From contig JHUT02000001.1 in NCBI GenBank assembly GCA_000690595.2, positions 62,001 to 126,000 of the forward strand: DNA of 64,000 nt. The letters are read 5' to 3'. Shown here in pieces: positions 1-64,000 of the stretch; the stretch's first letter is position 1, and each line of letters opens with the position of its first letter. Source of the DNA: Natrinema mahii. Its GTDB lineage: Archaea > Halobacteriota > Halobacteria > Halobacteriales > Natrialbaceae. The position numbers were made by a program, and so were the translations under genes. The notes beneath the pieces were generated by a model, which ran no database searches, was not told where the DNA came from, and saw nothing but the letters and a program-made list of their open reading frames with translations.

Positions 1-1241
1 ATCCCGTCAACGCCCTCTTCGAGTCGATGTCCGGGTTCACGACGACCGGAGCGACCGTCCTGAGCGAGATCTCCCTCGAGCGCCACTCCCACGCGATCAT
101 GCTGTGGCGACAGCTCACCCAGTGGCTCGGCGGGATGGGGATCATCGTGTTGATGGTCGCAATCTTGCCGGAAGTCGCCGTCAGCGGTGCCCAGCTCGTC
201 GAATCCGAAGCCCCGGGTCCCGAGCTACAGAAGCTCACGCCGCGGATCGCGGAGACCGCCCGCATCCTCTGGCTGGTCTACTTCGCCTTCACCGTCGTCT
301 ACATCGCTATTCTCTACGGCCTGCATCTCGCGGGGATGGCACCGAACATGGGGCTGTACAACGCCATCGCCCACGGGTTCACGACGCTCCCGACCGGCGG
401 GTTCTCGCCGGAGGCCGACAGCGTCGCGGCCTTCTCGGCGGCCGTACAGTGGACCGCCGTTCCGTTCATGATCATCGCCGGGACCAACTTCGCGCTGTTC
501 TGGCACGTCTTCAGCGGGGAGGGCCACCGCTTCGTCCGCAACTCCGAGTTCCGCGCCTACATCACCGCGATCGCCGGACTCACCGTCCTCCTGGCCGGGA
601 TGCTCTATGCCGGTACCGCGCCGGCCCTGGCGGAACTCGGCGGCCTGACCGAGGGCGTGTTCGAGAACTCGCTGCGCCAGAGCGCCTTCCAGATCTCCTC
701 GCTGTTGACCTCGACAGGGTACGCGACCAGCGACTTCGTCGACTGGAGTTCGACGGGGAAGATCGTCCTCCTGTTCGCGATGCTCGTGGGCGGCTGTGCC
801 GGCTCGACGGGCGGCGGCGTCAAGGTCGTCCGGTGGCTAATCGTCTTCAAAGTTCTTCGGCGAGAGCTGGTTACCGCGTCTCATCCCGAAGTCGTCCGTC
901 CGATCCGGCTCGGCGGCAACGTCGTCGATGAAGACGCCATCCGGGGCGTCCTCGGCTTTACCTTCATGTACCTCGTCATCTTCGCCGGCGCAACCTTGCT
1001 GATCGCGCTGGACGTCAGTCGGGCCAACGCGATCGCGAACTTCTCGCCGCTCGAGGCCTTCAGCGCGAGCCTCGCGACGATCGGGAACATCGGCCCCGGC
1101 TTCGGCCACCTCGGACCGTTCGGCAGCTACCTGGACTTTCCGATCCCGTCGAAACTCCTGCTGATCTTCCTGATGTGGATCGGCCGCCTCGAGATCATCC
1201 CGGTACTGGTCCTCTTTACCGGCGGGTTCTGGACCCGCTGA
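1..1241 (+). CDS. trkH: TrkH-family potassium uptake transporter, C-terminal part (start lies outside window)
   Basis: The reading frame is already open at base 3 (PVNALFESMSGFTTTG), so the start codon lies before the window. Visible are about 410 residues with repeated hydrophobic segments and the filter-like glycine motifs of the TrkH/KtrB superfamily: SGFTTTGAT at the left edge, FTTLPTGGFS, LLTSTGYATSD, and CAGSTGGGVKVVRW, followed by the typical C-terminal MWIGRLEIIPVLVLF. TrkH is the membrane pore of a potassium uptake system usually regulated by a cytoplasmic TrkA subunit; high intracellular potassium is the salt-in strategy of haloarchaea. No trkA is seen in the window. The family call is secure; the partner and ion preference are inferred. 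Confidence 0.93.
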   Translation, partial: PVNALFESMSGFTTTGATVLSEISLERHSHAIMLWRQLTQWLGGMGIIVLMVAILPEVAVSGAQLVESEAPGPELQKLTPRIAETARILWLVYFAFTVVYIAILYGLHLAGMAPNMGLYNAIAHGFTTLPTGGFSPEADSVAAFSAAVQWTAVPFMIIAGTNFALFWHVFSGEGHRFVRNSEFRAYITAIAGLTVLLAGMLYAGTAPALAELGGLTEGVFENSLRQSAFQISSLLTSTGYATSDFVDWSSTGKIVLLFAMLVGGCAGSTGGGVKVVRWLIVFKVLRRELVTASHPEVVRPIRLGGNVVDEDAIRGVLGFTFMYLVIFAGATLLIALDVSRANAIANFSPLEAFSASLATIGNIGPGFGHLGPFGSYLDFPIPSKLLLIFLMWIGRLEIIPVLVLFTGGFWTR

Positions 1242-1368
1242 ACGGACCGGCCCGCCTCCGTACGGTCGATCCCGCTCCCTGCTCTCGTGTTCGTCCGACT
1301 CCCGTCAGTCCCGACACGGCCACGATCTGCACCACGGATGCGCCGGGACCCAGTAATAGCAACCCTCC

Positions 1369-2103
1369 TCAGTCGATCGTCGTCCCCGGGTTCTCGCCCT
1401 CGAGGAACGACGCCAAGCCCTCGAGCCCGAAGATCGACGCCTCGGCCTCGAGATTGAGCAACGTCCGCACCTTGCCGGCCATCCCGCCGGTCACATCGGT
1501 CGCCTCGCTGGCTCCCAGGACGTCGGCGACGGCGTCGAAGTCGTCGATTCGGTCGATGACAGCGTCCTCGTCGTCCAGTACGCCGGGCACCGTCGAGCAG
1601 AGCCCGACCCGATCGGCCTCGAGGGAACGGGCCAGCGCCGCGACGAGTTCGTCGCCGCTGACGACGGTCGCGCCCGCGCCGGCGTGAGCGATCATATCGC
1701 CGTGGAGGACGGGAACGAACCCCTCGGCGAGCATCGTCTCGACCTGCCCGGTCGGCAGGGCGAGTTCCCCCTCGCCGTCGCGGTGGCCCGCCGAGAAGGG
1801 ATGGACCGGCACCGCCTCGACGTCTCGCTCGAGCAGCCGTCCGAGAACGAACTGATTGAGCGTCTTCATCGCGCCGTGAACGTCGAGCGCCGCGCTCGCG
1901 TCGCGGGTCCCCGCCGTCGTGGTGACGCCGTGTTCGCTGGCGTTGTGGTGGCCGAAACTGCCGCCGCCGTGGACGACGACGAGGTCCTCGCGGTCCTCGA
2001 GCGCCGCGATCGCGTCCGCCGCCCGCTCGAGGGCCTCGCCGTCGAGCGTCTCCGGCCGGTCCTTTGCGGTGATGACGCTGCCGCCGAGTTTCAGGACGAT
2101 CAT
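1369..2103 (-). CDS. ipk: Isopentenyl phosphate kinase
   Basis: This 244-residue amino acid kinase starts with KLGGSVIT and has HGGGSFGHH near residue 47 and SGDELVAAL near residue 150, the layout of isopentenyl phosphate kinase. The enzyme phosphorylates isopentenyl phosphate to isopentenyl diphosphate with ATP, the last step of the archaeal modified mevalonate route that feeds ether lipid, carotenoid and quinone synthesis. Its ATG overlaps the stop of the upstream mevalonate kinase gene as ATGA, so the two are very likely one transcript and translationally coupled. Length fits the family. The alternative of a glutamate-5-kinase-type enzyme is unlikely given the neighbour. Confidence 0.95.
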   Translation of the reverse strand: MIVLKLGGSVITAKDRPETLDGEALERAADAIAALEDREDLVVVHGGGSFGHHNASEHGVTTTAGTRDASAALDVHGAMKTLNQFVLGRLLERDVEAVPVHPFSAGHRDGEGELALPTGQVETMLAEGFVPVLHGDMIAHAGAGATVVSGDELVAALARSLEADRVGLCSTVPGVLDDEDAVIDRIDDFDAVADVLGASEATDVTGGMAGKVRTLLNLEAEASIFGLEGLASFLEGENPGTTID

Positions 2104-3086
2104 TCGAGTCGCTTCACCCCGGTTTCGGCCAGTTCGGCCCGGAAGGCGTCCTCACAGCCCGGCGTGAACGAGAGGGCGGTCTCGGTCTCCTCGGTGGGAT
2201 CGAGCGCGACGATACAGCCGCCGCCGCCGGCACCGGTCAGCTTCGCCCCGTGCGCGCCCGCGTCGCGGGCCGCCCAGACCATCGTGTCCAGCGAACGCGA
2301 GGAGACCCCCAGCGCGGAGAGCAGGCCGTGGTTGAAGTCCATCAGTCGGCCGATCTCCTCGACGTCGCCGTCGGCGAGGGCGTCCTCGCCGTTGCGAACC
2401 ACGTCGCCGATGGCTTCGACGGTATGGGCCGCGAAGTCGTACTCCTCGCGCAGATCCCGGACGCCGGCGACCAGTTGGCCGGTCTCGCCCGCGCCGCCGT
2501 CGAACCCGATCACGATCGGGAGTTCCGGTGCCTCGAGCGAGCGGCAGTCGTCGCCCTCGACACGGACCGCGCCGCCGGTCGCCGAGCAGAACGTGTCGGC
2601 GCGGGAGGCCTGGCCGTCCTGGACCTGTGACTCCGTTCGATAGGCCCGCTCGGCGAGTTCGCCGCGATCTAAGGTGACGCCGAGTTCCCGGGTGGCTGCG
2701 TCGATGGCGGCGACGACGACCGCCGCCGAGGATCCCAGCCCCGCCCCGAGCGGGATGTCGCTCTCGATGGTCACGTCGAAGCCAGCCTCCTCGGCACCGG
2801 TGACCTCCCGGACCTGCTCGATCGCGCCGTCGACGTACTGGGTCGCCGCCGTCACCAGCGATTCGGGGACGTCGACGTCGGGGCGGGCGTCGGCCGTCGC
2901 CCCGTACTCGACGGTGAAGCCGTTCAGGCTCAGGTCCTCCGCGTTGACCCGGAGCCGCCCGTCGTCCCGTCGCCGGACTTCGACGCGGGCCCGCTGCTCG
3001 ATCGCACACGGGACGGCGGGCTCGCCGTACACCACCGCGTGCTCCCCGAAGAGATACACCTTGCCGGGAGCGCTCGAGAGTGTCAT
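2100..3086 (-). CDS. mvk: Mevalonate kinase
   Basis: This GHMP-family kinase converts mevalonate to mevalonate 5-phosphate. The start at MTLSSAPGKVYLFGEHAVVYG is chosen because that sequence is the canonical N-terminus; the frame stays open 30 codons further upstream but that part is unlike the family. Seen motifs are the N-terminal PGKVYLFGEHAVVYG, the ATP loop PLGAGLGSSAAVVVA near residue 108, and the C-terminal KLTGAGGGGCIVAL. About 328 residues, normal for archaeal mevalonate kinases. It is followed by isopentenyl phosphate kinase with a 4-base overlap. In many haloarchaea these two genes follow the enolase and S2 genes; here two regulator genes separate them from S2. Confidence 0.95.
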   Translation of the reverse strand: MTLSSAPGKVYLFGEHAVVYGEPAVPCAIEQRARVEVRRRDDGRLRVNAEDLSLNGFTVEYGATADARPDVDVPESLVTAATQYVDGAIEQVREVTGAEEAGFDVTIESDIPLGAGLGSSAAVVVAAIDAATRELGVTLDRGELAERAYRTESQVQDGQASRADTFCSATGGAVRVEGDDCRSLEAPELPIVIGFDGGAGETGQLVAGVRDLREEYDFAAHTVEAIGDVVRNGEDALADGDVEEIGRLMDFNHGLLSALGVSSRSLDTMVWAARDAGAHGAKLTGAGGGGCIVALDPTEETETALSFTPGCEDAFRAELAETGVKRLE

Positions 3087-3211
3087 GGCCGGCCGTTCGT
3101 CCGAGGGGGAGTAATAGCTGTCTGTGTCGTCTCCCTCGGCACGACCGAACGCCGACGACGGAACGCGACGTATCAACTACTGTTATGACGCTGCGCCCGC
3201 TCGTCGCTCGT

Positions 3212-4169
3212 ATGTCGCTGGTCTTGCCGAGCGAACTCGTCGTCGACCGGTTCCTGCCGACGGTCCGGGCGATGCTGGCCGCCCGACTCGCGGATCGCGG
3301 GCTGACTCAGCGGGAGATCGCCGCCGAACTCGGCGTCACGCAGGCCGCAGTCAGCACGTACGTCGCCGGCGAGGGCGGCGGCGACGACCGCTTTCGCGAC
3401 GATCCGGTCGACGGTCGCGACCGTCGACCGGATCGCGGACGGCCTCGCCGACGGCGAGATGGACGGCTACGACGCCCTGTCCGAACTACTCTCGCTCGTC
3501 CGCAGCCTCGAGGACCGCGGGCCGATCTGTAAACTCCACGAAGAGGAGATGCCCGCGTTACGGGGACTCGGCTGTGACCTCTGTGTTCGTGGCCTCGATC
3601 CCGACGTCCGCGCCGAGCGAGACGTCCTCGCGAACGTCCGGACGGCCGCGCGGACGCTCGCGTCAGTCCCCGGGATGGCCGCCGCCGTCCCCAACGTCGG
3701 TACCAACGTCGGGATGTCGCTTCCCGTTCCCGCCGACGAGACCGACGTCGCCGCCGTCCCCGGCCGGATCTACGCCATGGGCGGCCGGATCGAGATCCCC
3801 GCCAACCCCGAGTTCGGCGCGTCGAAACACGTCGCGACGGCCGTCCTCGCCGCCAACGACGCCGACCCGGACGTCCGGGCCGCCGTCAACGTCGCTACCG
3901 ACGATGCCCTACTCGCTGCGGCCCGAGAGCGGGGGATCGACCCCCTCGAGTTCGATGCCGACTACGAAGACCGCGGCGAGCATCTCGGCGACCGGTTCGC
4001 GGACCGCGGTGCCGTCCCCGCCGTCGCCTACCACCGGGGCGCGTTCGGGATCGAACCAGTGACCTACGTCTTCGGGTCGACGGCCGTCGAGGCCGCCGAA
4101 CTGGTCGGGGAGTTGCTCGCGGCCCGGTCCACGTCGGTGGCCGACGGTTCCACCTATAGTAGCTCTTGA
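3212..4169 (+). pseudogene. HTH-ThiN transcriptional regulator (ThiR-like), interrupted by a frameshift
   Basis: The first part (from ATG 3212, MSLVLPSELVVDRFLP) has a helix-turn-helix (LTQREIAAELGVTQAAVSTY), followed after a frame change by a ThiN-type thiamine-phosphate-synthase-like domain (CKLHEEEMPALRGLGCDLC, NVGTNVGMSLP, EIPANPEFGASKHVATAV). HTH-ThiN proteins are archaeal repressors of thiamine synthesis and transport genes. The two halves are in frames that differ by +1; the break lies within 3407-3413, where seven bases stand between the codons for DDP and VATVDRIADG, so one inserted base explains it. The last codons (YSSS and TGA) lie inside a palindromic repeat, so the natural C-terminus may be changed too. 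Either a pseudogene or a sequence error; ATG 3185 is an alternative start. Confidence 0.8.
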
Positions 4170-4239
4170 AAGTCACTGCACACCCGATCGCGGGACCGTG
4201 TTGTGATCGGTGTGGAAATCGTTTCAAGAGCTACTATAG
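4154..4239. repeat. Palindromic element with perfect 18-bp inverted arms
   Basis: CTATAGTAGCTCTTGAAA at 4154-4171 is matched exactly by its reverse complement at 4222-4239. Inside, 4179-4189 (CACACCCGATC) pairs with 4205-4214 (GATCGGTGTG) with one bulge, so the whole 86 bases can fold into a two-stage hairpin. The stop codons of the two convergent flanking genes lie in the arms, and because the arms are inverted copies both proteins end in the same YSSS followed by TGA. It could be a miniature inverted-repeat element inserted between the genes or a bidirectional termination structure. I see no second copy in this window. Confidence 0.85.
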
Positions 4240-4652
4240 CCGCTGAGTTCGCTCCCCCGATCCCCGCCCCGCCGCTCGCGCTCGAGCGTTCGACAGCCCA
4301 GAACCAGCCGGTCCGGTAACGCCGCCGGGTTCGCGTACAGGCTCTGTAGGACGAGCCCGGCGTCCTCGAAATTACAGCCGCGGTAGGCGCGCAGCGGCTC
4401 CCCTTCCCACTCGACGATCCGCTCGCGCTCGAGCAGCGGGAGGTGATGGTGTCGCAACCGGAGCCGTACCCGCTCGAGGTCCGTGTCGACGCTCGGGTTC
4501 GTCGCGCCCTCCGGTAACGGGACCGGCTCGCCGGCGGGGGCGTCCAACAGCGCGTCGATGATCTGCCGTCGCGGCTCCGCGGCGAGTATCTCGAAGATGC
4601 GATCCCATCGGTCGACGGCGTCTACCGCCTCGCCGGACACTGGTTCGGACAT
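4224..4652 (-). CDS. Winged-helix transcriptional regulator (ArsR-like / DUF7344 type)
   Basis: The protein (about 142 residues) begins MSEPVSGEAVDAVDRWDRIF and has the haloarchaeal winged-helix pattern: ILAAEPRRQIIDALLD as the first helices, then LRLRHHHLPLLERERIVEW as recognition helix and wing. It is probably a DNA-binding regulator; the target is unknown. The start at 4652 is chosen because a TATA-like element lies at 4707-4715 on this strand, which would fall within any longer N-terminus. The final residues YSSS and the stop are encoded by the right arm of the palindrome at 4154-4239, as in the convergent ThiN gene. It separates the S2 gene from mevalonate kinase. Confidence 0.75.
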   Translation of the reverse strand: MSEPVSGEAVDAVDRWDRIFEILAAEPRRQIIDALLDAPAGEPVPLPEGATNPSVDTDLERVRLRLRHHHLPLLERERIVEWEGEPLRAYRGCNFEDAGLVLQSLYANPAALPDRLVLGCRTLERERRGGDRGSELSGYSSS

Positions 4653-4706
4653 GGTCGCGGGCACGACGACCTGACCACTAAACCTTGTGGCAAGTTTCCA
4701 CGCCAC

Positions 4707-4715
4707 TATTTATAC
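4707..4715 (-). promoter_or_regulatory. TATA element for the winged-helix gene
   Basis: GTATAAATA read on the minus strand lies about 55-63 bases before ATG 4652. Transcription would start near 4682, giving a leader of roughly 30 bases. It supports 4652 rather than an upstream GTG as the start. Confidence 0.5.
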
Positions 4716-4816
4716 ATCGCCTGCCCCAGTCGGCGGCCGGCGCGCGACCATCGCCACGGCGCGGCCGCTGATCGAGACGAGCGGTGGGAAAACGAACAGT
4801 GTCGAAACCGACCGAA

Positions 4817-5623
4817 TCAGACGCCGCTTTCGAAGTCCTCGAGCGAGTAGGACGGCTCGGCACCGCGTCGATCGAGAACCTCGTTGGCGAGCAGCCAGTA
4901 GACGACCGAGAGGGCCTTGCGACCCTTGTTGTTCGTCGGGACGACCAGGTCGACGTTGCTGACCTGGTTGTTCGAGTCACACATCGCGATGACCGGGATA
5001 CCGACCGTGATGGCCTCCTTGACGGCCTGAGCGTCGCCGATCGGGTCGGTGACGACCAGCACGTCCGGCTCGATGTAGCCGTCGTACTTGGGGTTGGTCA
5101 GCGTGCCCGGGATGAAGCGGCCGGTGCGGGCGCGAGCGCCCACGGCCTCGGCGAACTTCTCCGCCGGGAAGCGACCGTACTGGCGGCTCGAGGTGACCAG
5201 AATCTGTTCGGGGTCGTAGTTCGCGAGGAAGTCCGCGGCCGTGCGGATGCGGCCGTCGGTCTTCGAGACGTCCAGCACGTAGAGACCGTCGGTCCGGACG
5301 CGGTGGATGAACCGGTCCATGTCCTCGGTCTTTTGCTGGGTCCCGATGTGGACCCCCGCGCCGAGGTAGTCCTCGACGGGGATCAGCAGGTCCGCCTCCT
5401 CGTCGGACATGACGTCGTCGTCGAGGGTCGGTCCGGTGTCTTCCTCGGCGTCGTCGTCGGCGTTGTCGGCGTCGGCCGCGGGCGTTCCCTCGGCGTCGGC
5501 GGGCTGTTCGTCTACTGGCTCGACATCCTCCTCGGCGGCGGGGCCAGCCCCTTCGGCTGGCTCCTCGTCGATGTCCTCCTCGGCGGCGTCGAGCCCTTCT
5601 TGGGTTGCGTCGTTTTCTGTCAT
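4817..5623 (-). CDS. rps2: 30S ribosomal protein S2
   Basis: This is archaeal S2 (uS2) with an acidic N-terminal extension of about 65 residues rich in E, D and A, typical of haloarchaea, followed by the conserved core: [30 protein letters not shown], and [17 protein letters not shown]2 sits on the back of the small subunit and bridges head and body. The ATG overlaps the enolase stop by four bases, so it ends the ribosomal protein and RNA polymerase operon that runs from S13 leftwards. A 164-base gap without a clear gene follows before the winged-helix gene promoter. The identification is certain; the extension length is set by the first ATG after the overlap. Confidence 0.97.
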
Positions 5624-6825
5624 GTCGCGTCGTCTGCGATTCGAATGAGCTCGTTGAGCTTCGCGGTTCGCTCGCCGCCGACCGCGCCCGTCTTGATGTA
5701 GGGGGCGTCGGTCGCGACGGCGAGGTGTGCGATCGTCGCGTCTTCGGTCTCACCCGACCGGTGGGAGACGACCGAGTCGTAGCCGTTCCGTCTCGCGAGT
5801 TCGATCGCGTCGACGGCGTCGGACAGCGTCCCGATCTGGTTCGGCTTGATCAGGATGCTGTTTGCCGCGCCGCGATCGATCCCCTCGACGAGCCGATCGG
5901 TGTTGGTGACGAACAGGTCGTCGCCACAGATCAGCGTCTGGTCGCCGACCTCGTCGGTGAGGTCGGCGAAGGCGTCGTAGTCGTCCTCGTCGAGCGGATC
6001 CTCGACGTAGACGAGGTCGTACTCCTCGACCAGGTCCGCGATGTAGGCGATCTGTTCCTCGGTGTCGCGGCTCCGGTCGCTGTACTCGTAGGTACCCGAA
6101 TCGGCGTCGTACAGCTCCGCGCCGGCGACGTCGAGCCCGAAGCCGACGTTGAAGCCGACCTCGTCTTGGACCCGGGAGACCGCCTCGGCGACGATCTCGA
6201 ACGCCTCGCTGTCGTCGATCGACGGTGCCCACGCGCCCTCGTCGCCCTTGCCGCAGGCGATGTCGCGTTCCTCGAGCAGGTCGGCGACGGTTCCGTGGAC
6301 GGCCGCGTTGGCGAAGACGGCGTCAGCGACGCTCGGCGCGCCGACGGGGGCCGCAAGGAACTCCTGAATGTCGGTCGCGTCGGCGGCATGTTCGCCGCCG
6401 CCGACAACGTTCCCGAGCGGAATCGGGAAGTTGTCGCCGCGGAACGTGCCGCCCAGATGCTGGAACAGCGGGGCACCGAGGACGTCGGCACCGGCCTTGG
6501 CTGCGGCCATCGAGATCGCGACCGCGCTATTGGCGCCGATCTCCGAGAAGTCGTCGGTCCCGTCGGCGGCGCGCAAGGCGGCGTCGACGTCGCGTTGGTT
6601 GCCCGCGTAGACCTCGCCGACCAGCCGGGGAACGGCGTGTTCCCGCGCCGCGGCGATCGCTTCGCCGGGCGGCCGTTCGACGGCCTCGTACTCGCCGGTA
6701 CTGGCACCGCTGGGTGCCGCGGCGCGGCCGAAGCCGCCGCTTTCGGTCAGGACGTCGGCCTCGACCGTCGGGTTCCCCCGCGAGTCGAGAACGCGACGCA
6801 GCCGAACGTCGGTGATCAGCGTCAT
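5620..6825 (-). CDS. eno: Enolase (phosphopyruvate hydratase)
   Basis: Enolase interconverts 2-phosphoglycerate and phosphoenolpyruvate in the cytoplasm. The 401-residue protein has the N-terminal [16 protein letters not shown] and [12 protein letters not shown], the metal and catalytic region [14 protein letters not shown], and the C-terminal active-site blocks [13 protein letters not shown] and [11 protein letters not shown]. Length is close to bacterial enolase (about 430) with small loop deletions, as in other haloarchaea. Its start overlaps the rpoK stop and its stop overlaps the rps2 start, placing a glycolytic enzyme inside the ribosomal operon. This arrangement is conserved in many archaea. 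Confidence 0.97.
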
Positions 6826-7004
6826 TTCCGGTCGTACCCCCGCTTGACGGTAAAGGGCAACACGCCGGCGTCGTACTCCTCGGCGGCGATGAGGATCGGT
6901 TGGGTCTGCTCCGTCTCGATCAACACCGGCGCGCCGTAGGAGACCTGCAGCGCTCGCGCGCCGAGGATGCGTGCCTTCTCGTAGCGGTTGTGTTGTTGTT
7001 GCAT
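6822..7004 (-). CDS. rpoK: DNA-directed RNA polymerase subunit K
   Basis: The 60-residue protein begins [19 protein letters not shown] and continues with [12 protein letters not shown] and [25 protein letters not shown]. This is archaeal RpoK, the homologue of eukaryotic Rpb6 and bacterial omega, which helps assemble the large subunits. It lies three bases after the rpoN stop and overlaps the enolase start by four bases. The glycine-alanine-arginine assembly motif (ILGARALQ) is present, and the length is normal for the subunit. Confidence 0.96.
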
Positions 7005-7007
7005 GGG

Positions 7008-7202
7008 TTACTGGTACGGGGAGACGACGTCGACGAGATCCTCGTGACTGACGAGCATGCGCCGACAGCAGTAGCGGTCGACGCCGAGTTCGTCGAGAAC
7101 CTTTTCGGGGTCCTCGTCGCCCTCGTTGGCCCGCTCGTCGAACTCCTCCCAGTGTTCGCCGACGACGTTACCACAGGTGAAACACCGGACCGGTACCATC
7201 AT
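7008..7202 (-). CDS. rpoN: DNA-directed RNA polymerase subunit N
   Basis: This 64-residue protein has both halves of the zinc site of archaeal RpoN (Rpb10 homologue): [14 protein letters not shown] at the start and [15 protein letters not shown] towards the end. It is a structural subunit that contacts RpoD and the large subunits in polymerase assembly. The reading frame begins with two consecutive ATG codons; either may be used. It sits between S9 and rpoK in the same transcript. This archaeal subunit is unrelated to bacterial sigma-54, which shares the gene name. Confidence 0.96.
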
Positions 7203-7214
7203 GATTGGATCACC

Positions 7215-7613
7215 TCAGCGGTAGGACTTCTGGTAGCGCGCCCGAGCGCCCGGGCCGCCCCACTTTTTCGGTTCGGACTGGCGAACGTCGTTGACCAGCA
7301 GCGAGCGGTCGAACTCCATGAACGCGTCACGGAGTTCGGCGTCGTTGGTGTGCTGGACGATCCCGCGTGCGATGGCAGTGCGGACGGCGTCTGCCTGGCC
7401 GCTAATGCCACCGCCCTCGACGCGGACGTCGATGTCCATCTCGTCGCGGAGGTCCTCACCGACGATGCGGAACGGTTCGAGCATCTTGAGCCGGGACGTC
7501 TCCGGTTCGACCAGCTCGACCGGCTGGGAATTGATTCGAACGCGCCCCTCGCCGTCGCGCACCGTGGCGCGGGCGACGGCCGTCTTTTTCTTGCCACTCG
7601 TGTTGGTTACCAT
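7215..7613 (-). CDS. rps9: 30S ribosomal protein S9
   Basis: The protein (132 residues) is uS9. It starts [21 protein letters not shown], has the central [20 protein letters not shown], and ends in the basic tail [13 protein letters not shown] that reaches to the P-site tRNA in the small-subunit head. It overlaps the end of L13 by seven bases, so the two are translationally coupled. Length and motifs are typical for archaea. Confidence 0.97.
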
Positions 7614-8056
7614 GTGACGTTAGCACCTAACTGTTCGGACACTTCGTGCAGGTGGACGAAGCGGATGTTCGACAGGCGATCCAGCGACGTTCCCTCGAGG
7701 ACTTCCGACTCGTGGTCGTCGTCGTGTTCGTAGGGGTTGCCGACGTAGACCCGGACGCTGTCGAGCGCTTCGCGACCGCGGGGCTTCTTGTACGGCAACA
7801 TTCCGCGAACGGACCGCTTGAAGATCGTGTCCGGCCGGCGGGGGTAGTAGGGCCCGCTGTCCGAGCCCATCTGGAGTCGCGTGCGGTACGTCTCGAAGAT
7901 GTCTTCTTTGTCGCCGGTGATGACGGCGTCCTCGGCGTTGACGATCGCGACGCGTTCGCCGTCCAGCGCGTGCTGGGCGACCTCGCTGGCGACGCGACCG
8001 AGGATGCAGTCACGGGCATCGACGACAGTGTCAGCGTCGAACTCTGCGAGACTCAT
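7607..8056 (-). CDS. rpl13: 50S ribosomal protein L13
   Basis: This is uL13 (149 residues), an early-assembly protein of the large subunit. Recognisable blocks are the N-terminal [35 protein letters not shown], and [20 protein letters not shown]. The ATG overlaps the L18e stop as ATGA. The C-terminus runs into the S9 start. The L18e-L13-S9-RpoN-RpoK order is a known archaeal arrangement. Confidence 0.96.
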
Positions 8057-8406
8057 CGAATCACCCGGACATCGGAGCCTTCGGGGTTTGCTTCGAGCGC
8101 TTGCTCGAGCGGTACGGATTCACCGACCTGGTCGATTTTCGTCTCGGCGGACGAGGAGAAATCGACCGCAGCGACGGTGACGTTCTTTTGTAGTGCGCCC
8201 GATCCCAGCACTTTGCCGGGAACGACGACAGTCTCTTCTTCGCGTGCGTATCGCTCGATGCGGCCCAGGTTTACCTCAGCGTGGGTGCGCCGGGGCTTTT
8301 CGAGTCGATCCGCGACGTCTCGCCAGACGTCGGCGTCCCGCTCTCGGGACGTCGACTTCAGCTCGGCGATGAGATCGTTGAGCCTCGGATTGGTTTTGCT
8401 ACTCAT
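8053..8406 (-). CDS. rpl18e: 50S ribosomal protein L18e
   Basis: L18e (eL18) is an archaeal and eukaryotic large-subunit protein related in fold to bacterial L15. The protein starts [17 protein letters not shown] and has the conserved [21 protein letters not shown] and [24 protein letters not shown] 8406 is preferred because the family usually begins with this sequence; an in-frame ATG four codons upstream (8418) is possible. It is the first protein gene after tRNA-Leu in this part of the operon. Confidence 0.95.
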
Positions 8407-8534
8407 TGTATCCTCCAAATACGGTCGTCTCGGCGAGGCGAGGAAGCGTCTCGCCGATGGTGGAATCGGTTCGCTGCCGGCCGACGACGCGCCGATCGTC
8501 GCTGATCGGTGTCGGTCGGCGGTGAAGAAGTGGA

Positions 8535-8556
8535 TGCAGGGAGCAGGATTTGAACC
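8535..8556. repeat. 22-bp copy of the 3' end of tRNA-Leu, attachment-site-like
   Basis: These 22 bases are identical to the 3' end of the neighbouring tRNA-Leu gene (8661-8682), covering the acceptor strand and T arm; identity stops sharply after base 8556. The copies are in direct orientation, 126 bases apart. Direct repeats of a tRNA 3' end are the signature left by integrases that use tRNA genes as attachment sites. No integrase is present between the copies, so this may be a scar of a lost element. The rest of the gap 8407-8660 shows no gene. Confidence 0.7.
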
Positions 8557-8660
8557 GCCGGGAGACGATCGGCCTCGCGACCGCTCGGCCGCTGCGACTC
8601 CCGTGGCTCAAATCTGCCGTTCCATTTTCACGACTCTTCCGTTCGGTCGAGTCGGAAAAA

Positions 8661-8745
8661 TGCAGGGAGCAGGATTTGAACCTGCGGACTCCTACGAGAC
8701 AGCGCCCTGAACGCTGCGCCGTTGGCCTGACTTGGCTATCCCTGC
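8661..8745 (-). tRNA. tRNA-Leu (anticodon CAG)
   Basis: The minus strand folds as a class II tRNA of 85 bases: acceptor GCAGGGA pairs with TCCCTGC plus discriminator A, the D arm contains AGCCAAG, the anticodon stem CAGCG/CGCTG encloses TTCAGGG with anticodon CAG, a variable arm follows, and the T arm has GGTTCAAATCC. CCA is not encoded. It lies between L18e and rpoD in the ribosomal block, so it may be processed from a long transcript. The short variable arm pairs weakly, as in other leucine tRNAs. Confidence 0.95.
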
Positions 8746-8874
8746 TCGCACTTCTGTGTATCCGCCGCCCCTTCAAACCCCTTTCGATTCCAGTAGGCGA
8801 GCGATCGCCGGCCTCGTGGCTGATGGCACCGGCGAGCGGCTCGACCAGTTCGGGTCGGGGGCGTCGGTTCATAT

Positions 8875-9624
8875 CTATAGCTGTACTGCGTCTTCGAGTT
8901 CGGTCGCGCGTGTCTCGAGCGTATCAGCCGCTCGAGTCACGAGCTCTTCGATGCTGAAGGAGCCGTCCGTCTCCACGTGGAAGACGAACGCTTCGGGCAC
9001 GTCCTCGACGCGGACTTCCTTGCCCGGGTATCGGTTCGAGAGATCGTGATCGAACTCGCTCGTGGGAACGAGTTCGCCGTCGTCTTCGATGACGCCGCGA
9101 ATGATCCGGCGCTCTTCGTCCTCGAACTCCGGTAGGTCGCCCTCGACCTCCACGCGCTGGAGGTGTCGGTAGCCGACCGCGACCCCGCCCTGGTGTTTGG
9201 CGTGGTCTTTCCCGCGGTCGATGATGGCGTCGGCCTCGGCCTCGAGGCGCTGGCCGTCCTTGAGATCGATGATCGGGACGTTCTCGTCGGCGGGTTGGAC
9301 GAGGTCGTCCTCGGAGACGAGGTCGCCGGAGTAGGCGGTGTCCGGCCCTTCGACGTCGATCGAGAGCGTGACGGTGTCGTCCTCGGCGAACTCGCCGACC
9401 GGCGGCGTCGTCAGCGGGACGAGCCCCATCCGCAGGGCGAGTTGCTCGTCGAACATGACCGACGAGTTCTCGACGAACCGGACGGTATCGATCGCCATCG
9501 TCGGCACGTCGGCGACCATCGCTCGGCGAATGCCGTTTGCGAACCCGGGCGTCACGCCGCGAACGAGGAATCGTGCTTCACGATCCTCGCGTTCGACGAA
9601 CTCGACGTCGTACTCAGCAGTCAT
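8875..9624 (-). CDS. rpoD: DNA-directed RNA polymerase subunit D
   Basis: This 249-residue protein is archaeal RpoD, equivalent to Rpb3 and to half of the bacterial alpha dimer; it starts polymerase assembly with subunits L, N and P. Blocks seen are [48 protein letters not shown], and [20 protein letters not shown]. The cysteine cluster that binds an iron-sulfur centre in some archaeal RpoD proteins is absent, as is usual in haloarchaea. It follows S11 by three bases, in the order S13-S4-S11-RpoD known throughout archaea. Confidence 0.97.
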
Positions 9625-9627
9625 GAT

Positions 9628-10017
9628 CTAGTAGCCGCCCTTGCCTTTCGGAGCGCGCGATCCGTCGTGCGGGATCGGCGTGACGTCCTCGATGCGCCCG
9701 ATCTCGATGCCCGAGCGGGCCAGCGCGCGGATCGTCGCCTGCGCGCCGGGACCGGGGGACTTCTGGAGGTTGCCACCGGGACCACGGACCCGAACGTGCA
9801 GGCCCGTGATGCCCGCGGCCTTGACCTCCTCGGCGACGGACTCGGCCATCTGCATGGCCGCGTACGGCGACGCCTCGTCGCGGTTCTGCTTGACCGCCGT
9901 CCCACCGGAGGACTTGGCGATCGTCTCCGCGCCCGTGAGGTCGGTCACGGTCATGACGGTGTTGTTGAACGATGCGTGTACGTGGGCGATCCCCCATTTG
10001 TCGTCGTCCTGGCTCAT
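9628..10017 (-). CDS. rps11: 30S ribosomal protein S11
   Basis: uS11 (129 residues) forms part of the small-subunit platform. The protein shows [42 protein letters not shown] and [24 protein letters not shown], all characteristic. Its ATG overlaps the S4 stop by four bases, and rpoD follows after three bases, so coupling along the operon is tight. The C-terminus ends [11 protein letters not shown], normal for archaea. Confidence 0.97.
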
Positions 10018-10538
10018 TGGTTACCCTCCGCGCGTTCGGGGTGGAGTTCGTCCGCGAGCGGGCTGTTCTCCTCGAAGGCCACCAGGTCCTCCTCGTCGAC
10101 GTCGACGACGTAGGAGGGGACGCGGTGGCGCTGCCCGTCGACCACGATGTGGCCGTGGGTGATGTACTGGCGTGCCTGCTGGGTCGTGTTCGCCAGCCCC
10201 TTGCGGTAGACGACCGTCTGGAGACGGCGCTCGAGGATGTCCTCGATCTCGAGCGACAGGATGTCGCCGAGCTCGTCGGCCTCGTCTAAGATGCCGACGC
10301 GCTTGAGTCGACCGAGGAACTCCTCGGAGCGCCGTTGGACGACCTCGTCGCCCTGGGCCTGCCCGAGCAGTTCCCGGGCCTCGCGCCGGTAGGAGCGAAG
10401 CTCGGACTGGGCGCGCCAGAGTTCTTCCTTGTTCTTGAGGCCGTAGCGGTCGATCAGCGAGTGTTCGCTGGCGATGCGTTCACCCTGGTAGGGGTGGTTC
10501 GGCGTCTCGTATTGTTTGGTGTCAGTGCCGAGTGGCAT
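10014..10538 (-). CDS. rps4: 30S ribosomal protein S4
   Basis: uS4 (174 residues) is a primary 16S rRNA binding protein. It starts [22 protein letters not shown], the archaeal/eukaryotic S9e-type N-terminus, and contains the S4 RNA-binding fold [34 protein letters not shown]. Its ATG shares one base with the S13 stop (TAATG-type overlap). No zinc-knuckle cysteines are present, unlike some bacterial S4 proteins. Confidence 0.97.
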
Positions 10539-11062
10539 TATTCGCCCTCATCCTCTTCTTCGGCGGCCTCTTCGGCCTGTTCCTCGCGGATCTCCTCGAC
10601 GTTGACCCCGATGGTGCCCTCCGTTCGACCGGTGGACTTGGTCCGCTGTCCGCGGACCTTCTGGCCGCGCTTGTGGCGCGTGCCCTTGTAGGAGTCGATC
10701 ATCTTCATCCGGTTGATGTCGTGCTGACGGGTCAGGTCGAGGTCGTTGCCGATCTCGTGGGTCGTTTCGCCGGAGTAGAAGTCGTCCTGACGGTTGTTGA
10801 GCCAGTTGGGGACTTCCTCGGCGTAGTTCTCTACGAGTTCGACGACCTCGTCGATCACGTCTTCGTCGAGCCGACCGAACGTGTCCGTTCGGTCGACGCC
10901 CGCTTCCTCGGCGATGAGCCGGGCGGTCCGGTGACCGATCCCGTTCATCTCCGTGAGCGAGCGCTCGACGGACTTCGTCCCATCGAGGTCCGTTTGCCCG
11001 ATGCGGACGAAGTAGCGGAGATCTTCGTCGTCTTCTTGCTCTTGAGGTTCTTCCGCGCTCAT
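10538..11062 (-). CDS. rps13: 30S ribosomal protein S13
   Basis: uS13 (174 residues) sits at the small-subunit head near the subunit interface. Motifs are [27 protein letters not shown], a helix-hairpin-helix-like [13 protein letters not shown], and the C-terminal [23 protein letters not shown]. The C-terminus is extended by an acidic tail rich in E. It is the first protein gene of the leftward block and lies 72 bases after tRNA-Ser. Confidence 0.97.
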
Positions 11063-11134
11063 GTTGTCGTGTATGTGTGTCTAGTCTGCGTGCGTTGCAA
11101 ATCGACTGGCGGGAAAACGCCAGCTGAGTTCCGA

Positions 11135-11217
11135 CGTTGTGGCGGGGATTCGAACCCCGGAGGCTTGACGCCACATGGTTAGCAACCATGCGCCTTGGGC
11201 CGCTTGGCTACCACAAC
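11135..11217 (-). tRNA. tRNA-Ser (anticodon GCT)
   Basis: The minus strand folds into an 83-base class II tRNA: acceptor GTTGTGG pairs with CCACAAC, discriminator G, D arm containing AGCCAAGCGGC, anticodon stem CATGG/CCATG around TTGCTAA with anticodon GCT reading AGC/AGU, a long variable arm, and T arm GGGGTTCGAATCCCC. CCA is not encoded. It heads the leftward S13-S4-S11 block. The strand further upstream to 11507 shows no gene, only a CTTAAG element near 11293 that could be a distal promoter. Confidence 0.95.
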
Positions 11218-11507
11218 ACCGTCGGTCTATCGTCGCCCTCTCGGACTCGGGGATCGCTCCCCTACACGTATCGCACCCGGACCTACCCCTGTCTGCTACT
11301 TAAGGGCAACGAAAGGCAGCCGGTTCGTATGCGAGTCGCTCGCACGGAACTGGCCGGTCCCACCGGGAACGAACGAATTAACCGGGGAGGACGTGGCGAC
11401 TCCCCGTTGTCACGATAGCAGAACGCCTTCCTCGAGTCCTCTCTCAACGGATCGTTCAGTAAGTAGCTGGTGCCCGTGCGGCTCGTTTCCCGCCTCGAGA
11501 ACGGTCG

Positions 11508-12524
11508 TTACGCGCCGGCGTACTCCTCGATGTACTCCTCGTTGATCTCCCACTCGCCGTCGTCGTTTCGGACCATGTACTCCCCGTAGTAGGGCACTCG
11601 ATTGGCGACGACCTCGCGGAAGGCGTCCCGGATCTCGGGCTTGGTCATCTCGCCCATCGGCTTGAGATCGTCGTTGCGATTCAAACAGCCCTTCAGGTAG
11701 CCCTCGTGGGTCACCCGAACGCGGTGGCAGTTCGCACAGAAGGTGGGGTTCTCGACGGGGTCGACGATCTCGACCATCCCCCGGCCCGCGGCGTTCGAGC
11801 CGGCATCGTCCGCACTGCTCGAGCCGTCGCTGACCCAGTAGCGCCTGCGGTCGTGCATCTCCCGGTGTTCGATCTCGTCGGCCTGCCCGGCCAGCCAGTC
11901 GTGGACCCGCTCGATGTCGATGTTCCACTCGGGCTTGCCCGTCAGCTCCGGCATGTACTCGATCAGCTGTAACTGGAGGCCGTCGTTTTCCGCGACGTGG
12001 TCGACCATCTCCGGGACGTAGCCCGCGGTGTGTTCGAAGACGACCATGTTGAGTTTGACCGGGTCCAGCCCCGCCTCGAGCGCCGCGTCGACCCCCTCGA
12101 GGACCGTCTCGTACGCGCCGCTTTTCGTCACCGCGGCGAAGTCCTCGGGATCGAGGGCGTCCTGCGAGACGTTGACCCGCTCTAACCCGGCGTCGACGAG
12201 GGCCTCGGCCCGGCCCGGCAGGAAGGTCCCGTTGGTCGTCAGCGAGACCTCCATCCCCTCCGGTGTTCGCTCGATGATCTCCTCGAGATCCTGTCGGAGC
12301 ATCGGTTCCCCGCCGGTGAACTTGACCGCGTCGACGTCGAACTCGGCGGCGACCTCGAGAAAGCGGACGACGTCGTCGGTCGACATCTCGTCGTCCTGCG
12401 GGTCCATCGGCCCGCGGGTGTCCCCCAGCCCTTCGTTGTGACAGTAGACGCAGTCGAAATTACACCGGTCGGTGAGGGAGACGCGGATCCCGGTTACCTC
12501 CCGCCCGAACTCGTCGGTGAGCAT
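11508..12524 (-). CDS. moaA: GTP 3',8-cyclase (molybdenum cofactor biosynthesis MoaA)
   Basis: This radical SAM enzyme makes 3',8-cyclo-GTP from GTP, the first step of molybdopterin synthesis. The N-terminal radical SAM cluster motif is CNFDCVYC near residue 22, followed by [10 protein letters not shown]. The second, C-terminal iron-sulfur cluster that holds GTP is seen as [19 protein letters not shown]. Length 338 residues is normal. The C-terminal GG motif of bacterial MoaA is replaced by EYIEEYAGA, which may affect the usual C-terminal requirement; many haloarchaeal enzymes look like this. It stands alone; no other moa gene is in the window. Confidence 0.94.
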
Positions 12525-12675
12525 GCTACCGAGTTGCAGCCGGATCCGCTTAAACGCGCCGGGGATTTCGACTCGACGTAACTAATTTCGGTTCACAAAC
12601 CCTGTCAGCCCGCTACGAGGATGGGCGACGCCGACCGGCGGAAGGTCTACCTCGCTCGCGCTCGAACCGCCGGCT

Positions 12676-12885
12676 ATGGACGAGGACATGCTCGCGGACC
12701 AGCGACGGCTGGTCGAACTCATCGAGGACGAGGGCTGGGACGTGACCGATCTCGAGATCTCCGCCTACGACAGCCCGTGGGCCGACGAGGACGACCCCGA
12801 GGCGACGGTAACGATTACGGCGCGGAAACCCTACGAGAGCGAGGGCGACGACGAAGACGAGGACAATCCGTACCGACTGAAGTAA
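12676..12885 (+). CDS. Small acidic haloarchaeal protein of unknown function
   Basis: A 69-residue, strongly acidic protein beginning MDEDMLADQRRLVELIEDEG and ending DEDEDNPYRLK. The middle WDVTDLEISAYDSPWADE followed by ATVTITARK suggests a small alpha-beta fold. I do not recognise a named family. It is called a gene because of its compositional bias, clear ATG, and codon use matching neighbours. It points away from moaA and runs towards the AbrB-like gene. Confidence 0.6.
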   Translation: MDEDMLADQRRLVELIEDEGWDVTDLEISAYDSPWADEDDPEATVTITARKPYESEGDDEDEDNPYRLK

Positions 12886-12906
12886 ACGGGACGCAAGCGG
12901 CGACGG

Positions 12907-13152
12907 TCAGTCCGTTTCTTCGAGTTCGGTTCGTCCCGCTTCCTCGAGGGTCGCGTCCAACGCGCTCTCTTTGAGTTCGTCAGCCGTTTTCTCGCTCCGT
13001 CGCGCTTCGTCGCCAAGGGCCTCGAGCGGCTCGTCCGGGACCGGAACGAGTACGAGGCGATCCCCGCGATCGATCAGTTCGAACTCGTCCCCGAATTTCT
13101 CTCGGATCGATTCGGGAAGACGGATACAGCCGTTGTCCGTACTGACCCGCAT
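12907..13152 (-). CDS. AbrB/SpoVT-like DNA-binding protein (VapB-type)
   Basis: The protein starts MRVSTDNGCIRLPESIREKFG and continues DEFELIDRGDRLVLVPVPDEP, the swapped-hairpin AbrB fold used by VapB antitoxins and by free-standing regulators. The C-terminal half (LGDEARRSEKTADELKESAL) is helical and charged, as in antitoxin tails. No PIN-domain toxin gene is next to it, so it is more likely an orphan regulator. The start at 13152 is chosen because the AbrB fold begins there; nine further codons upstream are open. Confidence 0.72.
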   Translation of the reverse strand: MRVSTDNGCIRLPESIREKFGDEFELIDRGDRLVLVPVPDEPLEALGDEARRSEKTADELKESALDATLEEAGRTELEETD

Positions 13153-13235
13153 ACCGGCGTTTACGTGGCAAAAACCCATTATTCTTCCGCTGGGCCGAAC
13201 GGAACGAGTGGATAAAAGCAGCGGACCGTTCCCGA

Positions 13236-14702
13236 TCAGCCCTTGATGTTACACACGGGGAACGTCCGCGCGACCTTGTCGCCGATCCCGAGCGCGTCCG
13301 AGACGCGGACGACCTCGTCGACGTCCTTGTAGACACCCGGCGCTTCCTCCGCGACGGTCGCGCCAGACTGGGCCTTGACGTAGATCTGGTTCTGCTCCTC
13401 GAGGTCCTGCTGGACGTCGCCGCCCCAGAACTCGTTTTTCGCCTGCGTGCGGCTCATCAGCCGACCCGCACCGTGGGCGGTCGAGCCGAAGGTCAGGTCC
13501 ATGGAATTCTCGCCCCCGCGGAGGACGTAGCTGCCCGCGCCCATGCTGCCGGGGATGATCACCGGTTGACCGACGTCGCGGTACGCTTTCGGGACCTCGG
13601 GGTGGCCTGCGGGGAACGCCCGCGTCGCGCCCTTGCGGTGGACGTAGAGTTCGCGTTCCTCGCCGTCCTCGCCGACCGTGTGGGTCTCTTTCTTCGCGAT
13701 GTTGTGAGCCACGTCGTACAGCAGGTGCATGTCCATCTCCTCCCAGGAGCGATCGAACACGCGCTCGAAGACCTGCCGCGTGCGGTGCATGATCAGCTGG
13801 CGGTTGACCCACGCGAAGTTGATCGCGGCGTTCATCGCCGCGTAGTAGTCCTCGGCCAGTTGCGAGCCGGCGGGCGCGGCCGCCAGTTCCGCGTCCGGCA
13901 ACTGGTTCAGCAGTCCCTCGTGTTGCTGCTCGATCTTCCGCAGGTAGTCGTTACAGGTCTGGTGCCCCAGCCCGCGCGACCCGCAGTGGATGAGAACGAC
14001 GATCTGGTCCTCGGAGAGGCCGTAGGCCTCGCCCACCTCACCGTCGAAGACGTCGGTGACCCGCTGTACCTCGAGGAAGTGATTCCCCGAGCCCAGCGAG
14101 CCGATCTGGTTCTTCCCGCGGTCCTTGGCCTTCTGGCTCACCTTGTCGGGGTCCGCGCCCTCGCGCATGCCTTCGTCCTCGCAGTGCAGCAAATCGTCCT
14201 CGACGGCGTGGCCGTTCTCGAGCGCCCAGTCGACGCCGCGGGCCAGGATTTCGTCGACGGTGTCGACGCCGGCCTCGACGATGCCGCCGCCGCCGAGCCC
14301 CGACGGGACGTTCGCAAAGAGGGAGTCGACGAGTTCCTCTTCGTGCCCCTGCACCTCGTCGTAGGTCAGGTTCGTCCGCATCATCCGGACGCCGCAATTG
14401 ATGTCGTAGCCGACCGCTCCCGGGGAGATACAGCCGTTTTCGGCGTCGAGGGCACCCACCCCACCGACGGGGAAGCCATAGCCCTGATGGCCGTCGGGCA
14501 TACAGATCGCGTGGTCGGTGATCCCCGGCAGGTGAGTCGTGTTTTTGATCTGTTCTAAGGTCTTGTCGTCCTCGATCTGCTCGAGCAGGGCCTCGCTGGC
14601 CAGCACTCGAGCGGGGACGCGCATATCCCCCTCCTGGGGAATCTCCCAGACGTACTCGCGCACCCGCTCTAACGTGATGCCGTTCGCGTCGTAGGTGGTC
14701 AT
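13236..14702 (-). CDS. rtcB: RNA-splicing ligase RtcB
   Basis: RtcB joins RNA 2',3'-cyclic phosphate (via 3'-phosphate) and 5'-OH ends using GTP and manganese; in archaea it ligates tRNA exons after intron removal. The 488-residue protein shows CMPDGHQGYGFPVGGVGA, the metal-binding YDINCGVRMMRT, GSGNHFLEVQ, HCGSRGLGHQTCNDY, and near residue 410 the STAHGAGRLMSR motif whose histidine takes the guanylate. All expected metal and nucleotide residues appear present. The archease gene lies just upstream on the same strand, 109 bases away. No intein interrupts it, unlike some archaeal rtcB genes. Confidence 0.96.
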   Translation of the reverse strand: MTTYDANGITLERVREYVWEIPQEGDMRVPARVLASEALLEQIEDDKTLEQIKNTTHLPGITDHAICMPDGHQGYGFPVGGVGALDAENGCISPGAVGYDINCGVRMMRTNLTYDEVQGHEEELVDSLFANVPSGLGGGGIVEAGVDTVDEILARGVDWALENGHAVEDDLLHCEDEGMREGADPDKVSQKAKDRGKNQIGSLGSGNHFLEVQRVTDVFDGEVGEAYGLSEDQIVVLIHCGSRGLGHQTCNDYLRKIEQQHEGLLNQLPDAELAAAPAGSQLAEDYYAAMNAAINFAWVNRQLIMHRTRQVFERVFDRSWEEMDMHLLYDVAHNIAKKETHTVGEDGEERELYVHRKGATRAFPAGHPEVPKAYRDVGQPVIIPGSMGAGSYVLRGGENSMDLTFGSTAHGAGRLMSRTQAKNEFWGGDVQQDLEEQNQIYVKAQSGATVAEEAPGVYKDVDEVVRVSDALGIGDKVARTFPVCNIKG

Positions 14703-14811
14703 ACCCGAACGTCATCCCGCGGCGATGAAAGATGTTCGTCTTGCCAGCGCCCTCGAGAGTCCGTCTCAGTGACCGATCGCGACGGTTCGCGGACGGAACC
14801 GGAACGACGGA

Positions 14812-15255
14812 TTAGACGTCGAAGACGACGTAGGCCTCCCAGCCGTCCGCGACGGACTCGAGGCGCATCTCCGAGTATGTCACGGCCTTCACCTCGCGGG
14901 CGTCGACCGCGGCCAGGGGGACGCCGCGGGCGCTGGCCTCGAGAGACCACGCGGTCGCTTCGGCGTCGGCATCGCTCTCATCCGCAGGCGCATCGATGCT
15001 CGCGACCCGGTTGTCGACGGGCAGCTCGGCGCGGACGTCCCGCAGGTAGATCAGTTCGCCGAGATAGTCGAACAACAGCGCCTCGCGTCGCTCGGCGGTC
15101 ACGGTCAGGGAGAACCGTTCGCCGGTCTCGGGCGGGATTTCGTCGCAGGAGGCGGCCGCGAGGCCGTCAGCCGTCGCTTCGAAGACCGCCTCGAGGGAGT
15201 CGCCGGTCGCCGCGACCGCGACGTCGGCCGTGTGATCGCGCAGTTCGAACCCCAT
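14812..15255 (-). CDS. Archease, RtcB activator
   Basis: Archease speeds RtcB guanylylation and multiple turnover. The 147-residue protein starts MGFELRDHTADVAVAATG, with the conserved DHTAD aspartate, then LLFDYLGELIYLRD and the C-terminal EVKAVTYSEMRLE, which includes metal-binding acidic residues. ATG 15255 is selected as the family start; the frame is open upstream but that part is proline rich and unlike archease. It is upstream of rtcB on the same strand, the usual functional pairing. Confidence 0.92.
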   Translation of the reverse strand: MGFELRDHTADVAVAATGDSLEAVFEATADGLAAASCDEIPPETGERFSLTVTAERREALLFDYLGELIYLRDVRAELPVDNRVASIDAPADESDADAEATAWSLEASARGVPLAAVDAREVKAVTYSEMRLESVADGWEAYVVFDV

Positions 15256-15414
15256 GTGGCGGCCCTTCGCGGACGGGGGTGGTATGACCGTCGGTTCGGC
15301 GGCGGGAGCGATCCCACCAACGGCGTGTCGAGGGGGCAACACACCCCGTTATCGGACGTTCCCGAGAGCGAACTGCCGGTGGAATTATAGTGGACAGGCT
15401 GGTAGACTGTGATA

Positions 15415-15891
15415 GTGAGCGTCAACATCGATAGTCGCGTCGTCGCGCCGGGGAGCGACGACTTCGTCGACGACGCCTGGGAACTCAAAGAGGAGATCCG
15501 TCGCGAGGAGGGCGTACTCAAACAGCGCTACGACTTCTTTACCGACGCGTACCGACGGTCGAAGGTCCACTGCTACGTTCGAGACGGCGAGTTGATCGGG
15601 TTCGCGGCCGTGCGACGTGACGGCTACATTCTCTTTCTCGCGGTCGCGCCCCGCTATCGCAGCGAGGGGATCGGGAAGCGACTCGTCGCCCGCGTGGCCG
15701 ACGACCACGAGACCATCACGTGTCACGCCCGGACGAGCAACGAGAACGCCCTCCAGTTCTACGAACATCTGGGCTTCGAGATCAAGCGCCGGATCGACGA
15801 TTACTACGAGGACGGCGGCGACGCCTACTATCTGAAGCTGGGTTCGGACGTCGGGATCACGGACAAGATCTCGGACCTGATTCGGCGGTAA
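15415..15891 (+). CDS. GNAT-family N-acetyltransferase
   Basis: The protein (about 158 residues) has the GNAT acetyl-CoA signature LFLAVAPRYRSEGIGKRLVARV near residue 75 and the following TSNENALQFYEHLGFEIKRR. Such enzymes acetylate protein N-termini or small amines; the target here is unknown. A RimI-like role is possible. A TATA element (TTATAG, 15385-15390) lies about 25 bases before GTG 15415, pointing to leaderless translation from that codon; GTG 15409 is an alternative. It is divergent from archease. Confidence 0.82.
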   Translation: MSVNIDSRVVAPGSDDFVDDAWELKEEIRREEGVLKQRYDFFTDAYRRSKVHCYVRDGELIGFAAVRRDGYILFLAVAPRYRSEGIGKRLVARVADDHETITCHARTSNENALQFYEHLGFEIKRRIDDYYEDGGDAYYLKLGSDVGITDKISDLIRR

Positions 15892-16090
15892 CGACCTGTT
15901 CTGTGGCTCGTCGACGACCGACCTCAGCCGACGGTCCGTTCTCGACGGTCCCGCAACCCGGCCCGACGACCGAGCGGCGCTTGGGGCCTGCGCCGCGGAC
16001 GGCCGCCCGCCGCTCGAGCCGCCCCGCCCGACGCGTCGCGCGGCCAGTCCAATACAATTATACCGGCCCCACCCCGAGTAGGCCAATCGT

Positions 16091-17266
16091 ATGGAAGAGC
16101 GAACGAGGGCCTATCTTCGCGGGCGATTTCGCGATCACTACCGACGGACGGAGATCACGCCGCCGCCCGCGGCCAACGAGCGCGAGTGGGGCTTCATCCC
16201 GTGGACGGAGGGCCCCGACACGACGATGGTTCGCCACCGTTCGCTGCTCGAGCTGGGGGACCTCTCGGAGTTTCTGGTCCGAAAGCGCCCGCGCCACGTC
16301 TACTTTTCCGCAGGCCGTTTCCGTGACCCTGGCGCGAGTTCGATGCACGAGAAAGACTGGCAGTCCGCCGATCTCGTCTTTGACCTCGACGCCGACCACC
16401 TGCCGAACGTGACGCTCGGCGAGGACAGCTACGCCGAGATGCTCGCCAAATGTAAGGACGCCCTGCTGCGGCTGCTCGATTTCCTCGAGACCGACTTCGC
16501 CTTCGAGGACCTCGAGATCGTCTTCTCCGGCGGTCGGGGGTATCACGTTCACGTCCGCGACGAGAACGTCTTGCACCTAGAGCGGGAACACCGCCGCGAG
16601 ATCGTCGACTACGTCCGGGGGATCGGCCTCGAGTTCGACGAACTGATCGAGACCGAGACGGTGGCGGGACTGGGGCGAAAGACCCCGACTGAACGACGGA
16701 CCCTCCGGATCGAGGGCGGCTGGGGCGCGCGGATCCACGACCACTTCATGGCCTTCGTCGACGACCTGCTCGAACTCGAGGAAGAGGCGGCACTGGAGCG
16801 CTTACAGGAGTTCGACGGCATCGGCGAGGGGAAGGCGAAGGCGACGCTGAACGCGGCTCGCAACAACCGCGAGGGGCTCGAGGCGGGCAACGTGACCGTC
16901 CACACTGCCATCGCGCAGTTGGCCGAGCGGTTCGCGGACGAGGCCGTCGAGCGCGACAACGCACCGATCGACGAGCCCGTGACGACCGACACGAACCGAC
17001 TCATTCGGCTGCCGGGCAGCCTCCACGGCGGCAGCGGCCTGAAGACCGTCCGCCTCGAGCGCGACGAAATCGCCGACTTCGATCCCCTCGTCGACGCCGT
17101 TCCCGAGACCTTCGAGAGCCACGAGATCACCGTCGACGTCACCGACGGCGGCGAAGTCGAACTCGGAGGAGATAGCTTTACGGTCGCCGAGGGTGACCAG
17201 TCACTACCCGAGTACGTCGCCGTGTTCCTGATGGCACGCGGCCGCGCCGAGAAGGAAAAAGAATGA
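16091..17266 (+). CDS. priS: DNA primase small (catalytic) subunit PriS
   Basis: PriS makes the RNA/DNA primers for replication with PriL. The protein (391 residues) contains PRHVYFSAGRFRDP, the catalytic acidic motif ADLVFDLDADHLP near residue 95, and FSGGRGYHVHVRDENV with the conserved histidine. A DTNRLIRLPGSLHGGSGL block near residue 300 is also typical. The stop overlaps the next gene start as ATGA, so it is coupled to the GINS gene. The PriS-GINS pairing is a known archaeal arrangement. The large subunit gene is not in the window. Confidence 0.96.
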   Translation: MEERTRAYLRGRFRDHYRRTEITPPPAANEREWGFIPWTEGPDTTMVRHRSLLELGDLSEFLVRKRPRHVYFSAGRFRDPGASSMHEKDWQSADLVFDLDADHLPNVTLGEDSYAEMLAKCKDALLRLLDFLETDFAFEDLEIVFSGGRGYHVHVRDENVLHLEREHRREIVDYVRGIGLEFDELIETETVAGLGRKTPTERRTLRIEGGWGARIHDHFMAFVDDLLELEEEAALERLQEFDGIGEGKAKATLNAARNNREGLEAGNVTVHTAIAQLAERFADEAVERDNAPIDEPVTTDTNRLIRLPGSLHGGSGLKTVRLERDEIADFDPLVDAVPETFESHEITVDVTDGGEVELGGDSFTVAEGDQSLPEYVAVFLMARGRAEKEKE

Positions 17267-18210
17267 ACTTAGACGAACTGCGCTCGGTCCAGAGCAAGGA
17301 GCGCCAGAAGGACAGCCTCCAGAACCTGCGCCCCTCGTTCTACCAGGAGGTCGGCGAGTACATCGCCGACCTGGAGGCCGAACGCGACCGAGTCGCCGAG
17401 GCGTCCGATGACCCCTTCTCCTCGCCCGAGGTCGGCCGCCTGACCGACGAGATCGAGACTGCGAAGGACGTGGTCGAAGCGATCTACGAGCGCCGAATGG
17501 GGAAGCTCGTCAAGCAAGCCAGCCTCGCCGCCGCCGGAATGCCCGCCGACGACGAGGGACTGACCGCCGAGGAGGCGGACCTGTTCGACGACCTCGTCGA
17601 CCGCATCGGATCGAACAAGAGCCGCGTCCTCGACGTCCTCGAGGGCGTCGAGGAGCCGACCGGTGGCGGCGACGCCGCCCCGTCGAACGACGCTCCTGCT
17701 CCCGAGTCCCGCGACACCGATCCGGAACGCCCCGGCTCGCCCTCGAGCGAGCCGGCTCCCGATCCCGACGCCCCGCCGGCACCGCCCGAGGAACCGCCCG
17801 CTGGGCCGGTAGCCGCACCAGAGGATAGCGACTCGAGCGGCGTCTCCCCCGCAGACGTCATGGGCGGCGACGGACCGCCGGTCGACGACCCTGCTGACGC
17901 GGGCGGTTCTCCGGACACGGCGACTCCCCCAGAGCCGTCCGTCGAGCCCGATTCGGGAGCCGCTCCCGAACCCGACCCGTCGCGCTCGCGCGACGGCGCG
18001 GACGGGGCGACCGCCGATTCCACCCCCGACGACGAGCGAGCGAGCGACGACGACGTAGCCCGAACGACCGTCCGGATCACCGACGACATCGGGTCGATCT
18101 ACGGCGTCGACGGGCGCGAGTACACCCTGAGCAGCGACGACGTGATCGAACTCCCGGAACAGAACGCCGCCCCGTTCGTCGAGCGCGGCGCGGCCGAACG
18201 CCTCGAGTGA
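17263..18210 (+). CDS. DNA replication GINS complex subunit (Gins51/Gins15 type)
   Basis: GINS links Cdc45/RecJ-like protein, MCM helicase and primase at the fork. The N-terminal A domain is seen at residues 1-120 (MNLDELRSVQSKERQKDSLQ, FYQEVGEYIADLE, IYERRMGKLVKQAS). It is joined to the small C-terminal B domain (TTVRITDDIGSIYGVDGREY, residues 265-315) by about 130 residues rich in P, D, S and A that should be disordered. This long linker is common in haloarchaea. The gene overlaps priS by four bases, matching primase-GINS physical contact. Confidence 0.9.
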   Translation: MNLDELRSVQSKERQKDSLQNLRPSFYQEVGEYIADLEAERDRVAEASDDPFSSPEVGRLTDEIETAKDVVEAIYERRMGKLVKQASLAAAGMPADDEGLTAEEADLFDDLVDRIGSNKSRVLDVLEGVEEPTGGGDAAPSNDAPAPESRDTDPERPGSPSSEPAPDPDAPPAPPEEPPAGPVAAPEDSDSSGVSPADVMGGDGPPVDDPADAGGSPDTATPPEPSVEPDSGAAPEPDPSRSRDGADGATADSTPDDERASDDDVARTTVRITDDIGSIYGVDGREYTLSSDDVIELPEQNAAPFVERGAAERLE

Positions 18211-18341
18211 CCGGCCCTACCCGGCCGTTTTCCGCTCGCTTGACTTTCCATCCCTTGCCGACCGTCACGTCCCGATCGCCCGGCACGGCACTGATCGTGT
18301 GAAACCGTAACACCTACAGTAACCCCCGCTAACTCGAACCC

Positions 18342-18821
18342 ATGCTCGACGTCGGCGACGACGCACCGGAGTTCGAATTGCCAAACCAGTACGGCGAGAC
18401 CGTTGCTCGCTCAGATTTCGACGGCCAACGGCTCGTCGTCTACTTCTATCCCCGCGCCAACACCGAGGGCTGTACGCTCGAGGCCCGCGGGTTCGACGAG
18501 GCGCTCGCGCGCTTCGCGGAGCGCGACGTCGCGGTCGTCGGCGTCAGTGACGACCCCGTCGACGACCTCGAGTCGTTCGTCGACGAGTACGACTTCGGGT
18601 TCGACCTCCTCTCGGACGAGTTCGGCGAAGTCGCGACGCTATACGACTCCTACGGCGAGAAACAGATGTTCGGGAACACCTTCGACGGCGTCTTCCGCAA
18701 CACCTACCTCGTCGGCCCCGACGGCCGTATCGAGGCGGTCTACGAGGACGTGACGCCCGAGGGCCACGCCGAGGAAATCCTCGCTGACCTCGCGGACGCC
18801 TCGCCGGAAGCCGCCCCGTAA
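18342..18821 (+). CDS. Peroxiredoxin, PrxQ/Bcp type, lacking the usual resolving cysteine
   Basis: This 159-residue thioredoxin-fold protein should reduce hydrogen peroxide and organic peroxides. It starts MLDVGDDAPEFELPNQYGE and has the peroxidatic site YFYPRANTEGCTLEARGF with Cys44. In PrxQ the resolving cysteine is usually five residues later; here that position is arginine and no other cysteine is seen, so it would act as a 1-Cys enzyme with an external thiol. The rest (VVGVSDDPVDDLESF, NTYLVGPDGRIEAVY) is standard. It is a single gene. Confidence 0.9.
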   Translation: MLDVGDDAPEFELPNQYGETVARSDFDGQRLVVYFYPRANTEGCTLEARGFDEALARFAERDVAVVGVSDDPVDDLESFVDEYDFGFDLLSDEFGEVATLYDSYGEKQMFGNTFDGVFRNTYLVGPDGRIEAVYEDVTPEGHAEEILADLADASPEAAP

Positions 18822-18940
18822 CCGGGCCGTCGGGTCAGCGGATCGCTCCGCGCTCGTGTCATCGACGGAACCGCTCGCTGCTCGTATCCGAGTTCTGAAG
18901 TAGCCGGCCGCGAACCGACCGGTATCGACCCATCGACCAC

Positions 18941-20215
18941 ATGACGCTGAACGACAACGACCGCTCGATCGCGGCCTTCGCCATGCTCGCTCACGCGACC
19001 GTCCACTGGTTCGAACTGGCGATCCCGATCTTCCTGGTCGTCTGGCTCGAGGCGTTCGAGATCTCCATCGCGGTCGCCGGGATCGCGGTCGCGGCCGGCT
19101 ACGCGCTGTTCGGGCTCGGCGCGTTGCCCGCCGGCCTGCTCGCCGATCGGTACGGGCCGAAACGGCTCGTTCTAGCCTGCCTCGTCGGGATGAGCGTCTC
19201 CTTCGTGGGACTCTCGCTCGCGACCTCGATCTACGGCATCGCCGCCGCGCTGATCTGCTGGGGTGTCACCGCGAGTGTCTACCACCCCGCGGGGCTGGCG
19301 CTGATCAGCACCGGCGTCGAGGACCGCGGGACGGTCTTTGCCTGGCACGGCATCGCCGGCAACCTCGGCATCGCGCTGGGCCCCTTCGCGACCGCGACCC
19401 TACTGCTCGCGCTCGACTGGCGGCTCGTCGCCGTCGCGTTGTCAGTCCCCGGCGCGGTCGCGACCCTCTACGGGCTTCGGGCCCGGTTCGATCCGACTGC
19501 GGCGGTCGCGAACGACGGCGAGTCGGTCGGCTCGCTCTCCGCGGCTGAGTTCGCCGACACCTCCAGATCGCTGTTTGCCGGCTCGTTCCTGCTCGTCTTC
19601 GCGGTCGTCACGGTCGTCGGTCTCTACTACCGGGGCGTCCTCACCTACCTCCCGGAACTACTCAATGGCCTCCCGGCGCTTGCGGGAATCGAGCCGCCGG
19701 CAGCCCTCGAGGAACTCTCGCTGGGCGACTACTTCTACGTCGCCCTGCTGGTCGCGGGGATGGCCGGCCAGTACGTCGCCGGAAAACTGACGAGCCGCGT
19801 GCCCGTCGCCCGCGGGCTGGCGGTGGTCTTCGTCGGGCTCGCGGTCCTCGCGGTCGCGTTCGTGCCGGTCTCGGGGCTGGGACTGCTCCCGATCCTGCTG
19901 TACTGTGGCGTCCTCGGGTTCGCGCTGTTCGCGATCGAGCCGTTCTACCAGGAGGCCGTCGCCGTCTACACGCCCCCGGACGCGCGGGGCCTTTCCTACG
20001 GCTACACCTACCTCGGCATGTTCGGGCTGGGCTCGCTCAGCATCGCGCTGGGGGGCTACCTGCTCGACCACGCCACGACGGCAGCGCTGTTCGTCACCCT
20101 CGCGGCGATCGCGCTGCTCGGTGCGGGGATCGCGGTGAAATTGCTGTTCAGTCCGAGACCGGTCACGAACGAGGCCGCCGCGGGTGCGGCGGACGCGAGC
20201 GCCGGCGACGACTGA
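18941..20215 (+). CDS. MFS transporter
   Basis: The 424-residue protein has about twelve hydrophobic segments and the MFS loop 2-3 signature GLLADRYGPKRLVLA near residue 65, plus a second-half counterpart AGKLTSRVPVARGLAVV. A central cytoplasmic loop is at residues 180-205. Such carriers move small solutes by proton or sodium coupling; the substrate cannot be told. It begins MTLNDNDRSIAAFAM, and ends in a short alanine-rich tail. No operon partner is evident. Confidence 0.85.
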   Translation: MTLNDNDRSIAAFAMLAHATVHWFELAIPIFLVVWLEAFEISIAVAGIAVAAGYALFGLGALPAGLLADRYGPKRLVLACLVGMSVSFVGLSLATSIYGIAAALICWGVTASVYHPAGLALISTGVEDRGTVFAWHGIAGNLGIALGPFATATLLLALDWRLVAVALSVPGAVATLYGLRARFDPTAAVANDGESVGSLSAAEFADTSRSLFAGSFLLVFAVVTVVGLYYRGVLTYLPELLNGLPALAGIEPPAALEELSLGDYFYVALLVAGMAGQYVAGKLTSRVPVARGLAVVFVGLAVLAVAFVPVSGLGLLPILLYCGVLGFALFAIEPFYQEAVAVYTPPDARGLSYGYTYLGMFGLGSLSIALGGYLLDHATTAALFVTLAAIALLGAGIAVKLLFSPRPVTNEAAAGAADASAGDD

Positions 20216-20370
20216 GACGGATTGCTGTCTCGATGTCCCGGCGGAACCGCCGCCCGGGTCGCGGGTGCGCCGGCACTGACTGACAGGAAACCGTATGAGG
20301 GCGGCGCCGCCGCTCGTCGCTCGAGTCGCGCTCAAAAATCGAACGGGCCGAGCGGCGGGGCCGCAGTCGC

Positions 20371-22635
20371 TTACTGGAAGGTGCGGCCGAGCTGTTCCTC
20401 TTCCTGGGCCGGTTCGGCGGTGTCGAACTGCTCTTCGATCTCCTCGTACTGCTCGCGGGTCTCGGGGGTCACGCTCGGGTTGACCTCCTCGAGGGCGTGT
20501 TCGAAGTGGTCCTTGCTGATGCGGACGTTCCCGATCGTGTCGCCCATCTCCTCGGGGTCGACCGAGTTGATGAACTCGCGGCTGGCGGCCATCGAGGCCT
20601 CGCGGGTGACCGCTTCGATGTCGGCCCCGACGTAGCCCTCGGTCTCACTGGCGAGCCAGTCGAGGTCGACCGCGTCGGCCAGCGGCTTGTCGCGGGTGTG
20701 GACCTCGAAGATCTTCCGGCGGCCGCCCTCGTCGGGGACGGGCACGTGGACGTGACGGTCCAGCCGTCCGGGACGGAGCAGTGCCGAGTCGATCAGGTCG
20801 GGCCGGTTGGTCGTCGCGATCACGACGACGTCTTCCAGTTCCTCGAGCCCGTCGAGCTCGGTCAGCAGCTGGGAGACGACGCGTTCGCCGACGCCGGAGT
20901 CACCCTGCTGGCGGCCGCGCTGGCCCGCGATCGAGTCGATCTCGTCGAAGAAGATCACGGTCGGTGCGTTCGACCGCGCCTTCTCGAAGACCTCGCGGAC
21001 CCCCTTCTCGGACTCGCCGACGTACTTGTTCAGTAGCTCGGGGCCCTTGATCGAGATGAAGTTCGACTGGGCCTCGTTGGCGACGGCCTTGGCGAGCAGG
21101 GTCTTCCCCGTGCCCGGCGGGCCGTACATCAGGACGCCCTTGGCGGCCTGCATGTCCAACTCGTCGAACACCTCGGGGTAGTCAAGCGGCCACTGGACGT
21201 TCTCGCGGAGCCGCTCTTTGGTGTCCTCTAAGCCGCCGACGTCGTTCCACGTGACGTCGGGGACCTCGACGAAGACCTCCCGCATCGCGGAGGGTTGGAT
21301 GCCCTTGAGGGCCTCCTTGAAGTCGCCCTCGGTGACCTCGAGCGTCTCCAGGACCTCGGCGTCGATCTCGTCTTCCTCTAAGTCGAGGTCGGGACGGATG
21401 CGCCGCAGGGCATTCATCGCGCCCTCGCGGGTCAGGCTCTCTAAGTCGGCCCCGACGAAGCCGTGGGTGTTCTCGGCGTACCGGTCGAGGTCGATTCCTT
21501 CCTGGAGGGGCATCCCGCGGGTGTGGACCTGCAGGATCTCCTTGCGGCCGTCCTTGTCGGGGACGCCGATCTCGATCTCGCGGTCGAAGCGACCGCCGCG
21601 GCGGAGCGCGGGGTCGATGTCGTCGACGCGGTTGGTCGCGGCGATGACGGTGACGCGACCGCGCTCCTCTAAGCCGTCCATCAGCGAGAGCAACTGGGCG
21701 ACGACGCGGCGTTCGACGTCACCGCCGGCGTCCTCGCGCTTTGCCGCGATCGAGTCGAGTTCGTCGATGAAGACGATCGCGGGTGCGTTCTCCTCGGCCT
21801 CCTCGAAGACCTCGCGGAGTTTCTCCTCGCTCTCGCCGTAGTACTTCGACATGATCTCCGGGCCGGAGATCGTCTCGAAGTGGGCGTCGATCTCGTTGGC
21901 GACGGCCTTGGCCATCAGGGTCTTCCCGGTGCCCGGCGGGCCGTGCAGCAGGACGCCCTTCGGCGGTTCGATGCCCAGCTGCTGGAACAGCTCGGGGTGG
22001 CGCATCGGCAGCTCGATCATCTCGCGGACCTGGTCGAGTTCGTCGTCCAGACCGCCGATGTCCTCGTAGGTGACGTTCGGGACGCCCTCGGCGGACGCGC
22101 CGCCGCTCGAGCTGACCTGTTCGGCCGGCGTCTCGGAGATCTCGATGCTGGTCGAGTCCGTGATGACGACCGTGCCCGACGGCGAGGTGCTGGCGATCTT
22201 CAACGGGACCGACTGGCCGGAACTCGCCATCGGGCCGAACGACAGCGAGAACGGCACCGTCTGGCCCTCGGTGACGGCCTGCCCGCTGAGTTTGTCGCGG
22301 ACGAGCGGGCCGATGTCCCCGCGGATGCGGAGGTTCTGCGGGAGCGCGACGGTGACCGATTTCGCGGGTTTGACGTCGGCGGGTTCGATGGTGACGGTGT
22401 CGTCGATCCCGACGTCGGCCTCCTGGCGCAGGCGGCCGTCGATCCGGACGATGCCGCGTCCTTCGTCCTCGGGATAACCGGGCCAGACGCGAGCGACGGC
22501 CTGTCCGTCGCCCTTGCCCGAGATGACGATGTAGTCGCCGTTCTCGAGGTCGAGTTCGTTCATCGATACCCGGTCGATCGCGGCGAGTCCGCGGCCGGCG
22601 TCTTTCTGTTTCAGTGGTTTGACAGTAAGCTTCAT
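20371..22635 (-). CDS. cdc48: Cdc48/p97/VAT-type AAA+ ATPase
   Basis: Cdc48 unfolds proteins, often handing them to the proteasome. The 754-residue protein has the N domain ([21 protein letters not shown], double-psi barrel) to about residue 185, then two AAA modules, each with Walker A GPPGTGKT (near 230 and 505), Walker [11 protein letters not shown] and IFFDEIDSI, and second-region arginine fingers ([21 protein letters not shown]). The C-terminus is a flexible E/Q-rich tail. It starts four bases inside the end of the Hsp20-like DUF7127 gene, so the two share the promoter at 22911-22920. Confidence 0.97.
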
Positions 22636-22880
22636 CGTTCCTCCTCTAGTTCGATAGTGAGCACGCCGTTTTTCATAAACGTGTGCGCGTCTTCGGCGGT
22701 CGCCGGGAGTTCGACCTCGTACTGGTCGTCCGCAAGGACGACGATGACGGTGTCGTCGACGACGTCGACCGAGACGTCCTCGACTCCGGTGCCGAAGTCG
22801 ACGGCCATGACCGTGGCGTCGTCGTACTCGTACCGACGGGCTACCTGCCCTTCTTCGCGGGTGAATTGGTCGAGAGTCAT
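22632..22880 (-). CDS. DUF7127 / Hsp20-like small protein
   Basis: The 82-residue protein ([20 protein letters not shown]) has an alpha-crystallin-like end: [20 protein letters not shown] and [15 protein letters not shown], the latter the beta-strand pattern of Hsp20 proteins. It matches the haloarchaeal DUF7127 family as I know it. It precedes and overlaps cdc48 by four bases, so a chaperone or adaptor role for Cdc48 substrates is plausible but inferred. Confidence 0.78.
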
Positions 22881-22910
22881 GCTGTAACTAACCCAAGGTA
22901 AGCGGTGCTT

Positions 22911-22920
22911 CTATATAAAC
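22911..22920 (-). promoter_or_regulatory. TATA element of the DUF7127-cdc48 operon
   Basis: GTTTATATAG on the minus strand lies about 30-40 bases before ATG 22880, giving an expected transcription start near 22890 and a leader of about ten bases. The AT-rich run stands out from the GC-rich flanks. Confidence 0.65.
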
Positions 22921-23087
22921 CTTTCGCCGATTGATCGCAAGAAGGCGAGGGGGTCAGTACAGAGTACGTTGTTCGTAGTTCACATCGGTCCGATCGGCGA
23001 CGGAGTCGTCGGTCCGACGTGCTATCGTCGGCTCGGAACAGCCAACGTCCCATCCCCGGCGTTCGCCGGTGAGAACCGTCTCGAGTC

Positions 23088-23095
23088 TTTATATC
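23088..23095 (+). promoter_or_regulatory. TATA element of the alpha/beta hydrolase gene
   Basis: TTTATATC lies 23-30 bases before ATG 23118, the spacing expected for a leaderless transcript starting at that ATG. It argues against the in-frame ATG at 23106 as the start. Confidence 0.6.
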
Positions 23096-23117
23096 CGTCC
23101 CCCTCATGTTCCAGCGT

Positions 23118-23894
23118 ATGCAAGCGGTAACACATCACGGCCGGGAAACGGCGTACGAGGTTATCGACCGGGGGGCCGACGGACCGCCGATCTGTTTCGT
23201 CCACGGCAGCGGGGGATCGCGGACGGTCTGGACCGGGCAGCATCAGCTCGCGGACCAGTATCCCATCGTGACGGTGGATCTCAGCGGCCACGGCGACTCC
23301 GAGGACATCGACGCCAGCGCCGGCTACAGCACGTTGTCGGCCTACACCGACGACGTCCTCGCCGTCGTCGAGGCGACCGGGGCCGAGGTCCTCGTCGGGA
23401 ACTCCCTCGGCGGCGCGGTTGTCCTCCAACTGCTCCTCGAGCGCGACGCCGACCCCGAGGCCGCCGTTCTGACCGGGACTGGCGCGCGGCTGGGCGTTCT
23501 CGACGACCTGTTGACGTGGCTGAAATCGGACTTCGAGCGGGCGATCGAGTTCCTACACGGCCCGGATCGGCTCTTTCACGACTCCGACGCCGACGTCCGG
23601 GAGCGATCGATGGACTTGATGGCCGACACTGGACAGGCGGTCACCCGGCGGGACTTCCTGACCTGCCACGAGTTCGACGTCCGCGACCGCCTCGACGAGA
23701 TCGCCGTCCCGACGCTCGCGGTCTACGGGGAACACGACCAGTTGACGCCGCCGGGGTTCCACGAGTACCTCGCCGACGAGATCGAGGGGGGCCGACTCGC
23801 CGAGATCGAGGACGCGGCACATCTGGCGATGATCGAGCGACCGGACGCGTTCAACGGGGTCGTCGAGGCGTTTCTCACGGATCTCGAGGGCTGA
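23118..23894 (+). CDS. Alpha/beta hydrolase
   Basis: The protein (about 258 residues, MQAVTHHGRETAYEV) has the alpha/beta hydrolase oxyanion motif CFVHGSGGSRTVW, the nucleophile elbow VGNSLGGAVVLQ (serine), an acid in VYGEHDQLTPP and the histidine in DAAHLAMIERPDAF. The catalytic triad is therefore complete. The substrate could be an ester, lactone or haloalkane; nothing nearby settles it. ATG 23118 is chosen from the TATA element at 23088. A 63-base gap separates it from the convergent small gene. Confidence 0.88.
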   Translation: MQAVTHHGRETAYEVIDRGADGPPICFVHGSGGSRTVWTGQHQLADQYPIVTVDLSGHGDSEDIDASAGYSTLSAYTDDVLAVVEATGAEVLVGNSLGGAVVLQLLLERDADPEAAVLTGTGARLGVLDDLLTWLKSDFERAIEFLHGPDRLFHDSDADVRERSMDLMADTGQAVTRRDFLTCHEFDVRDRLDEIAVPTLAVYGEHDQLTPPGFHEYLADEIEGGRLAEIEDAAHLAMIERPDAFNGVVEAFLTDLEG

Positions 23895-23957
23895 GCGGAG
23901 CGCGACGGCCGTCGACCGGCTCAAGAGACGTCAAGCCGACCGGCCCGCAGGCGGAAG

Positions 23958-24158
23958 CTATCGCCGATCCTCGAGCGCGACGAAGGAGTCGGTCGTCGCG
24001 GTGAGCCACGCCGTCGATATCGCTCCCTCGTCGATCTCCTGCGGGAACATCGTACACACTGCGATATCGTCGTGTTCGACGGTGACGTGTTGCAGTCCCG
24101 ATCCGTGGTCGGTTGCCGACTCGCGTTCGCCGACGGCGCGTTTCGATGATTCGGACAT
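23958..24158 (-). CDS. Small haloarchaeal protein, DUF7511-like
   Basis: The 66-residue protein begins MSESSKRAVGERESATDHG and contains VTVEHDDIAVCTMFPQEID then AISTAWLTATTDSFVALEDRR. I recall this pattern from a small haloarchaeal family of unknown function (DUF7511), which I could not check. The start at 24158 is fixed by the TATA element at 24201-24210, which would lie inside the longer alternative N-terminus. No neighbour suggests a role. Confidence 0.65.
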   Translation of the reverse strand: MSESSKRAVGERESATDHGSGLQHVTVEHDDIAVCTMFPQEIDEGAISTAWLTATTDSFVALEDRR

Positions 24159-24200
24159 GAGACGGGTCCTCAGCGTTCTATCCGCGTCTTTTCCGTTCTT

Positions 24201-24210
24201 GCATATAAAC
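24201..24210 (-). promoter_or_regulatory. TATA element for the DUF7511-like gene, in an AT-rich upstream tract
   Basis: GTTTATATGC on the minus strand lies about 45-52 bases before ATG 24158. A further AT-rich tract with several TTATA-like motifs extends to about 24270, which is unusual in this GC-rich sequence and may hold extra promoter or regulator sites. Confidence 0.5.
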
Positions 24211-24335
24211 ACTGGCCCTAAACCGAAGTTATACTTATATGCGGTATTATTACCCTTATATATTTTCGATCGGGCCGGCTCGAGGGCTCGCGAGCCACCC
24301 CCGGCCCGGCCGCGCGAGTAGGGAACGGAACCCGG

Positions 24336-25148
24336 TCAGTAGAGGTCCTCGAGGTCGCTCTCTTCGTGGCCGTGTTCCGCGGCGGGGAACGCGCCCGATT
24401 CGACGGCCGCGACGTAGTCGTCGATCGCCGATTCCATCTCGCCGCGAACGTCGCCGAACTGCTTCGAGAAGGAGGGCGTCCACTCGCTCAACCCGACGGC
24501 GTCGTCGACCACGAGGACCTGACCGTCGCAGTCCGGTCCGGCCCCGATCCCGATCGTCGGGACGTCGATGGCGTCGGTGACTTCCGCCGCCAGGTTCGAG
24601 GGGACGTGTTCCAGCACCAGCGCGAACGCGCCCGCCTCCTCGTGGGCCTCGGCCAACTCGAGGATGCGTTCGGCGGCCTCCTGGTCGGTTCCCTGCCGGG
24701 GATAGCCGCCGTACTGGTTGACGTGCTGGGGCGTGAGCCCGAGGTGGGCCATCACCGGAATCCCGAGCCGGACCAGCTTTTCCGTGAGATCGACGGTGTG
24801 GGGACCGCACTCGAGTTTGACCGCGTGGGCGTCTTCCTCCTTGAGCATTCGGCCGGCGTTCTCGACGCTTGCGGCCTCGTCGACGCCGATCGAGAGGAAG
24901 GGCATGTCGGCGACGATCAACGCGTCCTCGGTCGCCCGCGCGACAGCGCCCGTGTGCCGGGCCATATCGTCAACGGTCACTGGCAGGGTCGTCTCGTGGC
25001 CGAGCGTCGTGTTTCCGAGGCTGTCTCCGACGAGGATGATGTCGACGCCGGCCTCGTCGACGATCGAGGCCGTCGGCGCGTCGTACGCCGTCAACATCGT
25101 GATCGGTTCCTCGCCCGCTTTCGATCTGACATCCCGTACGGTAGGCAT
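24336..25148 (-). CDS. panB: 3-methyl-2-oxobutanoate hydroxymethyltransferase (PanB)
   Basis: PanB adds a hydroxymethyl group from methylene-tetrahydropterin to 2-oxoisovalerate, giving ketopantoate for coenzyme A. The 270-residue protein starts MPTVRDVRSKAGEEPITMLTAYDAPTA and shows the magnesium and substrate motifs VGDSLGNTTLGHETTLPVT, VKLECG, PVMAHLGLTPQHVN and TIGIGAGPDCDGQVLVVDD. ATG 25148 is taken as the family start. No other pantothenate gene is adjacent. Confidence 0.95.
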   Translation of the reverse strand: MPTVRDVRSKAGEEPITMLTAYDAPTASIVDEAGVDIILVGDSLGNTTLGHETTLPVTVDDMARHTGAVARATEDALIVADMPFLSIGVDEAASVENAGRMLKEEDAHAVKLECGPHTVDLTEKLVRLGIPVMAHLGLTPQHVNQYGGYPRQGTDQEAAERILELAEAHEEAGAFALVLEHVPSNLAAEVTDAIDVPTIGIGAGPDCDGQVLVVDDAVGLSEWTPSFSKQFGDVRGEMESAIDDYVAAVESGAFPAAEHGHEESDLEDLY

Positions 25149-25246
25149 ACCCATAGCTTGACCTCCCACGATTAAACCTCGTTGTTCTCCGGCCGCGCTC
25201 GGCCGGACCCGGCGCGCTTAAGAGGGATCGGTCGCCATACCCACGC

Positions 25247-25480
25247 GTGCCAGAACGCGTCGAAACGACCTCGCCCGACGGGGTCGACTACGGCTGGGTG
25301 ATGCAGACGACGTTCGTCGCCACCATCCTCGTCGGCGCACCGCTCGTCGTCGCCCTCTCGACGACCGTGACCCTGCCGTCGTGGGCCGACCGGGCCGAGT
25401 TCGCGATCCGCGTCGGGGCCCCCGTGTGGCTGGTTACGTCGCTCGTGGTCTTTGCCTACGCCAAACGAAAGCAGACGTAA
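25247..25480 (+). CDS. Small two-helix membrane protein (DUF5822-like)
   Basis: The 77-residue protein starts at GTG 25247 (MPERVETTSPDGVDYGWVM) and has two hydrophobic segments, VMQTTFVATILVGAPLVVAL and RVGAPVWLVTSLVVFAYA, ending in basic AKRKQT. This matches my memory of the haloarchaeal DUF5822 family. CTTAAG at about 25215 may be its promoter element. It is divergent from panB and convergent with the HAD gene. Function unknown. Confidence 0.7.
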   Translation: MPERVETTSPDGVDYGWVMQTTFVATILVGAPLVVALSTTVTLPSWADRAEFAIRVGAPVWLVTSLVVFAYAKRKQT

Positions 25481-25509
25481 TCGGAAGATTCGGCCGCCGC
25501 CGGTCGGGC

Positions 25510-26049
25510 TCAGACGCCCGACGGTCCCTCGCCGACGTACTCGAAGTCCATCCCCGCTCGTTCTGCGGTCCGGAGATCGCGCTCGGAATCGCCGACGAAC
25601 AGCGCTCGCCCCGGCTCGACCTCGAGCCGGCGCGCCGTCGCGAGCAACGGCTCCGGGTCCGGCTTCCACGTCCCGACCGTGTCCCGACCGACGACCGCCT
25701 CGACCGCCGCCGAGAGGGCGTGTTCCTCGAGCGCGATCCGGCAGGCCCGCTCGCAGTTCAGCGAACAGACCCCCGCGGGCAGCGACCGCTCGAGCAGCTC
25801 GTCGGCGTGCGCGAGCCGCTCGGAGGTCCGCGCACCCTCGTGTTCGTGGGCCGCGATGGCCGCCTCGACCTCCGCGTGGAGTCCCACCTCAGCCGCGCCC
25901 TCGAGCATGGCCCACAGCCCCTCGCTCGGGGGATCGACGTTCGCGCCGTCGTACACCGCGCGGACGTCGACGGCGACGGCGTCCCAGTCGACCGCGAGGT
26001 CGACGAGGGTCCCGTCCAGATCGTAGACGATGGCGTCGTACTCGCTCAC
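25510..26049 (-). CDS. HAD-family hydrolase (phosphatase-like)
   Basis: The protein (179 residues) starts at GTG 26049 with MSEYDAIVYDLDGTLVDLAV, giving the HAD nucleophile motif DLDGT. The lysine region is GRDTVGTWKPDPEPLL and the third acidic motif is ALFVGDSERDLRTAERAG. A helical cap lies between residues 20 and 90, so it is a subfamily IA enzyme like phosphoglycolate phosphatase. GTG 26049 is chosen since HAD proteins begin just before the DxDGT motif; the frame is open far upstream without family similarity. Confidence 0.85.
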   Translation of the reverse strand: MSEYDAIVYDLDGTLVDLAVDWDAVAVDVRAVYDGANVDPPSEGLWAMLEGAAEVGLHAEVEAAIAAHEHEGARTSERLAHADELLERSLPAGVCSLNCERACRIALEEHALSAAVEAVVGRDTVGTWKPDPEPLLATARRLEVEPGRALFVGDSERDLRTAERAGMDFEYVGEGPSGV

Positions 26050-26243
26050 GGAGGGTCGTACGGGCGAGAGGAGAATAGGAGCTTCGGTGCGGTCGGCGCT
26101 CGCCGGCCGGTCACCCCGGTCCCGAGCCGTGGTCGGCCGGCAGGGTCTCGCGGACCGCTTCCCGTTCCGCGGTGAGTTCCATGGCGGCCATTCGACGGCC
26201 GTGACAAACGGTTCCGTGACGGTCGGACCCAACGGAAATCCGA

Positions 26244-26251
26244 ACTATATC
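26244..26251 (+). promoter_or_regulatory. TATA element of the Tat lipoprotein gene
   Basis: ACTATATC lies 19-26 bases before GTG 26270, consistent with a leaderless transcript starting at or next to that codon. Confidence 0.55.
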
Positions 26252-26269
26252 AAGATTAAATATGTTCGA

Positions 26270-27040
26270 GTGCCGAGACCGGCTGTGCAACGGAGAGATC
26301 TGTTACTCGGTGGGGGAGTAGCACTCTCGGCGACGATCGCCGGCTGTAGTTCCGATGACACCGACGCGAGCGGGGGCGACTCGGGGAACGGAAACGGCAG
26401 CGACGACGGGAGCGACGCCGATTGGGACGAAACGAAACTCCTGACCGGCGGGGCCGCGCTCGAGCAGACCGGCGGACGGTTGACCAAAGACCGAGAGGAC
26501 ATCGGCTGGGAGATCGAGGACGCGTACGTCGATACCTACGTCGAGAACACCGGTGACGGCCCGTCGGGGACCGCGGTCGTCGACTGTACCTGGTACGACG
26601 GAAACGGGAGCGAGCTGCGAACCGATTCGACCGACATCGCGACGATCGCCGCCGGAGAGACCTGGAAAGCGCGGGTCTACTACGACGGCACGGATCCCGG
26701 TTCGGTCGAGGACTTCGATCTCTCGGTTCGGGACGAGGCGCCCGAGGAGCCGGTCAATCTCGACGTCGGCGGGATGACGGTCGCGAACGTCGATCGTTAC
26801 GTCGACGAGACCGGAGTCGAGTTCAGCGTCGACTTCAAAAACAAGCGATCCGAACCGATCGAGACGGTGTACGTGATCCTCAAGCTATACGAGGACGACG
26901 TCCTCGTACACACCGAGATGGGACATCTCGAGGGGTTCGAGGCGGGAGAGACCAAACGCGGGTATCCGTTCGGCATGACCGGGGGTCGCGCCGACGCCGT
27001 GAACGGTCGCGAGTTCCTGTTCGCCGACGCGGAGCCTTAG
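26270..27040 (+). CDS. Tat-exported lipoprotein of unknown function with two FxLYD-like domains
   Basis: From GTG 26270 the protein has a twin-arginine signal with lipobox (RRDLLLGGGVALSATIAGC), then a low-complexity linker of S, G, D and N, then two beta-rich halves. The first contains VDTYVENTGDGPSGTAVVDC, the second VDFKNKRSEPIETVYVILKLYED; both resemble extracellular FxLYD-type domains. It should be anchored to the outer face of the membrane. The stop overlaps the convergent aldolase gene end by four bases. Role unknown. Confidence 0.75.
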   Translation: MPRPAVQRRDLLLGGGVALSATIAGCSSDDTDASGGDSGNGNGSDDGSDADWDETKLLTGGAALEQTGGRLTKDREDIGWEIEDAYVDTYVENTGDGPSGTAVVDCTWYDGNGSELRTDSTDIATIAAGETWKARVYYDGTDPGSVEDFDLSVRDEAPEEPVNLDVGGMTVANVDRYVDETGVEFSVDFKNKRSEPIETVYVILKLYEDDVLVHTEMGHLEGFEAGETKRGYPFGMTGGRADAVNGREFLFADAEP

Positions 27041-27954
27041 AGCCCCGCGAGCTCGAGGTCGCGAAGCCGGTCGCGCATCTCGGCGGCGGACTCCTCGTCC
27101 GCGAGCCGGAGCGGGCTCCGGAGCGGTCCCGCGTCGAAGTCCCGCATTCGAAGCGCCGTTTTGACGCCGGACATGTAGGCATCGCCGGTCTTGAGGGCGT
27201 CACGCACCTCGAAGATCCGACTCTGGAGTTCGCGGGCCCGGCCCCGATCGCCGGCGTCGTAGGCCTCGTAGCAGTCGACGACCAGTTCCGGGAAGACGTT
27301 GGCGACGGCGCTGACCGCGCCCGAACAGCCGACGGCGAGGCCGGTAAAGACCAGCGAGTCCGACCCCGCGAGGAAGGTCAGGTCCGGGTGGGCGTCGGTC
27401 GCCTGTGCGAGCCACGGGACGTCCTTGCTCGAGTCCTTGCAGCCGACGAGGGTGTCGATCTCGGCGAGTTCCGACAGCGTCTCGAGCGAGAGTTCGTTGC
27501 CGGTCTTGCTCGGGATGTGGTAGACGTAGACCGGCAGGTCGACCGCCTCGGCGACCCGGCGGTAGTGTTCGAGCGCCCCGTCGCCGTCGAGCGGGTAGTA
27601 GTAGGGCGTGACGACGACGATCCCGTCGGCACCGACCGACTCGGCGTGTTCGGCGCGGGCGACGGTCCGGTAGGTACTCGGCGCGCCGACGCCGGCGATG
27701 ACCGGCACCTCGTCGCCGACCTCGTCGACGACCGCCTCGACGACGCGGTCGCGTTCGGCCCCCGACAGGAGGGGGAACTCGCCGTTGGTCCCGAGCGGAA
27801 AGACGCCGTGGGCGCCGCGGTCGACGACGAACCGGGCGTGTGCGGCCGTCCGCTCGTAGTCGACGGACTCGTCGTCTCGGAACGCGGTGACCGTCGGCGG
27901 GACGACGCCGCGAAGCGACAGCGGATCGTCGGTCCCGGGGTCGTGCTGAGCCAT
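27037..27954 (-). CDS. DapA/KdgA-family aldolase
   Basis: This 305-residue TIM-barrel enzyme of the dihydrodipicolinate synthase family starts MAQHDPGTDDPLSLRGVVPPT. It has GVFPLGTNGEFPLLSGAER, VVTPYYYPLDGDGALEHY, the tyrosine in VYVYHIPSKTG and the Schiff-base lysine in LVGCKDSSKD. Members make dihydrodipicolinate or cleave 2-keto-3-deoxy-gluconate or its 6-phosphate. Glucose dehydrogenase and GfcR lie about 2.6 kb away, so a 2-keto-3-deoxy-sugar aldolase role is favoured over lysine synthesis, but this is inference. ATG 27954 is the family-like start. Confidence 0.82.
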   Translation of the reverse strand: MAQHDPGTDDPLSLRGVVPPTVTAFRDDESVDYERTAAHARFVVDRGAHGVFPLGTNGEFPLLSGAERDRVVEAVVDEVGDEVPVIAGVGAPSTYRTVARAEHAESVGADGIVVVTPYYYPLDGDGALEHYRRVAEAVDLPVYVYHIPSKTGNELSLETLSELAEIDTLVGCKDSSKDVPWLAQATDAHPDLTFLAGSDSLVFTGLAVGCSGAVSAVANVFPELVVDCYEAYDAGDRGRARELQSRIFEVRDALKTGDAYMSGVKTALRMRDFDAGPLRSPLRLADEESAAEMRDRLRDLELAGL

Positions 27955-28082
27955 GGACGACCGTCCGCCCGGCACGGGCAAAAAAGACGCGCCGTCCGCT
28001 GCGCTCGGTGGTGGCCAGCGGCGGTGTGGTTCCGATTCCCCGGCCGACCGGTCGCCCGCGCCTCGAGCGGGCGCGACGCGAT

Positions 28083-28763
28083 TCACTCCGGCGTCGCCAT
28101 CTCGCCGGCGGGTTCGTCCAGCTGCTCGCCCGCGAGGACGCGGTTCGCCCGGCGGAGCCGTTCGGACAGCGCCTGATGGGAGATGTCGAGTTCGTTCGCT
28201 AGTTCCTCGAGCGAGATCTCGCGGGGAACGTCGTAGTAGCCCTGCCGGTAGGCCTCGGCGATGGCCTCCTGCTGGGGGTCGGTCAGGGCCGCCGTCGTCT
28301 CGAGGTCCTCGTCCGTGCCGGCCTCGACCATGCGCCTGACGTCGATCCGGACCCCCTGGGCCTCGATCCCGGAGACGGCGTCTGATAGTTCCTCGCGGTG
28401 TGGAAAGAGCAATCGGAGGGTCCACTGCCCGTCCGCGACGCGGGCGTCGAGGACCGTCCCGCCGTGGTCGTAGACACAACAACAGACCGACCCGACCGCC
28501 TCCGAGTACGTGACGCGGTAGAACAGGTCGCCGTCCGCGGTGTTCTCGAGGAGTTGGCGGTAGTCGTCGACCGTCGAGTCGGTCTCGAGGGCCGACTCGA
28601 GGGCCGTGCGGTCGACGTTGGAGAACCAGACCAGCGGCACGGTCCGGGTCGGCCCCTCCGCGACGACGCTCTCGACGCGGACCTCGAGGGCCGGTAGTTC
28701 CTGAAATGTCTCTGCGAGTGCGAACTCGTCCGTCGAAAGTGAGAGTTCTGCGATCGTCGTCAT
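28083..28763 (-). CDS. HTH_10-type regulator (bacterio-opsin activator-like)
   Basis: The 226-residue protein (MTTIAELSLSTDEFALAET) has a C-terminal HTH_10 domain: LTDPQQEAIAEAYRQGYYDVPREIS then LEELANELDISHQALSERLRRA. The N-terminal 140 residues form a sensor-like region with a VCCCVYD triplet of cysteines that might bind a metal or respond to redox. Such proteins are common one-component regulators in haloarchaea. Its neighbours suggest it may control sugar genes, which is a guess. The 299 bases to the next gene hold no convincing gene. Confidence 0.82.
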   Translation of the reverse strand: MTTIAELSLSTDEFALAETFQELPALEVRVESVVAEGPTRTVPLVWFSNVDRTALESALETDSTVDDYRQLLENTADGDLFYRVTYSEAVGSVCCCVYDHGGTVLDARVADGQWTLRLLFPHREELSDAVSGIEAQGVRIDVRRMVEAGTDEDLETTAALTDPQQEAIAEAYRQGYYDVPREISLEELANELDISHQALSERLRRANRVLAGEQLDEPAGEMATPE

Positions 28764-29062
28764 TGGACAGTCACCTCGGAACGCACGGTCGAGTCCGTTC
28801 GGCGACCGGCGTCGCCGTCACGGGAGCGGTCGGACTCGAGTCGTCTCATACGTATCCAGCCGATCCGCTTGCGGCGTGGGACGCGGCGTCCGAAACGAAC
28901 GCGGCAGCCGCTCATACCCACGCTCGACCGGATCGTGCTGATAGAACGGAGGACTCGAGGACGGTTGATGAGCGGGCCTTCCGATTCCGGCCATTTAAGT
29001 CGGCACGTCACCGTCTGCGACGGTCAAAATCACATGACGAAACGGCGGTAGCGACTGTTCGC

Positions 29063-30361
29063 TCAGCCCAGCCGGGCCAGTCGATTGAGCGCGTACACCG
29101 TCCGGAGGACGTCGACGCTTTTCCCTCGGTCGAAGACGAGTTCGTCCGTCTCGAGGACGTGTTCCAGGGTGTCCCGGGAGGCGTGTTCGGGGGCGGCCGC
29201 GATGCCGGCGTCGGTATCGTCGACCCACTCCATCACCCGCAGGTCGCTCTTGGAGTCGCCCATCACGAGTGCGAACGGGTCGTCGACGCCCAGCACGTCC
29301 AGCGCGCGCTCGACGCCGATCACCTTGTTCAACTCGAGGCTGCCGATCTCGGCCGCGTCGGCCTCGTAGTAGGCGACGTCGATGCGCTCTAGGACCGCCG
29401 CGAGGGAGTCGGGAACGGCGTCGGCGTCGAGGTCGGGATAGGCCCCCTCGCTCTCGAGGACGCTCCTGATCTCGGGGTCCTGGGCCGCGTAGAACGCGCG
29501 GGTCCAGGCGGCGATCGTCTGGCCGGCGAGGGTCAGGTCGCCGTTTTCGTCGGCCGAATCGGCGCCCGCACCGGTCGCCGGCGCCTCGAGGGTCCGCCCG
29601 ACGGCGTCGGCGAGCAGGTCGACGAGATAGACCAGCGCCTCGTCGATGGTCTCGCGGGCGTCCGCCGAGCCGGTCTCGTAGTTGGGCTTCATCGTGACGT
29701 TGAACTCGTTGCCCTGCAGGTGACAGCCCCGGCGGAGTTCCTCGGGGGCTTCCGGAAGCACCCGCGAACGCACGTCGTCGAAGACCGAGCGGATGGTCTC
29801 GTCTAAGTCCTCGTAGAGCAACTGTTTCGTTGCCGCGCCGTGGCCCGGCGTGAACACGCCGGTCCCGGCCTCGTAGACGATCGAGAGGGACCCCGAATGG
29901 ACGATCTCGCTGCCCAGCCCCTGAATCGCGAAGCCCTTGACGTTCTCTAAGGTCTGGCCGGTACAGATGACGATCGGAACGCCGGCGTCGTGAAACTCGG
30001 TCAGGAGGTGCAGCGTCTCCCGCGGGATCTCGTTGTCCGTCCCGCCGGCCGACCGCAGCGTCTCGTCGACGTCCAACACGAGGACGTTGACCGCCCGGCC
30101 GTACTTCGTCTCGAGGTCCAACGCGGTGAAGGCCTGATCGCGGGTCGCCCGCGCGGCGATCTCGGCGAAGGTCTCCCCGGCCGCGAAGTCCGACCGGATC
30201 TCGTCTTTTCGGGCCTCGAGTTCCTCGGTTGCTCCCTGCCAGTGTTCCAGCGCGACTCGGGAGTCGACGGCGGGGAAGACGTCGACGAACTCCTGATACT
30301 CGCGGAGGGTCTTCGTGTCGTACTCGTCGTAGAGTCGGTAGACGAGATCGTACCGTTCCAT
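29063..30361 (-). CDS. HAD-superfamily hydrolase with N-terminal helical region
   Basis: The 432-residue protein starts MERYDLVYRLYDEYDTKTLREYQ. After about 90 helical residues comes the HAD core: nucleophile motif VLVLDVDETLRSAGG, ICTGQTLENVKGF, and the acidic motif ALVMGDSKSDLRVMEW. A large cap with WTRAFYAAQDPEI is inserted between them, as in Cof-type sugar phosphatases. It is divergent from glucose dehydrogenase, with about 165 bases between, so a sugar-phosphate phosphatase is possible but unproven. ATG 30361 is preferred over one five codons upstream. Confidence 0.72.
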   Translation of the reverse strand: MERYDLVYRLYDEYDTKTLREYQEFVDVFPAVDSRVALEHWQGATEELEARKDEIRSDFAAGETFAEIAARATRDQAFTALDLETKYGRAVNVLVLDVDETLRSAGGTDNEIPRETLHLLTEFHDAGVPIVICTGQTLENVKGFAIQGLGSEIVHSGSLSIVYEAGTGVFTPGHGAATKQLLYEDLDETIRSVFDDVRSRVLPEAPEELRRGCHLQGNEFNVTMKPNYETGSADARETIDEALVYLVDLLADAVGRTLEAPATGAGADSADENGDLTLAGQTIAAWTRAFYAAQDPEIRSVLESEGAYPDLDADAVPDSLAAVLERIDVAYYEADAAEIGSLELNKVIGVERALDVLGVDDPFALVMGDSKSDLRVMEWVDDTDAGIAAAPEHASRDTLEHVLETDELVFDRGKSVDVLRTVYALNRLARLG

Positions 30362-30489
30362 GTGGGTTACAGGCATGGGCAGGCGGATAACCGTTTCCGG
30401 TATCGGTCGGTGTGAGGCGCGGTTCGGGCCCGTTCGTGTGAGCGTGAGTGTTCGATCATCCGATAGTATCGTAGTTTACTCGGTCGGGA

Positions 30490-30501
30490 ATAAATATTTA
30501 T
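30490..30501 (+). promoter_or_regulatory. TATA element of gdh-gfcR, a 12-bp palindrome
   Basis: ATAAATATTTAT is a perfect palindrome 25-36 bases before ATG 30526. As a TATA box it would place transcription start just at the gdh ATG. Being symmetric it could also serve leftward transcription. A GfcR binding motif near it cannot be named from sequence alone. Confidence 0.6.
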
Positions 30502-30525
30502 CCTCACGGCCCCTATCGGGCACAC

Positions 30526-31650
30526 ATGAAAGCCATCGCAGTCCAGCCCGGAGCGGGCGTCCCCGAGGTCGTTTCCCGGCCCGTTCCCGAACCGGCACCC
30601 GGCGAGGCCCTCGTCCGAATCCATCGCGTGGGCGTCGACGGCACCGATTACGAGGTCATCGAGGGGACCCACGGCGGCGTCCCGGCCGGCGACGATCGGC
30701 TCGTTCTCGGCCACGAAGCCGTCGGCGTCGTCGAGGACCCGAACGACACCGGACTCGAGGCGGGCCAGTACGTGGTCCCGACGGTCCGCCGGCCGCCCGC
30801 GGGCGTCGAGACCAACGACTACTTCGAACGCGGCGACCCGGACATGGCCCCCGAGGGCGAGTACGTCGAACGCGGCATCGTCGGGGCCCACGGGTTCATG
30901 GCCGAGTACGTCACGAGCCCGGCGGACGATCTCGTCCCGATCCCCCGCGAACTCGCGCCGTGGGGATTCCTCGTCGAGCCGATCAGCATCACCGAGAAGG
31001 CGATCGAACACGCCCGTGCAACCCGCTCGGCGTTCGACTGGCGACCCGAGTCGGCGCTCGTGTTGGGGACCGGATCGCTGGGACTGTTGACCGCCGCGAT
31101 GTTCACCGAGACCCTCGGTTACGAGCGGGTCTACTGTCTCGGCCGGAAGGACCGCCTGCACCCGACGATCGAGATCGTCGAACGACTCGGCGCGACCTAC
31201 GTCGACTCCCGCGAGACGCCGGTCGACGAGGTCGCGGCCGCCCACGAGCCGATGGACGTCGTCTACGAGGCGACCGGCCACGCCGAACACGCCTTCGAGT
31301 CGATCGACGCGCTGGCACCCAACGGCGTCGCCGCCCTGCTCGGCGTCCCCGCCGACCGGTCGTTCGAGATCGACGGCGGTCGACTCCACCGCGACCTGGT
31401 CCTCTCGAACAAGGCCCTCGTCGGCAGCGTCAACTCCAACCGCGGCCACTTCGAGGCCGCCGTCGACACCCTCGCCGCCTTGCCCGACTGGCTCCTCGAG
31501 TCGATCGTGACCGGGATCTACGGGCTCGACGAGATCGAGCGAGCGTTCCCGTCGGTGACGGCCCCCGTCGCGGCGACCGACGGCGGTCCGGACGAGGGTC
31601 CGGATGACGATACGACTATAAAAACGGCGGTCGAATTCACGGGCATATGA
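30526..31650 (+). CDS. gdh: Glucose 1-dehydrogenase
   Basis: This medium-chain dehydrogenase oxidises glucose to gluconolactone with NAD(P), the first step of the semi-phosphorylative Entner-Doudoroff path of haloarchaea. The zinc site matches the haloarchaeal enzyme: Asp38 (RVGVDGTD), His63 in VLGHEAVG, and Glu151 in FLVEPISITEKA. The nucleotide fold is ALVLGTGSLGLLTAAMF. The length of 374 residues is slightly over the usual 357 because of an acidic tail. The stop overlaps the GfcR start (ATGA), so enzyme and regulator are one transcript. Confidence 0.94.
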   Translation: MKAIAVQPGAGVPEVVSRPVPEPAPGEALVRIHRVGVDGTDYEVIEGTHGGVPAGDDRLVLGHEAVGVVEDPNDTGLEAGQYVVPTVRRPPAGVETNDYFERGDPDMAPEGEYVERGIVGAHGFMAEYVTSPADDLVPIPRELAPWGFLVEPISITEKAIEHARATRSAFDWRPESALVLGTGSLGLLTAAMFTETLGYERVYCLGRKDRLHPTIEIVERLGATYVDSRETPVDEVAAAHEPMDVVYEATGHAEHAFESIDALAPNGVAALLGVPADRSFEIDGGRLHRDLVLSNKALVGSVNSNRGHFEAAVDTLAALPDWLLESIVTGIYGLDEIERAFPSVTAPVAATDGGPDEGPDDDTTIKTAVEFTGI

Positions 31651-32300
31651 AAAACGTCGACGACCTGATCGAGAGCGCGGCCGAACTCGCGGCGCGTGGC
31701 CTCTCGAAGGGCGAGATCGCCGACGAGCTGAACGTCTCGCGGGAGACCGCGAGCTGGCTCGTCGAGCGCAGCGGGACGACGCCCCAGCCGGCCGACCAGC
31801 AGACGGCCCAGCCCGACAACGGGACGGGCGGGCCACAGGATATCCACGTCGACTGGTCGGCGATCGGCCGGGACAGCAAGCGCATGAGCGCCATCGCGGA
31901 AGCGATGGCCGATATGCTCGCCAAACACGGCGAGGACGTCGATCTCACGATCGGCATCGAGAAGGCCGGCGGCCCCATCGCGACGCTGGTCGCCCGCGAA
32001 CTCGAGACCGACCTCGGGACCTACACCCCCGCGAAACACCAGTGGGAGGAAGGCGACATCGACGACCTCGGCGGGACCTTCTCCCGGAACTTCGCCGGGA
32101 TCCGCGATCGGGACTGTTACGTCGTCGACGACACCATCACCAGCGGGACCACCATGCGCGAGACCATCGAGGCGATCCGCGCCGAGGGCGGCACACCGCT
32201 GGCCTGTATCGTCCTCGCGGACAAACAGGGCCTCGAGGAACTCGCGGGCGTTCCCGTCTACTCGCTGTTGCAGGTCATCAGCGTCGGCAAGGACGACTAA
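31647..32300 (+). CDS. gfcR: Sugar-catabolism transcription regulator GfcR (HTH plus PRTase domain)
   Basis: The 217-residue protein combines an N-terminal helix-turn-helix (LSKGEIADELNVSRETASWLVER) with an orotate-phosphoribosyltransferase-like domain whose PRPP loop is seen as CYVVDDTITSGTTMRETIEAI. In Haloferax volcanii such a protein next to glucose dehydrogenase activates glucose and fructose catabolic genes (established work on GfcR). The order and overlap are the same here. It is not a pyrimidine enzyme in spite of older pyrE-like names. Confidence 0.92.
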   Translation: MKNVDDLIESAAELAARGLSKGEIADELNVSRETASWLVERSGTTPQPADQQTAQPDNGTGGPQDIHVDWSAIGRDSKRMSAIAEAMADMLAKHGEDVDLTIGIEKAGGPIATLVARELETDLGTYTPAKHQWEEGDIDDLGGTFSRNFAGIRDRDCYVVDDTITSGTTMRETIEAIRAEGGTPLACIVLADKQGLEELAGVPVYSLLQVISVGKDD

Positions 32301-32479
32301 GCACCGACGGCCGCCGCGCTCACCGACGCGTTCGTTTTCACCGCCTGGCACGGACTCGAGCGACGGCTCGGTCCGGCGGGCCCGTGTCCGCCCGCTCTCG
32401 AGCGTCGCGACGCCGTGCCGGCTGACCGATCGCTGTCGATCCGGTGGCGCAAAAAAGGCGAGTCGGAGACGGAGAACTC

Positions 32480-33439
32480 CTAGCCGTGAATGCCCATCGC
32501 TTCGATCTGTTCCTGATACCGGTTGCGGATCGTCACTTCGGTCACCTGTGCGACGTCGGCGACCTCTCGCTGGGTCTTCTTCTCGTTACACAGCAGCGAG
32601 GCGGCGTAGATCGCGGCGGCGGCGTACCCTGTCGGCGACTTGCCCGAGAGGAGTCCTTCCTCGGCCGTCTTCTCGATGATCTCGTTGGCCTTGGTCTGGA
32701 CTTCCTCGGAGAGTTCGAGTTCGGAACAGAACCGCGGGACGTACTTCTTCGGGTCGACGGGACGCATCTCGAGGCCGAGTTCCTGCGAGATGTATCGATA
32801 CGTGCGACCGATCTCTTTGCGTTCGACGCGGGAGACTTCCGAGATTTCCTCGAGGGAACGCGGGATGCCTTCCTTTCGACAGGCGGCGTACAGCGCCGAG
32901 GTCGCGACGCCCTCGATCGAGCGCCCGCGGATGAGGTCTTCCTTGAGCGCGCGCCGATAGATCACCGACGCGACCTCCCGAACCGACCGCGGGACGCCGA
33001 GTGCCGAGGCCATCCGGTCGATTTCGCTGAGCGCGAACTGCAGATTCCGCTCGCCGGCGTCTTTGGTGCGGATGCGTTCCTGCCACTTGCGCAGGCGGTG
33101 CATCTGACTGCGTTTCTTCGAAGAAATAGAGCGGCCGTAGGCGTCCTTGTCCTTCCAGTCGATGGTCGTCGTCAGTCCCTTGTCGTGCATCGTCTGGGTC
33201 GTCGGCGCGCCGACGCGGGACTTCTCCTGTCGTTCCTGGTGGTTGAACGCCCACTCCGGGCCAGGATCGATCTGTTCTTCCTCCACGACGAGCCCACAGT
33301 CTTCACAGATGAGCTCACCCCGGTCGGAGTCCTTAACGAGATTATCCGATTCACATTCGGGGCAGGCACGTACCCCCTCTTGTTCCTCGGTCTCGTCCGT
33401 CTCGCGCGTTCGCTCCCGCTGGCGGGTGGACCGTGTCAT
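32480..33439 (-). CDS. tfb: Transcription initiation factor IIB (TFB)
   Basis: The 319-residue protein has the N-terminal zinc ribbon ([26 protein letters not shown]), the B-reader region ([19 protein letters not shown]) and two cyclin repeats, the second ending [25 protein letters not shown] recruits RNA polymerase to TBP-bound promoters. Haloarchaea carry several TFBs; this is a full-length one. An N-terminal tail of about 20 charged residues precedes the ribbon. The upstream region carries two TATA elements (33444-33477). Confidence 0.95.
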
Positions 33440-33443
33440 CGCA

Positions 33444-33477
33444 CTTTTATAGTAGTATCACGATGGTATATAAATAT
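33444..33477 (-). promoter_or_regulatory. Double TATA region upstream of tfb
   Basis: Minus-strand TATTTATATACC (33466-33477) is about 30 bases before the start codon and would place transcription start near 33446; a second CTATAAAAG (33444-33452) lies next to the ATG. Such doubled TATA sites could allow autoregulation by TFB/TBP pairs, an inference. Confidence 0.55.
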
Positions 33478-33601
33478 TTGGTAGCTCGTTTCGTCCGACT
33501 ATCCGAAACGCCCGAAAACAGTCAATACGGGCGTCGAGAGTCGAAGTTTACGATTCGGAACCGGAAACTCTTTATCCGGCTCTGCCCCACCTCGGAGACG
33601 A

Positions 33602-34195
33602 ATGCCGGTCATCGAGTGCGACGTCGAGACGGCCCGCGAACGGCTCGAGGAGGCGGGCGTGACCGTCGAATCGGGCAACACCGACCACGAGCGCTGGCGG
33701 GCGAGTACCGGGTCGGCGACCGCCGTCGCATACGACGACAAGGTCGTGATTCAGGGGGCAGAGCCCCGCGAAATCGAGGCACTGCTCCGCGAGGGCGGGG
33801 GCCGTGCCCACGTCTACTTCGACGGCGGCTCGCGGGGCAACCCCGGCCCGGCCGCGATCGGCTGGGTGATCGTCACCGGCGACGGCATCGTCGCCGAGGA
33901 CGGCGAGACCATCGGCACGGCGACCAACAACCAGGCCGAGTACGAGGCGCTGATCGCGGGACTGGAAGCCGCCCGGGACTACGGCTACGACGAGGTCCAC
34001 GTCCGCGGCGACTCCGAACTCATCGTCAAGCAGGTCCGCGGCGAGTACGATACCAACGACCCCGACCTCCGCGAGAACCGCGTTACCGTCCACGAACTGC
34101 TCCGGGCGTTCGACGAGTGGACCCTCGAGTACGTCCCCCGCGAGGTCAACGACCGCGCGGACGGGCTAGTCAACGAGGCGCTGGATCACGCCTGA
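33602..34195 (+). CDS. rnhA: Ribonuclease HI
   Basis: RNase H removes RNA from RNA/DNA hybrids. The C-terminal 130 residues hold the catalytic carboxylates: AHVYFDGGSRGNPGPAAIGW (Asp), ATNNQAEYEALIAGL (Glu), VRGDSELIVKQVRGEY (Asp) and VPREVNDRADGLVNEAL (Asp). The N-terminal 65 residues (MPVIECDVETARERLEEAGV) are a haloarchaeal extension. TTTATCC at 33571-33577 is a likely promoter with a very short leader. In related genomes DUF7108 follows directly; here 7.2 kb of other genes intervene. Confidence 0.95.
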   Translation: MPVIECDVETARERLEEAGVTVESGNTDHERWRASTGSATAVAYDDKVVIQGAEPREIEALLREGGGRAHVYFDGGSRGNPGPAAIGWVIVTGDGIVAEDGETIGTATNNQAEYEALIAGLEAARDYGYDEVHVRGDSELIVKQVRGEYDTNDPDLRENRVTVHELLRAFDEWTLEYVPREVNDRADGLVNEALDHA

Positions 34196-34230
34196 GACGG
34201 TCCGTCCGAGACGGGCGTCCGACGGCGGGT

Positions 34231-35028
34231 TCAGTAGTCGCCGAGAACGCCGTGGCGCCGCGCCCGTCGTTGGCACGACTGAAACACCGCGTAGCCGGCG
34301 ACGAGGTACCCGACACCGGTCGCGACGAGGGCCGCGAGCGACCGGGCCTCGAACTGCCAGAGTCGGACGCCGTCGGCCATCGCCCGCTGGAGGAGGTCGC
34401 TGCCGTGAACGAGCGGGAGGGCGTGCAACCAGTCGATCCCCGCCGCGGGAGCGGCGACGAGCCCCACGAACGCGAACTGGACGAGCGGGATCCAGTCCCC
34501 GATCCGCTTGTACAGGACCGACAGCCCGCCGAGCGCGAAGCCGATGCCGAACACGGACGCGAGCGACAACACGACCAGCGGGACGACCGTCAGGACGTCT
34601 ATCCGCAACCGTTCGCCGGTCACCAACAGGATAACGAGGAGCGTGATCCCCGCCAGAAGAGCGACCCGAACCGTCTTGACGACGGATTTCGCCAGCAACA
34701 CCACGCCGAACCCGAACGGCGTGATGAAGTGTCGCTCGAGGGTCCCCCACTGGGCCTCTCGGCCGATCTCCTGTCCGATATCGATGAGCGCGACCGTCGC
34801 GAGCATCCACAGGAAGTAGCCGATGATGATCCCCTCGAGCGAGTCGGCGAACGCCTGTCCGCCGAACTCCCGACCGCCGAGAAAGACCACCAGGAACAGC
34901 GCGAGAAACGTCACGACGCCTCCGAGCGCGTTGATCGGATAGCGAACGAACACGAGTAGCTCCCGTTCGACGATCGCTCGAATCAGGTGTCCGTATCCGC
35001 CACCGACGGCGTTGGATCGGCCCATCAC
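34231..35028 (-). CDS. ABC-2 type transporter permease
   Basis: The 265-residue protein has an N-terminal MMGRSNAVGGGYGHLIRAIV and six hydrophobic segments (GGVVTFLALFLVVFLGG, IIGYFLWMLATVALIDIG, LLAGITLLVILLV and others), the ABC-2 permease pattern of drug, lipid or peptide exporters. Its start overlaps the ATP-binding gene stop by four bases, so they form one exporter. It lies at the left end of the island between rnhA and DUF7108. Export of a modified peptide or self-immunity is possible given the LanM relic nearby, but unproven. Confidence 0.85.
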   Translation of the reverse strand: MMGRSNAVGGGYGHLIRAIVERELLVFVRYPINALGGVVTFLALFLVVFLGGREFGGQAFADSLEGIIIGYFLWMLATVALIDIGQEIGREAQWGTLERHFITPFGFGVVLLAKSVVKTVRVALLAGITLLVILLVTGERLRIDVLTVVPLVVLSLASVFGIGFALGGLSVLYKRIGDWIPLVQFAFVGLVAAPAAGIDWLHALPLVHGSDLLQRAMADGVRLWQFEARSLAALVATGVGYLVAGYAVFQSCQRRARRHGVLGDY

Positions 35029-36059
35029 CGATCCCCTCCGCCGGTCAACTCGAGAAACGCCGCTTCCATGTCCGGCGTCCCGGAGTCGACGGAGTCGATT
35101 CGGGCGTTTTCCGCCTCGAGTCTCGCGACCAACCGGTAAAATTCCGAACTGGTCGCCGGAAGCGTCACCCGCACTCGATCGCCCGTTTCGGTCACGTCCG
35201 CGTCCGGGAACGCCTCGCGAATCGCCGCGACGGCCGTCCCCTCGAGCCCGCGAGCGACGATGCGGTACTCCTGTGTCTCGAAGGAGTCGAGGAGTTCCGA
35301 GACCGTCTCGTCGGCGACGACGCGCCCGTCCTGCATGACGATGACGCGATCGCAGACGTCCTCGATGACGCTCATATCGTGACTCGAGACGATCACCGTC
35401 AGCTCCCGTTCGGCGACGATGCGACGCAGCTCCGAGCGCAGCGTGAGCGAACTCTCGATGTCGAGCCCGAGCGTCGGCTCGTCGAGGAAGACGACGCTGG
35501 CGTCACTGGCCAGCACGCTGGCGAGCGAGACCTTCTGTTTCATCCCCCGGGAGAGGTTGCGAACGACCTCGTCGCCCTGCGCCGCCAGGTCGAGTTGCTC
35601 GAGCAGTTCCTCGTGGCGGTCGCTCGCGGCTGACGGATCGGCCCCGCTGATACTCGCGAAGTACCGGAGGTTCTCCCTGACGGTCAATCGCCAGTAATCG
35701 TTCCGCGCGCCCTCGAGCATCGCGTCGACGCGGCCGTGGGCCGCGTGGGGTGATTCGCGGGCATCGATGCCGTCGATCGAGACGGAGCCGCTGTCCGGAA
35801 CGACCAGCCCGAGAATCGACTTGATCGCGGTCGTCTTTCCGGCCCCGTTGGGGCCGAGTAACCCGACGACCGAGCCAGAATCGATCGCGAACGAGACGTC
35901 GTCGACCGCCGTTACCGCGTCGTCACCGCTCCCGAAGCGCTTGGTCAGTCCGTCGACGACCAGCGCCGGGCTCGCCTCTGTCGCCGACTCGGCGTCCCGA
36001 GACCCGCGCGGTCGATCCCCCTCGTCGGCGTCGACGGCCGTCGGCGGTTCAGTAGTCAT
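35025..36059 (-). CDS. ABC transporter ATP-binding protein
   Basis: The ATPase has Walker A GLLGPNGAGKTTAIKS, signature VRNLSRGMKQKVSLA, Walker B VVFLDEPTLGLD and the switch histidine in IVSSHDMSVIEDV. A DrrA-like C-terminal domain (RIVARGLEGTAVAAIREAFPDA) follows. The N-terminus has a charged 40-residue lead (MTTEPPTAVDADEGDRPRGS). ATG 36059 is chosen; the frame stays open to an ATG at 36137 which is two bases from the methyltransferase stop. It pairs with the permease at 34231-35028. Confidence 0.88.
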   Translation of the reverse strand: MTTEPPTAVDADEGDRPRGSRDAESATEASPALVVDGLTKRFGSGDDAVTAVDDVSFAIDSGSVVGLLGPNGAGKTTAIKSILGLVVPDSGSVSIDGIDARESPHAAHGRVDAMLEGARNDYWRLTVRENLRYFASISGADPSAASDRHEELLEQLDLAAQGDEVVRNLSRGMKQKVSLASVLASDASVVFLDEPTLGLDIESSLTLRSELRRIVAERELTVIVSSHDMSVIEDVCDRVIVMQDGRVVADETVSELLDSFETQEYRIVARGLEGTAVAAIREAFPDADVTETGDRVRVTLPATSSEFYRLVARLEAENARIDSVDSGTPDMEAAFLELTGGGDR

Positions 36060-36139
36060 CGTCCCTCGTCTCGTGGGGTGGGTTCGACTCCGAGACGAAC
36101 GGGGCGCGACGTGCGTCGGAGCGCGGTCGGTGTTCATCG

Positions 36140-37009
36140 CTAAACATCCGCGGTGACGATGTAGAATCCGGTAACTTGGTTTCGCAACAGTTTGTACATG
36201 TGGTACGACGACCGGGCGACGGCGACGTGGGAGTCGGTCGCCTTCCCCAGCACCGACAGGAGTTTGTTCATGGGATACGCGACGAAACTGAGCCGGTACC
36301 GGTACTTCGCGGAGGGTTTGACACCGTCGGTGATGTCCTCGACGTCGACGTTTCGAAAGCCGAGGTCGGACAGCAGCGTCTCGAACTCCTCGAGGACACT
36401 CGTCTGCTGTTTGAGCGCGGCGTCCGTCTTCCGGAGCCGACGCCGCTGTGAGGCCGACAACGCCCCCGGCCGAACGAACCAGTCGGCGGCGACGATTCGG
36501 CCGCCGTCGGCCAGTACCCGTCGGACTTCCTCGAGGACTTTCCCGTCGTCTCGGGAGTGACAGAGCGCCTCGAGCCCCCAGACGACGTCGACGGAGTCGT
36601 CATCGATCGTCGACAGTTCGTGGAAGTCGTCGTACCGGAACGTGACCGACTCCTCGACGTCGTTCGACCAGGCGTGTTCGCGGGCGATGTCGAGATGTGG
36701 CTCGCTGATGTTGACGCCGACGACGGTCGCACCGCGGTTCTCGGCGAGTCAGACCGGATCGCCGCCGGCCCCGCAGCCGATGTCCAGCACGCGCGTCTCG
36801 GCGTCGATGTCCGCCGCGTCGGCCACGATCCGCGTCATGTTTTTTGCGGCCGCGCCGATGTCGTCGTGGTCGTCGTCGAAGTACCCGGAATGAATGCTCT
36901 GGTGATCGTACGTGTCCCACATCCGTCTGTACGTACCGGTCAGCTCGTTGTACATCGACGCGACCTCCTCGCTTCGGACCGTGGTAGACGCATCGCGTTT
37001 CGGTGCCAT
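36140..37009 (-). pseudogene. SAM-dependent methyltransferase with in-frame TGA stop
   Basis: The frame begins MAPKRDASTTVRSEEVASMY and reaches SAM-binding motif I (RVLDIGCGAGGDPV), then meets TGA at 36749-36751, then continues in the same frame with LAENRGATVVGVNISEPHL, VDVVWGLEALCHSRDD and RRVLADGGRIVAADWFV to a stop at 36140. The TGA probably replaced TGG (tryptophan). The full 289 residues resemble small-molecule methyltransferases that act on amines or tocopherol-like compounds. It sits in the exporter and LanM island. A real nonsense mutation and a sequence error look alike here; selenocysteine use is not expected. Confidence 0.82.
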
Positions 37010-37143
37010 GATGTATCTATAATAATTCTTCTGTCTGGTTTATTTTTCGAAGAAGGTAACGATCAATATCTGCCGAAGCGCAAAACGACTGGGCAGAGTA
37101 GCGGCGGACGGCTCCGCGCGAGGCGACGACGGCGGCAGCGCGG

Positions 37144-37596
37144 CTACGAGCGCGACGATTCGATTTCGCGTTCGGTCGCCTCCTCGCCGACGCACCGTGT
37201 GTGACGGCGTGCGTCCTCCGGAACGTCCGTCTCGAGCAACGTTGCGAGCTTTCGCTCGAAGGCGTCGTCGGAGAGTTCACCGCGGGCATAGCGCTCCCGG
37301 AGCGTCTCTAGGGGGGTCTCGTCGTCGGACGAGTCGGCAGTGACGGTCCCGGTCCGACCGCGGTCGGCGGTCGACTCGCGGGCCGTCGTCGCCGGTCCGG
37401 TCTCAGTCTCGTGGGGGCCGCGAACCGCACCGACCACCGCACCGACGAGTGCAGCGGCGACCCCGAACGTGGCGGCGCCGAGTGCGATGGCCGTTGCCCC
37501 GAACACGGCTCCGAAAACGACCGTACAGACGCCGACGACGATGGTTCCTGCAAAGACGGCGGCGCCGTACTCACGCACGCGTTCCGTCAGTGACAT
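37144..37596 (-). CDS. SHOCT-domain membrane protein
   Basis: The 150-residue protein has two hydrophobic helices near the start (VFAGTIVVGVCTVVFGAVFG and FGVAAALVGAVVGAV), a polar linker of about 30 residues rich in T, E and D, then a SHOCT-like short helix pair (PLETLRERYARGELSDDAFERKLATLLE). SHOCT domains end many archaeal membrane proteins and may mediate oligomerisation. It lies inside the island on the same strand as the exporters. Its function is unknown. Confidence 0.75.
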   Translation of the reverse strand: MSLTERVREYGAAVFAGTIVVGVCTVVFGAVFGATAIALGAATFGVAAALVGAVVGAVRGPHETETGPATTARESTADRGRTGTVTADSSDDETPLETLRERYARGELSDDAFERKLATLLETDVPEDARRHTRCVGEEATEREIESSRS

Positions 37597-37665
37597 AGAT
37601 ACCGTTCGAAGCCCCGGCTAAAAAAGGTTGTACCGGAATCGGTTCGGCGACCGATCGATCGCGAC

Positions 37666-38523
37666 TCACGCTCCCGAGAACCGGGTGTAGTAGTTGAACA
37701 TATCCGTGTACGTCGGCTCCGCAGAGCGGATCCCCGCATCGTCCGGCGCGTCATCACGGTCGGCGGGCGAGAACCCTCGAGCGACCTCGTCGTGCTGGAA
37801 GATCCGTCCGTCGAGGACGTGGTCGCGCAGGACGTCGGCGTCGTCGGTATCGGACTCGAGAACGGGAGGAACCGACGCCAACAGCGACTCGGGAGTTCCG
37901 CTCGCCACGATGCGGCCGTCGTCGAGTACCGCCGCTCTGTCGGCGACGTCGATGTCCGTCGGCAGATGGGTCGCAATGACGAACGTCGACGCGGCGTCCC
38001 GGTGGTCGTCCAGCAGCGCGTGGACGTCTTTGATCGTCGTGAGATCGAGTGCGGCCGTCGGTTCGTCGAGCAAGTACACCGGCGCGTCGACGCTCAACGC
38101 GATCGTCAACTCGAGTTTCCGTTTCATACCGCCGGAGTAGCTTTCGACCGGTTTATCGAGGTCGCTCTCGAGACCGAACCGGTCGGTGTATGTCGCCCAC
38201 CGGTCGGTGAATCGATGGTCGAGTCGGTCGTAAAACGCCACGTTCTCCCGGCCGGTGAGACGCTCGAGGCAAAGCGAGTCCTGCACGAGGAGACTCGCCG
38301 AACTGGACCGCTCCGAGACCGGCGTTCCGCGGAGTTCGACGGTCCCGTTCGACGGCCGTCGGCCCCCCGCGAGACAGGACAGCAACACGGATTTTCCCGC
38401 GCCGTTCGCACCGAGCAAAACGACCGTCTCGCCCCGCTGAACCTCGAGATCGACGCCGCGGAGGACGGTCTCGTCGCCGAAGGAGTAGTAGACGCCGTCG
38501 GCGCGGAGGACGGGATCGCTCAT
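37666..38523 (-). CDS. ABC transporter ATP-binding protein (second system)
   Basis: The 285-residue ATPase starts MSDPVLRADGVYYSFGDET and shows Walker A VLLGANGAGKSVLLS, signature ESYSGGMKRKLEL, Walker B PVYLLDEPTAALD and the switch histidine ATHLPTDID. The C-terminal tail has low conservation and ends TYTDMFNYYTRFSGA. Its start overlaps the stop of the adjacent permease by four bases, so the pair forms an exporter separate from the one at 34231-36059. Substrate unknown. Confidence 0.88.
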   Translation of the reverse strand: MSDPVLRADGVYYSFGDETVLRGVDLEVQRGETVVLLGANGAGKSVLLSCLAGGRRPSNGTVELRGTPVSERSSSASLLVQDSLCLERLTGRENVAFYDRLDHRFTDRWATYTDRFGLESDLDKPVESYSGGMKRKLELTIALSVDAPVYLLDEPTAALDLTTIKDVHALLDDHRDAASTFVIATHLPTDIDVADRAAVLDDGRIVASGTPESLLASVPPVLESDTDDADVLRDHVLDGRIFQHDEVARGFSPADRDDAPDDAGIRSAEPTYTDMFNYYTRFSGA

Positions 38524-39377
38524 ACGTCACCTCCGTTATCGTACAGGCTCGTCCGAACGAACGCGATCCCGAGCGCGAGCGCGCCGACCCCGTACAGTCC
38601 CAGCAGGGCGACCGACTCGAGGCCGGACGGCATCGGCGGTGGCACGAGTCCCGCCCGCGCGTACTCGCCGCCCCCGACGAGGTGGTAGCCGAGCAGGCGG
38701 GCCGAAAGCGCGTTCGGAACGACGTTCAACAGTTCGCCGTCTACCATCGACATCTCCGGGACGACACCGTTGTTTCCGGTAACGAAGACGGCGACGACCG
38801 CGACCATCGTCGTCAGGAACTCGGCGTAGCGCTCGTTGTTGGCGGCGATCACGATCGGGACGGCGACGACCATCCAGAGCAGACACGAGAGCGCGAACGC
38901 AGCGACCACGATCGGAACCGATTCGGGTCCGCGAATCCCGAACGATGCGCCGGTGAGTCCGCCCGCGAGAAGCGTGGACAGAAAGGCGACACACGAGATG
39001 GTCAGGCCGGCGATCATTCGGCCGACGAGATCGGCCGACGGACGGACCGGCATCGCGCGGTACAGTTCGTATCGACTGGCTTCGATGTCGACGACTAACT
39101 GATTTCCGAACACGTACAGACAGACGAGCATGGACCCGAAGGTTCCGAGTCCGACGGCCAGGCTCGCTCGCATCGGGGCCGGGACCGAATCCCAGGCCAT
39201 CAGATACACCAGATACAGGAACGGCCCGAATCCGAGCGCGATGGATAGCAACGTCCAGCTGTGGGCGATCTCGCGCAGGTTCCGTCCCGCGAACGCCCGA
39301 ACCTGGTCCGCCCAGACCGACGCCGAACCCGTCGTCGGACTGTCCAACGTCTCCTCTGTCACTGTTTCTTGCGACAT
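38520..39377 (-). CDS. ABC transporter permease (second system)
   Basis: The 285-residue protein starts MSQETVTEETLDSPTTGSAS, then has about six hydrophobic segments, e.g. LLSIALGFGPFLYLVYLM, LGTFGSMLVCLYVFG, AFALSCLLWMVVAVPIVIAA and MVAVVAVFVTGNNG. Topology fits an ABC-2-type permease. It is the first gene of the leftward island operon; its promoter and a possible operator lie at 39411-39436. ATG 39377 is used; twelve open codons upstream overlap the leader. Confidence 0.82.
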   Translation of the reverse strand: MSQETVTEETLDSPTTGSASVWADQVRAFAGRNLREIAHSWTLLSIALGFGPFLYLVYLMAWDSVPAPMRASLAVGLGTFGSMLVCLYVFGNQLVVDIEASRYELYRAMPVRPSADLVGRMIAGLTISCVAFLSTLLAGGLTGASFGIRGPESVPIVVAAFALSCLLWMVVAVPIVIAANNERYAEFLTTMVAVVAVFVTGNNGVVPEMSMVDGELLNVVPNALSARLLGYHLVGGGEYARAGLVPPPMPSGLESVALLGLYGVGALALGIAFVRTSLYDNGGDV

Positions 39378-39410
39378 GTTGTGGCCTTCGTTTACGCTCC
39401 CTACTCCACA

Positions 39411-39436
39411 CACTATAACCTATCGCAGGTCGATAG
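39411..39436 (-). promoter_or_regulatory. Promoter and possible operator of the island exporter operon
   Basis: GGTTATAGTG on the minus strand (39411-39420) is a TATA element about 40 bases before ATG 39377. Directly upstream of it lies the inverted repeat CTATCG-CAGGT-CGATAG (39420-39436), which could bind a dimeric regulator and control the operon, or both it and the divergent LanM gene. Confidence 0.5.
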
Positions 39437-39496
39437 ATGATGAATTAAATACGATCCACTTCAGAGAAAAGAAGGGTTAGTTGGCGGTCGTGGCGG

Positions 39497-41277
39497 TTGT
39501 CGCATCGGTTCGAACCGCTGGCCCGCCGACGAACCGCTCCCGCCGTGGGTCGACCGACTCGAGCGGCTCGCGGAGTCCCTCCGGGACACCACTCCCGAAC
39601 GACGCCACCGCGCCGTCGACCGGTACGACGATCGTCCGTTCACCGATCTGATCTCGGTGATCGTCGCGGACGCACGGGACCGACTTCGCGAGCGGGTGGC
39701 CGACGGCCCGTTCACCGGCGAGGCCGTCGCCTGTCTCGCCGAGTGGTTACACAGGCGACTCACCCGGCTCGCCGTACGGATTCTGTACGTCGAGTTCAAG
39801 ACGTTCGTCGCGACACACGAGGAGGAGTTGGCGACGGCGGACCCCGACTCGACCGACGGGCGGCCGACCGAGTACTACGACCGATTCGTCGACGGGCTCC
39901 TCGAGGGCGGGTTCGTGGACCTGTGTCTGGAGTACCCGGTGTTCGGCCGCCTGCTGGTGACCCGTCTCGACCAGTGGTTCGAATCGACGACGGAACTGAA
40001 CGACCGGCTGCTGGCCGATCGGTCCCGGCTCGAGGAGCGGTTCGGCGACGGGGGCTCGCTCGGCGCGGTCACCGGACTCGACGCGCTGGCACACCCACGG
40101 CGACGGCCGGGCGGTCGTCCGCGTGACGTTCGAGGAGGGGACCGAGATCGTCTACAAGCCCCGCGGCGTCGAACCGGGAACGCTGTTCTACGGGATCCTC
40201 GATCGCCTCGACCCCCACCTGTCGGTCTCGTCGTTTGCGACGCCGACGTATCTCGCGTGCGACGGCTACGGGTGGATGGAGTGGATCGAACACCGACCCT
40301 GTTCCGACGAGCAAGCGGTCGCGCGCTACTACGAGCGGGCGGGCGCGCTCGTCTGTCTGACGTACCTGCTCGAGTTTACGGACTGTCACTACGAGAACCT
40401 GATCGCTCACGGCGAGTATCCCGTCCTCGTCGACTGCGAAACGATCGCACATCCGTTCGCGGCGACGGCGGCGTCGGAACGGCTCCCGGAACTCGCACCG
40501 TTGGTCACCGAGTCGATCCACCTGAGTCTCCTCCTGCCGTTCGACGTCGAACCGTCGGACATAGACGCGGATGTCGATCCCGCGGCCGTCTCGAAACTCG
40601 GGATGGAGGGAATGTCCGGGATCGGAACCGACGCCGATCCCGTCCGCCTCTCGGCCGTGACCAACCCACGGATCGAAGCGGCCAACACCGACGTCATGTC
40701 GATCAGTCACGAGCGCCCGACGATCCACCGTGCGGACAACACACCCCACCTCGAGGGATCGGCGCAGCGACCCGGCGAGTATCTCGACGCGATCGTCACC
40801 GGCTTCGAGGAGACCTATCGAACCGTTCGGCGACTCCACGAGGACGGCCGATTCCGCGAGGAGATCCTCCGAGACGGGTCGCTCGAGCGGATCGAAAACC
40901 GGTTCGTGTACAGGGCGACGCGCCGGTACGTCTCGGTCATCGACGCTCTGCTCTCCCGCGACCCGCTCCGGGACGGCGTTCGGTTCTCCGTCGAGATGGA
41001 GCGGCTCGCGGCACCGTTTTTTACCGATCTGATAAGCGACGACCGATACTGGCCGATCTACGAACGCGAACGAGCGGCCCTCAAGCGACTGGACCCACCG
41101 CGGATCACGTGCCACGTCGACGGACGGGTCCCTTCGTTCGACGGCGATCCCATCCGGATCAGCGTCGATCGGTCCGGATACGACCGGTGCCGGCGGCGAC
41201 TCGACTCGATGAGCGAGTCCGATCTTCGCCGACAACGTCGATTACTGCGCGAGTGTTTCGACGGGACGGACCGCTGA
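39497..41277 (+). pseudogene. LanM-type lanthipeptide dehydratase (DUF4135), frameshifted and without cyclase domain
   Basis: Three frames join to a DUF4135 protein of about 590 residues: a start at TTG 39497 (LSHRFEPLA), a +1 change near 39520-39527, a long middle part (WVDRLERLAESLRD, VRILYVEFKTFVATHEE), a second +1 change within 40065-40092, then GDGRAVVRVTFEEGTEIVYKPRG onward. LanM dehydratases phosphorylate and dehydrate Ser/Thr of a precursor; the kinase-like residues are seen (Lys in VYKPRG at 40156, DCHYEN at 40381, VDCET at 40432). The protein ends after the DUF4135 domain; the LanC-like cyclase with its zinc CHG motif is missing. No precursor peptide was found nearby. Confidence 0.78.
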
Positions 41278-41424
41278 TCGGACGCCGGTGTTTCCGGGCG
41301 GATGGGAACGCTAATGTGCGACGGTCGGATAGCTGCCGACCATGCAGTTTCGGCAACAGCAGGCGGGCCCGGTCCCCGCCGGTTCGGGGACACGGTGCCG
41401 AGCGCGAGGGACGGAGGTGAGAGA

Positions 41425-42006
41425 GTGACCGATCGCAGCGGGGACCTCCCGCGCGGCGTCGTCGACGAAGTCGAGCGGTTGACACGCCTCGAGCGGACCG
41501 CAGTCGACGACAACGAGATCGCGGCGTACGAGCGGCGTCGCGAGGAGTTGCTCGAGAACCACGACTTCACGTCGCGGATTCGCGACGACGACGGCGACGA
41601 CGTCCTCGTCTGCCACCCCGCGGAGTGGCACGACGAGGACGCCGGCGTCATCAGGACCGACCATATCGAGGACATCGATCGCGCCGTCGAGATTCCGCTC
41701 GAGGGGACCGAAGACCCCGACGACTGGGCGGCCGTCGACGATCGAAACCGGGAGCTCGTCGCCGCGGTCAGGGAGGCCCACGGTGACGTTCACGGGGACA
41801 ACGCGGCGCTGCTTGCGGACTTCGCGGGCAACCACTACGCGAAACCGATCGCGTCACTGACCGCCGACGAACTCGCGGAGTTTCGAGCGGAGTACCTCGT
41901 CAGGAACGCCTGGCCGTCCGAAAAACAACGGGAAGTGATCGCGGAGTCGATCGAACTCGTCTTTGAGGCCGCCGGTGAATCGGCCCCGATAGTCGACTCT
42001 CAGTAG
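41425..42006 (+). CDS. DUF7108 protein ('rnhA operon protein')
   Basis: The 193-residue protein starts at GTG 41425 (MTDRSGDLPRGVVDEVERLTRLE), set by a strong ribosome binding site GGAGGTGA at 41413-41420. It contains ENHDFTSRIRDDDGDDVLVCHP and EWHDEDAGVIRTDHIEDIDRAV and ends with a charged helical part (YLVRNAWPSEKQREVIAESI). Haloarchaeal genomes label this family rnhA operon protein since it follows rnhA; its function is unknown. Here the island separates it from rnhA. It overlaps the convergent PadR gene end by seven bases. Confidence 0.82.
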   Translation: MTDRSGDLPRGVVDEVERLTRLERTAVDDNEIAAYERRREELLENHDFTSRIRDDDGDDVLVCHPAEWHDEDAGVIRTDHIEDIDRAVEIPLEGTEDPDDWAAVDDRNRELVAAVREAHGDVHGDNAALLADFAGNHYAKPIASLTADELAEFRAEYLVRNAWPSEKQREVIAESIELVFEAAGESAPIVDSQ

Positions 42007-42359
42007 CTCTCGTCGACGATCTCTCGGATCTCGTCGGCGCGGTCGTCGCCCGTGACGACCTTCGAGAGCGTCCACTGGATGCCGTCGAGGACGGCGTCGT
42101 AGCCGTCGTCGGTCAGCGAGTACTGGTTGGTTCGCTTGTCGAGCTCGCTCTTTTCGACCAGCCCCAGATCGACCAGTTCGTCGAGGTTGGGGTAGAGTCG
42201 ACCGTGGTTGACCTCTGTCCCGTAGTAGTCCTCGAGTTCGCGTTTGATCGCCAGGCCGTACATCGGTTCCTTGGCGAGGATCACGAGGATGTTGTTCTGG
42301 AAGGCGGTAAGCTCGCGTGCAACACTCTGCTCGTCGGTGATTGATTGTGCCTCTGACAT
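42000..42359 (-). CDS. PadR-family transcriptional regulator
   Basis: The 119-residue protein has the PadR winged helix: FQNNILVILAKEPMYGLAIKRELEDYYGTEVNHGRLYPNLDELVDLGLVEKSELDKRTNQYSLTDDG in overlapping order along residues 20-90. The conserved tyrosine-leucine GRLYPNLDEL is the recognition region. PadR proteins repress genes for stress or export. The TATA-like TCTTAAATAG at 42381-42390 (minus strand) gives a nearly leaderless transcript. It is convergent with DUF7108. Confidence 0.9.
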   Translation of the reverse strand: MSEAQSITDEQSVARELTAFQNNILVILAKEPMYGLAIKRELEDYYGTEVNHGRLYPNLDELVDLGLVEKSELDKRTNQYSLTDDGYDAVLDGIQWTLSKVVTGDDRADEIREIVDESY

Positions 42360-42563
42360 GGCTATGTAAATGTCACCAGACTATTTAAGACTTGTCAACC
42401 TTTCCGCGTGTCAGCGGATTGGATGGGCCATACCGGCCGCGACGCGGCCGGACGCCGGTGGAACGGGCCCGTTCGTCGTCTGTCCCATAGCTGGCAACCG
42501 TCAACCGACTAGTGACACTCGATTACGAAAGTACTTTTTGATCGACCGTCGATCCTCCGGTAC

Positions 42564-43094
42564 ATGGTCAACCTCTGGGAAGACCTCGAGACCGGACCGA
42601 ATCCGCCAGAAGAGATCTACGCCGTCGTGGAGTGTCTCAAAGGCGAGCGAAACAAGTACGAGTACGACAAGGACGTCCCCGGCGTCGTCCTCGATCGCGT
42701 CCTCCACAGCAACGTCCACTACCCGAGCGACTACGGCTTCATCCCGCAGTCGTACTACGACGACGAGGACCCCTTCGACGTCCTCGTCCTCGTCGAGGAC
42801 CAGACGTTCCCCGGCTGTGTCATCGAGGCCCGACCGGTCGCGCTGATGAAGATGGACGACGACGGCGAACAGGACGACAAGGTCATCGCCGTCCCCTCGG
42901 AGGACCCCCGCTACGATCACATCGAGGATCTCGACGACATCCCCCAACAGCAACTCGACGAGATCGACGAGTTCTTCGCGACCTACAAGAACCTCGAGGA
43001 GGGCAAGGAAGTCGAGACGCAGGGCTGGGAGGACAAGCAGGCCGCCTACGACGCGATCGAACACGCCCAGGACCTCTACGACGAGAACTTCTAA
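42564..43094 (+). CDS. ppa: Inorganic pyrophosphatase (family I)
   Basis: Soluble pyrophosphatase splits pyrophosphate and drives biosynthesis forward. The 176-residue protein starts MVNLWEDLETGPNPPEEIYA and has the metal-binding motif YPSDYGFIPQSYYDDEDPFDVLVLVED, with the DxDPxD-type acidic set, and DDKVIAVPSEDPRYDHIEDL. Family I enzymes of this length form hexamers. An AT-rich TACTTTTTG near 42532 is a likely promoter. It is a single gene. Confidence 0.96.
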   Translation: MVNLWEDLETGPNPPEEIYAVVECLKGERNKYEYDKDVPGVVLDRVLHSNVHYPSDYGFIPQSYYDDEDPFDVLVLVEDQTFPGCVIEARPVALMKMDDDGEQDDKVIAVPSEDPRYDHIEDLDDIPQQQLDEIDEFFATYKNLEEGKEVETQGWEDKQAAYDAIEHAQDLYDENF

Positions 43095-43200
43095 ACGGGA
43101 CCCGCCGCACTCGCGGCGTCACCGTTTTCTCTCGCTGCCGCGAACGGATACCCGAGAGTTATCCGCGGCCGACCGGCTGATTCGTTATGAGCATGGGTAA

Positions 43201-43208
43201 TTTTATCC
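43201..43208 (+). promoter_or_regulatory. TATA element of the 43-residue gene
   Basis: TTTTATCC lies 26-33 bases before ATG 43234, the spacing of a leaderless haloarchaeal gene. Confidence 0.5.
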
Positions 43209-43233
43209 CCGTTCCCGACGTAGTCGTTCCTGT

Positions 43234-43365
43234 ATGGCAGCATCCGACTCCGCCCCGAGAACGTCGTCGGCCGACGGCACAGACGAGTCCGCCGCCGGTA
43301 TGGCACACCTCACGGTCGTTCCGGCCAACTTCGATCCCGACGACTCGAGCGCGATCGACGAGTAG
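43234..43365 (+). CDS. Small acidic protein, 43 residues, unknown function
   Basis: An ATG at 43234 opens a 43-codon frame ending at TAG 43363-43365. The protein begins MAASDSAPRTSSADGTDE and ends AHLTVVPANFDPDDSSAIDE, with haloarchaeal acidic composition and a hydrophobic patch in the middle. The TATA element at 43201-43208 is correctly placed for leaderless translation. It is too short for standard gene finders. An internal ATG at GMAHLTVV (23 codons in) is an alternative start. Confidence 0.5.
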   Translation: MAASDSAPRTSSADGTDESAAGMAHLTVVPANFDPDDSSAIDE

Positions 43366-43506
43366 CGGTCCGTCCCCAATTGGCACACCTCGTATGCCAC
43401 CCCGCCGTGACCTCGCCCGACGGGCACCGCCGACTCGCGCCCCAGCCGTTCGGAAAACAGTGTCTCGAAACGAACCTTCTTGTATGCGGTCGAACTACGT
43501 CCGTCC

Positions 43507-44850
43507 ATGGGTCTGTTCGACCGATTACGGGGCGACGGTGATCCCCGGGTCGCGTTTATCGGGATCGACGGCGTGCCGTATAGTCTCCTCTCGGAGAACG
43601 AGGAACTGTTTCCCAACTTCGCTGCGATCGCCGAGGACGGAACCGCCGGCGAGATCTCCAGTATCGTCCCGCCGGAGTCAAGCGCCTGCTGGCCGTCGCT
43701 GACGACCGGGATGAACCCGGGCGAAACCGGCGTCTACGGCTTTCAGGACCGCGAGATCGGTACCTACGACACTTACGTCCCGATGGGGCGTGACGTGCAG
43801 GCCGACCGCGTCTGGGACCGCGTGCAGGAAAGCGGCCGCAAGGCCACCGTGATGAACGTCCCCGTTACGTTCCCGCCCCAGCGAGACGTCCAGCGGATGG
43901 TCTCGGGCTTTCTCTCGCCCGGCCTCGACAAGGCCGCCTACCCCGACGACGTCCGCGACTACCTCGAGACGCTCGACTACCGGATCGACGTCAATCCGAA
44001 ACTCGGCCACAAGGACGATAAATCCGCGTTCATCGAGGACGCTCACGCGACCGTCGACGCCCAGTACGAGGCCTTCCAGCACTACATCGAGGAGGACGAC
44101 TGGGACCTGTTCTTCGGCGTCTTCATGACGACCGACCGGGTCAACCACTTCCTGTTCAAAGACTACGAGCGCGACGGCGAGTACAAAGAGGAGTTCATCG
44201 AGTTCTACGAGAAGGTCGACGACTACATCGGCCGTCTGCGGGAGTCGCTGCCCGAGGACGTCACGATGATCGTCGCCTCCGACCACGGCTTCACCAGCCT
44301 CGACTACGAGGTCCACTTCAACGAGTGGCTCCGGGAGGAGGGCTGGCTCTCCTTCGAGACGGACGAGCCCGAGGAACTGGGCGATATCGCCGACGACACG
44401 AAGGCCTACTCGTTCATCCCGGGCCGGTTCTACATCAACCTCGAGGGACGGGAGCCCCGCGGTGCCGTCCCCGAAGACGAGTACGACGCGGTCCGCGATC
44501 AGCTCAAGGCCGACCTCGAGGCGCTCGAGGGCCCCGACGGGAACAAGGTGGTCGACCGCGTCGTCGAGAAGGAGGCGGCCTTCCGGGGCGACCACGCCGA
44601 CATCGCGCCGGACCTGGTCGCGATCCCGAACAAGGGCTTCGACCTCAAGTCCGGCTTCAAAGGCGAGGGCGAGGTCTTCGACACCGGCCCGCGAAACGGG
44701 ATGCACAGCTTCGACAACACGTCGCTGTATATCGACTCGCCGGACGCGACGATCGAGGACGCCGACCTCTTCGATATCACGCCGACGATCCTCGACCTGC
44801 TGGACCTCGAGTACAGCCGCGGCGAGTTCGACGGCGCGAGTCTCGTCTGA
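43507..44850 (+). CDS. Alkaline phosphatase superfamily protein (nucleotide pyrophosphatase/phosphodiesterase-like)
   Basis: The 447-residue cytoplasmic protein (MGLFDRLRGDGDPRVAFIGIDG) has the metal and nucleophile region of type I phosphodiesterases: VAFIGIDGVPYSLL, then WPSLTTGMNPGETGVYGF with the nucleophile threonine, TTDRVNHFLFKDYE, and IVASDHGFTSLDYEVHFNEWL. The C-terminal histidine motif is in GMHSFDNTSLYI. No signal peptide is present. Substrates could be nucleotide, sugar or cofactor phosphates. It is followed by a small membrane protein 63 bases later. Confidence 0.88.
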   Translation: MGLFDRLRGDGDPRVAFIGIDGVPYSLLSENEELFPNFAAIAEDGTAGEISSIVPPESSACWPSLTTGMNPGETGVYGFQDREIGTYDTYVPMGRDVQADRVWDRVQESGRKATVMNVPVTFPPQRDVQRMVSGFLSPGLDKAAYPDDVRDYLETLDYRIDVNPKLGHKDDKSAFIEDAHATVDAQYEAFQHYIEEDDWDLFFGVFMTTDRVNHFLFKDYERDGEYKEEFIEFYEKVDDYIGRLRESLPEDVTMIVASDHGFTSLDYEVHFNEWLREEGWLSFETDEPEELGDIADDTKAYSFIPGRFYINLEGREPRGAVPEDEYDAVRDQLKADLEALEGPDGNKVVDRVVEKEAAFRGDHADIAPDLVAIPNKGFDLKSGFKGEGEVFDTGPRNGMHSFDNTSLYIDSPDATIEDADLFDITPTILDLLDLEYSRGEFDGASLV

Positions 44851-44913
44851 CCACGGTTCGTCGCACCGACGACCGACGAAAGAGCTATTTTCGTCGCTGA
44901 ATAATCAGAACGT

Positions 44914-45288
44914 ATGAGGGACGCTCTCCTCGTCGGGGGCTGCTTCGCCTTGGCGCTGCTGTGTGCCGCCGTCGCGAGCGCGATCACCGAGAGCCCGGCC
45001 CTGCTCGGGATCACGCCGATCGGGGTCGCGATTTACTTGATCGTCGGCGTCGGCCTCCCGCAGTCGCTGTTAGCCCGCCGGACCGGGTCCGATCTCCAAC
45101 TCGGGCTGGCCGCGTTGGCCGTCGCCGGCGGGGCGATCGCAGTGATCGTCGGGATCGCGACGGGCTCACCGAACGCTGAACTGAGCGGTGGCGTCGTCGC
45201 AATCTTGCTTTTCGTCGTGCTGGGCAACGCCGTTGGGGCAGTCATTCGACAGTTCCGCGACGGCTATCGGTCGACGGCCGGCGAGTGA
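44914..45288 (+). CDS. Small four-helix membrane protein of unknown function
   Basis: The 124-residue protein (MRDALLVGGCFALALLCAAV) has four hydrophobic stretches, at about residues 4-24, 33-50, 62-84 and 92-112, and a charged tail RQFRDGYRSTAGE. It looks like a haloarchaeal integral membrane protein without a named family known to me. It follows the phosphatase-superfamily gene in the same direction and may be cotranscribed. No motif suggests a reaction. Confidence 0.7.
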   Translation: MRDALLVGGCFALALLCAAVASAITESPALLGITPIGVAIYLIVGVGLPQSLLARRTGSDLQLGLAALAVAGGAIAVIVGIATGSPNAELSGGVVAILLFVVLGNAVGAVIRQFRDGYRSTAGE

Positions 45289-45348
45289 GACCGCCGCTTC
45301 CCCGTCCCGATTCGATCCCGTTTTGCCGGCGGCGACGAACCGCCGCCC

Positions 45349-45762
45349 ATGGAAGAGGTCATTCACGCTCGCGGCCACGAGAACGTCACCGCCGACCACG
45401 CTAGCACGTTCGAGGTGACGACCGACGACTACCTCACGCCCGCCGGCGACTGCATCCTCGCGATCGAGGCCGACCGCGCGCCGGCCGACTTCGCTCCCGA
45501 GTTCGTCGCGGCCTGTCAGGACTCCAACGCGACGATTACCGTCACGCTCGAGGCCGACGGCCACACGGAGTCCGTGACCGGGCGGGGCGATCCCGCCCTC
45601 GAGTTCACGAACGAGCGCAGCGCGGTCGGGCGCACGAGCGACTACGTCGACGATCGAACGATCCTCATCGACGCCGCGTTCGCGGCCGAGGGGTTCGACC
45701 GCGACCTCGTGGCGGCGCTTGCCGACGGTGCCGAGGTGACGGTGACGATCACCGTCGAGTAG
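45349..45762 (+). CDS. DUF371 family protein
   Basis: The 137-residue protein begins MEEVIHARGHENVTADHAST and contains FEVTTDDYLTPAGDCILAIEADRAPADF and FTNERSAVGRTSDYVDDRTILIDA, the pattern of the archaeal DUF371 family, whose function is not established. The histidine-asparagine start (HARGHENV) and DCILAI are conserved in that family. It lies between a membrane protein and endonuclease III on the same strand. Confidence 0.85.
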   Translation: MEEVIHARGHENVTADHASTFEVTTDDYLTPAGDCILAIEADRAPADFAPEFVAACQDSNATITVTLEADGHTESVTGRGDPALEFTNERSAVGRTSDYVDDRTILIDAAFAAEGFDRDLVAALADGAEVTVTITVE

Positions 45763-45837
45763 CCGGCGGTCCGGGTCCGATCGCCCTCTCGGCAACCGTC
45801 CGTCGCGGTTTTGGGGCCGAAGTCCCAACGGGACGGT

Positions 45838-46656
45838 ATGAGCGACGATTCGGAGCCAGCGGTCAACATCAGCGGCGGGCCGGCCGGCGGCGGACGGGCC
45901 GCCGAGTTCGATCCGGCGACGGCCGAGACCCGCGCCGAAGAAGTCGTCGACCGACTGGGCGAACTGTTCTGGCAGAAGGAGTACGGCGGCCGGGACGCCT
46001 TCACCTGTCTCGTCCGGACGATTCTGAGCCAGAACACGAGCGACGAGGCCAGTCAGCCGGCCCACGACGCGTTGATCGACAGATACGACTCCGACGACAC
46101 CGACCTCGCCGAGTCGCTCGCGGCCGCCGAGCAGTCGACGCTCGCGGAGACCATCAGCGGTGCGGGCCTGTACAACCAGAAGTCCGAGACGATCATCGAC
46201 ACCGCCGAGTGGGTCCTCGAGGAGTTTGGCTCCGCTGCAGCCTTCGACGCGTTCGTCACGAACGAAGCGTCCGCCGAAGTCCGCGAAACGCTGCTCGAGG
46301 TCCGGGGCGTCGGTCCGAAGACCGCCGACTGCGTCCTGCTTTTCGCCGGCGGTCGCGGCGGCGTCTTCCCCGTCGATACCCACGTCCACCGGATCTATCG
46401 ACGCATGGGGATCGCGCCGCCGGACGCCGACCACGAGGCCGTCCGCGAGGTTCTCGAGCGCGACGTGCCCGCAGCCAAGTGTGGCTTCGGACACACCGCG
46501 ACGATCCAGTTCGGCCGCGAGTACTGCCGGGCGCGCACGCCGGCCTGCCTCGAGGATCCCGACGCCTGTCCCGTGGCGGACCGCTGCGATCAGGTCGGCG
46601 TCTTCCCCGAAACGGGCGAAGTCGTCGACCCGGCCGAGGTCCCCGAAGCGGAGTGA
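45838..46656 (+). CDS. nth: Endonuclease III (DNA glycosylase/AP lyase)
   Basis: Nth removes oxidised pyrimidines and cuts the abasic site. The 272-residue protein has the helix-hairpin-helix with the catalytic lysine (EVRGVGPKTADCVLLF), the catalytic aspartate in FPVDTHVHRIYRRMG, and a C-terminal iron-sulfur loop CRARTPACLEDPDACPVADRC, where the spacing C-x6-C-x6-C-x5-C is longer than the standard middle x2. The N-terminal 20 residues are low complexity. ATG 45838 follows directly from the family length. Confidence 0.93.
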   Translation: MSDDSEPAVNISGGPAGGGRAAEFDPATAETRAEEVVDRLGELFWQKEYGGRDAFTCLVRTILSQNTSDEASQPAHDALIDRYDSDDTDLAESLAAAEQSTLAETISGAGLYNQKSETIIDTAEWVLEEFGSAAAFDAFVTNEASAEVRETLLEVRGVGPKTADCVLLFAGGRGGVFPVDTHVHRIYRRMGIAPPDADHEAVREVLERDVPAAKCGFGHTATIQFGREYCRARTPACLEDPDACPVADRCDQVGVFPETGEVVDPAEVPEAE

Positions 46657-46724
46657 CGGACCCGGCCATGGCACGGTCCCGAGCCGTCTCGCTCGAGTCG
46701 ATAGCGTGACGGGCAGTCAGCGCC

Positions 46725-46731
46725 TTTATAC
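46725..46731 (+). promoter_or_regulatory. TATA element of bluB
   Basis: TTTATAC lies 25-31 bases before ATG 46756, so transcription should begin a few bases before or at the start codon. Confidence 0.55.
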
Positions 46732-46755
46732 AATCGAAATTGCATTCGTGAAACA

Positions 46756-47490
46756 ATGGTTGCATTCAGCGACGCGGAACGGGACGCAGTGTACAAGGCG
46801 ATTTTCTCGCGGCGGGACATCCGGCGGTTCCGCGAGGAGCCGATCCCCGACGACGCCCTCGAGCGACTCCTCGAGGCCGCCCATCACGCCCCGAGCGTCG
46901 GCTTTTCCCAGCCGTGGGACCTCGTCGTCGTCCGCGAGACGGAGACGAAAGCCGAGATCGCCGAGATCGCCGACCGCGCCATCGCGGCCGCCCGCGAGGG
47001 CTACGCGGAACCGCGGCGAAGCGAGTTCGCCGACCTGAAACTCGAGGGGATCCGTGAGTCGCCGGTCAACGTCTGCGTGACCTGTGATCCGACGCGGGGC
47101 GCACCCCACGTGTTGGGACGGAGCTCGATGCGACGGACCGACGTGTACTCGACCTGTCTCGCCGTGCAAAACCTTTGGTTGGCCGCCCGTGCGGAGGGGA
47201 TCGGCGTCGGCTGGGTGAGCGTCCTCTATCCCCACGAGGTCCGGGAGGTACTCGATATTCCCGCACACGTCAAGCCGATCGCGTATCTCTGTCTGGGCTA
47301 TCCCGAGGACGGGTTCCCCGACGAACCCGTCCTCCAGCAGGAAGGCTGGCGCGAGCGACTCGACGTGGAGACGCTCGTCCACGAGGGTGGATGGAATCCG
47401 GAACGGACGACCGACGCCGCTCGCGAGCGTGGCACTGACGGCGATCGCGGCCACGGGCGGCGTGTCCGATCCGAATCGCGGCCGCGGTAG
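46756..47490 (+). CDS. bluB: 5,6-dimethylbenzimidazole synthase (BluB)
   Basis: BluB cannibalises FMN with oxygen to make dimethylbenzimidazole, the lower ligand of vitamin B12. The nitroreductase-like protein has SRRDIRRFREEPIPDD near the start, AAHHAPSVGFSQPWDLVVV, the BluB-specific RSSMRRTDVYSTCLAVQNLWLAARAEGIGVGWVSVLYPHEV and LCLGYPEDGFPDEPVLQ. The C-terminal 30 residues are a charged extension. No other cobalamin gene is in the window. A generic nitroreductase is the alternative, but the motif set favours BluB. Confidence 0.9.
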   Translation: MVAFSDAERDAVYKAIFSRRDIRRFREEPIPDDALERLLEAAHHAPSVGFSQPWDLVVVRETETKAEIAEIADRAIAAAREGYAEPRRSEFADLKLEGIRESPVNVCVTCDPTRGAPHVLGRSSMRRTDVYSTCLAVQNLWLAARAEGIGVGWVSVLYPHEVREVLDIPAHVKPIAYLCLGYPEDGFPDEPVLQQEGWRERLDVETLVHEGGWNPERTTDAARERGTDGDRGHGRRVRSESRPR

Positions 47491-47496
47491 TCGCCG

Positions 47497-47515
47497 GCTG
47501 GCAGTGGCTGCCAGC
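47497..47515 (+). terminator. Stem-loop after bluB, possible terminator
   Basis: GCTGGCAG-TGG-CTGCCAGC forms an 8-bp perfect stem with a 3-base loop six bases after the bluB stop. It lacks a T-run, and archaeal terminators usually rely on T-runs, so it may instead stabilise the mRNA 3' end. The rest of the gap to 47799 shows no gene. Confidence 0.45.
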
Positions 47516-47799
47516 GGGGAGATTCCGACTGGACGCCGGCGGTGTGGCCGCCGGTCGGAACCGATCCGTCACGAGTGCCCGGCGTCGCTCCATCACTGCC
47601 ACAACGTTAATGAGATTCGAAGGTTGATACTCGGTGTCAAACGAAACACGCCGTGTTCTACGTCTCCTATTTCGGCCGGGACACCGCGAGGATGTCCGTG
47701 TACGGACGGCCAGCGCTGCCGACCGGTCGACGGAACCGCGCGACTGCCGTCGACTCCTCGAGGGGGCGAAACTGATCACCACGGGGACTCGACCCGAAT

Positions 47800-49497
47800 A
47801 TGACGTACGAATTCACGCCGATAGCGCTCCCGTACATCGCCGCGGCAGCCGTCTGTACCGTGCTGTTGAGTACGATCTGGCAATACCGCGACCGGCGGGG
47901 CGCGAACGGATTCCTGCTGGATATCGCCGGCGTGATCATCCTCTCGGTGACGGTGTCGCTTCAGCTGTTCGCGACGGCGGAGGCGACGAAGCTCTTCTGG
48001 TGGAACTGGCGGTTCGTCGCGGGCTCGTTCATGGGGATCGGCTATCTGCTCATGGCGGTCGAGTACACTAACAACGAGGAGTACATAACGTATCGAAACG
48101 GGGCGGCACTCGCCGTCGTCCCGGTCCTGATCCAGTTTGCGGCGTGGACGAACGACCGTCACGAGTGGGTCTACACCGCGTCGATCGATCCGACGACCGG
48201 ATTCCTCGTGCCCACGTTCGAACCGCTGTACTGGATCTACGCCGTGACGATGTTGGCGTATCTCGGGCTCGCAGTCTACCTCCTGATCCGGTTGCTCCGC
48301 TCGCTTCCGGGGTTCGAAAAACAGGTGGGAGTTCTTGTTGCGACGATACTGTTCGTCACGGTCGGGCTGTTCGTCTGGTGGCTCGGAGTCGTCCCCGTCG
48401 ATACGCTCGCCCTGACGAGTACGGTGAAAGTCGTCGGCTTCTACGTCGCAGTGGACCGATTACAACTCCTCGATATCGTCCCCGTCGCGCGGACGAAAGT
48501 GATCGACAACATGCAAGACGCCGTCCTCGTCGTCAACGCGGCGAATCGGATCGTCGACGCGAACCCCTCGGCCAAACGACTCGCCGGCACCGAAATCTCG
48601 ATCGGTGACTCGCTCGCGACGGTGTTCCCGTCGTCCCGGTTTCCCGACCTCGACGACACCGCCGACGCTCCGACGGAATGCACGTTCGAAGTCGACGGGG
48701 AGAACCGCCACTTCGCCGTCCAGCTGTCGCCGCTCACGGACTCCCGGGGGAGACAGACCGGCCAGTTGATCGTCCTCCGGGACATCACGGAACTGAAAAA
48801 CCGGGAACGGGAACTGACCGTCCTCAATCGGATCGTTCGCCACGACATTCGCAACGAGATGAACGTCGTCATCGGTCGCGGCGAACTCCTCGCGGACCAC
48901 GTCGACCCCGACGGCAAGGAACACCTCGAGTTGATGCTCGAGAGCAGCGATCACGTCGTCGACCTCACGCAGGTCATCGGCGACCTCGTGGAAACGCTGA
49001 CGACCGACGGCGACCTGGACCTCAAACCCGTTCACCTACTGCCTGTCGTCCGCAACCAACTCGAGAAAGCGCGGACCAGCTACCCCGACGCGACGTTCCG
49101 CGTCGACGGTGAGCCGCCGACTAACGTGACGGTTCGGGCCAACGAGATGCTGTCCTCCGTGTTCACGAACCTCCTCAACAACGCCGTGCTACACAACGAC
49201 GCGGACACCCCGCGCGTGGTGGTTTCGATCGCGGATCGAGACGGTCTCGTCTCGATCCGCGTCGCCGACAACGGCCCCGGTGTGCCCGAGGGCCAACGGG
49301 ACGAAATCTTCGGGCGCGGGCAGAAAGGCCTCGAGAGCGAGGGCACCGGGATCGGCCTCTACCTGGTCGATACCCTCGTCGAGGGCTACGGCGGCGACGT
49401 ATGGGTCGAAACTGCCGAGGAAGGCGGCGCGGCGTTCGTCGTCGAACTCCCGAAAGCCGGGGCTCGACAGGAGCGGCCAGCGGCGCTCCGAGACTGA
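47800..49497 (+). CDS. Sensor histidine kinase with 7TM N-terminal region and PAS domain
   Basis: The 565-residue protein (MTYEFTPIALPYIAAAAVCT) has seven hydrophobic helices to about residue 225, a PAS domain starting VIDNMQDAVLVVNAANRIVDANPS near 229, the phosphoacceptor helix IVRHDIRNEMNVVIGRGELL with His348, and an ATPase domain with N box (FTNLLNNAVLHND), DNGPGVP and GTGIGLYLVDTLVEGYGG. This architecture is a common haloarchaeal membrane sensor. No response regulator gene is adjacent, so its partner is elsewhere. The signal is unknown. Confidence 0.9.
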   Translation: MTYEFTPIALPYIAAAAVCTVLLSTIWQYRDRRGANGFLLDIAGVIILSVTVSLQLFATAEATKLFWWNWRFVAGSFMGIGYLLMAVEYTNNEEYITYRNGAALAVVPVLIQFAAWTNDRHEWVYTASIDPTTGFLVPTFEPLYWIYAVTMLAYLGLAVYLLIRLLRSLPGFEKQVGVLVATILFVTVGLFVWWLGVVPVDTLALTSTVKVVGFYVAVDRLQLLDIVPVARTKVIDNMQDAVLVVNAANRIVDANPSAKRLAGTEISIGDSLATVFPSSRFPDLDDTADAPTECTFEVDGENRHFAVQLSPLTDSRGRQTGQLIVLRDITELKNRERELTVLNRIVRHDIRNEMNVVIGRGELLADHVDPDGKEHLELMLESSDHVVDLTQVIGDLVETLTTDGDLDLKPVHLLPVVRNQLEKARTSYPDATFRVDGEPPTNVTVRANEMLSSVFTNLLNNAVLHNDADTPRVVVSIADRDGLVSIRVADNGPGVPEGQRDEIFGRGQKGLESEGTGIGLYLVDTLVEGYGGDVWVETAEEGGAAFVVELPKAGARQERPAALRD

Positions 49498-49573
49498 CCG
49501 GCGACGGTCGCGTCACGGAAAACGGAAAGACGGTCGTGGACTCACAAACTGCGACGCGATTCGTCGGAGACGG

Positions 49574-51508
49574 TCAGAGGAAGCGGAAGGTCTCCAGGTT
49601 CTTCGGCGCGAAGGTTCGCATGTCGTACTCGTGATAGAGTGCCGACGAGAGGTCCTGCGTGGAGCGTTCGTCACCGTGGACACACAACACCTTCTCGGGA
49701 CGGGGGTTCATCGTCTTGACGAAGTTCTCGAGGCCGGCGCGGTCGGCGTGGCCGGAGAAGCCGTCGACGGTCTCGACGTCCATGTTCAGCGAGAGGGTGC
49801 CGCGGCCGCCGCCGTTGCCCATGGCACCGACCTCGCTGGTGGGGATCTCGTCCCAGCCGTTCTGGATGCGACGACCAAGCGTCCCCTGGGCCTGGTAGCC
49901 GACGAAGACCAGCGTCGAGTCCGGATCGGGACCGATGTGGGAGAGCCAGGACATGATCGGGCCGCCGGTGACCATCCCTGAGGTCGAGAGGATGATACAG
50001 GGCTCGCCGTCGGCGACGTCCTGTCGCTCCTCCTCGCCGCCGTCGATGTGGTTGAACTGCTCCGCGAGGAACGGGTTCTCGTCCTCGTGGAAGATCCGGT
50101 CGCGCAGGTCGTCCCGGAGATATTCGGGGTAGGTCGTGTGGATCGCGGTCGCCTCCCAGATCATCCCGTCCAAGTGGACCGGCATCTCGGGGATGTCGCC
50201 GCTGCGCATCGCCTCCTCCAAGACGAGCATGATCTCCTGTGATCGACCCACGGCGAAGGCGGGGATGACGACCTTGCCGTCTTTCTCGTAGGTCTCGTTG
50301 ATGACCTCCTTGAGGTCGCGCTCGGAGTCTTCCTGGTCGGTCTGGTAGTCGTTGCGACCGCCGTAGGTCGACTCCAGAACCAGCGTTTCGACGCGCGGGA
50401 AGTCGTTGACCGCGCCGTTGAACAGCCGGGTGTCCTCGTAGTGGATGTCGCCGGAGAAAGCGACGTTGTAGAGGCCGTCACCGATGTGGAAGTGCGAGAC
50501 GGCCGAGCCGAGGATGTGGCCCGCGTTGTGGAAGGTGAGTTTGACGTCGGGCGCGATGTCGGTGACATCGCCGTACTCGAGCGGGATGCAGTGTTTGATC
50601 GCTTCGCGGACCTGTTCGCTCTCGTAGGGCGGGCTGCGGCCTTCCTTGGCCGCGACGTCCAAGTAGTCGAGCGTCAGCAGTCCCATCAGGTCCCGCGTGG
50701 GCTCGGTGCAGTAGATCGGGCCGTCGTAGCCGTACTTGAACAGGAGGGGAATGAGTGCGGAGTGGTCGAGGTGGGCGTGGGTCAGGACGACCGCGTCGAT
50801 GGTCTGTGGGCCCGCGCCGAGCGCCTCCGGGGCGTGGAGGTAGGGGACCTCGCCTTCCGCACCGGGCTTGTCCCCACAGTCGATGAGGATCCGGGTTTCG
50901 GGGGTCGAGAGGATGAACGACGCGCGTCCGACCTCGCGACAGCAGCCGAGCGTGGAGATGCGGACGTACTCGTCGTCGGACATCTCCTCGCGGTGGATCT
51001 GGCGGCCGACCTTCTCCAAGATGTCCCGCCGCTCGTCGCGTTCCTGCTTGAGGAAGCTCCGAACGTTCGAGACCGTCGAGGACTCGATCGGCGGCGTGCG
51101 GACGACTTCGGGCGTCCAGCCGACGTTTTTCGTGATTTCCCGGAGCGTCGAGCCGTGACGGCCGATGACCATGCCGGGCTTTTCGGCCTCGATGACGACC
51201 TCGCCGGTGTCGGCGTGGAAGTCGAGATCCGTGACTCCGGCGTCGTCGGGGATCACGTTCATGATCTCCTCGCGGGCCTGTTCTGGCCGCGAGAGGACGC
51301 TCGGATCGGGACGAACGGTGATTCGCTTGCGGAGCTTGCTCGCCAGTTGCCGAATGAGGTCGCCCTGCTGGGCGAACTTCTTCGGGTCGCGAGTGTAGAC
51401 CACCAGTTCGGGGCCTTCGTATTTCACCGAGGAGACCGAGATATCGCTCGGTAACTCGCTCGTGATCTGTGCTTTGAGATCGTCGAGTTGCTGCTCTACA
51501 GTACTCAT
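49574..51508 (-). CDS. fttA: FttA/aCPSF1 beta-CASP transcription termination nuclease
   Basis: The 644-residue protein has N-terminal KH domains (PELVVYTRDPKKFAQQGDLIRQLA, PGMVIGRHGSTLREITKNVGW), then a metallo-beta-lactamase core with VVLTHAHLDHSALIPLL near residue 240 and the beta-CASP part (VVIPAFAVGRSQEIML, GFSGHADRAGLENFV). In archaea aCPSF1/FttA cleaves nascent RNA at U-rich sites and ends transcription, related to eukaryotic CPSF73. Length and domain order are standard. It is transcribed leftward from a gap of 298 bases. Confidence 0.95.
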   Translation of the reverse strand: MSTVEQQLDDLKAQITSELPSDISVSSVKYEGPELVVYTRDPKKFAQQGDLIRQLASKLRKRITVRPDPSVLSRPEQAREEIMNVIPDDAGVTDLDFHADTGEVVIEAEKPGMVIGRHGSTLREITKNVGWTPEVVRTPPIESSTVSNVRSFLKQERDERRDILEKVGRQIHREEMSDDEYVRISTLGCCREVGRASFILSTPETRILIDCGDKPGAEGEVPYLHAPEALGAGPQTIDAVVLTHAHLDHSALIPLLFKYGYDGPIYCTEPTRDLMGLLTLDYLDVAAKEGRSPPYESEQVREAIKHCIPLEYGDVTDIAPDVKLTFHNAGHILGSAVSHFHIGDGLYNVAFSGDIHYEDTRLFNGAVNDFPRVETLVLESTYGGRNDYQTDQEDSERDLKEVINETYEKDGKVVIPAFAVGRSQEIMLVLEEAMRSGDIPEMPVHLDGMIWEATAIHTTYPEYLRDDLRDRIFHEDENPFLAEQFNHIDGGEEERQDVADGEPCIILSTSGMVTGGPIMSWLSHIGPDPDSTLVFVGYQAQGTLGRRIQNGWDEIPTSEVGAMGNGGGRGTLSLNMDVETVDGFSGHADRAGLENFVKTMNPRPEKVLCVHGDERSTQDLSSALYHEYDMRTFAPKNLETFRFL

Positions 51509-51746
51509 AGGTCGCCGAATGTGGATTGCGTGAACTCGCCGTCCAGAACCGAGTGTGACGTCAGATGGGTGGGGGTGATCGGGATCGGGGTGTCGGAACC
51601 GAGCGCCCGCGGCGGACGACGATTCGCGTGCTGTTTCGTCTCCCGAATCATCGTTTCGACACCACGCCTGACGAACACGCTCCCGGATCGGTTATCCTGG
51701 TTCGTGCGGGAAATTCCAGGGAGAACCCGCTTACTCGAGGCTATTC

Positions 51747-51773
51747 TTTGCGTAGTATAAAAGCCTTCGCAAA
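51747..51773 (+). promoter_or_regulatory. TATA box flanked by a TTTGCG/CGCAAA inverted repeat
   Basis: TATAAAA at 51756-51762 is a strong TATA element for the gene at 51807, with a leader of about 25 bases. It is bracketed by TTTGCG (51747-51752) and CGCAAA (51768-51773), a symmetrical pair that could be a repressor site over the promoter. Confidence 0.5.
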
Positions 51774-51806
51774 ACCCAGGGCGATGGGGACGGTAGTTGT
51801 CGATCC

Positions 51807-52289
51807 ATGCACGTCACACCGACACGGGTCGTCGAGGAGCGAGACTGGGTCCGTGACCGGGCCGAGACGGTCGTCCCGGTCATCAACGCCGTCCGCGACG
51901 ACCTCGGCGAGATCTTCGACACCGAGGTCGACGCGGTCACGGTCGGGGCGTACCGCGAGGAAGTCGATACCGTCTTCGCCGACGGCGATCTGGCCGTCAA
52001 CGTCGCCGCGATGGTCGCGATCCTGCGCGAGTTAGACGTCGCGGGCGATTACCCCGGGTTCGTCGTCGACGAACTGCTCGGCCGGGAGCTGGCCGCGACG
52101 ATCGCCGGCCGCCAACCCCTTCGGACGCTGGGCGAGGCGACCTTCCACTACGCCGACCTCCACGTCCACGGCGACGCGAGCGAAAACGCGGGCGTCGACG
52201 ACTGCGAGGCGGCGCTGGCCGCCGGCTTTCAGGAGCGACTGCCCGGCTGGAACTGGACCGAGCGGGAGAGCCCGTTCGGCGTCCGCTAG
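51807..52289 (+). CDS. Conserved haloarchaeal protein of unknown function
   Basis: The 160-residue protein starts MHVTPTRVVEERDWVRDRAE and contains ETVVPVINAVRDDLGEIFDTEV, FADGDLAVNVAAMVAILREL and a C-terminal part rich in H and D (FHYADLHVHGDASENAGVDD). I do not recognise the family. The strong TATA element upstream and haloarchaeal composition support a real, well-expressed gene. It overlaps the convergent lipoprotein gene by four bases. Confidence 0.7.
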   Translation: MHVTPTRVVEERDWVRDRAETVVPVINAVRDDLGEIFDTEVDAVTVGAYREEVDTVFADGDLAVNVAAMVAILRELDVAGDYPGFVVDELLGRELAATIAGRQPLRTLGEATFHYADLHVHGDASENAGVDDCEAALAAGFQERLPGWNWTERESPFGVR

Positions 52290-52852
52290 CCGTCCGTCTC
52301 GGACTCGTTCGTCGAGCCGCTCTCGTTTTCGGTCCCGGACTCGTTGCCCGTGCCATCGCCGCCCTGCTCGTCGATCGCGCCCTGCTGTTGCTCGAGCTGG
52401 GCCTGTTGCATGGCGAATTGCTCGTAGCTGTCGCCGGGGTAGATCGCACTGATATCGCCGCTTTGCAGGGCGGCGACGATGGTCTCGGCGGGCGCGTCGA
52501 CGAGGAAGAAGCCGTACGCGGACGAAGACTCCTCGATCGAGACGTCGCCGTTCGAGTCGGCCAGATCCTCGAGCGGGGCCGCGGCCGCCGCGGTCAGCTC
52601 GCGCTGTTTCTCCTGATAGCGTTTGCCGGCCTCCGCTTCGCTGATATTGCCGTCGTCGATCGACTGGCGAAGCTCCTGCTGGAGGCTCTGCAGTTGCTCC
52701 TGATCGGGGGCGACCGTCACCGTCAGGGGACCGTCGGCGCTTCCCGAGTCGTCCTGTGTCAACGCCTCGAGGCCGGAGCAGCCGGCCAGCCCGGCGGCAG
52801 CGCCGGTTCCGGACAGTGCGAGGAACCCGCGGCGGGTCGGTAGGTTCGACAT
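52286..52852 (-). CDS. Tat lipoprotein with SipW-like/helical domain, unknown function
   Basis: ATG 52852 gives a twin-arginine signal MSNLPTRRGFLALSGTGAAA and lipobox LAGCSGL. The mature part begins with an acidic S/D linker, then helical EQLQSLQQELRQSIDDGNISEAEAGKRYQEKQRELTAAA-like sequence in overlapping segments, then SSSAYGFFLVDAPAETIVAALQSGD, and ends in an N/E/S-rich repeat tail (NESGTENESG). The protein of 188 residues should sit on the outer membrane face. It is transcribed away from nucS. Confidence 0.75.
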   Translation of the reverse strand: MSNLPTRRGFLALSGTGAAAGLAGCSGLEALTQDDSGSADGPLTVTVAPDQEQLQSLQQELRQSIDDGNISEAEAGKRYQEKQRELTAAAAAPLEDLADSNGDVSIEESSSAYGFFLVDAPAETIVAALQSGDISAIYPGDSYEQFAMQQAQLEQQQGAIDEQGGDGTGNESGTENESGSTNESETDG

Positions 52853-52954
52853 CGTGTCGTGGGCGGGGAGCGACGCTGATATACCTTCTGCGTCGGCCGG
52901 CCCGTTCGACCGAGGGCGCGCCCCTTTTGGTCGTCGCGGCGCTACCCCGAGCCA

Positions 52955-53698
52955 GTGACCGACACAGCGCCCCGCGGACGGACGGAAACGGTGCAGGAGC
53001 CGACGCTGCCGGTCGCCCGCGACGCCGTCGCCCGCGGGATCGATCGCGAGGCGATCGTGACCGTCTACGGCCGCTGTACCGTCGACTACGACGGTCGCGC
53101 GACGAGCTACCTCGAGGCCGGGGATCGCCACCTCATGCTCAAACCCGACGGGGCGGCGCTGGTCCACACCGACGAGGGCCAACAGCCGGTCAACTGGCAG
53201 CCGCCGGGCTGTGACCACGCCGTCAGCTGTGCGGACGGCGACCTCGTCGTCGAGAGCCTGCGATCGACGCCGGACGAACGGCTCGCCGTCCGGTTCAGCG
53301 AGGTCCTGCAGGTCTCGGCCTTCTCCGGGACCGACGAGAACGATCTCGCACTGACCGGGACCGAGGAGGACCTCCGCCAGCGCATCCTCGAGGAGCCAGC
53401 CCTGCTCGAGGCCGGCTTCACGCCGCTGGCGACCGAACGCGACACGCCGGCGGGGGCCGTCGACATCTACGGCGAGGACGAGGCTGGCCGTGCGGTCGTC
53501 GTCGAACTGAAGCGCCGTCGGGTCGGCCCGGACGCGGTGAGCCAACTCCGACGGTACGTCGACGCCTTAGAGCGCGACCTCCACGCCGACGCGGCGGTCC
53601 GCGGCATCCTGGTCGCCCCCTCGGTGACCGACCGCGCCGGCCGACTGTTGACCGAACACGGCCTCGAGTTCGTCTCGCTCGAGCCGCCGGCCGAGTGA
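52955..53698 (+). CDS. nucS: Mismatch-specific endonuclease NucS (EndoMS)
   Basis: NucS/EndoMS cuts both strands at certain mismatches and works with the sliding clamp. The 247-residue protein starts at GTG 52955 and has an N-terminal beta domain (GRCTVDYDGRATSYLEAGDRHLMLKPDG), WQPPGCDHAV, and a restriction-like nuclease core AGAVDIYGEDEAGRAVVVELKRR with the acidic residues and lysine, then AVSQLRRYVDAL. The C-terminal clamp-binding peptide common in this family is not obvious. The mutS gene is convergent 400 bases away. Confidence 0.93.
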   Translation: MTDTAPRGRTETVQEPTLPVARDAVARGIDREAIVTVYGRCTVDYDGRATSYLEAGDRHLMLKPDGAALVHTDEGQQPVNWQPPGCDHAVSCADGDLVVESLRSTPDERLAVRFSEVLQVSAFSGTDENDLALTGTEEDLRQRILEEPALLEAGFTPLATERDTPAGAVDIYGEDEAGRAVVVELKRRRVGPDAVSQLRRYVDALERDLHADAAVRGILVAPSVTDRAGRLLTEHGLEFVSLEPPAE

Positions 53699-53843
53699 CG
53701 CCGCTTTTCAGGACCGCGTCTTCCGCGCGCGTCAGGCCGGATACGTCCCCGTCAGCGTCGTCCGGTCGATGACGGTGCCCGCGATCGCCGACTCGAGGGC
53801 GTCCGCGCCGGTCGCGCGTTCGCGGCCCGATTTCGACGGCCGG

Positions 53844-53987
53844 CTATCGGCGAACGGTGAAGATCACGATTCCCAGGATCAGAAGGCCAACGCCCCACCA
53901 CCACGATTTTCCCGGGAGATACGCCAGCAACAGCGTGACGATCCCCGAGGTGATGAGCGACCAGCCGATCGTCGTTCGATATGTCAT
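53844..53987 (-). CDS. Small two-helix membrane protein, 47 residues
   Basis: ATG 53987 to TAG 53844 encodes MTYRTTIGWSLITSGIVTLL with a second hydrophobic segment (GVGLLILGIVIFTVRR), joined by AYLPGKSWWWG. Such small proteins with two helices and a tryptophan-rich turn are frequent in haloarchaea. It lies between nucS and mutS. The hydrophobic pattern is unlikely to be chance, but no family name is given. Confidence 0.62.
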   Translation of the reverse strand: MTYRTTIGWSLITSGIVTLLLAYLPGKSWWWGVGLLILGIVIFTVRR

Positions 53988-54100
53988 GCCAGCAATCGGT
54001 GGGGGAGCGGGTTGGGCGTTGTGCCGGAGGCTGCAAGACGTATGTCCCGCTGCCGGACGCGGGGCACACGCACCGTCCGGTATCTCTCCCGTGCGGGCAG

Positions 54101-56842
54101 TCACTCCTCGAGCAGCCGTTTCAGCCGATCGAGTTCCGTCAGCGCCTCGACGGGGGTCAGGTGGGCCAGATCGAGCGCACGCAGTTCCGCGGCGACGTCC
54201 GTCGCCACGTCGCCGCCGTCCGCAGTGGCCGTCGACGGGTCGGCCGCGTCCCCGTCGGGCGTCGGAGCACTGCTCGCGTCGGTGTCGGCGGTCGGCACCT
54301 CGCCGCTCGTCTCGCTGCTCTCGGCGGCCGCGTCCGCGACCAGGTCCCGCGCGCGGTCGACGACCGAATCGGGGACGCCGGCCGCGGTGGCGACCTCGAC
54401 GCCGTACGAGCCCGTCGCCGCGCCGGGCGCGATCTCGTGGTGGAAGACGACCTCGCCGTCGACCTGCTCGACCTCGAAGTGCAGCGTGAACGCGGCCGCG
54501 AGGTCGTCGGCGAGTGCGGTCAGCGGGTGGTGATGGGTCGCGAAAAGCGTCGTCGCGCCGACCCGGTCGTGGAGGTGTTCGGTGATCGCCTGTGCGATGG
54601 CCATCCCGTCGGCCGTCGAGGTGCCCCGACCGACCTCGTCCAACAGGACCAGCGCGTTCTCGTCGGCCTCCCGCAGGATCGTCGCGAGTTCGTCCATCTC
54701 GACCATGAACGTCGAGCGCCCGCCCGCGATGTCGTCGCTGGCCCCGACGCGAGTAAAGATTCGATCGACCGGCGTGAGCCGGGCGGCGCTGGCGGGCACG
54801 AAGCTGCCGACCTGTGCCAGCAGGATGATCTGGGCGATCTGTCGCATGTACGTCGACTTCCCAGACATGTTGGGCCCCGTGATCACCGCCAGTCGGCGGT
54901 CGTCGGTGAAGTCGGCGTCGTTCGGGACGAACGACTCCTGAGTCCGCTCGACGACGGGGTGGCGGCCGCCCTCGATCTCGAGGACGCGACCGTCGCCATC
55001 CGCGCCGCCCCCGCGCTCTACGATTTCGGGCCGGCAGTAGTCGTACTGCGCCGCGGCCGTCGCGAGCGAGACCAGCGCGTCTAGCGCGGCGAGGGCCTCG
55101 GCCAGCCCCTGGACGCGCTCGACCTCGGCGGCGACCTCGCGGCGCACCTCGCAGAAGAGTTCGTACTCGCGTTCGTCGGCCCGCTCCTCCGCGCCGACGA
55201 TCTCGTCCTCTCGCTCTTTGAGTGCCGGCGTGACGAACCGCTCGGAGTTCTTCAGCGTCTGGCGGCGCTGGTAGTTCTCGGGCACCGACTCGAGGTTGGG
55301 GTTCGTCACCTCGATGTAGTAGCCATGCACCGAGTTGTAGCCGACCTTCAGCGAGTCGATTCCGGTCCGCTCGCGCTCGCGTTCCTCCAGGTCGTCGATC
55401 CACTGCTTGCCGTCGCGGGCGGTCCCCCGGAGGTCGTCTAAGTCCGCGTCGTAGCCCTCGGCGATGACCCCGCCCTCGGTGATCTCGATCGGCGGGTCGG
55501 CGACGATCGCGTCGTCGATCAGTTCCCGGACGTCGACCAGGGGATCGAGGTCGTCGTGGAGCCGCTCGAGCCGATCGCAGTCGGCGTCGGCGAGTTCCTC
55601 GCGCACCTCGGGGACGACGGCCAGCGTATCCCGCAGCGACCGCAGGTCCCGTGCGTTCGCCCGCTCGCGGGAGATCCGCCCGATCAACCGCTCGAGGTCG
55701 TAGACGTCCCGCAGTAACTCGTGGAGTCGTTCCCGAGTCTGTACTGCGCCCGTCAGTTCCTCGACGGCGTCCAATCTGGCCTCGATCCGCTCGGGCTCGA
55801 GCAGCGGTCGCCGGAGCCAGTCCCGGAGTTTCCGGCCGCCCAGCGCGCTCGCGGTCTCGTCCAAGACGCCGACCAGCGTCGCGTCGTCGCGGCCGTGAAC
55901 CGTTCGGGGTTCGAACAGCTCGAGGCTCCGCAGGGCCACGGCGTCGAGCAGGAGGTATTCGCGAGGGTCGTACCGCGTGAGGTGGGTGAGATACTCGAGG
56001 TGGTGGTCCTCGCCGTCGGGTGCGTCGTCCTCGGTCTCCGCCTCGTCGGCGGTCTCGCCGCGTTCGCCCTCGTGTGCCCCGCCGCGGACGTACTCCGCGT
56101 AGGAGAGGAGCGCGCCGCAGGCTCGAATCTCGGCGTCGCTCGCGAGCAGGGCATCGGGGTTTCGGAAGTACGCCGAGAGCTTCGCTCCCGCTCGGTCGCG
56201 GTCAAAGGCGGTCTCGTCGTAGGGCGTGACCATGCAGTTCTCGGGGAGGAGGTCGGCGGGCGCGTCCGGCCCGACGACGGCCTCGGCGGGGTCGAATCGG
56301 CTCACCTCGTCGGCGATCGCCTCCCGCGAACTCGAGCTGGTCGCGAGGAAATCGCCCGTCGAGACGTCGAGCAGGGCCAGCGCGATCTCGTCGCTATCGC
56401 CCTCGCCGCGGGCGACCGCGGCCACGAAGTTGTTGTCGTCGCCAGCAAGCAGTTCGTCCTCGGTGAGCGTCCCCGGCGTGATCACGCGCGTCACCGCCCG
56501 CTCGACGACGCCCGACGACTCGCCGGGTTCCTCGACCTGATCGGCCACCGCGACCCGGTAGCCGGCCTCGAGCAACTCCTCGATGTACGACTCGGCGTTG
56601 TCGATCGGGATGCCGGCCATCGGGTACTCGCCGGTGGAGTCCTCGCGGCTGGTCAGCGCGACCTCGAGCAATCGTGCGCTGCGTTCGGCCGCGCCACAGA
56701 AGGTCTCGTAGAAGTCCCCCACCTGAAAGAGCACGATCGCGTCGTCATAGCGCGCACAGAGGTCGTGGTACTGCCGCATCATCGGCGTCAGCTCGTCGCG
56801 TTTCTCGGCCATCGCTGCGGGCGGGCCAAGCGCCGGATCCAT
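54101..56842 (-). CDS. mutS: DNA mismatch repair protein MutS
   Basis: The 913-residue protein starts [20 protein letters not shown] and has the mismatch-recognition domain with the Phe-x-Glu motif in [10 protein letters not shown] near residue 40, domains II-IV ([19 protein letters not shown]), and the ATPase with Walker [36 protein letters not shown] and [11 protein letters not shown] 70-residue acidic insert lies before the final dimerisation helix. ATG 56842 is used since the family starts shortly before MMRQYHDLC. No mutL is in the window. The gene lies opposite to nucS. Confidence 0.96.
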
Positions 56843-56924
56843 ACCCGGAATCGGCCGCCCGACGCTGAAATACCTTGCTGGATCGGCCGTCCCGCCGCCG
56901 GCTCGAGGACGGGTCGGGGAACGC

Positions 56925-57263
56925 TTACGAGTCCGTCTCGAAGTACAGGTCGGCGTGGTTCGCACAGCCGGGGTTAAAGGCCGCGTCACAGGCCGGACAG
57001 CGGTAGTCGGTCTCGAGGTACTCGGGCACGGTGAGCGCGGTGCCGCAGGCCCCACAGAGAACCGACGGCTCGTCGAACCGGGCGCGTGGCCACGGGACGG
57101 CCTCGTGGTCCGTCACCGCCTCATGACAGCGAAAACAGGGGACGAAGTCCTCGCAGCAGGCGAACCTGAACGCGACCACGTCGCGGTCGGTGTCGTAGTG
57201 GGCACACCGCGTTTCCGGACCGACCGCGACGCCGCGGACCGTGTGGCCGCCGATCGATTGCAC
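56925..57263 (-). CDS. CHY zinc-finger protein
   Basis: The 112-residue protein begins at GTG 57263 ([23 protein letters not shown]) and carries the CHY zinc-finger ladder: [41 protein letters not shown] and [15 protein letters not shown]. The many CxxC pairs and histidines should bind two or three zinc ions. CHY fingers occur in ubiquitin-related eukaryotic proteins and in small archaeal proteins of unknown role. GTG 57263 is chosen because the conserved part begins there. It ends close to the mutS start. Confidence 0.88.
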
Positions 57264-57376
57264 GCGTGGCTCGAGGGTCGGCGGGCGCTTCGGTGTTGTG
57301 GTTGGCGGGGAGTGGTCGAGAGGGGGTAGTGCCTCGAGAGACAGTTCTTTTGGAGTTCGACGGGCTTCTCTATCTG

Positions 57377-57427
57377 TGCCCCTAAGGGGGCAGGGCAATT
57401 GCGCGGCGCGCAGAGCGCGCGCCGCGC
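57377..57427. other. Two strong tandem hairpins in a gene-free gap
   Basis: TGCCCC-TAAG-GGGGCA (57377-57392) is followed by an 11-bp stem GCGCGGCGCGC (57401-57411) and GCGCGCCGCGC (57417-57427) with a 5-base loop. The gap 57264-57640 shows no protein gene. The structures may belong to a small RNA or a termination zone for the CHY gene or the region beyond. At 57547-57562 ATGGCCGAGCGGTAAG resembles a tRNA D arm, but no complete tRNA folds there. Confidence 0.5.
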
Positions 57428-57610
57428 TAGCGAAAAGTCAGGTTGTCCGATTCAAGACGGTACAACGGTGCTGCTCCACCAGTAGGAGAGGATGGGTCCT
57501 TGATAAGGAGTGTTGTCGAGTCTGCTTAGGAGGGTGTGATTAGGCTATGGCCGAGCGGTAAGTACAGGTGAACCAGTTATTCTTCGATACAGAGACCCAA
57601 ACCCACCAGC

Positions 57611-57618
57611 TATATAAT
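57611..57618 (+). promoter_or_regulatory. TATA element of the AT-rich lipoprotein gene
   Basis: TATATAAT lies 23-30 bases before ATG 57641, giving a leaderless transcript. Confidence 0.55.
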
Positions 57619-57640
57619 GTCATATCGCAGAAAATAATAC

Positions 57641-58015
57641 ATGAACCGTCGGTTACTACTTGCTACAGTTGGGTCAATGGTTGGAGGTCTTACGGCTGGT
57701 TGTAGTACGCTTTCATCAAATAATTACTCATATGATCTATATAATAATTCAGGAGAGGAACTTTCGTTCAATATTCGGTTAGAAAACACATCATCAGACA
57801 TAATACACAACGAGACCCACCAATTAGAGGGTGGGGTGGGGAAGGAAGGAATAGCAATTGAAGGCGTCCCAGCACGTATAATTGTGGTAATAGATTCTTC
57901 AGAGAGAACTACTGTTCCGTGGCCTGCCTCCAGAACCGAAGAAGGCGAAATAGCCACACATGCTGAGATAGATTATGATATAAGGGGTCAGGAAGAAATC
58001 CAAGTTGTTGGTTAA
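57641..58015 (+). CDS. Lipoprotein of unknown function with atypical base composition
   Basis: The 124-residue protein begins MNRRLLLATVGSMVGGLTAGC, a twin-arginine-like signal with lipobox. The mature part is rich in N, S, E and I (NNYSYDLYNNSGEELSF, NETHQLEGG, IEGVPARIIVVIDS). Codons are AT-rich at third positions, unlike all neighbours, so the gene was probably acquired recently. Its leaderless TATA promoter supports expression. No known domain is recognised; a beta-sandwich like other haloarchaeal lipoproteins is possible. Confidence 0.72.
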   Translation: MNRRLLLATVGSMVGGLTAGCSTLSSNNYSYDLYNNSGEELSFNIRLENTSSDIIHNETHQLEGGVGKEGIAIEGVPARIIVVIDSSERTTVPWPASRTEEGEIATHAEIDYDIRGQEEIQVVG

Positions 58016-58459
58016 TGGAAACTGCAAACAGATAATTGAATTCCTAATGATAGTCCATTCAGTATGCATGTGTAGTTATCAGGGTGTTTGGCTGATCACT
58101 CCGTGAAGAGAAAGTGGTGAAGTGTTCCTCTGATTCAACTGCCTGCGGTCAAACGTCGACAGAATCTGATTCCCTAATATGCACACGAGTTGCCGATCAT
58201 CGTGTGTATTTTTACTAGACTGCCGTCTGGAATTTATCATACCATTGGGTCTGGTGAGCGAATTTATAAGCAAATATTGTTCGGATAATCCGAACGGCCG
58301 TAGAATAGCGTGTCGTGTTCACGGCTGCGTCAATGCCGAAACCGATGCGCAGTGAAACACTGGTTCGATATCGACTGTGAGTAATAGCTTGTCCGGGTGA
58401 CTGAATCTGACGGTGTAATTCACTGATCCGGCGGACTGGCCCCAAGCAGTCGCGTTCAG
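58016..58459. other. Gene-free AT-rich accessory stretch with a 17-bp palindrome
   Basis: No convincing gene is seen in these 444 bases. They contain GTTCGGATAATCCGAAC at 58279-58295, a perfect palindrome with a one-base centre, next to AATTTATAAG (58261-58270) that resembles a TATA element. The composition is well below the GC level of the flanking core genes. It may be debris of a mobile element or a regulated promoter whose gene has been lost. Confidence 0.5.
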
Positions 58460-58747
58460 TTAGCTGTCGTCCAACTCGAGGTCGTCCGCCTCGAGATCGC
58501 CGTCGAGATACTGACGCCCTTTGTCGGTGATTCTGTATGGAGAGCCTTTCCCGGACTCTGTTTTCTCGAGGAGACCCGCATCCGATAACGTAGCCATTCG
58601 GCGCGAAAACGTACTCAGGCTCTTGTCTAACATCCCGAATTCGGTGACCAAATTGTAGTGGACCGCGCCGGGCTTCAGTGCCACCGGTTGGCCGTCGACG
58701 TCTAGATCCTGTAGAAACTCGAGGATAGCATCGTCGACTTCGTTCAT
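58460..58747 (-). CDS. Winged-helix repressor-like protein (PhiH1-repressor type)
   Basis: The protein from ATG 58747 (MNEVDDAILEFLQDLDVDGQ, 95 residues) has the winged helix VHYNLVTEFGMLDKSLSTFSRRMATLSDAGLLEKTESGKGSPYRITDKG in overlapping order, like the haloarchaeal PhiH1 phage repressor family. Such genes are often tied to proviruses or mobile elements. An ATG at 58768 is an alternative. The inverted repeat CGGGGG-CGCATA-CCCCCG (58758-58775) lies over the start and may be an operator or leader hairpin. GATTAAAG at 58792-58799 is a possible TATA element. Confidence 0.78.
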   Translation of the reverse strand: MNEVDDAILEFLQDLDVDGQPVALKPGAVHYNLVTEFGMLDKSLSTFSRRMATLSDAGLLEKTESGKGSPYRITDKGRQYLDGDLEADDLELDDS

Positions 58748-58837
58748 CCACGGTACCCGGGGGCGCATACCCCCGTGTTCTGATGATCGTTCTTTAATCG
58801 CACCGATGAAATTCGCCGTTACAAGTCCTAATTCATT

Positions 58838-58857
58838 TATGCATATTCTATTGCATA
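58838..58857. repeat. TATGCA/TGCATA inverted repeat upstream of the winged-helix gene
   Basis: TATGCA and TGCATA flank eight AT-rich bases. The site lies about 90 bases before the winged-helix start and about 235 before the TnpB-like gene, so it could be a binding site for the repressor-like protein controlling either gene. Confidence 0.4.
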
Positions 58858-58939
58858 GATTTAAATTGTGTGTCGTTGTTCGTGAGAGTAACGGATGGCG
58901 AACGGACCCGCCGCTACGCGGTCGGTAGTTCGTGAGAAC

Positions 58940-58968
58940 GCGGGCCCGGTGTTAGGCCACCGGCCCGC
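58940..58968. other. Strong hairpin in the leader of the TnpB-like gene
   Basis: GCGGGCCCGGTG (58940-58951) can pair with CACCGGCCCGC (58958-58968) with one bulged base and a 6-base loop. It lies about 120 bases before the TnpB-like start within a 340-base gap without another gene (58748-59089). TnpB relatives work with structured RNAs, though these normally come from the 3' side of tnpB. Confidence 0.5.
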
Positions 58969-59089
58969 TGGCCTCCGTAATCATGGGACGGAAGCATGCA
59001 ACCGCACGACACTACAGGGTATAACTTCCCTGATCGATCACCGGAACGAACGACGATCGAAACCGGTCTCCCACGGAGAGGTGATTCTG

Positions 59090-59764
59090 ATGGATGAGAC
59101 AGCGATCGGCGTCGACGTCGGCGAATACAACCTCTACACGGCCTGCCCGGCCGACCTCCCGGACTGGCGGGGCGCGCACGCGGTCTGTGGCGACGACCTC
59201 TGTGGGCTTCTCGACGACCTCCGACTCGAGGTCGCTGCCTTGCTCGCCAGTCCGTACGATCGGGCGACGATCGCCGCCTACGTCCAGCAGCGCCGCGACG
59301 CCATCGTCGCGGAACTCGACGCCGCCGCGCAGACGATCTGTGAGTACGCGACCGCCTACGACGACCCGGTGTTGGTCACCGAAGACAGCCACTACCAGCC
59401 CGACCTCTGGGCGTGGCTCACCGACCCCGACGCACATCGGGGCTCCGCGTGGCTCCTCCCCGCGGCACACCTGCGGCTGCGGGCCGTCGCCGCCGAGTAC
59501 CGACTCCCGGTGACGGCGGTGCCCGAAGCGTACTCCACGCAGGAGTGTCACGCCTGCGGCGTCCTCGGCACTCGAGAACGGAACACGACCGTTCGATGCG
59601 CGAATCCGAACTGCCACGTCGACACCGTGGCCGCGGACTTCAACGCCGCGGCGGTCCTCGCCCGGCGCTACTACCCCGGCCGGTGCTGTGACTACCGACC
59701 GCGTGCGTCACCGCACCCCGACGATCCCCGGGCGCTCGCCGCCGACGGCGGGCGCCCGGACTGA
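59090..59764 (+). CDS. Short TnpB-like protein with RuvC triad and zinc ribbon only
   Basis: From ATG 59090, with ribosome binding site GAGGTGAT at 59078-59085, the 224-residue protein has RuvC-I (AIGVDVGEYNLYTACP, Asp9), RuvC-II (VLVTEDSHYQPDLW, Glu98), a zinc ribbon with CHACG and CANPNC (Cys153, 156, 170, 175), and RuvC-III (TVAADFNAAAVLARRYY, Asp183). The catalytic triad is intact, yet the N-terminal recognition and wedge domains of normal TnpB (about 400 residues) are absent. I recall similar short proteins annotated as transposases in other haloarchaea, so this may be a distinct family. No tnpA is near. Confidence 0.72.
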   Translation: MDETAIGVDVGEYNLYTACPADLPDWRGAHAVCGDDLCGLLDDLRLEVAALLASPYDRATIAAYVQQRRDAIVAELDAAAQTICEYATAYDDPVLVTEDSHYQPDLWAWLTDPDAHRGSAWLLPAAHLRLRAVAAEYRLPVTAVPEAYSTQECHACGVLGTRERNTTVRCANPNCHVDTVAADFNAAAVLARRYYPGRCCDYRPRASPHPDDPRALAADGGRPD

Positions 59765-59853
59765 GCGCGGACGAAAGGAAGACGACGGCAGTGAGCGACA
59801 CGGTGGCCGACGTTGTCACTCGAGCGGCCCCGAGCGCGGCCCGCGCTCGAGGA

Positions 59854-60387
59854 TCACTCGAACTGGGCGGTGTCGCCGCGCCGGTAGCGGTCGACCCGGC
59901 GGTAGCCGTGGACGGTCGCGCCGGGGTCGAGTTCGATCTCGTAGCGGCCGATGATGTCCTGGGTGTCGGGGACGGCTCTGCGTTCGACGACTTCGACGAC
60001 GGCGCGCCAGCCGTCGTCGGTCGGGGTGATCTCGCTGACGCCGTCGAACTCGTGGCCGATGAGTTGGCCGGCGGTCGACTGGACCGTCTCGCGAACCGCG
60101 AGGATGCCCGCGATCTCCTCCTGCTCGACGTCGACCTCCGCCTCGACCTCGTCGGGGTCGGTCATCTCGTCGGCGGTCATGTGGGTCGTCCCGCGGGAGC
60201 GGGGCTCCTCGATTTCCTCGCTCTCGCCCTGTTCCTCCTCCTGACTCGCTTGACTGTCGCTCACTGTTGGATCACTCTCGTCGTGCTGGTAGCAGAAGCC
60301 GTCCTCGCCGGCCGGCCGCGAGCAGCGCTCGCCGTCCTCGGTGCGGGCCTTGCACTGCGCTCGTGATTGCGTGTCGGCTTCGGCCAT
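59854..60387 (-). CDS. gvpO: Gas vesicle protein GvpO with N-terminal zinc-binding-like motif
   Basis: The C-terminal half is GvpO: LIGHEFDGVSEITPTDDGWRAVVEVVERRAVPDTQDIIGRYEIEL in overlapping blocks, ending YRRVDRYRRGDTAQFE. GvpO is needed for gas vesicle formation in haloarchaea. The N-terminal 35 residues contain QCKARTEDGERCSRPAG and DGFCYQH, a C-x8-C-x9-C-x2-H arrangement that looks like a small zinc-binding unit, joined by an acidic linker. The haloarchaeal GvpO proteins I remember lack these cysteines. The gene is last in the leftward gvpA-gvpN-gvpO operon, 39 bases after gvpN. Confidence 0.9.
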   Translation of the reverse strand: MAEADTQSRAQCKARTEDGERCSRPAGEDGFCYQHDESDPTVSDSQASQEEEQGESEEIEEPRSRGTTHMTADEMTDPDEVEAEVDVEQEEIAGILAVRETVQSTAGQLIGHEFDGVSEITPTDDGWRAVVEVVERRAVPDTQDIIGRYEIELDPGATVHGYRRVDRYRRGDTAQFE

Positions 60388-60426
60388 GGTCTGTCGTCGG
60401 TGTTCGTTCGATCGCCGCCCTGCGGC

Positions 60427-61452
60427 TCAGACCGTCTCGGTGATTTTCGATCGTAGTTCCTCGATGTCGCCGCCGTTCCCGCCGGCGACCTTCGGCGCGA
60501 GGACATCCGTGAAGACGTGGGTCAGCGTCTCGTCGTCGAACTCGCCGTCCCCGTCGTGGCCGTCGAAGACGGTCAGCCCCCGCGCGGCGGTGATCGCCGC
60601 CCGGGTGCCGACGACGATCTCGAGTTCGTCCCGGAGCGCCCGCGTCGTCGCGACGATGGCCGCGATATCGTCCGCCGAGAGGTCGACGTGTGCGCCGACG
60701 ATCTCGCGTTCGGTCTCGTCGTCGTAGTAGTCGACGTGGACGCCGATGAACCGGTCGAGCAGGGCGTCCTGCTGTTGGTGGACGCCGGCGTACTCCACGT
60801 CGTTCGAGGTGAAGATCGCCCGGAACTCGGGGTGGACGTCGATCGTCCGGTCCGCGCCGCGCTTGCCCGGCCGCTCGAGGACGCCCTCCTCGAACACCGA
60901 GAGCAAGACGTTGTGGGCGGCGGGATCGCTCCGGGAGAACTCGTTGTAGACCAGCGTCGCGCCCTCCCGGACGGCCACGGAGAGGGGGTTGTCGACCCAG
61001 CGTTCGCGGACGATCTGGGTCTTCTTGTCGACGCCGCTGACGTACCGGTCGTGTTCCTCGTAGCGTTCGCCGCCGGCGTGGGAGCCGACGAGCGCGGCGG
61101 TGTCGACCGACTCGTCACCGTTGAGCCAGACGACCGGGCGGCCGCGCTCGGCGGCGGCCGACAGGGCGAGCGCCGTCTTGCCACAGCCCGTCGGTCCGAT
61201 CAGGTGGACCGGCTGGTCCGCCTCGAGCCAGCCGTTGATCCGGTCGCGCAGCGATCGGACCGCGTCGGTCTCGACGAACGGCTCGGGGACGACGTCCTCC
61301 GGGTCGGAGAGGGGGCTGTCGCCGTTGCGTTCGCCGACGTTCGATGCCGTTCGCGCGAGCTCTTTCTTCGCTCTGCGGCCGTCCTTCTGCTCGCGACTGG
61401 TCCGGATCTTCGAGCCGCGGACCGTTCGCTTGCGCGACGTGTCGTCGGCCAT
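60427..61452 (-). CDS. gvpN: Gas vesicle AAA ATPase GvpN
   Basis: The 341-residue protein has a basic N-terminus (MADDTSRKRTVRGSKIRTSR), then a MoxR-type AAA module with Walker A LIGPTGCGKTALALS, Walker B ATLVYNEFSRSDP, and AIFTSNDVEYAGV and DALLDRFIGVHVDYY. GvpN raises the amount and size of gas vesicles, probably by ATP-driven assembly. It starts seven bases after the gvpA stop, leaving no room for gvpC. The C-terminus runs to ELRSKITETV. Confidence 0.93.
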   Translation of the reverse strand: MADDTSRKRTVRGSKIRTSREQKDGRRAKKELARTASNVGERNGDSPLSDPEDVVPEPFVETDAVRSLRDRINGWLEADQPVHLIGPTGCGKTALALSAAAERGRPVVWLNGDESVDTAALVGSHAGGERYEEHDRYVSGVDKKTQIVRERWVDNPLSVAVREGATLVYNEFSRSDPAAHNVLLSVFEEGVLERPGKRGADRTIDVHPEFRAIFTSNDVEYAGVHQQQDALLDRFIGVHVDYYDDETEREIVGAHVDLSADDIAAIVATTRALRDELEIVVGTRAAITAARGLTVFDGHDGDGEFDDETLTHVFTDVLAPKVAGGNGGDIEELRSKITETV

Positions 61453-61459
61453 GGAGGGG

Positions 61460-61744
61460 TTACTCCGCGGACTGCGGCGACGACTCTGGGCGGGGCTCGA
61501 CCTCGAGTTCCTCGAGGTCGTCGAGGTCGCCCTCCGCCGTGGCCTGCTCAATTTTTGCGATCTCCTCCGCGTAGTGCAGGAAGGTGTCGACCGAGGCGAC
61601 CACGACGCGAGCCTCGATGGTCAGGAGCTCGATCCCGACGACCGAAATCCGCGCCCAGACGTCGATGACGACGCCCTTGTCGAGAACGCGGTCCAGTACC
61701 TCCGCGAGGCTCGAGGAGTCGGGTCTTCGTTGTGGTTGTGCCAT
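61460..61744 (-). CDS. gvpA: Major gas vesicle structural protein GvpA
   Basis: GvpA is the small hydrophobic protein that forms the ribbed vesicle wall. The 94-residue protein starts [20 protein letters not shown] and has the invariant [20 protein letters not shown] and [23 protein letters not shown]. The C-terminus is longer than usual (76-80 residues in other haloarchaea) by an acidic tail, [17 protein letters not shown]. Three extra residues (QRR) follow the start. A hairpin lies three bases upstream of the ATG (61748-61763). Confidence 0.95.
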
Positions 61745-61967
61745 ACACCCGCTCTTCAGCGGGCGTTCGTAACACGGCTTGGACTGCGACTGCAAGCCGG
61801 CGGAGGCGAGTCGCCCGTCGACGCGACGCGAGCGGGCTCGTCGGCAGGAGGGCCGGGGGCTGCGACTGCAAGCACCACGGTAACCCGGGACGGTGGTGTA
61901 GCCCCGACGACGATACTCGCGTACTCCGCACGTTCGGACGAGTACCGCTATCGCCCCCACTGAAACG
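61745..61967. promoter_or_regulatory. Divergent gas vesicle control region with leader hairpin and direct repeats
   Basis: The 223 bases between gvpA and gvpF contain CCCGCT-CTTC-AGCGGG (61748-61763), a 6-bp hairpin that would sit in the gvpA leader just before its ATG, and two copies of CTGCGACTGCAAGC (61784-61797 and 61860-61873). No classical TATA box is clear for either direction. gvpD and gvpE, which regulate vesicle genes in Halobacterium and Haloferax, are not present here. Confidence 0.55.
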
Positions 61968-62588
61968 ATGAGTAATCGATACGTCTACGGCGTCGTCGAA
62001 GCCGACACCGTCGAGTTCGAGAGCGAGGCCGTCGCCGGTGCCGAGCGGGTCTACACCGTCTCGCATCGCCGGCTCGGAGCCGTCGTGTCGGACATCGACA
62101 CCACCGACCCCGAGGAGACCGACGCGGACGCACAGCGCCACGACGAGGTCCTCCGCGAGATCATGGACTACGACGGCGGCACGACCGTCGTCCCGATGCA
62201 GTTCGGCATGGCCTTCGAGAGCGACCGGGCGCTGAAGAACGTCCTGCGCGGTGCGCGACCCGCGTTCCGGCGCGCGATGAGCGACATCGAGGGCATGGTC
62301 GAACTCGGGCTCAAACTCGTCAGCGAGGACGGGGCCGAGGTCGACCGCGAGGCGATCGCGGCCGAGGTCGGCGAGCGCCTCGATTCCATCGCCGCACAGG
62401 TCGTCGAGAACGACCTGTTCAGCGACCGGCTCGTCTGTAACCGCTCGTATCTCGTCGCCGAGGACGACCGGGCGGCGTTCGACGACGAGATCGCCCGCTT
62501 CGAGGACGATCACGACGAGCTCATGGTCCGGTACACCGGGCCGTTCGCACCCTACAGCTTCGTCGACGTGAAGATCGGAGCCCAGTAA
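61968..62588 (+). CDS. gvpF: Gas vesicle protein GvpF
   Basis: GvpF (206 residues) is an accessory protein that binds GvpA during vesicle assembly. The protein starts [20 protein letters not shown] and has [20 protein letters not shown] and a C-terminal [16 protein letters not shown], all typical GvpF/L blocks. It is the first gene of the rightward operon and is followed by gvpG after two bases. In Halobacterium gvpD and gvpE precede it; here nothing does. Confidence 0.93.
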
Positions 62589-62590
62589 CC

Positions 62591-62845
62591 ATGTTCATCC
62601 TCGACGACCTCCTGTTCCGGCCGTTCGTCGGCATCGTCAACGCCCTCCACTCGATCGCGCTCGACGAGCTGTACGACGTCGAGGCCCTCGAGGCCGAACG
62701 CAAGGAGAACCAGCTGCTGTACGAACTCGGCGAGCGCGACGAGGACGAGTACCGGCGTCGCAAGGAGCGACTCGAGGCGGACCTCGAGGTCGCCCGCGAC
62801 GTACACGAGCGGCTCTCGAGCGGCCGCGTAGAGGTGAAACGATAA
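62591..62845 (+). CDS. gvpG: Gas vesicle protein GvpG
   Basis: The 84-residue protein begins MFILDDLLFRPFVGIVNALH and continues with a long charged helix (LEAERKENQLLYELGERDEDEYRRRKERLEAD in overlapping parts), the GvpG pattern. It is an accessory protein required for vesicle assembly and interacts with GvpF in haloarchaeal studies. Its stop shares one base with the gvpH start (TAATG). Confidence 0.92.
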   Translation: MFILDDLLFRPFVGIVNALHSIALDELYDVEALEAERKENQLLYELGERDEDEYRRRKERLEADLEVARDVHERLSSGRVEVKR

Positions 62846-63459
62846 TGACCGACAGCACCCCCGACGACCGCGACCGGGACGAATCGGCCGACGACCGCGA
62901 CTACGAGAACGACTCCTGGCTCTCGAGTCTGCTGTCCGCGCTGGACGCCCTCGAGGGCGACGCGACGTCGACTGCGGGCCGTCGCCGGAGCGACCGGGCG
63001 GTCTTCGATTACGATATCTCGATCCGATCCGGCGACGATCTCGCCGGCGACACGTCGTCGGAACGGCGTTCGTTCGGCGGGTGGCCGGGCGAGGAGACGG
63101 CCGCCCGCAACCGATCGCGAAACCGTCGCGTTCGGTCCTCGGGCCCCTCGAGCGACCACCACGTCGCCACCCGGGAACGCGAGGACGAACTGTTCGTCAC
63201 GGCGGACGTCGCCGGGGCCGACCCGGCGGACGTCACCGTCGGGTTCGACGACTCGACGCTCGTCGTCGCCGTCGACGGGACCGAACTCGACCGGATCGAG
63301 GTGCCGTGGGCGGAGCGGACCGCCGAGGCAGAGCTGAAAAACGGCGTACTGACGGTTCACGTCCGGGAACGAACGGACGACGCTGCTAGCGACGGAACCG
63401 AGACTGCAGGCGACGAGACGGCCGCGGACGACGGGACGGACGGCGGGGGCGACACATGA
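62845..63459 (+). CDS. gvpH: Gas vesicle protein GvpH (Hsp20-like)
   Basis: The 204-residue protein has an acidic, disordered N-terminus (MTDSTPDDRDRDESADDRDY), then an alpha-crystallin-like part: DELFVTADVAGADPADVTVGF and LKNGVLTVHVRERT. GvpH is a small heat-shock-like chaperone that keeps GvpA soluble. The C-terminal tail is rich in D, T and G. Its stop overlaps the next gene as ATGA, so translation is coupled. Confidence 0.9.
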   Translation: MTDSTPDDRDRDESADDRDYENDSWLSSLLSALDALEGDATSTAGRRRSDRAVFDYDISIRSGDDLAGDTSSERRSFGGWPGEETAARNRSRNRRVRSSGPSSDHHVATREREDELFVTADVAGADPADVTVGFDDSTLVVAVDGTELDRIEVPWAERTAEAELKNGVLTVHVRERTDDAASDGTETAGDETAADDGTDGGGDT

Positions 63460-64000
63460 GTGACGCCGACGCCGGGTCCGAGAACGCCCTCGAAACGCTG
63501 CTCGAGGACGCGACCGAGAGCATCGGCCGACTCGAGGAGACTCTCGCGGACAGCAAGGCGATCGACGACCTCGACGACGACACCCTCGAGACGGTCGTGG
63601 GCGACCTCGATACCCTCGTCCGGGTCGCGGAGGAGACCGCCGAACTGCTCGAGGCGATGGATCTCAGCGAACTGCCGGAGACAGTTGATGGCGACGAACT
63701 CCTCGCGGCGATCGAACTGGGGGAGATCCCCGACGCGCTGACCGACGAGGAGACGGGCGCGACCGACCTCGTCGATTTCACGGCGCTGGTGGACGCGATC
63801 GACCTCCTGAACGCCTGGAACGCCGCGGACCTGACCGCCCTCTGGGAGAACAAGCGCGAACTCGACGACGCCGTCGGGGACCTCGAGGACGGCGACGACG
63901 CGGGGCTGCTCGAGGACGCGGTCTCGGACGTCGCGACCGGCGGAGACGACGAGGGCCTGCTCGACGACGGGGACGGCGTCCTCGACAGCGGCATGGACGC
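63456..64000 (+). CDS. Acidic protein of unknown function in the gvpI position (partial at window end)
   Basis: ATG 63456 overlaps the gvpH stop, and the frame is open to the window end (181 codons seen). The protein starts MSDADAGSENALETLLEDAT and is rich in D, E, L and A, with a helical stretch LVDAIDLLNAWNAADLTALWENKREL near residue 115 and acidic repeats (GLLEDAVSDV, GLLDDGDGVL) towards the end. In Halobacterium gvpI follows gvpH, but GvpI is short and basic, so this is something else. It could be a vesicle accessory protein of Natrialbales. The C-terminus is not visible. Confidence 0.72.
   Translation, partial: MSDADAGSENALETLLEDATESIGRLEETLADSKAIDDLDDDTLETVVGDLDTLVRVAEETAELLEAMDLSELPETVDGDELLAAIELGEIPDALTDEETGATDLVDFTALVDAIDLLNAWNAADLTALWENKRELDDAVGDLEDGDDAGLLEDAVSDVATGGDDEGLLDDGDGVLDSGMD

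What the first reader, a model, noticed from the sequence alone, without database searches (positions are those of the whole stretch)
59090..59764. RuvC-plus-zinc-ribbon mini TnpB with intact catalytic triad and no recognition domain
Asp9, Glu98 and Asp183 and the four zinc cysteines are all present, but the N-terminal guide-RNA and target-recognition domains of TnpB are absent. A good ribosome binding site and complete frame argue against a random fragment. It could be a domesticated nuclease or one that depends on another protein for targeting. The reverse design (dead nuclease, retained RNA binding) is known for TldR proteins.
Basis: partly seen in the sequence, partly recalled or inferred. 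Interest (0 to 1): 0.6.

Follow-up and report, generated by a model that had tools for sequence, protein, structure and literature searches.

The report
Haloarchaeal stand-alone TnpB nuclease half
A salt-loving archaeon carries a short protein that is only the cutting half of the RNA-guided nuclease TnpB; it is not a broken fragment but one of a family with a single origin that kept every cutting residue, lost the RNA- and target-recognition half, and in one branch sits beside CRISPR-like Cas7/Cas5 genes that might steer it.

Summary
Confirmed. The ORF at 59090-59764 (224 aa) is a complete RuvC plus zinc-ribbon module with D9, E98, D183 and C153/C156/C170/C175 intact and nothing of the TnpB N-terminal half. 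It belongs to a real family: 35 close copies in Natrialbaceae (mini1, 57-100% identity) and about 20 distant ones of 197-223 aa in at least four haloarchaeal families (mini2). Rooted among 36 full-length TnpBs, all minis form one clade (100/100), while truly decayed TnpBs scatter inside the full-length clade. Triad and cysteines are invariant in all 48 minis aligned; dN/dS is 0.10-0.43. No TnpB N-terminal remnant lies next to any copy. In 23 of 24 copies an upstream ORF ends exactly 5 nt inside the gene (translational coupling). Neighbours: divergent phage-type wHTH, hairpin leader, small ORFs, then a coiled-coil gene, or gas-vesicle genes in Natrinema. In the main mini2 subclade 9 of 12 copies directly precede the Cas7-like gene of HRAMP, an array-less type III-like system. 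Best reading: a TnpB nuclease half exapted once, with no guide of its own, that relies on partner proteins for targeting. Nuclease activity and partners are inferred; the window member's partner is unknown.

The parts
59090..59764 (+). mini-TnpB gene: stand-alone RuvC plus zinc-ribbon (TNB) protein, 224 aa, no WED/REC half
   Evidence: translation; Pfam PF07282; triad and C4 invariant in family; Cas12f/TnpB fold match
58996..59097 (+). small upstream ORF (33 codons, MQPHDTTGYNFPDRSPERTTIETGLPRRGDSDG*) whose stop lies 5 nt inside the mini-TnpB start
   Evidence: same overlap in 23 of 24 family copies with a nearby ATG
58940..58968 (+). leader hairpin GCGGGCCCGGTG-TTAGGC-CACCGGCCCGC in the 5' region of the transcript
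   Evidence: type 1 leader alignment, 96% of cells paired but few double-sided changes; in the other leader type the same hairpin also precedes operons without the mini gene
58460..58768 (-). divergent small winged-helix regulator (phage-type repressor family), conserved neighbour of the operon
   Evidence: cluster c1 in 24 loci; phrog_2440 transcriptional regulator E 1e-19
59854..60387 (-). gvpO, first gene of the convergent gas-vesicle cluster; stable neighbour in most Natrinema copies
   Evidence: Pfam GvpO E 1.6e-28; cluster c4 in 9 loci
57500..58999 (.). AT-rich stretch (43-54% GC against 67-71% around it) upstream of the gene, as expected for acquired DNA
   Evidence: composition profile

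Best explanation
The gene is a member of a haloarchaeal protein family made of the C-terminal, catalytic half of TnpB alone. Once, within haloarchaeal TnpBs, the N-terminal WED/REC half that binds the guide RNA and reads the target was lost. The remaining RuvC plus zinc-ribbon module was kept under purifying selection and spread as an accessory gene in operons of plasmids and genomic islands behind a divergent phage-type winged-helix regulator. Shown: single origin, invariant triad and zinc site, operon position, start-stop overlap. Inferred: it is a metal-dependent nuclease with no guide RNA of its own, and it cuts where a partner delivers or opens the nucleic acid. In the HRAMP branch the partner would be the Cas7/Cas5-like RAMP complex encoded directly after it. 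For the Natrialbaceae branch, including the window gene, the candidate partners are the operon mates (coiled-coil protein c2 and the small upstream proteins) or an unlinked host factor.
For: One clade of minis rooted with full-length TnpBs (100/100), still one clade after removing long branches (SH-aLRT 99). D9/E98/D183 and the four cysteines invariant in 33 mini1 and 15 mini2 rows; W107 shared by 33/33 mini1 and 13/15 mini2 but D or N in full-length TnpB. dN/dS 0.10-0.43. No N-terminal remnant near minis, remnants near decayed TnpBs. Stop-start overlap at the same position in 23/24 copies. Conserved neighbours c1 (24 loci) and c2 (24 loci). Mini2 directly upstream of, and overlapping, the HRAMP cas7 in 5 of 30 examined HRAMP loci, and adjacent in 9 of 12 copies of that subclade counting decayed cas7 (coordinates; pHG4). 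Cas7-like and Cas5-like identities: Csm3 profile E 2e-4, Cmr3 profile E 3e-7.
Against: No activity data. The window genome and six other Natrinema with mini1 have no RAMP protein, so HRAMP cannot be its partner there. c2 is far commoner than the mini gene (86 of 125 Natrialbaceae genomes), so any dependence would be one-way. Accessory genes in these operons are exchanged freely, so adjacency alone is weak evidence of interaction. The mini2-HRAMP link is a single lineage and may reflect one event plus transfer. Two of 35 mini1 copies are damaged (L066 deletion, L075 frameshift).
Confidence: 0.55

Rival explanations
1. Decayed or chance remnant: the ORF is the 3' part of an IS200/IS605 tnpB that lost its 5' half and happens to stay open.
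For: Truncated TnpBs do exist in related genomes (L103, L109-L112, L137). Long open frames are common in GC-rich DNA.
Against: Minis form their own clade while truncations fall inside full-length TnpB. Triad and zinc site invariant and dN/dS below 0.5. No N-terminal remnant near any mini. Conserved start-stop overlap.
Confidence: 0.03
2. Non-targeted genome-maintenance nuclease: the RuvC plus zinc-ribbon module was exapted as a structure-specific nuclease (for example for branched or replicating plasmid DNA) and needs no targeting partner.
For: RuvC triad intact and fold match. Several copies lie on plasmids or in plasmid-like operons. Weak structural match also to true RuvC resolvase (Foldseek rank 26, E 0.29).
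Against: Absent from most c2 operons, so not needed for maintenance of such elements in general. Adjacent to HRAMP in one branch.
Confidence: 0.22
3. Nuclease-independent regulator or inhibitor: the module binds nucleic acid or TnpB/omegaRNA complexes and acts as repressor or dominant-negative inhibitor of TnpB, in the spirit of TldR but with the opposite half kept.
For: Own genome also has full-length TnpBs. The operon sits next to a phage-type regulator.
Against: All catalytic residues are invariant over deep divergence, which a pure binder would not need. The RNA-binding half is missing.
Confidence: 0.1
4. A guided nuclease after all: the conserved 5' leader hairpin is a guide or scaffold RNA for the mini protein.
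For: Structured leader directly upstream in many copies.
Against: The same kind of leader hairpin precedes c2 operons without the mini gene (L089, L092, L096, L100, L101). Several copies have coding sequence instead (L049, L050, L054, L055). No Rfam match above threshold. Few double-sided changes.
Confidence: 0.06

Closest known systems
TnpB (IS200/IS605 RNA-guided nuclease; Cas12 ancestor)
   Same: RuvC-I, -II, -III residues and C4 zinc ribbon; derived from within haloarchaeal TnpB
   Different: Whole N-terminal WED/REC half absent; no guide RNA found; sits in its own operons
TldR (nuclease-dead TnpB-like RNA-guided repressor; PMC13418256 and own knowledge)
   Same: A TnpB domesticated for another role, associated with mobile elements
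   Different: The reverse design: TldR keeps RNA and target binding and loses the triad; this family keeps the triad and loses the binding half
HRAMP (haloarchaeal RAMP; PMC8730458, PMC12669027; original description by Makarova et al. 2019 not held)
   Same: Array-less Cas7/Cas5-like systems described with varied add-on nucleases, most often HNH and PD-(D/E)xK; a mini2 branch is encoded directly before the cas7
   Different: A TnpB-derived RuvC as the add-on nuclease is not named in the passages read of the two held papers; the window genome has no HRAMP
Cas12f and other type V effectors
   Same: Same RuvC/TNB fold
   Different: No REC/WED half; association with CRISPR arrays not examined

Membership tests
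TnpB (RNA-guided endonuclease) | RuvC D-E-D triad | tested here: met
   invariant in 48 of 48 mini rows
TnpB (RNA-guided endonuclease) | C4 zinc ribbon / TNB | tested here: met
   PF07282 37.1 bits; four Cys invariant
TnpB (RNA-guided endonuclease) | N-terminal WED and REC domains | tested here: not met
   absent from the ORF and not found beside any mini copy
TnpB (RNA-guided endonuclease) | omegaRNA overlapping the 3' end, IS ends, TnpA | not tested
   no transposase gene among the conserved neighbours, but 3' RNA and IS ends were not examined
TnpB (RNA-guided endonuclease) | descent from TnpB | tested here: met
   nested in haloarchaeal TnpB tree
TldR | inactivated RuvC triad | tested here: not met
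   triad intact
TldR | retained RNA-binding N-terminal half | tested here: not met
   half absent
HRAMP component (window copy) | Cas7/Cas5-like RAMP genes in the locus or genome | tested here: not met
   no HRAMP Cas7 hit in G000, no RAMPs Pfam hit
HRAMP component (mini2 subclade) | gene adjacent to Cas7/Cas5-like RAMP genes | tested here: met
   L105/L187, L190, L194, L207, L211 with intact cas7; Csm3 and Cmr3 profile hits
HRAMP component (mini2 subclade) | physical part of the complex | not testable with these tools
   needs co-purification or complex modelling
IS fragment / pseudogene | scattered origin, decayed 5' remnant, relaxed selection | tested here: not met

The most novel reading that the evidence does not exclude
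A class 1 / class 2 hybrid: array-less Cas7/Cas5 RAMP complexes of haloarchaea use a stand-alone TnpB-derived RuvC plus zinc-ribbon protein as their cutting subunit. The Natrialbaceae branch in the window would be the same nuclease module re-paired with a different targeting partner.
Probability: 0.3. Interest if true: 0.85.

Novelty: new variant of a known kind. Interest (0 to 1): 0.62.

Why it matters
Known TnpB domestications such as TldR keep the RNA-guided binding half. A long-lived family that keeps only the nuclease half shows that the RuvC/zinc-ribbon module can live on its own, and offers a natural minimal RuvC protein of about 210 aa for testing what the guide-binding half contributes. 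The HRAMP-linked branch would make an open question testable: which nuclease does the cutting in array-less haloarchaeal RAMP systems.

Tried and rejected
(1) Upstream hairpins as a guide RNA: rejected because leader hairpins occur in c2 operons without the mini gene and are replaced by coding sequence in others. (2) Split TnpB with the N-terminal half encoded nearby: no hit within the fetched flanks apart from one fragment 5 kb away in L054. (3) Functional tie to gas vesicles: only the Natrinema copies lie by gvp genes; the rest do not, so this looks like position, not function. (4) Viral home: no relative in IMG/VR contigs (a pattern-based scan that may miss distant ones); in the phage collection only the 28%-identical TnpB of ISH12. 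(5) HRAMP as partner of the window copy: no RAMP protein in that genome. (6) c2 as an obligate partner: c2 is in 86 of 125 genomes, mostly without the mini gene. (7) Rfam: nothing over threshold. (9) The original HRAMP paper is not in the library, so whether it lists TnpB-like nucleases could not be checked.

Full report
Observation. The ORF at 59090-59764 on the + strand encodes 224 residues. RuvC-I is GVDVGE (D9), RuvC-II is VLVTED (E98), the zinc cysteines are C153, C156, C170 and C175, and RuvC-III is AADFNAA (D183). Pfam sees only the C-terminal TNB domain, NCBIfam the last 60 or so positions of the TnpB model. An AlphaFold2 model from seven sequences is of middling quality (pLDDT 62.7, zinc ribbon unmodelled), but Foldseek puts Cas12f structures first, with TnpB, Cas12g, Cas12p and Fanzor among the next matches.

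A family, not a fragment. In 392 order-level genomes the hits fall into two sets with a clear gap: about 34 hits at 57-100% identity (E below 1e-79), all in the window's own taxonomic family, and then mostly full-length TnpBs at about 30-40%. Thirty-five close copies were fetched with flanks. Below the gap lies a second, more distant set of short proteins (mini2, 197-223 aa, 32-38% identity to the window protein), recognised and by a separate search, in at least four haloarchaeal families (f1, f4, f5, f7).

Tree. On the RuvC plus zinc-ribbon region mini1 is one clade (100/99) and mini2 one clade (98/90), while five truncated TnpBs scatter among the full-length proteins. With 21 further archaeal TnpBs as outgroup, mini1 plus mini2 is a single clade (100/100, stem about 1 change per column) nested beside a common haloarchaeal TnpB subfamily. 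Leaving out the longest branches keeps it (SH-aLRT 99). The tool warns of long branches, so the exact sister group is less sure than the unity of the minis. A shared residue agrees: W107, after RuvC-II, is Trp in 33/33 mini1 and 13/15 mini2 but Asp or Asn in full-length TnpB.

Selection. D9, E98, D183 and the four cysteines are invariant in 33 mini1 and 15 mini2 rows. Pairwise dN/dS is 0.10-0.43. Of the 35 mini1 copies one has an internal deletion (L066) and one a frameshift (L075).

No hidden N-terminal half. The N-terminal halves of 15 sister TnpBs were searched against the mini loci: the only hit is a piece 5 kb away in L054. The same queries find remnants in the loci of four truncated TnpBs, within 180 nt of the frame in three of them. 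So the minis are not decayed copies with a broken front, and the missing half is not encoded next door.

Operon anatomy. Near mini1 lies, divergently, a small winged-helix regulator (cluster c1 in 24 loci; phrog_2440 E 1e-19 for the window's copy), then a leader with a GC-rich hairpin, then one or more small ORFs. In 23 of 24 copies with a nearby ATG, an upstream ORF ends exactly 5 nt inside the mini gene, including the window (uORF 58996-59097). Copies without that ATG have longer in-frame extensions. This pins the start at 59090 and argues for translational coupling. Downstream, 24 loci have c2, a coiled-coil protein with a conserved C-terminal part of about 180 residues and no named family. 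c2 itself is widespread (86 of 125 genomes, up to 12 copies), and its operons often carry other small genes where the mini gene would be. In Natrinema the mini gene instead abuts the gas-vesicle cluster (gvpO, a gvpN-like AAA ATPase, a gas vesicle protein, gvpL/F), a position kept across most species examined; a partial match lies beside the same cluster in Halopiger djelfimassiliensis (L007). One copy on a Natrinema plasmid is fused to a C-terminal extension of about 500 residues (L065/L078).

Leader is not a guide RNA. The hairpin leaders are conserved, but leaders with the same hairpin precede c2 operons without any mini gene (L089, L092, L096, L100, L101). There are few double-sided base changes and Rfam has no match above threshold.

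The HRAMP branch. In L105 the mini2 gene is followed, with overlapping ORFs, by a 287-aa RAMP (Csm3 profile 2e-4; weak Pfam RAMPs), a 260-aa protein with no match and a 328-aa Cmr3-like RAMP (3e-7). That fits HRAMP, array-less type III-derived systems of haloarchaea with Cas5 and Cas7 homologues, an uncharacterised protein and varied nucleases, most often HNH and PD-(D/E)xK (PMC8730458; PMC12669027). A relative of this cas7 occurs in 95 of 392 genomes. Of 30 such loci examined, five have mini2 directly upstream with overlapping ORFs (L187, L190, L194, L207, L211). Seen from the other side, 9 of the 12 copies of that mini2 subclade lie directly before a cas7 or its remnant (coordinates; pHG4), while none of the eight more distant mini2 copies does. 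The remaining mini2 copies sit in multi-gene plasmid-like operons with overlapping small genes, for example on pHG4 of Haloferax gibbonsii. The window genome and six other Natrinema have no RAMP protein.

Mechanism. What follows is inference. In TnpB and Cas12f the RuvC site cuts strands that the guide-binding half has opened, and the TNB domain helps to hold the strand (established knowledge of these enzymes). A protein made of RuvC plus TNB alone should be a small metal-dependent nuclease without sequence choice. Its upkeep over deep divergence with every catalytic residue argues that it cuts; its lack of the recognition half argues that something else chooses the site. For the HRAMP branch the Cas7/Cas5 complex is the natural candidate. 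For the window branch no partner is named with confidence; c2 and the small coupled proteins are candidates. A non-targeted maintenance nuclease is the main rival.

Verdict. It is best filed as a new variant of a known kind: TnpB-derived, but not a TnpB by the defining feature of the guide-binding half. Interest 0.62; it would rise to about 0.85 if the RAMP partnership were shown.

Noticed in passing
L065 (Natrinema sp. DC36 plasmid unnamed5, L078:6001-8208): A mini-TnpB fused in frame to a C-terminal extension of about 500 residues with further cysteine pairs, in a long plasmid or provirus-like operon near a tyrosine recombinase.
   Followed up: partly
cluster c2, e.g. L005 about 9076-9972; also G000:C1:192706-193239: An uncharacterised coiled-coil protein with a very conserved C-terminal part of about 180 residues, in 86 of 125 Natrialbaceae genomes and up to 12 copies per genome, ending operons of variable small genes behind a divergent small wHTH regulator.
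   Followed up: partly
L187-L216 compared with L084-L102: HRAMP operons and c2 operons carry similar small accessory genes and wHTH regulators, as if both were terminal modules of one exchangeable operon type.
   Followed up: partly
L067, L068, L070, L063, L071 upstream of the mini gene: Palindromes of changing sequence (TACTGACGAGTCGTCAGTA, CGCTGTGAATTCCACAGTA and others) lie just before a TATA-like stretch, possible operators of the divergent wHTH regulator.
   Followed up: no
window 57500-58999: AT-rich island (43-54% GC) holding a small lipoprotein-like ORF (57641-58015) and the wHTH gene, in a 67-71% GC neighbourhood.
   Followed up: no
L103, L109-L112, L137: Several truncated TnpBs in other haloarchaea that sit inside the full-length clade; useful as a contrast set for the minis.
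   Followed up: yes
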